Virus record (IMG/VR): IMGVR_UViG_3300025769_000367
Span: 1-35,868 of that record
DNA: 35,868 bases
Reading direction: 5' to 3' (one strand)
Source: a virus
Below are positions 1-35,868 of the stretch, piece after piece. Position 1 is the first letter of the stretch. Every line of letters begins with the position of its first letter. Below the pieces are notes generated by a model. The model did no database searches, was not told the DNA's origin, and saw nothing but the letters and a program-made list of their open reading frames with translations. The translations under genes were made by a program, and so were the position numbers.

Positions 1-134
1 GCAATCAGCAGCCAAGTCCAAAGTACACTTTGGAAAGGTTCAGAGACTACCTGAGGGGTTTAGTCCCCTTAATAACAGGTTTAAGCGCCCAGCCCCTTCT
101 ACGAAGGGTGAAGATATAGTCCACACATCTACTG

Positions 135-165
135 TTGACTTTTTCTTGCTAATGCTGTATAAATA
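135..165 (+). promoter_or_regulatory. Promoter inside intron 1, driving the endonuclease gene
   Basis: TTGACT at 135-140 is followed after 17 bp by TATAAA at 158-163, a good sigma-70-type promoter. The -10 also reads TATAAATA (158-165), the T4 late-promoter octamer. It lies 22 bp upstream of the endonuclease ATG. The endonuclease could therefore be transcribed separately from psbA, as is known for some T4 intron endonucleases with their own late promoters. Confidence 0.6.
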
Positions 166-187
166 ATACAGAAGACGCAAGAGTAAA

Positions 188-640
188 ATGTTAAACTTAA
201 CTGAAACTGATATTGCTTGGATTGCTGGCATTTTAGAAGGTGAAGGATACTTTGGAATAGATAATCGTTCCAAAGACCGTTATGAAGTTTCTAAAATACC
301 ACCAGCACCTTTTATCAAAGTTTCTATGGTAGATGAAGATATTATCCAAAGGTTGAGTAAACTTTTAGATAAATCTTATTTCTCACCATCAAGAAAAACT
401 GTAAAAGGTAAACAAGTTTATACACTTCACATCGGAGAGAAAGAAAAGGTTTTATTCATTCTACAAAAAATACTTCCTTATATGGGAGTAAGAAGAGGAG
501 AAAGAATAACCGAATGTATTTCTCATCTACAAACTTGGAAAGAGTGGGTAGAAAATGGTGGAAGAGTAGAAAACGCAAGACGAGCAAATCAAATTCGTCA
601 GCAGAAACAACCTAAGTCTAATGATATGGTTGTTTGTTAG
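188..640 (+). CDS. LAGLIDADG homing endonuclease in psbA intron 1
   Basis: This 150-residue protein carries one LAGLIDADG signature near its N-terminus (WIAGILEGEGYFGI, residues about 11-24). Single-motif members of this family work as homodimers that cut a long target site to spread the host intron. The size fits the single-motif class. The rest is basic and ends in a Lys/Arg/Gln-rich tail, plausible for DNA contact. The whole ORF lies in the intron, stopping 6 nt before the inferred 3' splice site, and it has its own promoter at 135-165. The expected target is intronless psbA around codon 60; that is inference. LAGLIDADG enzymes are common in organelle and archaeal introns. T4-like phages usually carry GIY-YIG or HNH enzymes instead. 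Confidence 0.85.
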   Translation: MLNLTETDIAWIAGILEGEGYFGIDNRSKDRYEVSKIPPAPFIKVSMVDEDIIQRLSKLLDKSYFSPSRKTVKGKQVYTLHIGEKEKVLFILQKILPYMGVRRGERITECISHLQTWKEWVENGGRVENARRANQIRQQKQPKSNDMVVC

Positions 641-646
641 ATGAAG

Positions 647-1469
647 CGACGGGATTCGTGAACCAGTTGCTGGTTCACTCATGTACGGTAACAACATCAT
701 CTCTGGTGCTGTTGTTCCTTCGTCCAATGCTATTGGACTGCACTTTTACCCCATCTGGGAAGCTGCTTCCCTAGATGAGTGGCTCTACAACGGTGGTCCT
801 TTCCAGCTTGTAGTATTCCACTTCCTCATCGGCATCTATGCTTATATGGGACGTGAGTGGGAACTTTCTTACCGTCTTGGTATGCGTCCTTGGATCTGCG
901 TTGCTTACAGCGCACCTGTTGCTGCTGCATCTGCAGTATTCCTAGTCTATCCTTTCGGTCAAGGTTCTTTCTCTGATGCTATGCCTCTTGGAATCAGTGG
1001 AACGTTCAACTACATGCTTGTCTTCCAAGCAGAACACAACATTCTCATGCATCCTTTTCACATGCTTGGTGTCGCGGGTGTTTTTGGTGGTTCTCTGTTT
1101 AGTGCTATGCACGGAAGCCTTGTTACAAGTTCGCTCGTTAGGGAGACTACGGAAACCGAATCTCAGAATTATGGTTACAAATTTGGACAAGAAGAGGAAA
1201 CCTACAACATTGTTGCTGCCCACGGATACTTTGGTCGTCTAATCTTCCAATATGCTTCGTTCAACAACTCTCGTTCACTTCACTTCTTCCTCGCAGCATG
1301 GCCTGTTGTTGGCATCTGGTTCGCTGCTCTTGGTGTAAGCACTATGGCATTCAACCTGAACGGCTTCAACTTCAACCAGTCCCTGCTGTCTTCTGACGGT
1401 CGTGTTATCAACACCTGGGCTGACATTCTGAATCGTGCTAACCTTGGGTTCGAGGTAATGCACGAGCGT
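647..1469 (+). CDS. psbA: psbA exon 2: photosystem II D1 protein, residues about 60-334
   Basis: D1 binds the primary electron-transfer cofactors and most ligands of the Mn4CaO5 cluster in the thylakoid membrane. Phage copies keep photosystem II repaired during infection. C647 completes the Ile60 codon, then [16 protein letters not shown] follows and 274 codons match cyanobacterial D1 throughout, including [18 protein letters not shown] and the PEST-like [17 protein letters not shown]. The exon ends at R334 (MHER), where intron 2 begins. Read without splicing, the frame runs into intron 2 and stops at 1554, so a functional D1 needs splicing. ATG 681 is internal and is not the true start. The first 59 or so residues lie upstream of the window. 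Confidence 0.96.
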
Positions 1470-1676
1470 TTTGTGAACGCATGGCGCTCGTTAAATCGGA
1501 TGAATTGCTGGAACTCTCTTGTAGACAATCAGCAGCCAAGCCTTGCAAGCGTGTAAGGAAGGTTCAGAGACTAGGCGGTGGATGACGCTTCATCCGTAAT
1601 ACGCCACTAGCGTCCGACACTCTTATGAGTGATGATATAGTCCGCTCCCTTTGGCGACAAAGGTTAAAACAAAAGG
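1470..1676 (+). ncRNA. Group I intron 2 of psbA (about 207 nt, no ORF)
   Basis: The intron splits D1 between Arg334 and Asn335. P1 is clear: exon bases 1463-1469 (CGAGCGT) pair with 1484-1490 (GCGCTCG), ending in the diagnostic U-G wobble at the splice site. A 4-bp P10 is possible between 1479-1482 (GCAT) and exon bases 1678-1681 (ATGC). The core blocks CAATCAGCAGCCAAG (1526-1540), AAGGTTCAGAGACTA (1559-1573) and GATATAGTCC (1634-1643) are identical to those in intron 1. The last intron base is G1676. Its size and position near the psbA 3' end match the known cyanophage S-PM2-type psbA intron. It has no endonuclease gene, but an HNH gene follows psbA. Confidence 0.93.
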
Positions 1677-1754
1677 AATGCTCACAACTTCCCTCTTGAC
1701 CTTGCTAGTGTAGAAGCAACTCCTGTTGCTCTCACTGCACCAGTAATTGGTTGA
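1677..1754 (+). CDS. psbA: psbA exon 3: D1 C-terminus, residues 335-359
   Basis: This is the last 25 codons of D1, starting NAHNFPLDLASVEATPVA and ending at TGA 1752-1754. It carries the manganese-cluster ligands His337, Asp342 and Ala344; Ala344 becomes the C-terminus after CtpA-type cleavage (DLA|S). Joined to exon 2 it restores the invariant MHERNAHNFPLDLA sequence. It was missed as an ORF because it has no start codon of its own. A terminator follows 20 bp downstream. Confidence 0.95.
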   Translation, partial: NAHNFPLDLASVEATPVALTAPVIG

Positions 1755-1774
1755 TAAAAACTCAATAGTTTTTA

Positions 1775-1800
1775 AGAGACTCGAAAGGGTCTCTTTTTTT
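1775..1800 (+). terminator. Terminator after psbA
   Basis: The stem AGAGAC / GTCTCT (extendable by a T-G pair) with a short loop centred on CGAAAG is followed by seven Ts. It lies 20 bp after the psbA stop codon. The loop also holds a possible -35 box (see the promoter at 1781-1819). Confidence 0.8.
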
Positions 1801-1819
1801 ATGATATAATGTATAAATA
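1781..1819 (+). promoter_or_regulatory. Promoter overlapping the psbA terminator; late octamer adjacent
   Basis: TCGAAA at 1781-1786, in the terminator loop, is 18 bp from TATAAT at 1805-1810. A T4-type late octamer TATAAATA lies at 1812-1819. Both precede the HNH endonuclease ATG at 1845. The -35 is weak (4 of 6 matches). Confidence 0.5.
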
Positions 1820-1844
1820 AGTATAGAAAATACGCATTACGAAA

Positions 1845-2216
1845 ATGAAAGTTTGTTCTAAATGCAACCAAGAACTTCCTGACACTTCATTCCATAAGAG
1901 AACATATTCAACGGGAAATGTAGGTCTTCAACCAAAATGTAAAAAGTGTTCTACAAAAGTGCGTAGGCAATATTATAAACCCCATGAATTTATGCGGCGC
2001 AAATTCTCACTTACAGAAAATCAATATAATGAATTGATGAAGAATGAGAAATGTCAAATATGTGATGCAGAACTAACCAAGAAGTGTATTGACCACTGCC
2101 ACTCAACAAACAAGATACGGGGTGTGCTCTGCAACAACTGCAACACCGCACTGGGTCTTGTAGGAGACAATACCCACATCCTCCAAAGTATGATAGAATA
2201 TCTAAGAGACCATTGA
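1845..2216 (+). CDS. Free-standing Endo VII-type HNH homing endonuclease (F-CphI-like)
   Basis: This 123-residue protein starts with a zinc-ribbon-like half (CSKC...CKKC, residues about 4-37). It ends with the T4 endonuclease VII-type motif CIDHCHSTNKIRGVLCNNCN followed by TALGLVGDN (residues about 81-110), in which the DH...H and late Asn residues are catalytic and the Cys pairs bind zinc. In cyanophage S-PM2 the related enzyme F-CphI is encoded next to intron-containing psbA and cuts intronless psbA near the intron site. The position here, directly after exon 3, suggests the same collaborative role for intron 2. Target specificity is inferred from position and family only. Confidence 0.85.
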   Translation: MKVCSKCNQELPDTSFHKRTYSTGNVGLQPKCKKCSTKVRRQYYKPHEFMRRKFSLTENQYNELMKNEKCQICDAELTKKCIDHCHSTNKIRGVLCNNCNTALGLVGDNTHILQSMIEYLRDH

Positions 2217-2222
2217 GCATTT

Positions 2223-2477
2223 ATGAACACATTTAAGACTGGTGACATTTGTAAAATTGACAATCCAATTCAAAAAAGGCACGGAAGAAAATTTGAAATT
2301 CTTGGATTTGTCTATGATAAATCTTGTGACTACCCACATTCTCCTTGTAAACTAAAAGTAAAATATCTAGATACTAACCGTAAGGGAACTTATAATAATG
2401 CATTTGAATCATTGGAAGTAATTGGAACATCTAAAAATCCAAATAAAAAAGATGTGATTGAAATTTTGCATACTTGA
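2223..2477 (+). CDS. Hypothetical protein, 84 aa
   Basis: I do not recognise this family. It is a soluble, basic protein with KTGDICKI at the N-terminus and a central KLKVKYLDTN segment, which suggests a small beta-rich fold. It starts 6 bp after the HNH gene stop and could share its transcript. Its stop codon overlaps the -35 box of the promoter at 2474-2502. Codon use resembles its neighbours. Confidence 0.6.
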   Translation: MNTFKTGDICKIDNPIQKRHGRKFEILGFVYDKSCDYPHSPCKLKVKYLDTNRKGTYNNAFESLEVIGTSKNPNKKDVIEILHT

Positions 2478-2502
2478 CATAAAACTAAATAAGAATTATA
2501 AT
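2474..2502 (+). promoter_or_regulatory. Consensus sigma-70 promoter TTGACA-N17-TATAAT
   Basis: TTGACA at 2474-2479 and TATAAT at 2497-2502 match consensus perfectly with a 17-bp spacer. The expected start, near 2509, lies inside the terminator hairpin that begins at 2503, so the transcript would start within the hairpin. It points at the gene at 2529, leaving a leader of only about 20 nt. Confidence 0.75.
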
Positions 2503-2528
2503 GGAGATCCAAATGGGTCTCCTTTTTT
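2503..2528 (+). terminator. Terminator after the 2223-2477 gene
   Basis: The stem GGAGATCC / GGGTCTCC (one T-G pair) encloses loop AAAT and is followed by six Ts. It can stop upstream transcripts. Those starting from the adjacent promoter lack the 5' side of the stem and should escape. Confidence 0.75.
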
Positions 2529-2735
2529 ATGTCTAAAAAACAAAAAACATTTTGGAGAATCTGGGCAAAAGCACTTGGAGAAAAGGGGTCTAAATGTGAC
2601 AGAGAAGCAGATTACATTGCTATTTTACGCACTATCATTTTTATCACTTACCTTACCACTAATATTGCTATTGTTGCCAACGCAGTAAGACATTGGAATG
2701 ATATTGAATATACACGGCAAGGAACACTTAAATGA
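2529..2735 (+). CDS. Conserved small cyanophage membrane protein, 68 aa
   Basis: The protein starts MSKKQKTFWRIWAKALGEKGS and has one hydrophobic segment (about residues 30-52). The N-terminal half is basic, suggesting an N-in membrane anchor. From memory, closely similar short proteins occur in many cyanomyoviruses, but I know no function. A strong promoter lies directly upstream, and the leader has no clear Shine-Dalgarno. An overlapping frame starting at 2458 is a shadow. Confidence 0.75.
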   Translation: MSKKQKTFWRIWAKALGEKGSKCDREADYIAILRTIIFITYLTTNIAIVANAVRHWNDIEYTRQGTLK

Positions 2736-2743
2736 CTGTCACA

Positions 2744-2779
2744 GCACCCCTTGTACGGGGTGCCTTTTTAATGTATAAT
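2744..2779 (+). promoter_or_regulatory. Terminator hairpin with -35 in its loop, plus -10 downstream
   Basis: The perfect stem GCACCCC (2744-2750) / GGGGTGC (2757-2763) is followed by a T run (2765-2769). The whole loop is TTGTAC (2751-2756), which sits exactly 17 bp before TATAAT (2774-2779). The element can end the upstream transcript and start the next one, which reads the gene at 2803. Confidence 0.75.
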
Positions 2780-2802
2780 ACTTTTATAATCAATCAGACA
2801 TC

Positions 2803-3294
2803 ATGACTTACAACGCAGAAGTTCAATTCAAGTTTAATGCTACCTGGACACCTACCTATGGATCATCCTTTAGTGATGATGACTTCATTCCTGAAGAGCA
2901 TTACGTAATCACTGCACCCGCTGCTGATCTCAATGCCAAGCAGTATTTCAGGTTATTTGAGAAATTCATGCTATGTGTAGGCATGGACCCCGCATCTATT
3001 CGTTCTGGTGCTATGTCATTGGTATTCAATGACTGTGTGCGTGAGGAAGATCAACGTAAGGTCTGTGATGAATATGATCTAACTATGAATGAAGATCTTC
3101 ATGGCAAATATCAAGAATGGAAGAAACTTGATGCACCATTTGAACACCATAAAAAGAATGTTGTGAGTGAACCCAAAGGCTTGGGTCGTTTCCAAGCATT
3201 TGCCAAATACACTGATGATGACTTGAAGAAAATGAGAACTATGTACGATACTCTTTATTCTGAGGATGTAGATAGTGCTAATGGAGTAGCATGA
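2803..3294 (+). CDS. Hypothetical protein, 163 aa
   Basis: This is the first gene after the hairpin promoter at 2744-2779. It is acidic and aromatic-rich, starting MTYNAEVQFKFNATWTP, with no membrane segment or signal peptide. The C-terminal half (FQAFAKYTDDDLKKMRTMYD) looks helical. I do not recognise a domain. Proteins like this recur in cyanomyovirus accessory regions, but I cannot assign a function. Confidence 0.75.
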   Translation: MTYNAEVQFKFNATWTPTYGSSFSDDDFIPEEHYVITAPAADLNAKQYFRLFEKFMLCVGMDPASIRSGAMSLVFNDCVREEDQRKVCDEYDLTMNEDLHGKYQEWKKLDAPFEHHKKNVVSEPKGLGRFQAFAKYTDDDLKKMRTMYDTLYSEDVDSANGVA

Positions 3295-3341
3295 TGGGGA
3301 TGTTTCAGGAAGAATTACTAAACGAACAAGGAGGTGATTGA
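3291..3341 (+). CDS. Possible 16-codon ORF between two genes
   Basis: MMGMFQEELLNEQGGD overlaps the previous stop (ATGA) and stops just before the next gene. It contains that gene's AAGGAGG ribosome-binding site. It could be a coupling peptide or chance. Confidence 0.25.
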   Translation: MMGMFQEELLNEQGGD

Positions 3342-3348
3342 ATTGGGT

Positions 3349-3741
3349 ATGTTTGACTATGTGAGAAGCTCTTATTATCTTGGTGAGCACTTCTCTGGCA
3401 ACTGCCAAACAAAAGATATTGAAGATGGTATTGGTGGCACTATGACCCAATACTGGATTGCTCCTGATGGACAACTTTATATTATCGATTATACTCAAAC
3501 TGCTGACTTTGTGGAACTCAAAGAAGGCGATGACGGGTATAATGATAAGTTAGCACTCTTAAACTTTAGGTGGATTCCAAATGGAACTCATGGTAAAGTA
3601 AGACCATATCCCATCACCAAATATGTAACAATATACCCACAGAATTGGCAAGGTGATTGGGAAGACTGGCCAGATTGCCGTATTCATTTTAAGAATGGTA
3701 TAGTGCAAAATTATGAAATCTTAACTAAAGGAGAAAAATGA
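3349..3741 (+). CDS. Hypothetical phage protein with MFDYVRSS N-terminus
   Basis: This 130-residue soluble protein is rich in Tyr, Trp and Asp and contains DGQLYIIDY and a C-terminal beta-rich stretch. Proteins starting MFDYVR... are widespread in tailed phages and have no established function. Start choice is uncertain: a strong AAGGAGG lies at 3328-3334, 14 nt before ATG 3349 but 8 nt before TTG 3343, which is in frame and would add two residues (MG). Confidence 0.7.
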   Translation: MFDYVRSSYYLGEHFSGNCQTKDIEDGIGGTMTQYWIAPDGQLYIIDYTQTADFVELKEGDDGYNDKLALLNFRWIPNGTHGKVRPYPITKYVTIYPQNWQGDWEDWPDCRIHFKNGIVQNYEILTKGEK

Positions 3742-3875
3742 TTACTACTATTATGGCAGGATTTGCCTTCGGATATTGTGTGATGGACATTATTCAAAAC
3801 TATCGTGCTCGTCGCACTGTGAATGAACTACTAAAATTTACTTCGGAGAATGAAAGTGAAACTAATCACACTTAA
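3738..3875 (+). CDS. Small hypothetical protein, 45 aa, hydrophobic N-terminus
   Basis: The ORF starts by ATGA overlap with the gene before it and follows a good AAAGGAG Shine-Dalgarno. The N-terminus MITTIMAGFAFGYCVMDII is hydrophobic and the remainder is polar, which fits a tiny membrane-anchored protein. It overlaps the next gene by 26 bp. No family is recognised. Confidence 0.6.
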   Translation: MITTIMAGFAFGYCVMDIIQNYRARRTVNELLKFTSENESETNHT

Positions 3876-4188
3876 GCATCATGAAGATTATGGACACGAT
3901 TGGTATGTTCAAATCCTACACACAAAGCGTTATGCATTTCTTCAAGCATCTTTTAGTTGGAACGATTATGCCAGTTGGCCATACATTCAGATCAAATCTG
4001 GATGTGGTAGTGTCTTGAGTATTATGTTCTGGGCATACCGATTCGGTATTGATGTTGGATTCCTTGAGCATACATGGAACTGGGATTACAGGGAAGAAGT
4101 TCAATTAGATACCTCTCTTGATGATTGTATGCCGCCTTGGGGCCATAGTGATCTAGAATACCTTGCTAAGAATAGAGAAGATGTTTAG
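3850..4188 (+). CDS. Hypothetical protein, 112 aa
   Basis: This soluble, Trp-rich protein is notable for several Trp/Tyr pairs (SFSWNDYASWPYIQI, HTWNWDYREE). No catalytic motif is visible. It overlaps its neighbours on both sides, as expected inside a compact operon. Function unknown. Confidence 0.65.
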   Translation: MKVKLITLKHHEDYGHDWYVQILHTKRYAFLQASFSWNDYASWPYIQIKSGCGSVLSIMFWAYRFGIDVGFLEHTWNWDYREEVQLDTSLDDCMPPWGHSDLEYLAKNREDV

Positions 4189-4570
4189 CACACTAGTACA
4201 AGGAACAAATCCAAATAAAACTAAGATGAACTGGTGGGAGTATTGGATTGGTCATTGTTGGATGACAGGATGGCAGAGTATTCAACATAACTTCCGTATG
4301 TGGGCAGATCTCATGGGATCAAACTATGAGGTCTATGATCTACCAAGAACAGTAGATGATCCAGAACAAGAATGTCTTGAATGGTTCTGGGAATGTCTAA
4401 ATGAAGATGATGTGTATCCTAAAGAGTTTCTTGAATATCTGATGCAAATGGTTGAGGACATTGAACTGGGTAAGGTGGAGACATATCCTATGGATGAAGT
4501 CATTGACCGAATAAAAGGAGATCTGAATGATGAAGATGAAAATATACTTGAACTTTGGAAGGACACTTGA
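4181..4570 (+). CDS. Hypothetical acidic protein, 129 aa
   Basis: I chose ATG 4181 over the in-frame TTG 4163 because it gives the usual short overlap with the preceding stop. The N-terminal third is Trp-rich (NWWEYWIGHCWMTGWQS). The rest is strongly acidic and probably helical. The stop codon lies inside the 24-bp repeat at 4561-4584, so the repeat supplies the last codons (KDT). Confidence 0.65.
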   Translation: MFSTLVQGTNPNKTKMNWWEYWIGHCWMTGWQSIQHNFRMWADLMGSNYEVYDLPRTVDDPEQECLEWFWECLNEDDVYPKEFLEYLMQMVEDIELGKVETYPMDEVIDRIKGDLNDEDENILELWKDT

Positions 4571-4584
4571 AGAACTGGCACAGG
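4561..4584 (+). repeat. 24-bp repeat, copy 1
   Basis: The repeat begins GGACACTTGAAGAACTGG and ends CACAGG. It is identical over 24 bp to 6468-6491 and about 20/24 identical to 9385-9408. Each copy ends where a hairpin/-10 element begins. Confidence 0.85.
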
Positions 4585-4617
4585 AGCACTCCACAGGTGC
4601 TCCTTTTGGTCTATAAT
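4583..4617 (+). promoter_or_regulatory. Terminator hairpin with promoter overlap
   Basis: The stem GGAGCAC (4583-4589) / GTGCTCC (4597-4603) is followed by TTTT. The loop holds TCCACA (4590-4595), a 4-of-6 match to -35, placed 16 bp before TATAAT (4612-4617). The next gene starts at 4639, about 15 nt after the expected transcript start. Confidence 0.65.
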
Positions 4618-4638
4618 GACTTCATACACAACAAACCG

Positions 4639-5037
4639 ATGAAAATCCCACTCAAAGCAGTCACAGTCACTTACACCAGAACTCTCACAGTTGCTCCCAC
4701 AACTGAAATGTTTGAGGACTGGGAGGATTATCCAGACCAAGAAGGATTTGAGAGTTTAGTGATTAATCAATTGTTTGATAAAATCCATAATGAGATGGGA
4801 GGACCTGCAAATCCTATGCCTTATACTAATGTAGAACAGTTTGAAACCGTTGAAATTGACTGGGAGGGTGATGAAGAGGAGGATGAAGAAATGACTTACG
4901 AAGTTCAAACTTGGGATGACGCAGATAAAACTGTGTATTATGAAACCGTAAAGGATGCTAATGATTATGAGAGTGCTCGTGATATAATTGTAGAGAAGTA
5001 TCCAAATCGTAAAGTAATTGCTGTGATTAGAAAATGA
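4639..5037 (+). CDS. Hypothetical acidic protein, 132 aa; first gene of a coupled operon
   Basis: ATG 4639 is chosen because the promoter -10 lies at 4612-4617, so upstream in-frame codons are not on that transcript. The protein starts MKIPLKAVTVTYTRTLTV. It has an Asp/Glu block in the middle (EGDEEEDEE) and a C-terminal segment (ARDIIVEKYPNRKVIAVIRK) that resembles the end of small phage proteins with a split acidic linker. It ends in an ATGA overlap with the next gene. Function unknown. Confidence 0.65.
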   Translation: MKIPLKAVTVTYTRTLTVAPTTEMFEDWEDYPDQEGFESLVINQLFDKIHNEMGGPANPMPYTNVEQFETVEIDWEGDEEEDEEMTYEVQTWDDADKTVYYETVKDANDYESARDIIVEKYPNRKVIAVIRK

Positions 5038-5213
5038 CTGAAGAACCATCAGACACAGAAATTCTTGAATTTCTACTCAATCAGTTCCAAGCACACAATC
5101 TCAAAATGAATGGTGAAAGTGGTTGGTGCTTTATGAATGGTGGATTTCCTATGAATAGAGCAAAAGGTAAAAGTGCCCGTGATGCTGTAATTGCTGCTAT
5201 GAGGGCAAAATGA
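5034..5213 (+). CDS. Small hypothetical protein, 59 aa
   Basis: The ORF is linked by 4-bp ATGA overlaps at both ends, so translation is probably coupled. The sequence contains the motif WCFMNGGFPMNRAKGKSARDAV. No known domain is recognised. Confidence 0.65.
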   Translation: MTEEPSDTEILEFLLNQFQAHNLKMNGESGWCFMNGGFPMNRAKGKSARDAVIAAMRAK

Positions 5214-5416
5214 CTTACGAAGAATTTTTAGATATTCCATTTAGTTCTCTCAAAGACATTGAAACTATCCTTATCTTGAAAGACAAACACAATATGGATA
5301 TTACTAAACAAGAAGAAGATTTGTGTAGGCATATCAACAAGTATTATGGAGAGCAAATCAAATCTTATGAACTCTTCAAGAACAAAGAAAAACTTGAAAA
5401 ACTTTTTAGAAAATGA
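5210..5416 (+). CDS. Small hypothetical protein, 68 aa
   Basis: This Lys/Glu-rich, probably all-helical protein starts MTYEEFLDIPFSSLKDIETI. ATGA overlaps join it to the genes on both sides. Function unknown. Confidence 0.65.
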   Translation: MTYEEFLDIPFSSLKDIETILILKDKHNMDITKQEEDLCRHINKYYGEQIKSYELFKNKEKLEKLFRK

Positions 5417-5625
5417 CTAACGAAGAACTTCTAAAACTTGCTAACACCTATGGGTTTGATAGACACATAAGTAAAACAACACACGACATTTACTGGGAAT
5501 GTGATGAAGATGACTTCTTGAAGTTTGCCCGAGCACTTTATGATGAGGGTTATACTAAAGGTTTCAAAGTAGGGCACGATGCTGGTTGGGAATTAAATGA
5601 AGAAGTATCACGCAGAGGATTATGA
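5413..5625 (+). CDS. Small protein of a local paralogous family (KFA..LYDEGY type), 70 aa
   Basis: It follows the layout LLKLA...DDFLKFARALYDEGYTKGF, shared with the small proteins at 5822-5998 and 6300-6467 (LVKEHF...DAFVKFAQEIY). This suggests local duplication. It is acidic and soluble, and is coupled by ATGA overlaps. Function unknown. Confidence 0.65.
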   Translation: MTNEELLKLANTYGFDRHISKTTHDIYWECDEDDFLKFARALYDEGYTKGFKVGHDAGWELNEEVSRRGL

Positions 5626-5822
5626 CTGAACGAGCACAAACGATTAGGGAAGCATTTTATCTCACTTTCGCAGATAAAAGACAAGATTTTATTATTGAAA
5701 AACTTAATGATGATGCGATTGCTAATGTTCTTCGTGAGACAATCAACCAACTCCAACAAAGTCCTGGTGTGATTATGTGTGCTGATGTGTTAGAATTGTG
5801 TGAGGAACTGGAGGCACTCTAA
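5622..5822 (+). CDS. Small hypothetical protein, 66 aa
   Basis: This helical, acidic protein starts MTERAQTIREAFYLTFADK. It is coupled to both neighbours by overlaps of 4 and 1 bp. No domain is recognised. Confidence 0.6.
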   Translation: MTERAQTIREAFYLTFADKRQDFIIEKLNDDAIANVLRETINQLQQSPGVIMCADVLELCEELEAL

Positions 5823-5998
5823 TGATTTTAGATGAAGAAGTCATCAAACTTGTAAAAGAACACTTTGAAGAAGATTGGGATGAAAATGATGGTTGGGAGT
5901 ATTATGGAAACTTTGATGCCTTTGTGAAGTTTGCCCAAGAAATCTTTCAAATGGGTTATAATGAAGGTAGTTATGATATGTCCTACTATGACGGTTGA
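5822..5998 (+). CDS. Small paralogous-family protein, 58 aa
   Basis: It is paralogous to 6300-6467: both have (V/L)KLVKEHF near the start and DAFVKFAQEI in the second half, and the DNA encoding the latter is almost identical. It is very acidic and ends in Tyr-rich SYDMSYYDG. Function unknown. Confidence 0.65.
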   Translation: MILDEEVIKLVKEHFEEDWDENDGWEYYGNFDAFVKFAQEIFQMGYNEGSYDMSYYDG

Positions 5999-6004
5999 AA
6001 ACCT

Positions 6005-6172
6005 ATGAAACTCTACCGATACAAGAAAGACGGACACCTTTATACTCTCTATGAGCAGTTGAGACCATTCTATAATCTTGTAGCAGTTCCTTATTTTCCA
6101 AATCAAGGTATTCTTGCTAAAAGTAAGAGGAGTATTTCTATGAATGACTTTATCGTGGTTGCTGAACGATGA
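6005..6172 (+). CDS. Small hypothetical protein, 55 aa
   Basis: This basic, Tyr-rich protein starts MKLYRYKKDGHLYTLYEQ and looks like a small beta fold. It begins 6 bp after the previous stop and overlaps the next gene by 4 bp. Function unknown. Confidence 0.6.
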   Translation: MKLYRYKKDGHLYTLYEQLRPFYNLVAVPYFPNQGILAKSKRSISMNDFIVVAER

Positions 6173-6303
6173 CTGACGAAGAATGGGAAACCACACTCAA
6201 AAGTATGAATGAGGGTGTGAAGAAGTGGGTGGATGAAGAAATTGATAAAATCAAGTATAATATCATTAAAGACATTATTAATGAAGATTTGGAGGCACTA
6301 TGA
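6169..6303 (+). CDS. Small hypothetical protein, 44 aa
   Basis: MTDEEWETTLKSMNEGVKKW begins a charged, probably single-helix protein. ATGA overlaps join both ends. Its last codons (DLEAL) resemble the end of the 5622-5822 protein (ELEAL) and likewise carry GGAGG, which serves as ribosome-binding site for the next gene. Confidence 0.55.
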   Translation: MTDEEWETTLKSMNEGVKKWVDEEIDKIKYNIIKDIINEDLEAL

Positions 6304-6467
6304 GTGAAGAACAAATCCTAAAACTTGTGAAAGAACACTTCCAAGAAGGTGGTGTCCGTGATGATGGTAGTTGTGCCGAGTATTATGGAGACCCTGATGC
6401 CTTTGTGAAGTTTGCCCAAGAAATCTATGATAAGGCTTATGATGATGGTTGCTTCGACAATTATTGA
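6300..6467 (+). CDS. Small paralogous-family protein, 55 aa
   Basis: This is a duplicate of the gene at 5822-5998, with LVKEHF, EYYG and DPDAFVKFAQEIYDKAYDDG in the same order. It is the last gene before the repeat and promoter at 6468-6524. Function unknown. Confidence 0.65.
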   Translation: MSEEQILKLVKEHFQEGGVRDDGSCAEYYGDPDAFVKFAQEIYDKAYDDGCFDNY

Positions 6468-6491
6468 GGACACTTGAAGAACTGGCACAGG
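6468..6491 (+). repeat. 24-bp repeat, copy 2
   Basis: Identical to 4561-4584. It begins directly after the TGA stop of the gene at 6300-6467. Confidence 0.85.
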
Positions 6492-6524
6492 GGATGCTCT
6501 GGGTGCCTCTGGATGCCCTATAAT
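6491..6524 (+). promoter_or_regulatory. Probable promoter with degenerate hairpin
   Basis: TATAAT at 6519-6524 lies 26 bp upstream of ATG 6550. The region between the 24-bp repeat and the -10 contains short related units (GATGCTCTGG, GTGCCTCTGG, GATGCCC) rather than a clean stem, and no good -35 is visible. It looks like a decayed version of the hairpin promoters elsewhere. Confidence 0.4.
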
Positions 6525-6549
6525 ACTCTTATACACACAGACACCTGAG

Positions 6550-6735
6550 ATGACCAATCTTCTTCAAAACTATACTCTTGAAGATTTCGTCAAATGTCGT
6601 AATCAAAAAGAGTGGGTTTGTGATAATTGTATGAAATGTGGTGATAGAGATTGTTGCTCTGGAAATCACATAATGTTTAGAGTTCCTAAAACTGATGATT
6701 GTCTTTGTTCCATTTGTGTGAGTGGATTGAAATGA
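6550..6735 (+). CDS. Cysteine-rich small protein, 61 aa, putative zinc binder
   Basis: The eight Cys residues include CDNCMKCGDRDCC and CLCSIC, so a structural zinc site is plausible. The N-terminus (LLQNYTLEDFVKCRNQKEW) is probably helical. It is the first gene after the promoter at 6519-6524. I do not recognise the family. Confidence 0.65.
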   Translation: MTNLLQNYTLEDFVKCRNQKEWVCDNCMKCGDRDCCSGNHIMFRVPKTDDCLCSICVSGLK

Positions 6736-6950
6736 AACCCTTTATCTTTATCTTCATCATTCCACTTCTTATCATTACTGGTTATTTCCTTTCTATGGAA
6801 CTACTGAATACTTACAATACTCAAAAGGACAGGGAGATGTTCTTGAAGTCTTATGAGATTGTGATAGAATGTAGGAAATCTTATACCGTAGGTCATTCAG
6901 CAAATTCTATTTGTGGTGAAGTTCCTGTATTTGTGGATGCTGTAAAATGA
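6732..6950 (+). CDS. Small membrane or secreted protein, 72 aa
   Basis: ATG 6732 is chosen because it overlaps the previous stop as ATGA; the upstream in-frame TTG 6699 would lie deep in the previous gene. The N-terminus MKPFIFIFIIPLLIITGYFL is a strong transmembrane segment or signal anchor. The rest is polar with two Cys. Function unknown. Confidence 0.65.
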   Translation: MKPFIFIFIIPLLIITGYFLSMELLNTYNTQKDREMFLKSYEIVIECRKSYTVGHSANSICGEVPVFVDAVK

Positions 6951-7201
6951 AAGTTTATTCACTCTATCACAACGAAACTTATGTTGCTTCCTTTCCAAAT
7001 AAGGAAGATGCTATTTTCTATGGTAAGCAATTCTATGAGGATGGATGGTCTTGTAATATTATTGAAGAGTATTTGAGTAAATCTCCACTACTTTATAGCA
7101 CTCCTTATATTCCACCTGCTTCAAGCACTACTCCTACTATTCATAATGTAGTAAAAGCAGAACCTTATAAAGATGTGAGAGCAAATTGGGAGAAGAAATG
7201 A
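6947..7201 (+). CDS. Hypothetical protein, 84 aa
   Basis: The N-terminal half (MKVYSLYHNETYVASFPNKEDA) resembles small phage proteins with one beta-sheet domain. The C-terminal half is Pro/Ser/Thr-rich (PYIPPASSTTPT), probably disordered. ATGA overlaps lie at both ends. Function unknown. Confidence 0.65.
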   Translation: MKVYSLYHNETYVASFPNKEDAIFYGKQFYEDGWSCNIIEEYLSKSPLLYSTPYIPPASSTTPTIHNVVKAEPYKDVRANWEKK

Positions 7202-7272
7202 CCGACCATCAACTTATCTATTGGATTCCATTTATTATTGTTGTAACTTTCTACCTTTCAAAAAGACGATGA
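7198..7272 (+). CDS. Tiny single-pass membrane protein, 24 aa
   Basis: MTDHQLIYWIPFIIVVTFYL followed by SKRR is one hydrophobic helix with a basic end. It starts by ATGA overlap with the previous gene. It is too short for usual gene callers, but it fits the coupled arrangement. Confidence 0.5.
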   Translation: MTDHQLIYWIPFIIVVTFYLSKRR

Positions 7273-7275
7273 CCG

Positions 7276-7563
7276 ATGAGTGACCTAATCTTCAAAACCA
7301 AAGGAAAAGAAACATTCCGTATACCTTTTCCAACTCCTGGAACCAAATGCCCTGAAACTAAACTTGAAATCAAAATGACTGAAAAAACAATTCAACTGAA
7401 TCTCACAGAGGAGCAGTTCAATATGATTTGGAATGCTCTGGTATTGAGTGAAGATGAAATGGTAGATGAAGGTGATATTAGGGTTCGTATTGAAACTCTA
7501 AATGAAATGGAGGACATTATGGAAGAACTTGGACTTGAAGTATTTGGAGATGATGAGGAATGA
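7276..7563 (+). CDS. Hypothetical acidic protein, 95 aa
   Basis: A short beta-rich start (DLIFKTKGKETFRIPFPTPG) is followed by an internal Met (residue 35) and an acidic helical half (LTEEQFNMIWNALVLSEDEM). The segment from residue 35 might also be made alone. Downstream ATGA overlap. Function unknown. Confidence 0.65.
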   Translation: MSDLIFKTKGKETFRIPFPTPGTKCPETKLEIKMTEKTIQLNLTEEQFNMIWNALVLSEDEMVDEGDIRVRIETLNEMEDIMEELGLEVFGDDEE

Positions 7564-7922
7564 TGACTAACCAACACCCCATCACCCCACCGCCTGAACT
7601 GGTGCAGCAGTGGATCGAAAGCACAAGATCTGACGACTGCATCGGTGCGTACCCTGCTAATCTAGAGCAACAAATTTGCGTCCTCGCTGCTCAGTACGGT
7701 GCAGACCAGGAGCTGGAGGCGTGCTGTGAGTGGCTAAACGGTGGATCAAAAATTGATTACGACACCGCTGCATTACTCCGCGCCCACCGCCGCCCACATC
7801 CGCCGAGATTGAAGGAGCAGGCCCTGGCCCTGATCGACGACTGTACTGATCCTGAAGGCGACTACCTAGACGACAACGCTTTGTCCATCATCCGCCGCGC
7901 ACTGGAGCAACTCGATGACTGA
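7560..7922 (+). CDS. Conserved cyanobacterial/phage hypothetical protein, 120 aa; foreign base composition
   Basis: The protein starts MMTNQHPITPPPELVQQWIE and contains AAQYGADQELEACCEWL and ALSIIRRALEQLDD. From memory this layout is shared with a family found in marine Synechococcus and its phages; function unknown. The gene is visibly richer in G+C, and in G/C third positions, than its neighbours (for example CGCGCCCACCGCCGCCC), which suggests recent transfer from the host. ATG 7560 and ATG 7563 are both possible starts; the first gives an ATGA overlap. Confidence 0.75.
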   Translation: MMTNQHPITPPPELVQQWIESTRSDDCIGAYPANLEQQICVLAAQYGADQELEACCEWLNGGSKIDYDTAALLRAHRRPHPPRLKEQALALIDDCTDPEGDYLDDNALSIIRRALEQLDD

Positions 7923-8097
7923 ACGCAATTTTCAAAAAGAACTCAACCATTACATCTATAATGACCCAGAGTATGGTGAAGACATTGAGAATATTGACTA
8001 TCGTGCTTTGATTGGTGTTATCACCGAGTTATGTGATAGAATTGAACAACTGGAAAGAGAAATAAAACTAGTCAAACCTTCTGCTTGGGAACGATGA
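7915..8097 (+). CDS. Small hypothetical protein, 60 aa
   Basis: The ORF overlaps the G+C-rich gene by 8 bp, but itself has the AT-rich codon use of the region. Its second half is a heptad-like helix (ELCDRIEQLEREIKLV). Function unknown. Confidence 0.65.
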   Translation: MTERNFQKELNHYIYNDPEYGEDIENIDYRALIGVITELCDRIEQLEREIKLVKPSAWER

Positions 8098-8276
8098 CTG
8101 AAGATATTCAAATGCCTAATGGTGACTTTCTAAAGAACTATCCAGATGTGACTCGTGTTGAAGTGATTACTGATACTGGAAGAGAGTTTGTTCGTTATGA
8201 ATGCTCTAATGTTCAGGTAAGTCTTCAGGACGACGGACAAACACTTAAAGTATTTCTCTTTACGACTTATGAATGA
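8094..8276 (+). CDS. Small hypothetical protein, 60 aa
   Basis: ATG 8094 gives an ATGA overlap and is preferred to the in-frame TTG 8085. The sequence MTEDIQMPNGDFLKNYPDVT, then EVITDTGREFVRYECSNVQVSL, looks like a small beta-sheet protein. Function unknown. Confidence 0.6.
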   Translation: MTEDIQMPNGDFLKNYPDVTRVEVITDTGREFVRYECSNVQVSLQDDGQTLKVFLFTTYE

Positions 8277-8496
8277 TGAAATGCCTTGGGTTAATCTCAC
8301 TCAAGAAGAAGTGAATGACTTGAGAAATAAGAAGTTTGAACTCACACAATATGGTAAAGAAAAGTTTAGGAAACTTATGAACGACAATCCTACTATTGAT
8401 GAAATGATTGAGATTGCTGAAGAAAGAGAAGCAGCAAACAGAGAACTTGAAAAAGAAGAATCGGAACGAAAGCAGAGAAAGAATGCCGATAAATAA
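8269..8496 (+). CDS. Small charged helical protein, 75 aa
   Basis: The C-terminal half is a long charged helix rich in Glu, Lys and Arg, consistent with a coiled coil. It overlaps the previous gene by 8 bp and ends the operon before the hairpin at 8535. Function unknown. Confidence 0.65.
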   Translation: MNDEMPWVNLTQEEVNDLRNKKFELTQYGKEKFRKLMNDNPTIDEMIEIAEEREAANRELEKEESERKQRKNADK

Positions 8497-8534
8497 AAAT
8501 GTCTGTTGATACTGCAATCTCTACGGACAGATTA

Positions 8535-8568
8535 GGTGCTCTTTGCAGCACCTTTTCTATTATAAATA
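8535..8568 (+). promoter_or_regulatory. Terminator hairpin followed by late-type promoter
   Basis: The stem GGTGCT (8535-8540) / AGCACC (8547-8552) with a 6-nt loop is followed by TTTT. A T4-type late octamer TATAAATA lies at 8561-8568, 27 bp before the GIY-YIG gene. Spacing does not give a good -35 in the loop, so this copy may be a late promoter. Confidence 0.6.
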
Positions 8569-8595
8569 CTAATGCAGTATCAATAGAATAGAACT

Positions 8596-9384
8596 ATGAA
8601 ACTCAAAGAGTATCACTATGTCTATTATTCCTATGAGGAATATGGTAGAGGATATTTTGGTAGTAGAACTTGCAAATGCTTACCAGAAGACGATACAAAG
8701 TATTTTGGTAGTTTCAAGGACAAATCATTCAAACCAACACAAAAGATAATCTTAAAAAGTGATTATGCTACAAGAGAAGAAGCATATACTGATGAGATTA
8801 TTTTACAAGAACACTATAAGGTAGTAGAAAACCCACATTTTGCTAATAGAGCATATCAATCTACTACAAAGTTTTATTATGATACTCCATTAGAACAAAG
8901 AATTTTGAATGGTAAAAAAGGTGGAGAAAAAGCAAAAGAATTTGGTTTGGGTATTCACTCACTTACAAAAGAACAATTGAGGGAGAATTCTAAAAAAATG
9001 GTAGAAAAACATAGAAAAACTGGAACTGGTTTATTTACTTTGACTAATGAGCAAAGGAGTAAAGGGGGGATAAAAAGTAAAGAACTTGGTTTGGGATTTT
9101 TTGCTATGTCTGATGAAGAACAGCAAAAAGTAAGAAGTGAAGCAGGAAAAGTAGGAGGAAAAAGAGTAGTAGAACTAAAAGTAGGTATTCACGGAAGAAC
9201 AAAAGAACAAATGAGTGAAGATGCTAAAAAAACACCAAAATCTGCAAGAATGAGAGCAGGAAAAACAACAAGTTCGCAAAGATGGATGTGTTTAGAAACT
9301 GAATATATAACCACACCAGGGGCACTTACACATTATCAAAGAGCAAAGGGTATTGATACTTCCAAAAGAGTGAGAGTATCATAA
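8596..9384 (+). CDS. GIY-YIG homing endonuclease (Seg-like)
   Basis: The N-terminus HYVYYSYEEYGRGYFGSR holds the two family motifs (GIY-type YVYYSY and YIG-type GYFGSR) with the catalytic Arg. A downstream Glu (TDEIILQEHY) fits the metal-binding position. Residues about 105-225 carry repeats of a Gly-rich, basic unit ending in a short helix (GKKGGEKAKEFGLGIHSLTK, and similar at KGGIKSKELGLGFFAMS and VGGKRVVELKVGIHGRT), which resemble NUMOD-type DNA-binding modules. No intron surrounds it, so it appears free-standing. It sits between two hairpin promoter elements, consistent with insertion between operons. Confidence 0.85.
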   Translation: MKLKEYHYVYYSYEEYGRGYFGSRTCKCLPEDDTKYFGSFKDKSFKPTQKIILKSDYATREEAYTDEIILQEHYKVVENPHFANRAYQSTTKFYYDTPLEQRILNGKKGGEKAKEFGLGIHSLTKEQLRENSKKMVEKHRKTGTGLFTLTNEQRSKGGIKSKELGLGFFAMSDEEQQKVRSEAGKVGGKRVVELKVGIHGRTKEQMSEDAKKTPKSARMRAGKTTSSQRWMCLETEYITTPGALTHYQRAKGIDTSKRVRVS

Positions 9385-9408
9385 GGACACTTTACAAACT
9401 GGAACAGG
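9385..9408 (+). repeat. 24-bp repeat, copy 3
   Basis: This copy matches 4561-4584 and 6468-6491 at about 20 of 24 positions. It starts right after the GIY-YIG stop codon and leads into the hairpin promoter. Confidence 0.75.
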
Positions 9409-9442
9409 GGCACTTGAAAACGGGTGCCCTTTGTTGTATAAT
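9408..9442 (+). promoter_or_regulatory. Terminator hairpin with -35 in its loop, plus -10
   Basis: The stem GGGCAC (9408-9413) / GTGCCC (9424-9429) is followed by a T-rich stretch. The loop begins with TTGAAA (9414-9419), exactly 17 bp before TATAAT (9437-9442). It would end the endonuclease transcript and start that of the gene at 9465. Confidence 0.75.
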
Positions 9443-9464
9443 ATGAGAAATCAAAGGAACTATT

Positions 9465-9782
9465 ATGGATTACGAACCTTATGATGCTGATAAGTTTGCG
9501 GATGAAGAACGCAAACAACGCAGTGATGTTGTTCTTGCACGATATAATCGTTTCTACAATGATGAGGTTTCTGGACTTCCTCACGGCACTCCAACAAGTA
9601 TGGAACAACTTCAGTGCATTACATTACAATGTATGTTGGATGCTCTGAGATGTGAGAACCTTAATCACGAATTTGATATGGTTCCAACTGCTGATATTAA
9701 TGATTTGATTGAACGACTTTATCAACAAGGAAAAGATTATCTTGAACGAGTAAGGACATTCCAAGAAGAGGCACAAAAATGA
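9465..9782 (+). CDS. Hypothetical protein, 105 aa
   Basis: This acidic, helical protein starts MDYEPYDADKFADEERKQR and contains DINDLIERLYQQGKDYLERV. It is first in a coupled group (ATGA overlap downstream) after the promoter at 9414-9442. Function unknown. Confidence 0.7.
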   Translation: MDYEPYDADKFADEERKQRSDVVLARYNRFYNDEVSGLPHGTPTSMEQLQCITLQCMLDALRCENLNHEFDMVPTADINDLIERLYQQGKDYLERVRTFQEEAQK

Positions 9783-10009
9783 CTGAAGATGACAAGTATG
9801 CTCTCAAAGAGTTTCTTAATGGTGTAGCAGTTACTCTTGGTGTTGTAGGTATTGGTATTCTAATCATTGGAGCACTATCAATGAACACACCAGAACTAAA
9901 AGCATCATTTGAAGTGGTTGACACCTACGAAGGATGTGATGTGGTAAGATATGCACCACATCAAGTTGCGGAGTATAAGTATTTCCTTCATTGTGAGAAC
10001 AACAAATGA
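9779..10009 (+). CDS. Small single-pass membrane protein, 76 aa
   Basis: The transmembrane helix (FLNGVAVTLGVVGIGILIIG, residues about 12-31) is followed by a polar domain with two Cys (EGCDVVRY, LHCENNK). It probably sits in the inner membrane with the C-terminal part outside. ATGA overlaps lie at both ends. Function unknown. Confidence 0.7.
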   Translation: MTEDDKYALKEFLNGVAVTLGVVGIGILIIGALSMNTPELKASFEVVDTYEGCDVVRYAPHQVAEYKYFLHCENNK

Positions 10010-10236
10010 CAATGCCAGACAAAACTTGGAAGGTAATGAACGACCTTGAGGATGCATTTAGTCAAATCACCACATTTAGTTTTCTTCTTGATAAACTTCA
10101 AGAAGCAGTAGATGCTGGTGATATGCAACGCATTGTTGACACTACTGCTGCTCTCAATGCTTTTTATCCACCATACTGTGATAACTGGGATAATAAGTAT
10201 AAAGTTGCATGGTCTCATGTTGTAAAAGGAGAGTAA
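10006..10236 (+). CDS. Small helical hypothetical protein, 76 aa
   Basis: Helical segments (MNDLEDAFSQITTFSFLLDK, DAGDMQRIVDTTAALNAF) end in a short aromatic tail. It is linked to the protease gene by a 1-bp stop/start overlap (TAATG). Function unknown. Confidence 0.65.
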   Translation: MTMPDKTWKVMNDLEDAFSQITTFSFLLDKLQEAVDAGDMQRIVDTTAALNAFYPPYCDNWDNKYKVAWSHVVKGE

Positions 10237-10712
10237 TGGAAGAACTAATTTCTCCCTATAACTATCAACACACCTCTCAATTTCTAAATGATAACCTTCT
10301 CAAGGTGTATGTTGATAGTCCAACGAGGTTCACTCGAAACATGATTGCAACCACAGATGAAATGGTATCATTCAACATCAAGGTTTTGAAGAAACCAAAA
10401 CATTCTGAAGTTGCATTCTATGAAAGAAAGAGTATGCCAGAACCATATGGACATACTTCTGGTCTGTGTATAGCAACAGAGAAAGGATATACTATTCTAG
10501 TTAAGAAATTTGCTGGAGATAAAAAGTGGATATATCTTCATGAGTGGGGTCATGCATTAGGTCTTGAGCATCCTCATGATGACAGAGACGGTGATGTATG
10601 GTATGATACTGACACTAATGATACCGTGATGTCTTACAAATGGATTGCACCAGTGAAAGCATTTCGACCTGCTGATGTTGATACTATTACTGGACTATAT
10701 AAAGCTAACTGA
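10236..10712 (+). CDS. Metzincin-type zinc metalloprotease, 158 aa
   Basis: The zinc-binding motif HEWGHALGLEH spans residues 102-112 (His102, Glu103, His106, His112; HExxHxxGxxH), and a Met-turn candidate TVMSYKW lies about 20 residues on. Together these define a compact metzincin, closest in layout to matrixin (M10) catalytic domains. There is no signal peptide and no Cys-switch propeptide, so it would act in the infected cell or as part of the virion; which is unknown. ATG 10236 is chosen for its stop/start overlap over ATG 10209. Nearby genes encode a glycosyltransferase and a fibre-like protein. Confidence 0.85.
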   Translation: MEELISPYNYQHTSQFLNDNLLKVYVDSPTRFTRNMIATTDEMVSFNIKVLKKPKHSEVAFYERKSMPEPYGHTSGLCIATEKGYTILVKKFAGDKKWIYLHEWGHALGLEHPHDDRDGDVWYDTDTNDTVMSYKWIAPVKAFRPADVDTITGLYKAN

Positions 10713-10715
10713 TAG

Positions 10716-12386
10716 TTGATTGTGTTAAAAGTTTTATTCTTTGGAAGATCTAAAAAAGAAGAAGTTTGGGAGCACGATTATATCTTAAATGATATTTTGG
10801 ACGGAAGAAAAGTCTCTACTAGTTTCTTATATCTTGATGATATTAGAAACGGTAATTATGATTTTGATGTCTTCATCTATAGCGCAAGAGACCCAAATAA
10901 CTATCCTTGGGGATACATGCCAACCTTTGATGATGTTTTAGAGTGTGTTAAAAAGACTAAACCTAGAATAGTCATCCAGCTCTCTGATGAGTTTTGGTAT
11001 GAAGACCTTCAAATTCATAATACTATTGCTGATCATTGTGAGTTATTTTTAAGAAAACAACATCACAAAAACTATCAGTATAGAAGTAATACAGTAAATA
11101 TTCCTCTTGGATATAGTAGTGGATATTATGTTCCCAAAGTAGTTCCAAAAATTTCTGAAAGGAAATTAAATTGGTCTTATGTTGGTGATATGAATAAGTC
11201 TGACAGAAAAGAACTCTATAACAATTTTACAAGAATACCAGAATATAAATGTGAGAATGGTATTTCAGCAGAGAGGATGTCTGAAATATATTCAGACACA
11301 ATTTTTGCTCCTTGTGGTAGAGGGAATTCTTCTTTAAATTGTATGAGGTTATATGAGTCTTCTATGGTTGGTGCTATTCCTATTGTAGTTGGTAGTAAAG
11401 AAGAAATAAAAGACACCTTTGTTTTTGAAGAAAATCCACCTTGGTTATTCTTTGATTCCTGGCAAGACGCAGAAAATAAATGCCAAGAACTTTTGAATGA
11501 TAAGATTGAACTTCAGAAAATACAAGACAATGTTTTGTATTGGTGGAATAATAGATTGTCAAGAGTGAAGCAAAAGGTAAATGACTTTTTTGATTTTTAT
11601 AAACTTAAAGATTTTCCTTCAGTAAATTGTATAAGCATTACTCAGTCTTTTGATAGGCGGAAGATAATGTATGACAATTTTAAAAAGTATGGAATAAAAA
11701 AATATACAACTCACATATATGAAAAATATGATGACAGTAAACATACAATTGAACATGAAACTTTAGAACTTAATCCTCCAGGAAGAGGACCAGTTACTTC
11801 TCACTTAAAGACGATTAAGTCTTGGTATGAAAATACTAAAGAACCTTATACTATTATATTTGAAGATGACATAGATTTTACCACATTAAAATATTGGAAA
11901 TTTACTTGGAATGAATTTTTCCAAAGACTTCCAGATGATTGGAATATTGTTCAGTTATGTATTGTCAGAGATGAGATGTATCATTTTCGTTTTGATGATA
12001 CTGTTTTTAAACTTCGAGATAGATGTTTTGATGATTGGTCTGGATGTGCTTATTTGATAAGCAGAGAACACGCAAAGAATCTAGTTGAAAATTATATACC
12101 CGAAGATATATTTTATTTGGAATATAAGGGGAGGGATAGAATGGCAAGAGCAAATCAAGTTCATGCCTATTCTTGGCTTCTTCCTCAAATTGAAAATATA
12201 ATATATACTAACTTCTTTGGAGGTGTATATTGTTTTCCTTTGTTCTGTGAGAATATAGATTTTGATAGGACCTGGATTTCTGCTCCATCATATATTAATA
12301 TAAAATCTAATATGGAAATAAACCATTGGTGGAGTAGTCAAGGTAGAAAATATGAGATAGATCAATTGTTTCAAAAATCTAAATAG
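10716..12386 (+). CDS. Two-domain glycosyltransferase (exostosin-like plus GT25-like), about 555 aa
   Basis: The N-terminal half contains SAERMSEIYSDTIFAPCGRG and RLYESSMVGAIPIVVGS (residues about 185-230), resembling exostosin/GT47-type sugar-nucleotide-binding segments. The C-terminal half resembles GT25 enzymes: GPVTSHLKTIKSWYE, then a metal-binding candidate PYTIIFEDDIDF, then SGCAYLISREHAKNL. It may glycosylate virion or host-surface molecules; the acceptor is unknown. The start is non-ATG (TTG 10716 or GTG 10722) with no clear Shine-Dalgarno, so translation may be weak. The gene is more AT-rich than its neighbours. Confidence 0.75.
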   Translation: MIVLKVLFFGRSKKEEVWEHDYILNDILDGRKVSTSFLYLDDIRNGNYDFDVFIYSARDPNNYPWGYMPTFDDVLECVKKTKPRIVIQLSDEFWYEDLQIHNTIADHCELFLRKQHHKNYQYRSNTVNIPLGYSSGYYVPKVVPKISERKLNWSYVGDMNKSDRKELYNNFTRIPEYKCENGISAERMSEIYSDTIFAPCGRGNSSLNCMRLYESSMVGAIPIVVGSKEEIKDTFVFEENPPWLFFDSWQDAENKCQELLNDKIELQKIQDNVLYWWNNRLSRVKQKVNDFFDFYKLKDFPSVNCISITQSFDRRKIMYDNFKKYGIKKYTTHIYEKYDDSKHTIEHETLELNPPGRGPVTSHLKTIKSWYENTKEPYTIIFEDDIDFTTLKYWKFTWNEFFQRLPDDWNIVQLCIVRDEMYHFRFDDTVFKLRDRCFDDWSGCAYLISREHAKNLVENYIPEDIFYLEYKGRDRMARANQVHAYSWLLPQIENIIYTNFFGGVYCFPLFCENIDFDRTWISAPSYINIKSNMEINHWWSSQGRKYEIDQLFQKSK

Positions 12387-12416
12387 ATTTAGAAACCGCC
12401 GAGTGGAGACACGAAG

Positions 12417-12791
12417 ATGGCAATTAAAGTTAAAAATGTAGAAGTAATTGATGACAGTAATAATCTTTCGAATATTAATTCGTTTGAAAATACTGTAAAG
12501 TCTACTTATGGTAGATTAAGAATTCCGACTAGTGACATCACCGCTGCAAATAGAGATTATATTATTGCTAGTGCTGGTTGTAATGTTGTCCAACTTCCAA
12601 GCAATCCAAATCCTGGAAACGAAATAGTAATTGGTATTGGAGGATCTACTTCTACTACATCAGTTCCTATTACTGTATCTAGAAACGGCAAAACTATTAT
12701 GGGAACACCTGCTGATCTTGTTATTGACATACCAAGTTCTGTAATAACTTTAACATATATTAATGATACTTTGGGTTGGGTCATTAAATAG
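12417..12791 (+). CDS. Small tail-fibre-like structural protein, 124 aa
   Basis: The N-terminus (MAIKVKNVEVIDDSNNLSNI) resembles the start of repeated beta segments in cyanophage fibres. The C-terminal part (NVVQLPSNPNPGNEIVIGI ... VSRNGKTIMG ... LTYINDTLGWVI) matches the fibre domain with LP-P-G, RNGK and a terminal GW strand, as remembered from cyanophage structural proteins. It stands alone, away from the tail operon and next to the glycosyltransferase, so it may be a fibre tip or decoration. There is a GAAG just before ATG 12417. Confidence 0.6.
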   Translation: MAIKVKNVEVIDDSNNLSNINSFENTVKSTYGRLRIPTSDITAANRDYIIASAGCNVVQLPSNPNPGNEIVIGIGGSTSTTSVPITVSRNGKTIMGTPADLVIDIPSSVITLTYINDTLGWVIK

Positions 12792-12824
12792 TTAAAGTCA
12801 AGGGCACACATCCCATGGGTTCCA

Positions 12825-13040
12825 ATGTATAAGGAACCACATCTTCAGAAGAAGTCTGATGAGTGTAAGATATTATGGAATATCTGGTATGAGATGATGA
12901 TGAATAAAGATCCATTAGCATCAACAGCAAGAAAAACTTGGATAAAATGTGCAGACGAGTTCTCTGAAATGATTAATCAGGAATGCCTGACAAATCCCAA
13001 GTATAAGAATATAAAGAGTATAGATAGTGAAGTTACATAA
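12825..13040 (+). CDS. Small hypothetical protein, 71 aa
   Basis: This basic helical protein contains three Cys and the Met/Trp-rich segment ILWNIWYEMMMNKDP. No domain is recognised. It lies 6 bp upstream of plastocyanin and may share its transcript. Confidence 0.55.
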   Translation: MYKEPHLQKKSDECKILWNIWYEMMMNKDPLASTARKTWIKCADEFSEMINQECLTNPKYKNIKSIDSEVT

Positions 13041-13046
13041 ACTTAT

Positions 13047-13370
13047 ATGAAGTTCTTTTTTGCACTTATCGCAACTCTTTTCTTTGCTCTCCCTGCTTGG
13101 GCAGTTGATGTTCAGATGGGTTATAATGGAGGACTAGTCTTTGAACCCTCAGAAGTTACAATTGCTGCTGGTGATAGCATCCACTTTATCAATAACGTGC
13201 TACCTCCTCACAATGTCATTGTTGATGGTCATCCCGAGCTCAGCCATACAGGTTTGGCATTTACTCCGGGAGAATCCTTTGACGTTTCCTTTGATGTTCC
13301 TGGTGAGTATACCTTTTGGTGTGATCCTCATAAAGGGGCTGGAATGATTGGACACGTTACCGTAAATTGA
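13047..13370 (+). CDS. petE: Plastocyanin, phage-encoded
   Basis: This copper protein carries electrons from cytochrome b6f to photosystem I in the thylakoid lumen. Residues 1-19 form a signal peptide ending PAWA. The type-1 copper ligands are His55 (PPHNV), Cys92, His95 and Met100 in CDPHKGAGM, the classic C-x2-H-x4-M loop. The mature part is about 88 residues, shorter than typical plant and cyanobacterial plastocyanins (about 97-105). Cyanophage copies are thought to support electron flow during infection alongside phage D1. Two small genes follow. Confidence 0.95.
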   Translation: MKFFFALIATLFFALPAWAVDVQMGYNGGLVFEPSEVTIAAGDSIHFINNVLPPHNVIVDGHPELSHTGLAFTPGESFDVSFDVPGEYTFWCDPHKGAGMIGHVTVN

Positions 13371-13390
13371 TTTAGATTAAACAAAAACTG

Positions 13391-13525
13391 ATGAATCACA
13401 CTGACCATTCTACCTACGAACACTTATTCCATATGTTTTTATGTTGCATTGCTGGTCTAGGAATCGGCACCCTCGCTGTTTGGGGATATCAAAAAATTAA
13501 AGGAAATAAAGATCACAATCCATAA
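13391..13525 (+). CDS. Small single-pass membrane protein, 44 aa
   Basis: MNHTDHSTYEHLFHMFLCCI starts with a His-rich head, followed by a transmembrane helix (LCCIAGLGIGTLAVWGY) and a basic tail. It lies 20 bp after plastocyanin and overlaps the next gene by 1 bp (TAATG). A membrane partner of the electron-transfer gene is possible, but only from position. Confidence 0.55.
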   Translation: MNHTDHSTYEHLFHMFLCCIAGLGIGTLAVWGYQKIKGNKDHNP

Positions 13526-13734
13526 TGGAAAACAAACCAGGACAATGTTGGGACTTTGTAATGTCTTCTTTTACTAGAAGTTATGGAGTTTCTAAAGTCA
13601 TGGAAAATGAAAAATTTCATGAACTCGCATTGCAGTGGTGCGACGACAATAACTATGAGTGTAAGATTCACTTAGATGATTTGAGAAAAGTTGACGCATA
13701 TTTTAGAAACTTGTATGAAAGTGATTACATCTGA
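13525..13734 (+). CDS. Small hypothetical protein, 69 aa
   Basis: This acidic helical protein starts MENKPGQCWDFVMSSFTRS and has three Cys. It is the last gene of the plastocyanin group, before the hairpins at 13749-13795. Function unknown. Confidence 0.65.
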   Translation: MENKPGQCWDFVMSSFTRSYGVSKVMENEKFHELALQWCDDNNYECKIHLDDLRKVDAYFRNLYESDYI

Positions 13735-13748
13735 AACCTCATATAAAG

Positions 13749-13810
13749 TCTCAGAAATGCTGAGAGATACCTGGCCTCAACTTTACAGGCCAGGTAAACC
13801 ATTGTATAAT
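13749..13810 (+). promoter_or_regulatory. Two hairpins; the second has a -35 in its loop and a -10 downstream
   Basis: A first small hairpin (TCTCAG / CTGAGA, 13749-13765) is followed by a perfect 9-bp stem ACCTGGCCT (13769-13777) / AGGCCAGGT (13787-13795). TTTACA (13782-13787) in that second loop is exactly 17 bp before TATAAT (13805-13810). No T run follows, so termination is uncertain. The promoter fits the gene at 13833. Confidence 0.7.
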
Positions 13811-13832
13811 GAAGAACCACGGAGTGAGACCA

Positions 13833-14108
13833 ATGACGGAGAAAAAGAACACAAGTGCTGATATGCTTGGGCAGTTTTCTATTGCCCTTCAGCAACTTGG
13901 ATGGGACCCTGAAGATGAACTGAGGGTTGATATTGGAGGTGTTGCCGCAACGGGAACCGCAACTCATCCAGATGCAAATCCCAAATGGGCAAAACCTTTT
14001 GGAACTATTACTTATCAAAAGGATGCTTTCATTGTAATTAAAAATGTAAGTCGCAATCCTATCATTTCTTCTCAACCAAATCCAGATTTGAAAGCATATC
14101 ATGCATGA
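13833..14108 (+). CDS. Hypothetical protein, 91 aa
   Basis: ATG 13833 is chosen because ATG 13809 lies within the -10 box and so is not on the transcript; GGAG at 13821-13824 fits the later start. It contains FSIALQQLGWDPEDELRVDIGG and a beta-rich C-terminus. Overlaps the next gene by 8 bp. Function unknown. Confidence 0.65.
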   Translation: MTEKKNTSADMLGQFSIALQQLGWDPEDELRVDIGGVAATGTATHPDANPKWAKPFGTITYQKDAFIVIKNVSRNPIISSQPNPDLKAYHA

Positions 14109-14379
14109 AAACTATTCGGTAATTGATTTAAATACTGGAAAAAGAATTGCTGACTGTGCTACTTTGGAAGATGCAAAAATGATGGTTTCTTTTAGTCCTG
14201 CCAATAGAGCATATAGAAAGAATCGATTTATTGTGGATCAAGTTATTGACATAACTTCTACTACAGATAAACAACTTCCAGGACAATTAGGATTACCTTC
14301 TACAAAAGAGAGACTATCAGATTCTGAAGAAATGATTCTTTTACCAGAAGCAGAAGGAATTCCTTTTATCACTAAATAA
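14101..14379 (+). CDS. Hypothetical protein, 92 aa
   Basis: MHENYSVIDLNTGKRIADCA opens a small soluble protein whose C-terminal third (QLGLPSTKERLSDSEEMILL) looks disordered. It overlaps the previous gene and lies 20 bp before glutaredoxin. Function unknown. Confidence 0.65.
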   Translation: MHENYSVIDLNTGKRIADCATLEDAKMMVSFSPANRAYRKNRFIVDQVIDITSTTDKQLPGQLGLPSTKERLSDSEEMILLPEAEGIPFITK

Positions 14380-14399
14380 CTTTCAGTTTCTTATTTACT

Positions 14400-14636
14400 A
14401 TGAACTTTACAATTTATTCTAAGGACGGATGTCCTTATTGCTCAAAAGTTGAAAAGGTTCTTAATCTATCAAATCTTCAATATGAAGTTAAGAAACTTGA
14501 TGTTGACTTTAATAGAGAAGATTTTTATGATAAATTTGGAAAAGGATCTACATTCCCTAGAGTTCTTTTGAATGGCAATTTAATTGGTGGATGCAATGAA
14601 ACTGTAATGTACCTTTTGGAAAATAAGATTATTTAA
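14400..14636 (+). CDS. nrdC: Glutaredoxin
   Basis: This 78-residue thioredoxin-fold protein has the active site CPYC (residues 11-14), the cis-Pro segment TFPRVLL and the GGCNE loop, all in the expected order. T4-type phages use such proteins to reduce ribonucleotide reductase during deoxynucleotide synthesis. It is joined to the next gene by a 1-bp overlap (TAATG). A diverged relative lies at 16965-17204. Confidence 0.9.
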   Translation: MNFTIYSKDGCPYCSKVEKVLNLSNLQYEVKKLDVDFNREDFYDKFGKGSTFPRVLLNGNLIGGCNETVMYLLENKII

Positions 14637-14992
14637 TGGACAATAATTTTCACGAAGTTTATTTTGATGTTGACCAAGCAATCGATTTTGCTTTTGAAAA
14701 TAAATTTGTTTTAAAATTTTATGATTATTTAAAATTAAGAAATGTGACGAGGAAGCAAGTTGAAGAGTTTATTTCTAGCGAAACTTCTGTTGAAATTTCT
14801 GATTTGGTAAATGAATTAGAAGAGTACCTTGAGGGTGGTTCTGACAATAATCACAAGATGCTTCGTGAAGCATACGGACATATTCCAAAACCACAAGCAA
14901 GAAAGATTAAAACTTATTTGTATGGCATCTTAGAAGATGCATGGAAGTACAGTCATGACAAGCGACCAGGCCGACGAAAGAAAACTAAATAA
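14636..14992 (+). CDS. Conserved cyanophage hypothetical protein, 118 aa
   Basis: It is acidic and helical at the start and strongly basic at the end (YSHDKRPGRRKKTK). The central section (KMLREAYGHIPKPQARKIKTYLYGILEDAWKY) is the most distinctive part. Overlaps the next gene in another frame. Possibly nucleic-acid binding from charge alone. Confidence 0.7.
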   Translation: MDNNFHEVYFDVDQAIDFAFENKFVLKFYDYLKLRNVTRKQVEEFISSETSVEISDLVNELEEYLEGGSDNNHKMLREAYGHIPKPQARKIKTYLYGILEDAWKYSHDKRPGRRKKTK

Positions 14993-15158
14993 AACAGAAC
15001 CCCAAATCAATCGGGGATTTGAGTTAATGTTACGTAATAGGAGGAGTAAACCAGAACCACCAAAAACTTTTCAATTAAAGTTTGGTAAGATGGTTTCTCT
15101 CTTCCGTAGAGAGATTGTTTTACACCTAAACTTTTACATAGACATTAGGAAAAAATAA
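14955..15158 (+). CDS. Small basic cyanophage protein, 67 aa
   Basis: MTSDQADERKLNKTEPQINR begins a protein with two conserved-looking patches, GFELMLRNRRSK and PPKTFQLKFGKMVSLFRREI. I recall near-identical proteins from other cyanomyoviruses, without function. ATG 14955 is preferred to ATG 14937. It overlaps the previous gene by 38 bp. Confidence 0.65.
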   Translation: MTSDQADERKLNKTEPQINRGFELMLRNRRSKPEPPKTFQLKFGKMVSLFRREIVLHLNFYIDIRKK

Positions 15159-15178
15159 ACTCTCTCTGGAGAAGGAAA

Positions 15179-15403
15179 ATGTTAGCAGTAACTCTAACGA
15201 TCAGCACTCTTATTTCAATAATGTTCTTTTTTGTTGGAGGTGTGGTAGGATGGTTGGCCAAAGAACATTTCTACAACACTGTTCCAGCATATACTCACCC
15301 AGAGATGTTTGATGAGAATGGTAATCTTTTACCTGATGAAATTTTAGCAGTACGATTTGAAAACAATTATGACGACTACACCGAAGAAGACGACGAAGAC
15401 TAG
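15179..15403 (+). CDS. Small membrane protein with acidic tail, 74 aa
   Basis: The N-terminal transmembrane helix (residues about 3-27, ending FFVGGVVGWLAKEH) is followed by a Pro-containing segment and a very acidic C-terminus (DDYTEEDDED). A good GGAGAAGG precedes ATG 15179. The acidic tail is encoded where the next gene already starts. Function unknown. Confidence 0.7.
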   Translation: MLAVTLTISTLISIMFFFVGGVVGWLAKEHFYNTVPAYTHPEMFDENGNLLPDEILAVRFENNYDDYTEEDDED

Positions 15404-15965
15404 AACTGTAAGAACTAGAAGTAGTGAACCAAAACCTGAAATTGACCTTCCCGCAAATCCTTTCATGTTTGAGGTTTTTGAACTAGTTTCAAAGCAAAAA
15501 ACAAAACAAAAAAAAGTTGAAACGCTTAGAAAATACGATCACCAATCTTTGAGATCTATTTTTATTTGGAACTTTGATGAATCTGTAATTAGTATGCTTC
15601 CTGAAGGTAATGTTCCTTATGCTGATGCAAATGACCAATCTGTATATAGCGGAACTCTTTCTGAAAATATTGATAAAGAAATTAAAGGTGGAGAATCTGC
15701 GATTGGTCAAGATTTAGATTCTAGTGGAAGAACATCTTTGCGCAGAGAATATCAAAATCTTTATCACTATGTCAAATATGGCAATAATAAATTGAATAAT
15801 ATTCGTAGAGAAACTATGTTTATTAACCTTCTCCGCAGTTTACATCCACAAGAAGCACAGATTCTAATTCTTACAAAAGATAAAAAACTTGAAACTAAAT
15901 ATAAAATTACCAAAGATATTGTTTCTGAGGCATATCCAGAAATTCGTTGGGGAGGCCGTTCGTGA
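15369..15965 (+). CDS. Conserved cyanomyovirus protein, 198 aa, unknown function
   Basis: ATG 15369 is chosen over the in-frame TTG 15357. The N-terminus is a basic Thr/Lys/Arg tail (TTTPKKTTKTRTVRTRSSEP). It is followed by a helical domain with EVFELVSKQKTKQKKVETLR, and a C-terminal part ending EAYPEIRWGGRS. From memory this family is widespread in T4-like cyanophages as a protein of unknown function; the charge pattern suggests DNA or RNA contact. Confidence 0.75.
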   Translation: MTTTPKKTTKTRTVRTRSSEPKPEIDLPANPFMFEVFELVSKQKTKQKKVETLRKYDHQSLRSIFIWNFDESVISMLPEGNVPYADANDQSVYSGTLSENIDKEIKGGESAIGQDLDSSGRTSLRREYQNLYHYVKYGNNKLNNIRRETMFINLLRSLHPQEAQILILTKDKKLETKYKITKDIVSEAYPEIRWGGRS

Positions 15966-15985
15966 CAATTGTGCAGGAGAAAATT

Positions 15986-16297
15986 ATGGCAGATCAAAAT
16001 ACTAGAAATTATTTGAGCGTTCTGCCTCATGAATATGGATGCGAAATTCTTCTTGAAAAAACTACCTTAGATAAGGTTAAGGACCCTTCATTTCCAAATG
16101 ATGCATACTGCATCTGGTATAAAGTTGAAGAAGAAACCTTTATGGATTTAACACGATGTAGAAAGAGAGTAGATCTTTTTGATATGTACTATGACAAATA
16201 TGGTCCAGGAGCAGTTCAAAAGATTGACTTTGGATATGGAAGAACTAATCCCAAACTTTGGGGAATTAAACCATCAGAAAAGAAAAAGAAAAGATGA
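15986..16297 (+). CDS. Hypothetical cyanophage protein, 103 aa
   Basis: ATG 15986 follows AGGAG by a normal distance and is preferred to 15947. The sequence starts MADQNTRNYLSVLPHEYGCE and ends in a Lys-rich tail. It contains FMDLTRCRKRVDLFDMYYDK. I do not recognise a domain. ATGA overlap downstream. Confidence 0.7.
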   Translation: MADQNTRNYLSVLPHEYGCEILLEKTTLDKVKDPSFPNDAYCIWYKVEEETFMDLTRCRKRVDLFDMYYDKYGPGAVQKIDFGYGRTNPKLWGIKPSEKKKKR

Positions 16298-16479
16298 GTG
16301 AAGGATTTGATAAAAAAGATTTGGAGGTCTCTAGTTATAATGATGAAGTAAAAAATCTCCTCAAAAAATACAAGAAGATTAAAAAGTATATGAAGTCTCC
16401 TTTATATGCTATTAAAGAAATTGATGGAACAGAAAATATCGTTAGCAATTTGTTAAAAGAACTAGATACCAATAAATAA
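16294..16479 (+). CDS. Small Lys-rich hypothetical protein, 61 aa
   Basis: MSEGFDKKDLEVSSYNDEVK is followed by a basic helix (LLKKYKKIKKYMKS). It is coupled to the previous gene by ATGA. Function unknown. Confidence 0.65.
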   Translation: MSEGFDKKDLEVSSYNDEVKNLLKKYKKIKKYMKSPLYAIKEIDGTENIVSNLLKELDTNK

Positions 16480-16497
16480 AACTAAACGAGGGATATA

Positions 16498-16815
16498 ATG
16501 CTTTCTTCTCAATATAGACTCCGACTGGAGAGTATTTGTGGTAGAATTGCAAGGCGTGAAGAAGTCCTAATAGAAGATATGATATGGGCTCAAAAACTTG
16601 CAAAGTCAAATGGATCTGCTGAAGCAATGCTTCGTAGAGCAAGACGGGCAGCAAACAATCCAGAGATGCAAGAAGGAAGTCTAGATGACTTTATGAATGC
16701 GATGGATCTTGGAGATCCAGATCCATCAAATCATCGCACAGGATTTACAAGTGCTGATGATATAATCGACTTTTTCTCACAAGATAAACCAGAAGATTGG
16801 AGGCAGAGAGATTGA
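16498..16815 (+). CDS. Conserved cyanomyovirus protein, 105 aa
   Basis: The helical N-terminus (LRLESICGRIARREEVLIED) is followed by an Arg-rich helix (AMLRRARRAANNPEM) and the conserved-looking segment MDLGDPDPSNHRTGF. I remember similar proteins across T4-like cyanophages, without established function. GAGGG before ATG 16498 is the ribosome-binding site. Confidence 0.75.
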   Translation: MLSSQYRLRLESICGRIARREEVLIEDMIWAQKLAKSNGSAEAMLRRARRAANNPEMQEGSLDDFMNAMDLGDPDPSNHRTGFTSADDIIDFFSQDKPEDWRQRD

Positions 16816-16968
16816 GTGAAACATTATATTATAGCGATTCAATTTATGGATGATGAAATAAAAACTTATAATATCATTTCCACTGCTTCTAAATGGTTTG
16901 TATTACATTCTACATTAGCACACGTACCAGAGTTTAAAAGTTATCTAATTAAGTCTTATCCACTATGA
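16816..16968 (+). CDS. Small hypothetical protein, 50 aa, GTG start
   Basis: GTG 16816 lies right at the previous stop (TGAGTG), and the ORF ends in an ATGA overlap with the next gene. It starts VKHYIIAIQFMDDEIKTYNI. The tight coupling on both sides is the main support. Function unknown. Confidence 0.5.
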   Translation: MKHYIIAIQFMDDEIKTYNIISTASKWFVLHSTLAHVPEFKSYLIKSYPL

Positions 16969-17204
16969 ATGAAACGGCAGTAATCTATAGTAACGGTAGT
17001 CAAGAGTGTGAGCGCATTGGTATGCTTCTTAAGAATCTTGGTGGAGAGTTTCATGAATATATTGAGGGTGTTGACTTTAGTGAACGTCAGTTTGAAATGG
17101 AGTTTGGTAAAGAAGCAACATATCCTCAGGTAGCAATTGGTAGTAAACACATTGGGAGTATTAAAGAAACATTACAATATCTTAAGAACGAAGAACTTAT
17201 TTAA
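16965..17204 (+). CDS. Glutaredoxin-like protein with broken active site, 79 aa
   Basis: It aligns with the glutaredoxin at 14400-14636 along its length: YSNGSQEC replaces YSKDGCPYC, TYPQVAIG replaces TFPRVLLN, and HIGSIKETLQYL replaces LIGGCNETVMYL. The first catalytic Cys is Ser, and only the second Cys of the CxxC motif remains. A redox role through a single Cys, or a non-redox binding role, is possible. It is the last gene before the riboswitch promoter. Confidence 0.75.
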   Translation: MNETAVIYSNGSQECERIGMLLKNLGGEFHEYIEGVDFSERQFEMEFGKEATYPQVAIGSKHIGSIKETLQYLKNEELI

Positions 17205-17230
17205 AACTGTATCATAAAATACAAAAACAG

Positions 17231-17259
17231 TTGACTATATAAGTTAATGGCACTATAAT
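17231..17259 (+). promoter_or_regulatory. Promoter TTGACT-N17-TATAAT for the riboswitch operon
   Basis: TTGACT at 17231-17236 and TATAAT at 17254-17259 are 17 bp apart. The expected start, about 17266, is one base before the aptamer begins. Confidence 0.85.
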
Positions 17260-17266
17260 GTGCTTA

Positions 17267-17365
17267 CGTTCAACCAGGAAACTGGTCGCAAGTAGGACGG
17301 CGGAACGGATCGTTCATTCGCTATTCGCAAATAGCGAACGCAAACCGCCCGAAGGAACGGGTTTT
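17267..17365 (+). promoter_or_regulatory. Glutamine riboswitch-like leader (glnA / Downstream-peptide class)
   Basis: The order of elements matches the glutamine aptamer: CGTTCA (17267-17272), hairpin P2 ACCAG-GAAA-CTGGT (17273-17286), the conserved joining strand GCAAGTAGG (17288-17296; consensus GGAAGUAGG), P3 GGCGG (17299-17303) / CCGCC (17345-17349), then CGAAGGAACG (17350-17359). Here GAACG closes P1 with CGTTC. P3 carries an extra perfect hairpin TTCGCTATT-CGCA-AATAGCGAA (17317-17338). An alternative hairpin CCCG (17348-17351) / CGGG (17358-17361) followed by TTTT would break P1 and P3. The next gene is a 44-codon ORF, as is typical of Downstream-peptide RNAs. Confidence 0.85.
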
Positions 17366-17394
17366 AATTAACTCATTTCTTTGGAGGCAATCTC

Positions 17395-17529
17395 ATGGCT
17401 AAAGTCGTATATCGTGGTGCCGCTTATGACACCAATGACCGTCTGAATAAGATGGTTTGCACAAAAGAAACCTTTGTAGAAACTTACAGAGGTGTGAAGC
17501 ATACCGAAACCAAAGAGGTATGCAAATGA
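17395..17529 (+). CDS. Riboswitch-controlled small protein, 44 aa, DUF4278-like
   Basis: MAKVVYRGAAYDTNDRLNKM ... ETYRGVKHTETK contains two YRG motifs, as in the small cyanobacterial DUF4278 family, whose function is not known. It follows GGAGG at a normal distance and is the first gene after the glutamine aptamer. Overlaps the next ORF by ATGA. The DUF4278 assignment is by eye and moderate. Confidence 0.7.
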   Translation: MAKVVYRGAAYDTNDRLNKMVCTKETFVETYRGVKHTETKEVCK

Positions 17530-17627
17530 AACTGAATGTCCTGCAGCTTGTAAAAGAGCAAAAACAAAAACAGAATAGACTACATAAAGCACAAATTGCA
17601 CAACTTGTTGGAGCAAAGAAATGCTAG
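17526..17627 (+). CDS. Tiny basic helical protein, 33 aa
   Basis: MKLNVLQLVKEQKQKQNRLH continues to a Cys terminus. It is amphipathic and rich in Lys and Gln, and is coupled by ATGA to the riboswitch-controlled gene. Function unknown. Confidence 0.55.
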   Translation: MKLNVLQLVKEQKQKQNRLHKAQIAQLVGAKKC

Positions 17628-17701
17628 CCGTAGTAGAAATAACTTTGGCATCAATGGCATTTATGCTATTGATAGTTGCTGAAGTTCACTTACTTAAATG
17701 A
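17621..17701 (+). CDS. Tiny membrane peptide, 26 aa
   Basis: MLAVVEITLASMAFMLLIVA forms one hydrophobic helix with a short polar end. It overlaps the previous ORF by 7 bp and ends just before the terminator at 17704. Likely the third member of the riboswitch operon. Confidence 0.5.
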   Translation: MLAVVEITLASMAFMLLIVAEVHLLK

Positions 17702-17703
17702 CT

Positions 17704-17740
17704 AGAGAGGGTTGACACCCTCTCTTTTTTTATGTAAAAT
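17704..17740 (+). promoter_or_regulatory. Terminator hairpin with consensus -35 across its loop
   Basis: The perfect 9-bp stem AGAGAGGGT / ACCCTCTCT (17704-17712 and 17717-17725) is followed by a T run. TTGACA (17712-17717) spans the loop and is exactly 17 bp before TAAAAT (17735-17740). It ends the riboswitch operon and likely starts the thyX transcript at 17762. Confidence 0.8.
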
Positions 17741-17761
17741 AATAAAGGTATAGGATTTCCA

Positions 17762-17920
17762 ATGGACAAAGAGAAACTTAAACTGATTATTAGAAATCTA
17801 GAATCTCTGGTAGAATGCCTTAAGTCAGAAGTTTATTCTGATGTAGATGCTTATAAGTATGAAGAACTAGGTCCAACAATCACCGACTATGATGAAATCT
17901 TTTATGAAGATGAAGACTGA
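17762..17920 (+). CDS. Small acidic protein, 52 aa
   Basis: The helical start MDKEKLKLIIRNLESLVECL leads into an acidic tail ending EIFYEDED. It shares a 1-bp TGATG junction with the next gene and is first after the promoter at 17712-17740. Function unknown. Confidence 0.65.
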   Translation: MDKEKLKLIIRNLESLVECLKSEVYSDVDAYKYEELGPTITDYDEIFYEDED

Positions 17921-18099
17921 TGTATGAAGATTTAGATTCCTTCGAAAGGGCATTGCAACACTTTGGTACTCGCACCGATGTTATTATTGCAATGGAAATG
18001 GGAGATAAGATTGATGGAGAGACTGCCTATCAACTTATCAAAGCAGAGTTGAAAGAACTCAAAAAGAAACGTAAAAATTATAAGAAAGAAAATGAGTGA
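17920..18099 (+). CDS. Small helical protein upstream of thyX, 59 aa
   Basis: MYEDLDSFERALQHFGTRTD is followed by a Lys-rich helix (LKELKKKRKNYKKENE). It overlaps thyX by 8 bp, so it is probably co-translated with it. Function unknown. Confidence 0.65.
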   Translation: MYEDLDSFERALQHFGTRTDVIIAMEMGDKIDGETAYQLIKAELKELKKKRKNYKKENE

Positions 18100-18733
18100 G
18101 CAAGTAAAACTGATCTCTGTGACCCCTGATGCTGAGAAGGTAATGGGGTACGTAGCGAGGGTCAGCAACCCCTCTAACCAGGAGAACCCGAACGTTGCGG
18201 GTCTTCTTAAGTACTGCGTGAAACACCAGCACTGGAGCGTCTTTGAGCAGGCATTCATGACGCTTGAAATCGAGACCACTAGGGGCATTGCGGCCCAAAT
18301 CCTCAGGCACCGTTCATTCACCTATCAAGAGTTCTCACAACGGTATGCTGACAGTTCTCTTCTAGGAGATAGTATTCCTCTCTTTGACTTGCGTCGTCAG
18401 GATACAAAGAATCGTCAAAACTCTATTGATGATATTGATGATTCTGTAAAGCAAGAGTTTGAGAGCAAGATTCGTAAGCACTTTGATGACTCGATGGTTC
18501 TCTATCAGTCAATGCTTGATATGGGAATTGCAAAAGAGTGTGCTCGTTTTGTATTGCCTCTGGCAACTCCAACAAGAATCTATATGAGTGGATCGTGCCG
18601 TTCTTGGATTCATTATATCTCTCTGCGTTCTGGTCACGGAACTCAGAAGGAGCATATGGATATTGCTGATGCTTGCAAAAAGATCTTTATGGAACAGTTT
18701 CCAACTGTTTCGGAAGCACTTGAATGGGTCTAA
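18092..18733 (+). CDS. thyX: Flavin-dependent thymidylate synthase
   Basis: ThyX makes dTMP from dUMP using FAD, NADPH and methylene-tetrahydrofolate. The signature RHRSFTYQEFSQRY (residues 72-85) matches the family motif RHRxxSxxxxSxR, with Thr for the first Ser. The C-terminal part (CRSWIHYISLRSGHGTQKEH) holds the substrate-binding region. The length, 213 residues, is normal. By eye, the first 230 bp or so are clearly G+C-rich and the rest AT-rich, so the gene may be mosaic. Confidence 0.93.
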   Translation: MSEQVKLISVTPDAEKVMGYVARVSNPSNQENPNVAGLLKYCVKHQHWSVFEQAFMTLEIETTRGIAAQILRHRSFTYQEFSQRYADSSLLGDSIPLFDLRRQDTKNRQNSIDDIDDSVKQEFESKIRKHFDDSMVLYQSMLDMGIAKECARFVLPLATPTRIYMSGSCRSWIHYISLRSGHGTQKEHMDIADACKKIFMEQFPTVSEALEWV

Positions 18734-18755
18734 ATATAATATCTTGAATTTATAA
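18731..18755 (+). repeat. 25-bp repeat after thyX, possible promoter
   Basis: It starts with the thyX TAA stop and reads TAAATATAATATCTTGAATT, then TATAA. A copy with 22 of 25 identical bases lies at 26668-26692, also starting on a stop codon. It includes TATAAT at 18735-18740 but no good -35; a middle or late promoter is possible. Confidence 0.6.
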
Positions 18756-18757
18756 CA

Positions 18758-19006
18758 ATGGCGACATATCCAATAGTTCACAAAGAAACTGGTGAACAGA
18801 ACGAAGTTACGATGAGTGTTAATGATTGGGATCAATGGAAAGAAGACAATCCCGATTGGATTCGGGATTGGTCTGATCCATCAACATGCCCATCTTCTGG
18901 TGAGGTGGGAGAATGGAAGGATAAACTAATACAAAAAAATCCTGGTTGGAACGACGTATTAGCAAAAGCATCAAAGGCTCCAAAATCTTCAGTAAAGACT
19001 ATCTAA
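18758..19006 (+). CDS. Conserved cyanophage hypothetical protein, 82 aa
   Basis: MATYPIVHKETGEQNEVTMS opens a Trp- and Pro-rich protein (DWDQWKEDNPDWIRDWSDPS). The layout, with a KETGE turn near the start, recalls the small FmdB-like proteins of T4-like cyanophages, but the zinc Cys residues are missing. Located just upstream of phoH. Confidence 0.7.
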   Translation: MATYPIVHKETGEQNEVTMSVNDWDQWKEDNPDWIRDWSDPSTCPSSGEVGEWKDKLIQKNPGWNDVLAKASKAPKSSVKTI

Positions 19007-19012
19007 TTCAAT

Positions 19013-19765
19013 ATGTCAAGAAAAAAAAGAGACGATCAACCAATTGGTGTTGGTATGACTGCAAAGCAAATGAAAAGAAAAAAACCAATCGGCACTGATC
19101 TATTGAGGGAAGTTGAACCTCTTACAGAAAATCAAAGTGCATTGTATGATTCATTTTCAAAAGGTAAAAACTTAGTTGCATATGGAGCAGCAGGAACAGG
19201 AAAGACTTTTATAACTCTCTATAATGCTCTTAAAGAAGTTTTGGATTTGAGAACTCCTTATGAAAAAATTTATATTGTAAGGTCTCTCGTAGCAACAAGA
19301 GAGATTGGATTTCTTCCAGGAGATCATGAAGATAAATCTTCTCTTTACCAAATTCCATATAAGAATATGGTAAAGTACATGTTTGAAATGCCAGATGATG
19401 CATCATTTGAGATGCTCTATGGCAATCTTAAAACTCAAGGAACTATTAGTTTCTGGAGTACTTCTTTTATTCGTGGCACTACTTTAGATAATTGCATTAT
19501 TATTGTTGATGAGTTTCAAAATTTAAACTTCCATGAGTTAGATTCCATTATCACTCGCGTTGGTGAAAACTCTAAGATTATGTTTTGTGGTGATGCAACT
19601 CAATCCGATCTTGTTAAGACCAATGAAAAAAATGGCATTAGCGACTTCATGAAAATTTTAAGGAACATGCCATCATGCGATGTAATCGAATTTGGTGTTG
19701 AAGATATTGTTCGCTCTGGATTGTGTAAAGAATATCTAATTGCAAAAATGGAACTTGGTCTATGA
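19013..19765 (+). CDS. phoH: PhoH-like P-loop ATPase
   Basis: The Walker A motif GAAGTGKT lies at residues 58-65 and Walker B IIIVDEFQN near residue 160, followed by the sensor-like FCGDATQSD. This is the PhoH core, which resembles superfamily 1 helicase cores. The first 30 residues are a basic tail. phoH is common in marine phages; its role, perhaps in RNA handling or phosphate stress, is not settled. ATGA overlap with the nuclease gene downstream. Confidence 0.93.
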   Translation: MSRKKRDDQPIGVGMTAKQMKRKKPIGTDLLREVEPLTENQSALYDSFSKGKNLVAYGAAGTGKTFITLYNALKEVLDLRTPYEKIYIVRSLVATREIGFLPGDHEDKSSLYQIPYKNMVKYMFEMPDDASFEMLYGNLKTQGTISFWSTSFIRGTTLDNCIIIVDEFQNLNFHELDSIITRVGENSKIMFCGDATQSDLVKTNEKNGISDFMKILRNMPSCDVIEFGVEDIVRSGLCKEYLIAKMELGL

Positions 19766-20442
19766 CATTTATTCATCATAATTACTTGGGTGATCTTGAA
19801 CTAAACAAAAAAGAAACTTCTGGCATCCGTCTCTATAATCTTCCAAATGGAGACTGGGTGCCTTCTATTACTTCTGTAACTAGTTTTTACAATAAGCAAG
19901 TTTTTGTTGAGTGGAGAAAGAGAGTTGGTGTAGAAGAAGCTGATAGAATCACAAGACAAGCAACAGCAAGAGGAACTGACTTTCACCAAATATGTCAGGA
20001 CTATCTTGAAAATAGAGAACTGAATATGGATGACTATCAGTTACCAACTCAGTTTATGTTTCATCATGCCAAACCATATCTGAATAAGATAAATAATATA
20101 CACGCTATTGAAAGAACTTTATATTCGGAATATCTGGGTCTAGCAGGCCGAGTAGACTGTATTGCAGAATATGAAGGAGAGTTGGCAGTTATTGACTTTA
20201 AGACATCCACTAAAATTAAACCAGAAAAGTGGATCGAAAACTATTTTGTTCAAGAGATGTTTTATGCATCTGCTTATTACGAATTGACTGGAATTCCCAT
20301 CAAAAAACTTATTACTTTGATGGTAACTCCTGGTGGTGAAGTAAAAGTATTTGACAAAAGAAACAAAAACGACTATATTAAATTACTAGTTCGTTATATT
20401 AAAAAATTTGTACATCACAATACTGGGACGCATGGAGAATGA
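19762..20442 (+). CDS. PD-(D/E)XK nuclease, RecB-like
   Basis: The catalytic core GLAGRVDCIAEYEGELAVID followed by FKTSTK has the Asp (GRVD), acidic (VID) and Lys (FK) residues of RecB/Cas4-type exonucleases. An upstream RGTDFHQICQDYL supplies the usual His-containing helix, and the downstream QEMFYASAYYELTG gives the QxxxY motif. It probably acts in DNA recombination or degradation. It precedes gp33 and gp59. Confidence 0.85.
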   Translation: MTFIHHNYLGDLELNKKETSGIRLYNLPNGDWVPSITSVTSFYNKQVFVEWRKRVGVEEADRITRQATARGTDFHQICQDYLENRELNMDDYQLPTQFMFHHAKPYLNKINNIHAIERTLYSEYLGLAGRVDCIAEYEGELAVIDFKTSTKIKPEKWIENYFVQEMFYASAYYELTGIPIKKLITLMVTPGGEVKVFDKRNKNDYIKLLVRYIKKFVHHNTGTHGE

Positions 20443-20689
20443 ATTAGAAAAGGTACTGGAAAATAAATTCTTTTGTCCTTCTCGTTTCGCTCAAGAGATA
20501 GAATCTGTGGTTCAAAAAAATAAAGAAATGAACTATATTGATGCAATCATATACTTTTGCGAGAAGAACAATATTGAAGTAGAATCTGTACCAAAATTAA
20601 TCTCAAAGCCTCTAAAGGAGAAATTAAAATATGAGGCAATGGAGTTGAACTTCCTAAAGAAAAGTTCTAGAGCAAAACTTCCTTTGTAA
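20432..20689 (+). CDS. 33: Late-transcription co-activator gp33
   Basis: In T4, gp33 bridges RNA polymerase and the sliding clamp to activate late promoters. The segment MNYIDAIIYFCEKNNIEVES, then PKLI...EKLKYEAMELNFLKKSS, aligns by eye with T4 gp33 (MSYLEATTAFLEENSIPETQ, then AKFI...EKIQSEAIDENLLRPS). At 85 residues it is shorter than T4 gp33. The end KLPL differs from the T4 clamp-binding tail LDFLL. ATG 20432 is preferred to the upstream in-frame start. It lies just before gp59. Confidence 0.8.
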   Translation: MENELEKVLENKFFCPSRFAQEIESVVQKNKEMNYIDAIIYFCEKNNIEVESVPKLISKPLKEKLKYEAMELNFLKKSSRAKLPL

Positions 20690-20695
20690 TATTAA

Positions 20696-21301
20696 ATGAA
20701 AGTGACACCAATCGAGGCCTATAAGACTTATATTTCAGTTAAAAATCATTTCACAAAACCAAACTATGACTATATCAAATACAATGGTAAAGTAAAGGCA
20801 GGTGAAAAGAGTTTTTATTCCCGTAAAGATAGGTTTTGGTTTGAAAGATTGTCAAGACAAAAGAAAGATAACGAAATACTAGATTTTTTTGTTTCTAATT
20901 TTGCATCAGCCACTGATCCTCAGACACTTTGGATTGGGGAAATTATTAAAAGTGGAACTGATATTTACGGTGATTGGATGAAAAGAATTCAATCACTGTC
21001 TTATAATTTTAAGCAAGAAGTAGAGTTCTTATTTTCCTCAGAAAAATTTGAAGATATTTTCAAAATCAAAGGGTCTTCACATCCTTTGATTTTGAAGTAT
21101 TATATGAAAGGAAATATTTCATTAGAAACTCTTGTCATATTTGATATGATTTTTTCTTTTAGTAAAAACTTTGACAAGAAATTAAATGATCCTGTTTGGG
21201 ATATTGTAAGTATGAAAATTAAAAAGTACTCTCCATTTATACATATAGATGTATCTCGCTATAAGAGAGTTTTAAAAGAAGTTATTTTGGAGAATAAATG
21301 A
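20696..21301 (+). CDS. 59: DNA helicase loader gp59
   Basis: gp59 loads the gp41 helicase onto gp32-coated forked DNA. The N-terminus MKVTPIEAYKTYISVKNHFT, followed by YDYIKYNGKVKAGEKSFYSRKDRFWFERLS, is characteristic of the family and helix-rich throughout. At 201 residues it is near the T4 length. gp33, gp59 and gp32 lie together as in T4, although the order of 33 and 59 is swapped. ATGA overlap with the next gene. Confidence 0.9.
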   Translation: MKVTPIEAYKTYISVKNHFTKPNYDYIKYNGKVKAGEKSFYSRKDRFWFERLSRQKKDNEILDFFVSNFASATDPQTLWIGEIIKSGTDIYGDWMKRIQSLSYNFKQEVEFLFSSEKFEDIFKIKGSSHPLILKYYMKGNISLETLVIFDMIFSFSKNFDKKLNDPVWDIVSMKIKKYSPFIHIDVSRYKRVLKEVILENK

Positions 21302-21642
21302 GTTTTTTTGAATCAGATGTTGTCCGAGCTGAGATGACAGAAATATCTGAATTACAGGAAGAGATTTACAGTAATGTATTTAAATTTCCTACCATGAGTA
21401 GGGAAGATAAATTGGAACACATTAATATTTTAGAAAGACTTCTTGATAAACAAAAAGTTCTTTATACAAGACTTTCTCTTTCAGATGATCCAGAAGCAAA
21501 AGAGATGAAGAAAAGAATTTCTGAATCTGCAGTTGTCATGGGCCTTCCAGAAAATGTTGACATGAATGTTTTTTTCCGAGACATGAGTGAGATGGTTAAA
21601 AAAATGAAGGAACAGATTGACAAAACTGGGTCAGACCTGTAG
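21298..21642 (+). CDS. DUF1825-like protein between gp59 and gp32
   Basis: The protein starts MSFFESDVVRAEMTEISELQ and contains LERLLDKQKVLYTRLSLSDD. By eye this matches the cyanobacterial DUF1825 family, which starts with an FF(D/E)S motif and has a central kinase-like (D/E)RYR...R..LS.D helix; DUF1825 function is unknown. It is helical and 114 residues long. Its location among T4-type replication genes suggests a role with DNA or RNA polymerase machinery, but that is inference. Confidence 0.65.
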   Translation: MSFFESDVVRAEMTEISELQEEIYSNVFKFPTMSREDKLEHINILERLLDKQKVLYTRLSLSDDPEAKEMKKRISESAVVMGLPENVDMNVFFRDMSEMVKKMKEQIDKTGSDL

Positions 21643-21691
21643 AATAGTCAGGTACACAAAAGCCAAATACGTACAAATCCGAGGTAATCTA

Positions 21692-22627
21692 ATGTCTTTT
21701 GCAAATCTTAAAAAGCAATCTTCTCTTGGTTCTTTGACTGCCAAACTGGTCAAAGAAGTTGAGAAAACAACTTCCAGCAGCGGTACTGATGAGCGTTTAT
21801 GGAAACCTGAAATGGACAAGACTGGAAATGGTTTTGCCGTTATTCGTTTCCTTCCTGCACCTGATGGAGAAGATCTTCCTTGGGCAAAGGTATATTCTCA
21901 TGCCTTCCAAGGTCCTGGTGGTTGGTATATTGAAAACTCTCTGACTACTCTTGCTCAGAAAGACCCTGTTTCTGAGCATAACCGTGAACTCTGGAACAGT
22001 GGTAATGAAAAAGATAAGGAGACTGTTCGTAAGCAGAAGCGCAAACTGTCTTTCTATTCCAACATTTATGTTGTAAAGGATCCTGCAAATCCCCAAAACG
22101 AAGGTAAAGTTTTTCTGTTTAAGTATGGTAAGAAGATCTTTGATAAGATCATGGAAGCAATGCAACCTGAGTTTGAAGATGAAACTCCAATCAATCCTTT
22201 CGACTTCTGGCAAGGTGCTAACTTCAAGATCAAAATCGTCAAGAAGGATGGTTACTGGAACTATGATAAGTCAGAGTTCGACCGAATTGCACCACTCCTG
22301 GATGATGACGATGCTCTGGAAGCCCTGTGGAAGAAGCAGTATTCTTTGACTGCTGTTACTGCTCCTGACCAGTTCAAGTCTTATGAAGATCTTGAGAAGC
22401 GTTTGAAGTATGTTCTGGGACAGAAGACTGCTCCCCGTCCACGTCTTGATGAAGAAGTTGATGATGAGGACAACGATCGTGGTTCTTACACTCCCAACTT
22501 TAATTCGCGTCGTGAGGGGAGTGAACTTCCTGAAACTCTCAGTAAGCAACTGAATAATCTTTCTTCAAGTAATGATGAAGATGAAGATGATGCTCTTGCA
22601 TATTTCCAAAAACTTGTTGATGATTGA
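21692..22627 (+). CDS. 32: Single-stranded DNA-binding protein gp32, without zinc site
   Basis: gp32 coats single-stranded DNA during replication, recombination and repair. The N-terminal LAST-like patch (LKKQSS), then NIYVVKDPANPQNEGKVFLF and the KKIFDKI core match T4 gp32. The acidic, Ser-rich C-terminus (residues about 270-311) is the partner-binding tail. The T4 zinc ligands (His plus three Cys) are absent, and the protein has no Cys at all. ATG 21692 follows GAGG; upstream in-frame codons belong to the previous gene's end. It converges with gp53 with no gap. Confidence 0.93.
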   Translation: MSFANLKKQSSLGSLTAKLVKEVEKTTSSSGTDERLWKPEMDKTGNGFAVIRFLPAPDGEDLPWAKVYSHAFQGPGGWYIENSLTTLAQKDPVSEHNRELWNSGNEKDKETVRKQKRKLSFYSNIYVVKDPANPQNEGKVFLFKYGKKIFDKIMEAMQPEFEDETPINPFDFWQGANFKIKIVKKDGYWNYDKSEFDRIAPLLDDDDALEALWKKQYSLTAVTAPDQFKSYEDLEKRLKYVLGQKTAPRPRLDEEVDDEDNDRGSYTPNFNSRREGSELPETLSKQLNNLSSSNDEDEDDALAYFQKLVDD

Positions 22628-23638
22628 TTACTGATACAATCTAATATTATCACCTTTCTTAAGGGTTCTTGACACATACTGTGAAGAACCCTTTTTGTAT
22701 TTCATGATTTCTTCTAAATCATTGAAAACAATATTTAAGTATCTTGGTTTAAGTACAAATATATTTCTTTTATTATTCTCTATGTTAGTTTCATAATCTA
22801 AATTTGTAACAGGAATTAAAAAGTCAACCGAAGAAATTCTTTTTATTGTCCGTAAGTTAGAATCATAGTATTCATAGTATAGTGTATTTTGATTTCCACT
22901 TGCTCTACTTGATATAAATTCAATTTTCTCAGAACCATTAAGTTGTTGGGATATCATGTTTGCATCAGATTCTATTAATGAATTTAAAGTAACTTCAATT
23001 ATATTTACACTACCAGTTTCTGATTTAAAAAGATTGTTTATGACATAATTTCCATTTAACAATGAATTATCATATCCAGTAACTTGTATAGTGTCTCCAA
23101 TTTTTATATCGCTCGTAATTCCACCACTTGCAATTTGGATTTGAAAAGTATCATCAAAATACATTGACTGCGAAATACTTCTTTTCTCTCCTGCAATAAA
23201 CCCATTACCAGATTTTAATGTTGGTTGAACTATAATGTCTTTGGGAAGAACTGTAATATTTAAACTATCTTTTATTTCTATAGTTTTATAATACTTGATA
23301 CTATTCAAATTTTCAATTGAACCATATTTTTCTATTAATAGATCGTCAAAAACTTGTTGGGTCAGAGGCCATTCTGTTTGTATGTTTAAGATATTATTAG
23401 AAATCAAAACTACCCAATCAAGATTCTCATCACCATAAAACTTGAATGCCACATTATCAGGTCTTTCATCACCAATAATAGAATACTTTGTGAAGAAAGA
23501 AAGGTTACCAAAAATATCTTCTCTCAGTTTTCCTCTACGAAAAAGATTTTTTACTGGAGCATATTCTGATATTTGTCTTTGATCTACATCTCTACTAACG
23601 TATTCAAAGTTTGGTACTTGTCTGAAGTATGATGACAT
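22628..23638 (-). CDS. 53: Baseplate wedge protein gp53
   Basis: gp53 joins the wedge sectors into the hexagonal baseplate. The N-terminal half (SYFRQVPNFEYVSR, then DIFGNLSFFTKYSIIGDERP and WVVLISNNILNIQTEWPL) matches the T4 gp53 family. At 336 residues it is much longer than T4 gp53 (about 196); the extra part is a beta-rich insertion/C-terminal domain from about residue 130. The stop codon abuts the gp32 stop. gp4 and gp53 are neighbours in T4 as well. Confidence 0.85.
   Translation of the reverse strand: MSSYFRQVPNFEYVSRDVDQRQISEYAPVKNLFRRGKLREDIFGNLSFFTKYSIIGDERPDNVAFKFYGDENLDWVVLISNNILNIQTEWPLTQQVFDDLLIEKYGSIENLNSIKYYKTIEIKDSLNITVLPKDIIVQPTLKSGNGFIAGEKRSISQSMYFDDTFQIQIASGGITSDIKIGDTIQVTGYDNSLLNGNYVINNLFKSETGSVNIIEVTLNSLIESDANMISQQLNGSEKIEFISSRASGNQNTLYYEYYDSNLRTIKRISSVDFLIPVTNLDYETNIENNKRNIFVLKPRYLNIVFNDLEEIMKYKKGSSQYVSRTLKKGDNIRLYQ
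22661..22696 (+). terminator. gp32 terminator inside the gp53 coding region
   Basis: The perfect 10-bp stem AAGGGTTCTT (22661-22670) / AAGAACCCTT (22684-22693) is followed by a T run. It lies within the last codons of gp53 on the other strand. The loop region contains TTGACA, but no -10 lies at the right distance. Confidence 0.85.
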
Positions 23639-23639
23639 T

Positions 23640-25067
23640 TTAGTAACCTATTCCTGATGTGCTAAAGTTTGTATCATAATCTGCTTGAGTAACAGGTTCT
23701 AACTCTTGGAAAGAGAGTGACATATTATAAGAAACCATAGTGTTAGTCCCATCAGAATATGTTGCATAAGAACCATCAGGAGTATAGTCAACACTCATAT
23801 TTTTTAATGCACAAGTCTTTATTAAATTCAATGAAGGATGTGCAGCATTTCCATTTGAACCTCTTATATATTTAATCTGAAATACTGGTGGGGCAGTTAA
23901 GAATAAGTTACTAACTGCTGTTCCCGGAGAAGAGAATTGTTTAAATGCTCTGATGATTTGCTTTACGGTTGTTGCCTCATCAGCACTTCTTGGAGAAAGT
24001 TTAAAATTAAAATCAAATGGTCTGAGAGTTGGTCCTTGGAATAATAACTCAAGATTTGGATTCAATACTGCACCACCAAATCTTGACAGTAAACCAGTAG
24101 TACTAGTTGCTTTTCCTGCAAGATATAGTTGTAAAGCTTTCTTTGTCCTATCATCGGTAACAGCATTTTGCAGTTTAGTTTTAAATGCGTCTATGTAGCT
24201 TTTAACTTGATTATCTTGAATTGCCACTGATGCCGCAACTCCTTCATACTGTGCAGCATTTAATTCTCCCTGATTCCAATTCACACTGTTATTGTCAGTA
24301 ATTCCAGATTGAATTGGCAAATAAACAGTTCCAAATTCTGCCTTTAGATTTCTAGTTTCAGGATTAAAAAAGGTCGAACTGGTATTAATTTTTCTTGGTT
24401 CAAATCTAATAAATTTAAACTGGATTTTATCTTGCCCTATATCATTCTGACTAGCTTCTGGATACACTAAAATATCTTTACCAAAAACCGATTTAAAGGT
24501 TGCTTTTTGATCCGATTCAATTGCACCATCACTGATGAGTCCGCTGAGTGTTTGATTAGTTGGTGTATTGGCATTTTGTTGTGCATTATTTTGTGATGGA
24601 CCTCCACCGCCACCAGCACCACCAGGAGCAACATTTCCTTGTGAACTATATCCGGGTGTTTGTTTAATTTTATCTAGATTTCTTTGAACTACCGGATCGG
24701 TTGCATTTAATTCAAGATTTCTTATAAAACCACTTTTTATTGATTTATTTAACGTATTTTGTTGTTGCTGTCCATCTGCACCACCATAATATTGTTCATA
24801 TAAACTTTTATTTTCTGCATATGGTGTTGACTTACCAGTAGCTGGATTAAAATTATATAAAGGCGTTCTACCTAGACTCACACCAAAAGCATTTTTGTTG
24901 GTTGTATAAACATCATATGCGCCAGTATCTGGATTAGCTACTACGACTACATCGAGATTAAATGTTGATGTAGTTGGTGCACCAATTCCATTTCCTTTCA
25001 CTTTTTGTGTGAAAGTAGCCTCTAAATTGCCATTATTATCTTTCCATCCAGGAAGTGTTGCTAACAT
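23640..25067 (-). CDS. 48: Baseplate tail-tube cap protein, gp48-like
   Basis: The C-terminal region (residues about 340-475: LELLFQGPTLRPFDFNFKLS, then DEATTVKQIIRAFKQFSSPG and YNMSLSFQELEPV) matches the gp48/gp54-type fold at the tube base. Residues about 100-180 are Gln/Asn/Gly-rich, including GGAGGGGGPSQNNAQQNA, so the N- and C-terminal halves are probably joined by a flexible linker. At 475 residues it is longer than T4 gp48. It starts just upstream of gp53 in the same minus-strand operon. Confidence 0.75.
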   Translation of the reverse strand: MLATLPGWKDNNGNLEATFTQKVKGNGIGAPTTSTFNLDVVVVANPDTGAYDVYTTNKNAFGVSLGRTPLYNFNPATGKSTPYAENKSLYEQYYGGADGQQQQNTLNKSIKSGFIRNLELNATDPVVQRNLDKIKQTPGYSSQGNVAPGGAGGGGGPSQNNAQQNANTPTNQTLSGLISDGAIESDQKATFKSVFGKDILVYPEASQNDIGQDKIQFKFIRFEPRKINTSSTFFNPETRNLKAEFGTVYLPIQSGITDNNSVNWNQGELNAAQYEGVAASVAIQDNQVKSYIDAFKTKLQNAVTDDRTKKALQLYLAGKATSTTGLLSRFGGAVLNPNLELLFQGPTLRPFDFNFKLSPRSADEATTVKQIIRAFKQFSSPGTAVSNLFLTAPPVFQIKYIRGSNGNAAHPSLNLIKTCALKNMSVDYTPDGSYATYSDGTNTMVSYNMSLSFQELEPVTQADYDTNFSTSGIGY

Positions 25068-25092
25068 TTTATGAGCACTTTTCTTTATTTAG

Positions 25093-25473
25093 TTACGATT
25101 GCAAAAACCTTGCATAATTAACAGAGCGAAGATAATCAATTTCATTATTTTCTATGATATGAAGTTTACCAGATACTTCTTGCCAGGTATAACTTCTAGA
25201 TTCTCCCCAATGAAAATTAATTCCTTTAAAACCCCATCTCTGAACATCGGTACAAGCAATCAAAGGAAATTCGTCAAATCTAATGTCAGGAGTTTTGGGA
25301 AGGTAAATGAAAGTATAATATCTACCAACATCAGGTATGAATTCAGTCTCTCTAAAGACATCCATAATTTCAAGCATAATAGATTCGGAGTCAGTTAAAC
25401 CATCAATCTTTCTTTTTAACCGAGATACTCTACTAGAAGTTTTGAGAATATCTTCTCCAAATCCTTTTGCCAT
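25093..25473 (-). CDS. Hypothetical protein between gp48 and gp4, 126 aa
   Basis: MAKGFGEDILKTSSRVSRLK opens a basic helix. It is followed by a beta/aromatic domain (RYYTFIYLPKTPDIRFDEFP, then WGFKGINFHWGESRSYTWQE). From memory it recurs in cyanophages beside gp4. A structural or packaging role is plausible from position, but I cannot name it. It overlaps gp4 by 1 bp. Confidence 0.7.
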   Translation of the reverse strand: MAKGFGEDILKTSSRVSRLKRKIDGLTDSESIMLEIMDVFRETEFIPDVGRYYTFIYLPKTPDIRFDEFPLIACTDVQRWGFKGINFHWGESRSYTWQEVSGKLHIIENNEIDYLRSVNYARFLQS

Positions 25474-25916
25474 TACTTGAGTCCGAGTTCGTTTTCTGTT
25501 ATGATTTTAAATTCTATAAGTCTATCATCACAGAATTCTTTTGCAGCTTTCCATTTTGCCTGATTGACGGCATATGTCTTCATCTCATACAACCAACTTT
25601 TTGTTTTTCTTTTTGGTTCTTTTGGTTGTATGGTTTGTTTTTTTGGTTTTACTTCAATCACATAAGTTTTAATTTGACCAGTAGATTCTTTAACCTTAAT
25701 GATAAAATCAGGAAAGTATCTGTGAACTCTATTGTCTACTGGAGATTTATATGGAATCCAAAATTCTTCAGAACCCCACTCTAATATATTTTCATTCAGG
25801 TCACACCAATTACAGAATCTTCTTTCCCAGCTACTTCTACAAATAATATTGTTTGGGTCTCCCTTATATTTTTGTGGATATGATGGTTTGAATCTACTTT
25901 TTATACTTTGTGCCAT
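25473..25916 (-). CDS. 4: Head completion protein gp4
   Basis: gp4 finishes the head after DNA packaging, probably through its nuclease fold. FKPSYPQKYKGDPNNIICRS, then SWERRF and HRYFPDFIIKV...YVIEVKP, match the family and show a PD-(D/E)XK-like set (PDF, EVK). The length of 147 residues equals the usual size. It is the first minus-strand gene from the late promoter at 25948-25955. Confidence 0.9.
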   Translation of the reverse strand: MAQSIKSRFKPSYPQKYKGDPNNIICRSSWERRFCNWCDLNENILEWGSEEFWIPYKSPVDNRVHRYFPDFIIKVKESTGQIKTYVIEVKPKKQTIQPKEPKRKTKSWLYEMKTYAVNQAKWKAAKEFCDDRLIEFKIITENELGLK

Positions 25917-25947
25917 TATCTTTGCTACATAATATATAAGGTAGAAA

Positions 25948-25955
25948 TATTTATA
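25948..25955 (-). promoter_or_regulatory. Late promoter octamer for the minus-strand operon
   Basis: On the minus strand this reads TATAAATA, the T4-type late motif, 31 bp before the gp4 ATG. The divergent plus-strand gene starts only 2 bp away, so the two late units share a 40-bp intergenic space. TATATAAG near 25933 may serve the other direction. Confidence 0.7.
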
Positions 25956-25956
25956 G

Positions 25957-26670
25957 ATGGCAACAACAAACGCAAGACCTTATAGAATGAGTGATATTAA
26001 AAGTAAGTTATTGCAACCAGCACTAACTTCTCATTATGTTTGCCAATTTAATCCACCAAGAAATGACTCATTTAAAAACTTTTTTAATCAAAGAAAAAGT
26101 GCAGGATTTCTTGGTGCTGATTGGAAGTCAAACCAAGACTTGATTGAGTTATCTTGCTGTGTAGCATCATTGCCAGGTTCGAGTTTGGCAACAATTGATA
26201 TTAATGGAGACTATACTGGAGTCTCTGAGAGACACGCATACAGAAGACAATATGATCAGAATGCAGACTTTACTTTTTATGTAGATAAAAATCATTATAT
26301 CATTGATTACTTTGAGAACTGGTTGTCTTTCATTGTTGGCGAAAACAATATAGAAGGCCAAAGATCGGATACTTACAGTTATAGAATAAATTTTCCACAG
26401 GACTATAAGAGTTCAAATCTTTCAATAACTAAATTTGAAAGAGATTATTCTGGAAGAAATTTGACTTATCAATTTATTAATGCATTTCCAATAAGCATTA
26501 ATTCAATGCCAGTCTCTTATGACTCCTCTCAACTTTTAAAGTGCACCGTATCATTTAATTACAGTCGCTATGTTCTTGATAGAGGTATTATTGAAGGAAA
26601 TTTTGATGTTGATAATGGAAGACTTAATTCTACTGCCCAAAATCTAATCAATAATCCATTTGGAGGATAA
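25957..26670 (+). CDS. Tail-tube-related protein (gp19/gp54 type)
   Basis: The protein is 237 residues and has the tube-fold features of the gp19/gp54 group: LIELSCCVASLPGSSLATID near the start, then YRRQYDQNADFTFYVDKNH, then LTYQFINAFPISINSMPVSY and LKCTVSFNYSRYVLD. It could be a tube initiator or an extra tube protein; the exact paralogue is not certain. It is the first plus-strand gene of the hub operon. Confidence 0.7.
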   Translation: MATTNARPYRMSDIKSKLLQPALTSHYVCQFNPPRNDSFKNFFNQRKSAGFLGADWKSNQDLIELSCCVASLPGSSLATIDINGDYTGVSERHAYRRQYDQNADFTFYVDKNHYIIDYFENWLSFIVGENNIEGQRSDTYSYRINFPQDYKSSNLSITKFERDYSGRNLTYQFINAFPISINSMPVSYDSSQLLKCTVSFNYSRYVLDRGIIEGNFDVDNGRLNSTAQNLINNPFGG

Positions 26671-26692
26671 ATATAGTAACCTGAATTTATAA
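26668..26692 (+). repeat. 25-bp repeat, second copy
   Basis: It shares 22 of 25 bases with 18731-18755 and also begins on the upstream gene's TAA stop. It ends 11 bp before the gp26-like ATG. It contains TATAAT near its right end (26688-26693). Confidence 0.6.
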
Positions 26693-26702
26693 TTCATAAA
26701 GT

Positions 26703-27422
26703 ATGCCATTACCAAAGATTTCGACGCCCACTTATTTCTTGACACTACCATCGACAGGGAAAGAAATTAAGTATAGGCCATTTTTAGTTAGAGAAGAAAA
26801 GTTGCTTGTACTTGCACTTGAGAGTGAAGATCCTAAGCAAATTACAGAAGCAATTAAAACAGTCATTAAGAGTTGCATTCAAACAAGAGGAGTTAAAGTA
26901 GAAACTTTACCAACTTTTGATATTGAATATCTGTTTCTCAATATCAGAGGAAAGTCTGTAGGGGAAGAGATTGAAGTTAATATTATTTGTCCAGATGATG
27001 GTCAAACAACAGTACCAGTTAAGATTTTAGTCGATGAGATTGTGGTACAAAAGTATGATGGCCATGATTCAAACATTAAGATTGATGATGACATTGTTCT
27101 TCAAATGAGATACCCATCACTTGAGCAATTTATTAAGAACAATTTTGATTTGAATGCAACCAATGATATGGACCAGGCATTTGATTTGATTGCATCTTGT
27201 ATTGATAAAATTTGTACAGCAGATGAAGTTTGGTCAACTAGTGATGTAACTAAAAAAGAAGTCAATGAGTTTTTAGATCAAATGAATTCGTCTCAATTTA
27301 AAAAGATTGAGAAGTTTTTTGAGACTATGCCAAAGTTAGCTCATAATATTAAGGTAACCAATCCAAATACCAAAGTTGAAAGTGAAGTTGTTCTTGAAGG
27401 GTTATCATCTTTTTTCGTATAG
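26703..27422 (+). CDS. 26: Baseplate hub protein gp26-like
   Basis: This 239-residue protein starts MPLPKISTPTYFLTLPSTGK and contains YRPFLVREEKLLVLALESED, as in the T4 gp26 family and related short-tail baseplate proteins. It is needed for hub assembly in T4. The C-terminal half is helical (QMNSSQFKKIEKFFETMPKL). Its order with the short gene that follows (gp51-like) and the tape-measure-like gene is conserved in cyanophages. Confidence 0.8.
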   Translation: MPLPKISTPTYFLTLPSTGKEIKYRPFLVREEKLLVLALESEDPKQITEAIKTVIKSCIQTRGVKVETLPTFDIEYLFLNIRGKSVGEEIEVNIICPDDGQTTVPVKILVDEIVVQKYDGHDSNIKIDDDIVLQMRYPSLEQFIKNNFDLNATNDMDQAFDLIASCIDKICTADEVWSTSDVTKKEVNEFLDQMNSSQFKKIEKFFETMPKLAHNIKVTNPNTKVESEVVLEGLSSFFV

Positions 27423-27424
27423 CA

Positions 27425-27604
27425 ATGATCCATATGGATCTTGAAAATTACTATATGTTAAATTTTGCCCTCCTTCAGTACCATAAATACTCTTTGACAG
27501 AGATTGAAAATTTGATTCCCTGGGAACGGGACATCTATGTTACTTTATTAAAAAATCATCTGGAAGAAGAAAAACAAAAGCAGCAAACCCAGAATGCCAA
27601 CTAA
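27425..27604 (+). CDS. 51: Baseplate hub assembly protein, gp51-like, 59 aa
   Basis: MIHMDLENYYMLNFALLQYH, then IENLIPWERDIYVTLL, is a short helical protein that recurs after gp26 in cyanophages, where it is usually named gp51 (hub assembly catalyst in T4). ATG 27425 and ATG 27434 are in frame. It overlaps the next gene by 11 bp. The layout gp26 then a short ORF then a long protein also recalls the tail-assembly chaperone pair before tape-measure genes in other phages. Confidence 0.65.
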   Translation: MIHMDLENYYMLNFALLQYHKYSLTEIENLIPWERDIYVTLLKNHLEEEKQKQQTQNAN

Positions 27605-30269
27605 AATTGACAGATTAAGGAAAGCATACGAGTTCAAACTTGGTAAAGATCTTGCTGCAAAATTGACAGATGCTCAGATAAAAATATTGTCTTCATACTA
27701 TAATAGTATGAGTGAGTCTGAGCAAAATGATGTTGACAATAAAATTGCTATGGGAAAGTCCAATGACCTTCTTGATATGGCACTTTCTATGGTGGAAGAG
27801 AATGAAAGTGAGCAACAACCAGATAGTAGTCCACCAGAAAATAAAATAAAAACTTTTTCCCCCGACTTAGATGATCTATTAAACAGTATTCGAGATGAGG
27901 GTAAGAGAGAAAGAGCTCTTGCCCTCTATGAAGGAACACGAGAAGATGATTTAGTTGAGGAAGAAATTGATGAAAGGATATTAAGACTTTTAGGTCTAGA
28001 AGATACTTTTGATATTGACTATGATACATATAAGACTCTTTTAAAAGAAGCAAATATAAAGTATAGTGTAATAGGCACAAAGGACATCCCAACAGATGAG
28101 GTGATGTTACTGCAAGAGGAATTAAAAAGAGTAAGAAAAAAGGTTGGTAGATTTAAGTTAAAGAAGAAAAAGATAACTGCTGATGATTTTGGTTCATCTG
28201 ATGCGATTACAAAAGAAAAAAAGCAACAATACTATCTCTCTATTATTCCTGAAGCAGAGGTTTCTGGTGAAGAGTCAAAAGAAAAAACTGATAGATTATT
28301 AGAAAATATTATTACAATTAGAGAAACTGTAGAGAGTATTCTTGATAAATTAAAGGGCCAAGTTAAGTTAGAAAAAGACACTGCAGAACTTGAGAGAAAA
28401 AGAGAGCAGATTGCAAAAAGAAATAGAAGAGAATCTGAATTAGAAAAGAAAAAGCAGAAAAAAGGTGGAGCATTAGGTGCCATTGCAAAAGTTTTTTCTC
28501 CAATACAAGGAGTTTTGAATTCTATATTCAGATTTCTTGCATATAGTATTTTAGGAAGAGCATTCCGTTCATTTATAGATTGGTTCTCTGACGAAAAAAA
28601 TAAAAAGAAAGTAGATACTATTGTAAGATTTTTGAAGGATTGGTGGCCTGCAATTCTGGGAGCACTATTCCTATTCACAAATCCATTTGGTAGATTTATT
28701 AGAGCATTCATTGGAACTGTTTTAAAACTTACTCTTAGACTTACTAAATTTGCTATTCCAAAACTTCTAAGTTTTGCAAAGAAAAATCCTGCTGTTGCTG
28801 CTGCACTTGCTGGAGCAGGATTGTTTGCTGCAGGTGCAGTTGTACCTAAACTATTCCCAGAGACTGTTGATGCAGAAGAAAGAAAAACTGAAGCAGCTCC
28901 TGGTAGTAAAGAAGAAAAGATAGAAGCACTGAAAAAGCAAAAGGAAAATCTAGGTTTCTTGGAAAAACTTCAAGGTGTTGGTTCTGAAATTGATGAGCAA
29001 ATCAATCAACTTGAAACTGGACGGACAAAATCTTATGGATTTAAAGGTGGTGGAGAAGTTTCAGAAAATAAAATATCAGCAAAAGATATTAGATTTGATG
29101 GTGGTGGAGTAATTAATTCTGGTTCGGGATTGAAAATATCTGGTGCTGGTTCTGATACGCAGTTAGTTGCAGCAACTCCAGGAGAAATTGTAATCTCCAA
29201 ACGAGCAGTTGATGCCTTTGGTGCAGATACTTTCTTAGGTATGAATGAGATGGGTGGAGGAACTAACAAACCATCTACGATTAATAATATACAATTTGCT
29301 GCTGGTGGTGGAATGGTTGGTAAAAAGAAGACTGGTGATATAAAATCTAGTTTTAATTTACCTTCTGACAATTTTCCAAGAAGCAAACGACCTTTCAGCG
29401 AGACCTCAGAAAAGAAAACTGGTAGTGTAAAATCTGCATTGAATAAAGCTCAAAAATTTTATAATAATATTTCTGTTGGAAATTCCGAAAATAATTATTC
29501 AAATAAAAGTTCTGAGACAAACTCTAATAACTTTAACAATTCAAGAATGATTTCTCAGAATAATTATTTAAATAAAAGTTTTGAGACAAACTCTAATAAC
29601 TCTAATAATAACTCTAAAATTATTTCTCAAAACTCTGAAAATAATTATTCAAATAAAAGTTCTGAGACAAACTCTAATAACTCTAAGAATTCAAGAATGA
29701 TTTCTCAGAATAATTATTTAAATAAAAGTTTTGAGACAAACTCTAATAACTCTAATAACTCTAAGAATTCAAGAATAATTTCTCAGAGCAATTATTTAAA
29801 TAAAAGTTTTGAGACAAACTCTAATAACTCTAAGAATTCAAGAATAATTTCTCAGAGCAATTATTTAAATAAAAGTTCTGAGACAAACTCTAATAACTCT
29901 AATAATAACTCTAAAATTATTTCTCAAAACTCTGAAAATAATTATTCAAATAAAAGTTTTGAGACAAACTCCAATAATTCAAGAATGATTTCTCAGAATA
30001 TTGTGAAATCGAATAGTTATCCAGTAAATTATTATCCAAATGAAAATTACTCTCGATTGCAATTAGCATCTGATTCAAAAATTAATATGATGATTCCTGG
30101 ACCACTTCCCAGTGGTTCCAGTTCTTCATTCATTCCTTTGCCAGATATAGTACAATCATTACCATCCCAACAAATGGGTGTGAATGATGGAACAAAAATT
30201 CCAGAATTTATTGGAAGTCCTTTTAGTGATAAAGCATCTATAAACGCAGGAATATACGGGATAGTATAA
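27594..30269 (+). CDS. Tape-measure-like tail protein with Asn/Ser repeats, 891 aa
   Basis: Predicted order: a helical, acidic N-terminal half with Lys/Glu coiled coils (residues about 150-290), hydrophobic segments (about 352-420, including AAALAGAGLFAAGAVVPKLF), Gly-rich loops (about 480-590) with a LTPGE-like AATPGEIVISKRAVDAFGAD, and then seven tandem repeats (about 632-801) with NKS(S/F)ETNSNN cores. These are features of tape-measure or hub scaffold proteins in T4-like cyanophages. It overlaps gp51. No enzymatic motif is visible. The exact T4 equivalent (gp28 or gp29) is unclear. Confidence 0.75.
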   Translation: MPTKIDRLRKAYEFKLGKDLAAKLTDAQIKILSSYYNSMSESEQNDVDNKIAMGKSNDLLDMALSMVEENESEQQPDSSPPENKIKTFSPDLDDLLNSIRDEGKRERALALYEGTREDDLVEEEIDERILRLLGLEDTFDIDYDTYKTLLKEANIKYSVIGTKDIPTDEVMLLQEELKRVRKKVGRFKLKKKKITADDFGSSDAITKEKKQQYYLSIIPEAEVSGEESKEKTDRLLENIITIRETVESILDKLKGQVKLEKDTAELERKREQIAKRNRRESELEKKKQKKGGALGAIAKVFSPIQGVLNSIFRFLAYSILGRAFRSFIDWFSDEKNKKKVDTIVRFLKDWWPAILGALFLFTNPFGRFIRAFIGTVLKLTLRLTKFAIPKLLSFAKKNPAVAAALAGAGLFAAGAVVPKLFPETVDAEERKTEAAPGSKEEKIEALKKQKENLGFLEKLQGVGSEIDEQINQLETGRTKSYGFKGGGEVSENKISAKDIRFDGGGVINSGSGLKISGAGSDTQLVAATPGEIVISKRAVDAFGADTFLGMNEMGGGTNKPSTINNIQFAAGGGMVGKKKTGDIKSSFNLPSDNFPRSKRPFSETSEKKTGSVKSALNKAQKFYNNISVGNSENNYSNKSSETNSNNFNNSRMISQNNYLNKSFETNSNNSNNNSKIISQNSENNYSNKSSETNSNNSKNSRMISQNNYLNKSFETNSNNSNNSKNSRIISQSNYLNKSFETNSNNSKNSRIISQSNYLNKSSETNSNNSNNNSKIISQNSENNYSNKSFETNSNNSRMISQNIVKSNSYPVNYYPNENYSRLQLASDSKINMMIPGPLPSGSSSSFIPLPDIVQSLPSQQMGVNDGTKIPEFIGSPFSDKASINAGIYGIV
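29490..29996 (+). repeat. In-frame tandem repeats, about 60-81 bp each, seven copies
   Basis: Units carry AATAAAAGTT(C/T)TGAGACAAAC and encode NNY-NKS-ETNSNN...ISQ. Differences between copies are mainly insertions of AACTCTAAT triplets-of-codons. All changes keep frame. Confidence 0.9.
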
Positions 30270-30270
30270 A

Positions 30271-32829
30271 ATGGCAGTAATAGATTCCGAAAAACTACTA
30301 CCACCATCAAAGTCCTCAGGAAATTCTTTGGACAACCAAAAATTTCTTGTGCCGATAACAAATTTACAACCAAAATCTTCTGCCATCATAAAGGCTTCTG
30401 ATATAAAACCAGGAGAAACTGAAGAACAAGCACCAAGGATTGCAAAGAAATCTATATTATTTGAAGTCATTAAGATTAAAAAGAGTACAATTAAGATAGA
30501 TAAAATTCTTGGTAAGAGAAGTGAATTTGTAAAGAATCAGCAGGAGAGAAAAAGAAAATCCTTAGAGAATGAAAGTAGAGATAAAAAGGAAAGAGCATTA
30601 GAAGGAAAAAAGAAAAAGAAAAAAGAAGGTTCTAAATTTCCATCTTTACCTGAACTTAGTTTCTTAGATAAGATTGGCAATTTTATTTTCTATAGTCTTC
30701 TTGGAAACTTTCTTAATAATTTTGGACAGTATCTTCCTAAACTATTAGAAATTGGAAAGGTTATAGGCCCAGTCTCAAATTTTCTTATCAGTTTCTCTGG
30801 AAAAATTTTAAATGCTACTGTTTCTTTTATTGAACTTGGATATAATGCATATGATAAAGTTAGAGAACTGACAAAGAAAATTGGTGGTGAGGATGCAGAG
30901 AAAAAGTTTGATGAATTCAGCAAGCAATTTAATAGATTTGCAAACATTGCAATCATTGCAGCTATTGCTGCAAGTGGTGGAACTGATTTTGGTGGCGGTC
31001 GTGGAAAGGGGGGAGGAGTTCAAAGAAGAGGATTTGATACTAAAGGGAGAAGAGTAACTAATAGTGCACAGAGAAGATACTTTAAGAAGTATGGTAGAGA
31101 TAAATTCATTGAAAGATTTGGAAAAGAAAATTTAAAAAATCTTCCAAAGTCTGCTCAGAGAAGTGGATTAACAAAAGTTGCTAGAGGTGCTGTAGCAAAA
31201 ACATTAGGTAGAAGTGGTTCTAAGCAAGCATTAAAGTTAACCAAAAGGTTTATAACTCCATTTGTAAAAAGAATTCCAGTCATTGGGGGTTTAATTGATT
31301 TTGCATTAAATTATTTTGTCTTTAAGGAACCTCTGGGCAGAGCTGCTTTTGCCGCTATTGGTTCTACTATCGTTGGTGCTCTTGTTGGTGCTGTCGGGAA
31401 TGTTTTTGCACCTGTTGTTGGAGGTATTATTGGTGGTGCTCTTGGCGGTCTTGCTGGAGATATGGCAGGAAAGTGGTTATATGATGCATTCTTTAAGAAT
31501 AAAAAACCAGTCACTCTAAAAGAAGACAGAACAAAGGACCAAGATAAAATAAAACCCGGAAGAAAACCAGAAACTCCACAATCAAGAAAGTCTTCCGGAG
31601 TAATCACTGGTTCTCAAATAGAAAAGTGGAAAGCATTTTATGCAATGGCAGAAGCAGCAGGTGCAAAGTATCCGCAACTTGTGGCTGCACAGTTTGCACT
31701 GGAATCTGGTTGGGGTCAAAGTCTTGCTGCAAAAAATAATTTCTTTGGAATTAAGGCAACGTCAAGTGAGGCTGCAACACTCTCATCAACTCAAGAAGTT
31801 TATGGAGGAAAAACTGTTCAGACTGCAGCAAGATTTAAGAACTTTGATACTCCACAAGATGCAGTCAATCATCTTGTAACTCAATGGTACAAAGACTATC
31901 GTGGTTATCGTGGAGTTAACAATGCTGGTAGTGCACAAGATGCAGCAGATATGCTTCGTTCTGAAGGATATGCTACTGATCCTGCATACTCAGCAAAACT
32001 AAAAGATTTGATGTCTAGATTTGCTGATGTCACAGGAACAAGAGATGATATTTCTGGAATCTCTTATTCCGAATCTGGTGCTAATGTTAACAGTACCAAT
32101 ACTAACAGTCTTGGTGGAACAACTGGAGGAAGTGGTGTACCTCCAAGTGAAGGTAGTAAACTTGCTGGTGAACTTGGAAGATATTTGGACAGTAAGGGAC
32201 TTGGTGGTTTCGGAGATGGTGTATGGCAACATCCAGAGCATCCTGCTTGGAAACCAGAAAGTGGTCATAGAGTAAATTCCTTACACTATCGTTCTCAAGG
32301 TGCAAGGGCAATTGATATTGGTGGATGGGGTCCAAACTATTGGAGAAGTCGAGGATATAGTGGTATTGATGACCAGACAAAAATTATTGCTGCAATCAAT
32401 GAATGGGAAAAATCTAAAGGTATTACAAAAAGAGAAGAGTTTGCACATGAAGGAAATGAACCTTCAGCACACTGGAACCATGTTCACGTTGCATATAAAT
32501 CTGGAGGATGGGTTAGAGGATTAACAAAGGCAATTCTTGGTGAAAGAGGAAATGAATTTGTATTTGATGCTGATACCACAGATGCACTGGAAGACAAGTA
32601 TCCTGGACTGTTAAGTGCTCTTAATAAAGCAAACTATACAGAGTCCCTTTCATTGTTAAAAAATTATACAAGTTATTATAATCCATCTATGAGTGGCAAT
32701 ACTATTATGGTGCAGAGAGTAATTGTAGAAAAACCAGTTCCAATGGGTGGAAGAGGAGGTGGTGGATTTGTAGCAGACTCTTCCAGTTCTAACATAGATA
32801 ATAATATAGCAGCACTATCTGTAGGATAA
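30271..32829 (+). CDS. Baseplate hub protein with two cell-wall hydrolase-like domains, 852 aa
   Basis: The N-terminal part is basic and helical; hydrophobic Gly-rich helices (residues about 345-405, including GALVGAVGNVFAPVVGGIIG) resemble tape-measure segments. Residues about 446-585 match a FlgJ-type glucosaminidase: LVAAQFALESGWGQSLAAKN, with a catalytic Glu candidate in LESGW, then NNFFGIK. Residues about 640-750 resemble an M15-type peptidase: SLHYRSQGARAIDIGG and HWNHVHVAY place His/Asp and HxH zinc ligands. Together they could cut glycan and peptide in the host wall during injection. The gp5-like protein here has no lysozyme domain, so this protein may replace it. Confidence 0.8.
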   Translation: MAVIDSEKLLPPSKSSGNSLDNQKFLVPITNLQPKSSAIIKASDIKPGETEEQAPRIAKKSILFEVIKIKKSTIKIDKILGKRSEFVKNQQERKRKSLENESRDKKERALEGKKKKKKEGSKFPSLPELSFLDKIGNFIFYSLLGNFLNNFGQYLPKLLEIGKVIGPVSNFLISFSGKILNATVSFIELGYNAYDKVRELTKKIGGEDAEKKFDEFSKQFNRFANIAIIAAIAASGGTDFGGGRGKGGGVQRRGFDTKGRRVTNSAQRRYFKKYGRDKFIERFGKENLKNLPKSAQRSGLTKVARGAVAKTLGRSGSKQALKLTKRFITPFVKRIPVIGGLIDFALNYFVFKEPLGRAAFAAIGSTIVGALVGAVGNVFAPVVGGIIGGALGGLAGDMAGKWLYDAFFKNKKPVTLKEDRTKDQDKIKPGRKPETPQSRKSSGVITGSQIEKWKAFYAMAEAAGAKYPQLVAAQFALESGWGQSLAAKNNFFGIKATSSEAATLSSTQEVYGGKTVQTAARFKNFDTPQDAVNHLVTQWYKDYRGYRGVNNAGSAQDAADMLRSEGYATDPAYSAKLKDLMSRFADVTGTRDDISGISYSESGANVNSTNTNSLGGTTGGSGVPPSEGSKLAGELGRYLDSKGLGGFGDGVWQHPEHPAWKPESGHRVNSLHYRSQGARAIDIGGWGPNYWRSRGYSGIDDQTKIIAAINEWEKSKGITKREEFAHEGNEPSAHWNHVHVAYKSGGWVRGLTKAILGERGNEFVFDADTTDALEDKYPGLLSALNKANYTESLSLLKNYTSYYNPSMSGNTIMVQRVIVEKPVPMGGRGGGGFVADSSSSNIDNNIAALSVG

Positions 32830-34148
32830 TGGGATTAGAGAATCAGGTTGCAAGGCAATATAACATAGGAAAATTTAAAATATATTCCAATGATGGAAAG
32901 AATTCTGTTGACTTGACAACAGGTGAAGGATATTTTTTGAACCTACAATACAATGAAAGTATATTGGAGAATCAAGTATCTGCTACAGTAACAATTGCAG
33001 ACATTGGATATGCTGTTGGAGATTCGCAGAATCAAAAATATCTTGGCCTGATTGATGGTCTGGATATGTGTGGCGGTGAAAGAGTAGAACTTGTAATGGA
33101 AGACGGATACAAAAACAAATTGGAATTCATTGATGAGAAGTGTCTTTATGTTGCAAAAATTAGAAACAAACTTGAAGATACTCAGAAGATGGTGTTTGTA
33201 ATTGATTTGGTAACAAAAGAATTTTTTATGAATGAACTTGTGGAAACAAGAGTTGATGGACCTTTCGATGGTAAAATATCAGTCTCAGTAGAAAATATTC
33301 TTAAACAATATCTGAGAACAGAGAAAGATGTTGATATTGAAGAAACAGATAATGTATATTCATTTAATGGCCATGTCGAGAAACCATTCTATAAATGTAC
33401 TTGGTTAGGTAAAAGGTCAGTACCAAAAGATGGGACAAGTAAATCTGCAGGATTTTTCTTTTATGAAAATTATGATGGGTTTAAATTTAAGTCCATTGAA
33501 TCATTGTTAGATTCTGAAAGAATGCAATATAAAAAATATGTTTTCACAAACACTACAGAACTTCCAGATGAATATGATGGAAAGATTCTTGAGTATATGC
33601 CCATTATTAATATTGATGTTCAACAAAAAATGAGCATAGGTGCATATGGTTCTCAAGTTAAGACATACAATTTTTATGATAATGAATATAAAGAAAAGAA
33701 TATAGGTTCTCAAAAAGAAGGAGAAAAGGGAATTAATCTTGCAGGCAACAACTTACCATGTTTACCTGAAGAAATGTTTGATAAACCAACAAGAATTATT
33801 GGTAAGATGCAACCAATTGGTGTAAAGCAAAATTTAGATAAAGATAAATCAAAAGAGAAAGACTATAATGTAGATGAGATTGTTGCACAGGCAGCAAGTC
33901 GCTATAATCAATTGTTTACCATTATATTGACTGCAAAAATTGCTGGAGATTTTTCTCATAGAGTTGGTGATATTATATTCTGCGATTTTCCAGAACAGTC
34001 TCCAGGAAAAACTCAAGCAGTGAGTGGTAAAAATAGTGGGATATATATGATAGCCAATTTAGCACAACAAGTTGATGCCAGAGAGGGTTGTTGGACTCAG
34101 TTTACTCTTGTTAGAGATTCTTACGGAAGGAAACCATTTAAAAGATGA
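32829..34148 (+). CDS. 27: Baseplate hub protein gp27-like
   Basis: This 439-residue protein lies directly before the gp5-like gene, as gp27 should, although T4 has a different local order. Its tube-like opening (YFLNLQYNESILENQVSATVTI) and C-terminal hub segment (RYNQLFTIILTAKIAGDFSH, then VGDIIFCDFPE) fit the gp27/VgrG-type hub fold. In T4, the gp27 trimer caps the tail tube and holds gp5. It overlaps its neighbours by 1 and 4 bp. Confidence 0.75.
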   Translation: MGLENQVARQYNIGKFKIYSNDGKNSVDLTTGEGYFLNLQYNESILENQVSATVTIADIGYAVGDSQNQKYLGLIDGLDMCGGERVELVMEDGYKNKLEFIDEKCLYVAKIRNKLEDTQKMVFVIDLVTKEFFMNELVETRVDGPFDGKISVSVENILKQYLRTEKDVDIEETDNVYSFNGHVEKPFYKCTWLGKRSVPKDGTSKSAGFFFYENYDGFKFKSIESLLDSERMQYKKYVFTNTTELPDEYDGKILEYMPIINIDVQQKMSIGAYGSQVKTYNFYDNEYKEKNIGSQKEGEKGINLAGNNLPCLPEEMFDKPTRIIGKMQPIGVKQNLDKDKSKEKDYNVDEIVAQAASRYNQLFTIILTAKIAGDFSHRVGDIIFCDFPEQSPGKTQAVSGKNSGIYMIANLAQQVDAREGCWTQFTLVRDSYGRKPFKR

Positions 34149-35868
34149 CTCAAGGAAATTTTAACCCGGAACAAATTGGATCAGCAGGACTCTATTGGTG
34201 GACTGGGATTATTGTATCTGATGAGTCTTGGAAAGACAATGAGATTGCGGAGAAATGGAATACTCTAGATCAACTTCCAGGATGGGGAGCAAGATATAAA
34301 GTTAGAATTGTAGGAAAACATACTGGGGTAAGAGAAAAACTTAGTGATGATAAGTTAGAATTGTGTGAGGTAGTATATCCCGTCACTGGTGGAACAGGCC
34401 ATGCAGCAAGTTATCAAACATCAAACCTGAGACAGGGTTCAGTTGTTATTGGTTTTTACAAAGATGGCACTGATGGAAATGAACCTATAATTCTTGGTTG
34501 TATTGGTAATAATGACCAGACAGTATTAAAAAGAGTACAGCAGAATGGTTTTGATACTCTTTCGGGATATACAAGTAGTACAGGTACAGCAAGAGTAGCG
34601 AAGTATTCTATTCCTCCAGGAGGTTCTCCAAGGTCTAGGCAATATATTGGAGAAGCACTTTCAAATTCTACCGATAAGGCCAACAATGCAGCAGACCAAA
34701 GAGCAGCAGAAGACCAAAGAGCTGCATCTCCTATAGCATCTCCGTATAGTTGTGATTTAATTAATTTTTCAGGAATTCAATTAAAGATACAAAATCTTAT
34801 CCTTGATATTGAGAAAAAGAAGAAAGAAATATATGATTGGAGATACTCAATTACTAATGAAATTATTAGTGAAAACGGTCAAAAATTTGGAGTAGAAGAA
34901 TATGTTGCATATAAAGTTGGAAAGGTTGCAGCAGATGTAACTGCAGCAATAAAAAATCTTGTACTTGAAGTACAGAAGAAAGTAAAAGAAAACGTTGAAA
35001 AAGGTGCAAAGAATTTCTATTACCTTCTTTTTCCAAATTCCAGACCTAAGGCAAAGGTTGCAATTGAAACTGCGAATGAGTTAATTACTTGTCTGTTCAG
35101 AAAGATTATTGGTCAATTAATATCAGTAATTACTAAGTTCTTATTGTCTGCAGTTAATAAGTATATTAATGTTCCTCTTTGTGCAGCAGAGAATATTCTA
35201 GGTGGAATCATTGGTAAGTTAAGTGGATTACTTAACTCTGCAATTAAAGCAATTATGGGGCCAGTCAATGCAATTCTTGGTGCAGTTGATTTGGTTGGTG
35301 ATATTTTTGATATCGTTATAGGAATTTTGAGTTTTATTAAATGTGATGACCCTCCAAGTTGTTCAAAAGTTAAGGAGTGGAGTATCTATGATGGACCAGG
35401 ACCAGGATTAAATCTTGACATTGGTGGACTTATAAACAAAGTTAAATCATTTGCGGGAGGAGTTCAACAGTCTGTTGACCCCGATAATTTTGATTTTGAT
35501 TTGGATTTTGATGACGTATTTAATAATCCATGTAATATAAACGCAATTCTTTGTGGTCCACCAACAGTAGAATTTTTTGGTGGTGGAGGTTCAGGAGCAT
35601 CTGGTAATGCCATTATAAGTGCATCCGGACAAATTTTGGGCGTTGATATTATAAGCACTGGTGGTGGTTATTCAAACCCACCTATTGTCCGTTTTGTAGA
35701 TGCCTGCGGTAAAGGAAGCGGTGCATTTGGAAGAGCTGTTATTGGTAGAGTACCTAAGAGCAACAGTGATGGAACTGGAACAGGAACTACTGGAACTGGA
35801 ACAGGAACTACTGGAACTGGAACAGGAACTACTGGAACTGGAACAGGAACTACTGGAACTGGAACAGG
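34145..35868 (+). CDS. 5: gp5-like baseplate hub / spike protein, 3' end outside window
   Basis: The frame starts MTQGNFNPEQIGSAGLYWWT and stays open to the window end (more than 574 codons). The N-terminal OB-type domain (WGARYKVRIVGKHTG, then CEVVYPVTGG and RQGSVVIGFYKDGTDGNEPI, then LGCIGNN) is that of gp5/VgrG spikes. The middle is helical and hydrophobic (residues about 200-390) with no T4-type lysozyme domain. Near residue 500 it has FGGGGSGASGNA and GGGYSNPPIVRF, a repeat seen in cyanophage structural proteins. It ends in Gly/Thr repeats at the window edge. Confidence 0.8.
   Translation, partial: MTQGNFNPEQIGSAGLYWWTGIIVSDESWKDNEIAEKWNTLDQLPGWGARYKVRIVGKHTGVREKLSDDKLELCEVVYPVTGGTGHAASYQTSNLRQGSVVIGFYKDGTDGNEPIILGCIGNNDQTVLKRVQQNGFDTLSGYTSSTGTARVAKYSIPPGGSPRSRQYIGEALSNSTDKANNAADQRAAEDQRAASPIASPYSCDLINFSGIQLKIQNLILDIEKKKKEIYDWRYSITNEIISENGQKFGVEEYVAYKVGKVAADVTAAIKNLVLEVQKKVKENVEKGAKNFYYLLFPNSRPKAKVAIETANELITCLFRKIIGQLISVITKFLLSAVNKYINVPLCAAENILGGIIGKLSGLLNSAIKAIMGPVNAILGAVDLVGDIFDIVIGILSFIKCDDPPSCSKVKEWSIYDGPGPGLNLDIGGLINKVKSFAGGVQQSVDPDNFDFDLDFDDVFNNPCNINAILCGPPTVEFFGGGGSGASGNAIISASGQILGVDIISTGGGYSNPPIVRFVDACGKGSGAFGRAVIGRVPKSNSDGTGTGTTGTGTGTTGTGTGTTGTGTGTTGTGT
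35771..35868 (+). repeat. 21-bp tandem repeats encoding GTGTGTT, cut by window end
   Basis: GGAACTGGAACAGGAACTAC plus T repeats four times perfectly, with a fifth copy started (35855 on). The repeat is in frame and extends outside the window. Confidence 0.95.

Follow-up and report, generated by a model that had tools for sequence, protein, structure and literature searches.

Two glutamine-type three-way junctions on one shared P3 helix in the leader of a small T4-like cyanophage operon

The closest described relatives of the RNA analyzed here are the glutamine-I (glnA motif, RF01739) and glutamine-II (Downstream-peptide, RF01704) riboswitches. Tandem glnA riboswitches have two glutamine cores per leader, independent of one another, with P1 and P3 local to each core. 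The glutamine-II RNA has been solved: G41, which directly follows GGAACG, is the pairing partner of C19 in CGCA, and C1, G18, C39 and G40 hold glutamine, which is stacked between C19 and G18 (PMC6698751). Cyanobacterial glutamine riboswitches located upstream of DUF4278 genes have been shown to be ON switches, among them the gifB riboswitch of Synechocystis, a single aptamer in front of a host gene for the DUF4278 protein IF17 (PMC6316151). The host DUF4278 domain is the N-terminal part of this glutamine synthetase inactivating factor and is reported to be dispensable for inhibition (PMC6316151). For phages, glutamine riboswitches are on record from cyanophages (PMC9964418, PMC9602691) and from other marine viruses of bacteria (PMC9004378). 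That of cyanophage S-CREM1 (OP535465) was annotated by Rfam search as one glnA riboswitch, in a section that describes no second junction (PMC9964418).

The window, i.e. the whole 35,868-nucleotide stretch that was analyzed (IMG/VR record IMGVR_UViG_3300025769_000367), is a 35.9-kb viral contig of a T4-like cyanophage. It carries a psbA-type reaction-centre gene, gp32, baseplate wedge gp53, ThyX and PhoH, and its closest matches are Synechococcus T4-like phages, in agreement with the cyanophage origin proposed from the letters alone. The psbA-type gene, which begins at 681, is interrupted by a group I intron at 1430-1664 (RF00028, 85.7 bits).

All features of the riboswitch and its operon are on the plus strand. 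Rfam cmscan matched positions 17265-17363 to RF01739 with 40.5 bits (E = 1.4e-5; gathering cut-off 35), so that the homology claimed in an earlier sequence-only reading, a glutamine-riboswitch-like RNA, was borne out by the glnA model. The Downstream-peptide model, which that reading had also proposed as a check, gave only 20.1 bits against a cut-off of 33, with the second half of the element alone matched (17308-17362); a glutamine-II identity was rejected. The motifs follow one another in the order the reading had given: CGTTC, P2, the strand CGCAAGTAGG (17287-17296), P3, the strand CGAAGGAACG (17350-17359) and a closing P1. The outer junction has all the sequence and structure elements of glutamine-I, i.e. 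the three-way P1/P2/P3 arrangement, CGUUCA, CG[G/C]AAGUA, GAAGGAACG and loop E, and it lies in a 5' leader with a DUF4278-like ORF (ORF1) 36 bases downstream. By these tests, the phage RNA is a true relative of the cyanobacterial glutamine-sensing switches.

The element at 17267-17360 is a pseudo-dyad in which a shared P3 connects, end to end, two glutamine three-way junctions, of which the inner is circularly permuted. Its letters are CGTTC-A-P2-CGCA-AGTA-[GGACGG]-C-GGAACG-GAT-CGTTC-A-P2'-CGCA-AA-[CCGCCC]-GAA-GGAACG. The bracketed strands (17295-17300 and 17345-17350) pair with one A.C mismatch, and the two junctions thus sit at opposite ends of one P3. Each junction has P1 strands CGUUC/GAACG, a P2 arm, and a CG[C/G]A strand; the third base of this strand is paired with the one that follows GAACG. 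In the outer junction, the P1 5' strand CGTTC (17267-17271) pairs with GAACG (17355-17359), the P2 hairpin spans 17273-17286, and CGCA followed by the loop-E half AGTA (17287-17294) contributes x1 = C17289, the partner of y2 = G17360; the Rfam alignment places the other loop-E half GAA, J3/1 and the P1 3' strand GAACG at 17351-17359. The second half of the element is the glutamine core again with GAACG placed before CGTTC, P1' being closed by a three-base loop (GAACG-GAT-CGTTC, 17303-17315, with y1 = G17308). Then follow the P2' hairpin (17317-17338) and the junction strand CGCAAA (17339-17344), in which x2 = C17341 is the partner of y1. The perfect hairpin at 17317-17338 had been noticed before and taken as an extension of P3 not needed for the core; the hairpin is there, but it is P2' of the second junction. 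Both junctions have the bases corresponding to the four glutamine contacts of the solved glutamine-II structure (C1, G18, C39, G40). When the full leader was folded by energy alone, the aptamer was not returned, a failure common for ligand-dependent junctions.

The composite thus resembles each described system in part. With glutamine-I it shares the P1, P2, loop E, P3 and conserved letters of the outer junction and the site before a DUF4278-type gene, but its P3 leads into a second, permuted junction instead of a loop, and its core pair is mostly C-G, whereas that of glutamine-I is G-C (CGGA...GGAACGC). With glutamine-II it shares the CGCA...GGAACGG core letters, the C-G long-range pair and a small downstream ORF; it differs in being built of three-way junctions with no H-type pseudoknot layout. 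Like the tandem glnA riboswitches it has two cores per leader, but here P3 is common to both, and the inner core is permuted. The S-CREM1 RNA is the same composite (L238), with an outer G-C and an inner C-G core pair where the window has C-G in both. A glutamine riboswitch in a cyanophage is already known, and the twin-junction build appears to be new: no description of the twin junction or of the embedded ORFs discussed below was found in the literature searched, with the reservation that one may exist outside it. A two-site riboswitch made of two aptamer cores on one shared helix would be a novel construction.

The pairing register can be read from the core pairs, since the pair is C-G in some RNAs and G-C in others, so that each CGTTC half can be assigned to its GAACG. 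The composite set comprises at least 225 distinct copies, nearly all on viral contigs. In the nested register, the outer pair x1-y2 is C-G in 189 and G-C in 36 of 225, with no mismatch, and the inner pair x2-y1, counted by parser because long loops make the alignment unreliable at y1, is C-G in 199 and G-C in 25, with one exception. Some scan patterns had partly fixed the inner letters and so shaped the inner-pair counts; mismatch-combination scans were run as a control for this reason. The G.G mismatch pattern returned 68 stretches, of which the 21 composite-like ones were all normal C-G elements whose downstream tail had been matched; the C.C pattern returned 12 stretches and no composites, and the matched G-C pattern 90 stretches with 71 composites.

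In the 100-sequence model alignment, 98.8% of cells are paired and double-sided changes occur at 17 of 29 pairs, counts that are inflated by the relatedness of the sequences. All 4 modelled pairs of the outer P2 and 7 of the 8 of P2' show double changes, and the shared P3 covaries across composites. None of 500 shuffles reached the observed score on any of five measures, and the paired fraction fell to 31-53% in slid registers. The letters of P1 and P1' are invariant and P2' is free to vary. Such constancy is expected if the letters themselves, not pairing alone, matter, although for P1' it was partly imposed by the scans. An unselected set was obtained with glutamine-I core patterns that left the insert unconstrained: inserts of at least 32 bases numbered 58 (37 distinct, the set being redundant), 6 of them true tandem aptamers, and GAACG...CGTTC was found in 50 of the 52 others. 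A single ordinary aptamer with a spare hairpin on P3, as the sequence-only reading had it, is ruled out by the inner covariation; the insert repeats the glutamine core with its parts permuted.

A covariance model built on compact composites (R1) scored the window at 89.3 bits and 100 composites at 70-104 bits, compared with 21-37 bits for ordinary single or tandem glutamine aptamers. The RF01739 cut-off of 35 bits was reached by the window, yet by only 3 of the 15 composite-bearing loci tested; the Rfam model misses most copies of the twin-junction variant at its own cut-off. With the compact, 80-nt element of phage Bellamy plus the start of its downstream gene region as a DNA query, 424 phage records were matched, a count of matches to the query and not of composites. 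The twin-junction design recurs in hundreds of viral sequences, and the scattered annotations of a glnA RNA in cyanophages come together as one defined, widespread viral riboswitch architecture. A scan of a genome collection gave 46 matches, of which L472, L479 and L507 were verified as composites by the covariance model; it found none in the five further loci to which it was applied, and the parser found none in the rest. A host origin of the composite was considered and rejected: L507 equals a viral contig of IMG/VR in length, L479 has a ThyX-like motif, and L472 is a short MAG contig assumed to be viral. Other viral contigs (L007, L012, L047, L062, L078) have true tandem canonical glutamine aptamers ahead of small ORFs.

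The leader is preceded by a sigma-70-type promoter, TTGACT-17-TATAAT (17231-17259), with 11 of 12 consensus letters. The distance from the -10 box to P1 is 7 bases, the spacing most often seen in relatives as well (63 of 103). The strong promoter of the sequence-only reading is borne out, and the start claimed one base upstream of the aptamer, at ~17266, is plausible from this spacing. The tiny operon postulated downstream is also there. ORF1 (17395-17529, 44 aa) has a Shine-Dalgarno sequence GGAGG (17383-17387) 7 bases before its ATG. It scores 22.9 bits (E = 1e-4) with DUF4278 (PF14105), just under the cut-off of 25.3, hence "DUF4278-like", and matches phrog_5049 with E 4e-11; one of three homologues scanned against PF14105 passes, with 31.4 bits. 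ORF2 (17526-17627, 33 aa) overlaps ORF1 and matches the N-terminal half of phrog_545. The other half of this family is a DUF4278-like part, the two being fused in some phages and split into two overlapping ORFs in the window. ORF3 (17621-17701) encodes a 26 aa hydrophobic peptide, 60% identical to a P-HM1 counterpart directly downstream of the DUF4278-like gene, and an intrinsic terminator with a 9-pair stem plus a T run (17704-17733) closes the operon. Across relatives, a YRG-type/DUF4278-like ORF follows the composite leader in 252 of 310 cases by a strict test and in nearly all others by eye. In the window as in S-SM2, the arrangement is glutaredoxin - riboswitch - small ORFs - ThyX - PhoH. 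In S-PM2, Bellamy and P-SSM2 the riboswitch lies a few small genes upstream of the thymidylate synthase gene, which in S-PM2 and Bellamy is followed downstream by PhoH. The setting recalls that of gifB, but the phage DUF4278-like protein is only about 44 aa. As the DUF4278 part of IF17 is reported to be dispensable for inhibition, it should not be taken for granted that the phage protein inhibits glutamine synthetase directly.

A switching helix is predicted for the ligand-free leader. In the leader folded alone, CCGAAGGAA (17349-17357: the P3 end, J3/1 and part of P1) pairs with TTTCTTTGG (17376-17384) with pair probabilities of 0.85-0.98, enclosing a predicted inner hairpin (17359-17363/17370-17374). 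The predicted helix covers the start of the Shine-Dalgarno and is incompatible with the outer junction. Among relatives whose leader is of this type, the last P3 base and its switching-helix partner are T-A in 60, C-G in 27, T.G in 24 and other in 5, a covariation with Fisher p = 2e-8 if kinship is ignored. In the proposed mechanism, the 3' part of the aptamer, CCGAAGGAA, would pair in the absence of glutamine with UUUCUUUGG over the Shine-Dalgarno, keeping ORF1 off. With glutamine, both junctions would fold, the switching helix would be lost and the ribosome-binding site would become free, so that ORF1 and the coupled small ORFs would be translated in the bound state. On this folding model an ON switch is likely; the freeing of the ribosome site by glutamine itself we infer by analogy. 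Leaders with y2 = C have a different platform, and the switching helix is unsupported there (mean z about 0). In such leaders, e.g. S-CREM1, the aptamer is directly followed by CTCTTTAA, which pairs with TTAAGGAG across the Shine-Dalgarno, and base y2 is shared between the aptamer and this pairing. Transcription attenuation through GCCCG-AAGGAA-CGGGT-TTT (17347-17362) is possible in the window, but it is not favoured because the hairpin is absent in relatives such as S-PM2 (ACTGAAGGAACGGG).

From the retained contact letters we infer that both junctions bind L-glutamine, and it is with fair confidence that the whole is read as a composite of two glutamine-binding junctions acting as an ON switch for ORF1 and its coupled small ORFs. 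Two ligand sites could steepen the response. The phage RNA probably lets the virus read the nitrogen state of its host, and control by glutamine in the phage is plausible; the composite gives a direct handle on whether Synechococcus and Prochlorococcus viruses read host nitrogen status.

The alternative that survives best, though rather unlikely, is that the outer junction alone senses glutamine and that the inner one props up P3 as a structural or "ghost" copy. Ghost aptamers are known to support glycine riboswitch singlets. The outer junction alone keeps the glutamine-I loop-E motif (AGTA/GAA), absent from the inner one, and the Rfam match rests on outer elements. Against such a role, the inner junction retains all the glutamine-contacting letters, its P1' letters are invariant where P2' varies freely, and its core pair flips independently of the outer pair, without mismatch. 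A quite improbable reading is that the fold is as described but serves another ligand, or is the relic leader of a captured gene, with no glutamine sensing in the phage. It draws on the fact that glutamine binding by the phage RNA is a prediction and that the phage copies adjoin DUF4278-like genes of unassigned function, not glnA; it must contend with the retention of every known glutamine-contacting base in both junctions, with a gene partner (DUF4278) like that of host glutamine riboswitches (PMC6316151), and with the covariation of a plausible switching helix. An ordinary tandem, in which the two aptamers would each form P1 and P3 locally, can hardly be entertained and is refuted by the core-pair register: the motif order CGTTC..GAACG..CGTTC..GAACG would fit it and true tandems do occur in other viral contigs (L007, L012), but read in the tandem register both units are mismatched at the core pair in 31 of 186 parsed elements, there is no local P3 in the window, and true tandems stay within the low composite-model scores given above.

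The twin-junction aptamer of many relatives carries genes in its arms. The inner P2' is at least 60 bases long in 86 distinct relatives, 81 of which have an ORF embedded in it. The ATG lies 9-11 bases after the start of CGTTCA, and the stop ends exactly two bases into J3/1, so that the last codons (..DAND*, ..DAKAD*) are the CGCAAA and P3 strand of the aptamer itself; in 76 of the 86 the P2' stem extends into the ATG. The ORFs are complete, about 49-75 codons long, with a hydrophobic start and paired cysteines, and several belong to PHROG families 504, 13397 and 6471 (function unassigned). In the largest length class, substitutions number 1977 at codon position 3, 1316 at position 1 and 558 at position 2, a third-position excess like that of real genes. 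In other relatives the outer P2 is the arm with an ORF, which in some of them closes with ..GRK*, its stop codon being the TAA of AAGTAAG. The cultured phage P-HM1 (GU071101 157041-157450; L678) has ORFs in both arms, annotated PHM1_179 and PHM1_180 and followed by the DUF4278-like PHM1_181. S-SM2 (L677), also cultured, has the inner one (SSM2_270); further examples are cultured P-SSM2 (L245), S-SZBM1 (L244) and many viral contigs. A tentative extension, conceivable but doubtful, is that cyanophages have evolved a fused pseudo-dyad sensor with two ligand sites in which, since both the start and the end of the embedded ORF lie in aptamer helices, glutamine-bound folding would shut that ORF and open the downstream DUF4278 gene, and translation of the embedded ORF would in turn melt the sensor; if true, one RNA would have two opposite outputs. 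Coding sequence threaded through riboswitch arms and ending on aptamer bases would be an unusual overlap of gene and sensor.

The window aptamer is of the compact form, with no embedded ORF. Its P2' hairpin, TTCGCTATT..AATAGCGAA (17317-17338), recurs near-unchanged as P2 or P2' in many composites and is more conserved than other P2 arms; 95 of its 96 occurrences in the fetched loci adjoin CGTTCA.
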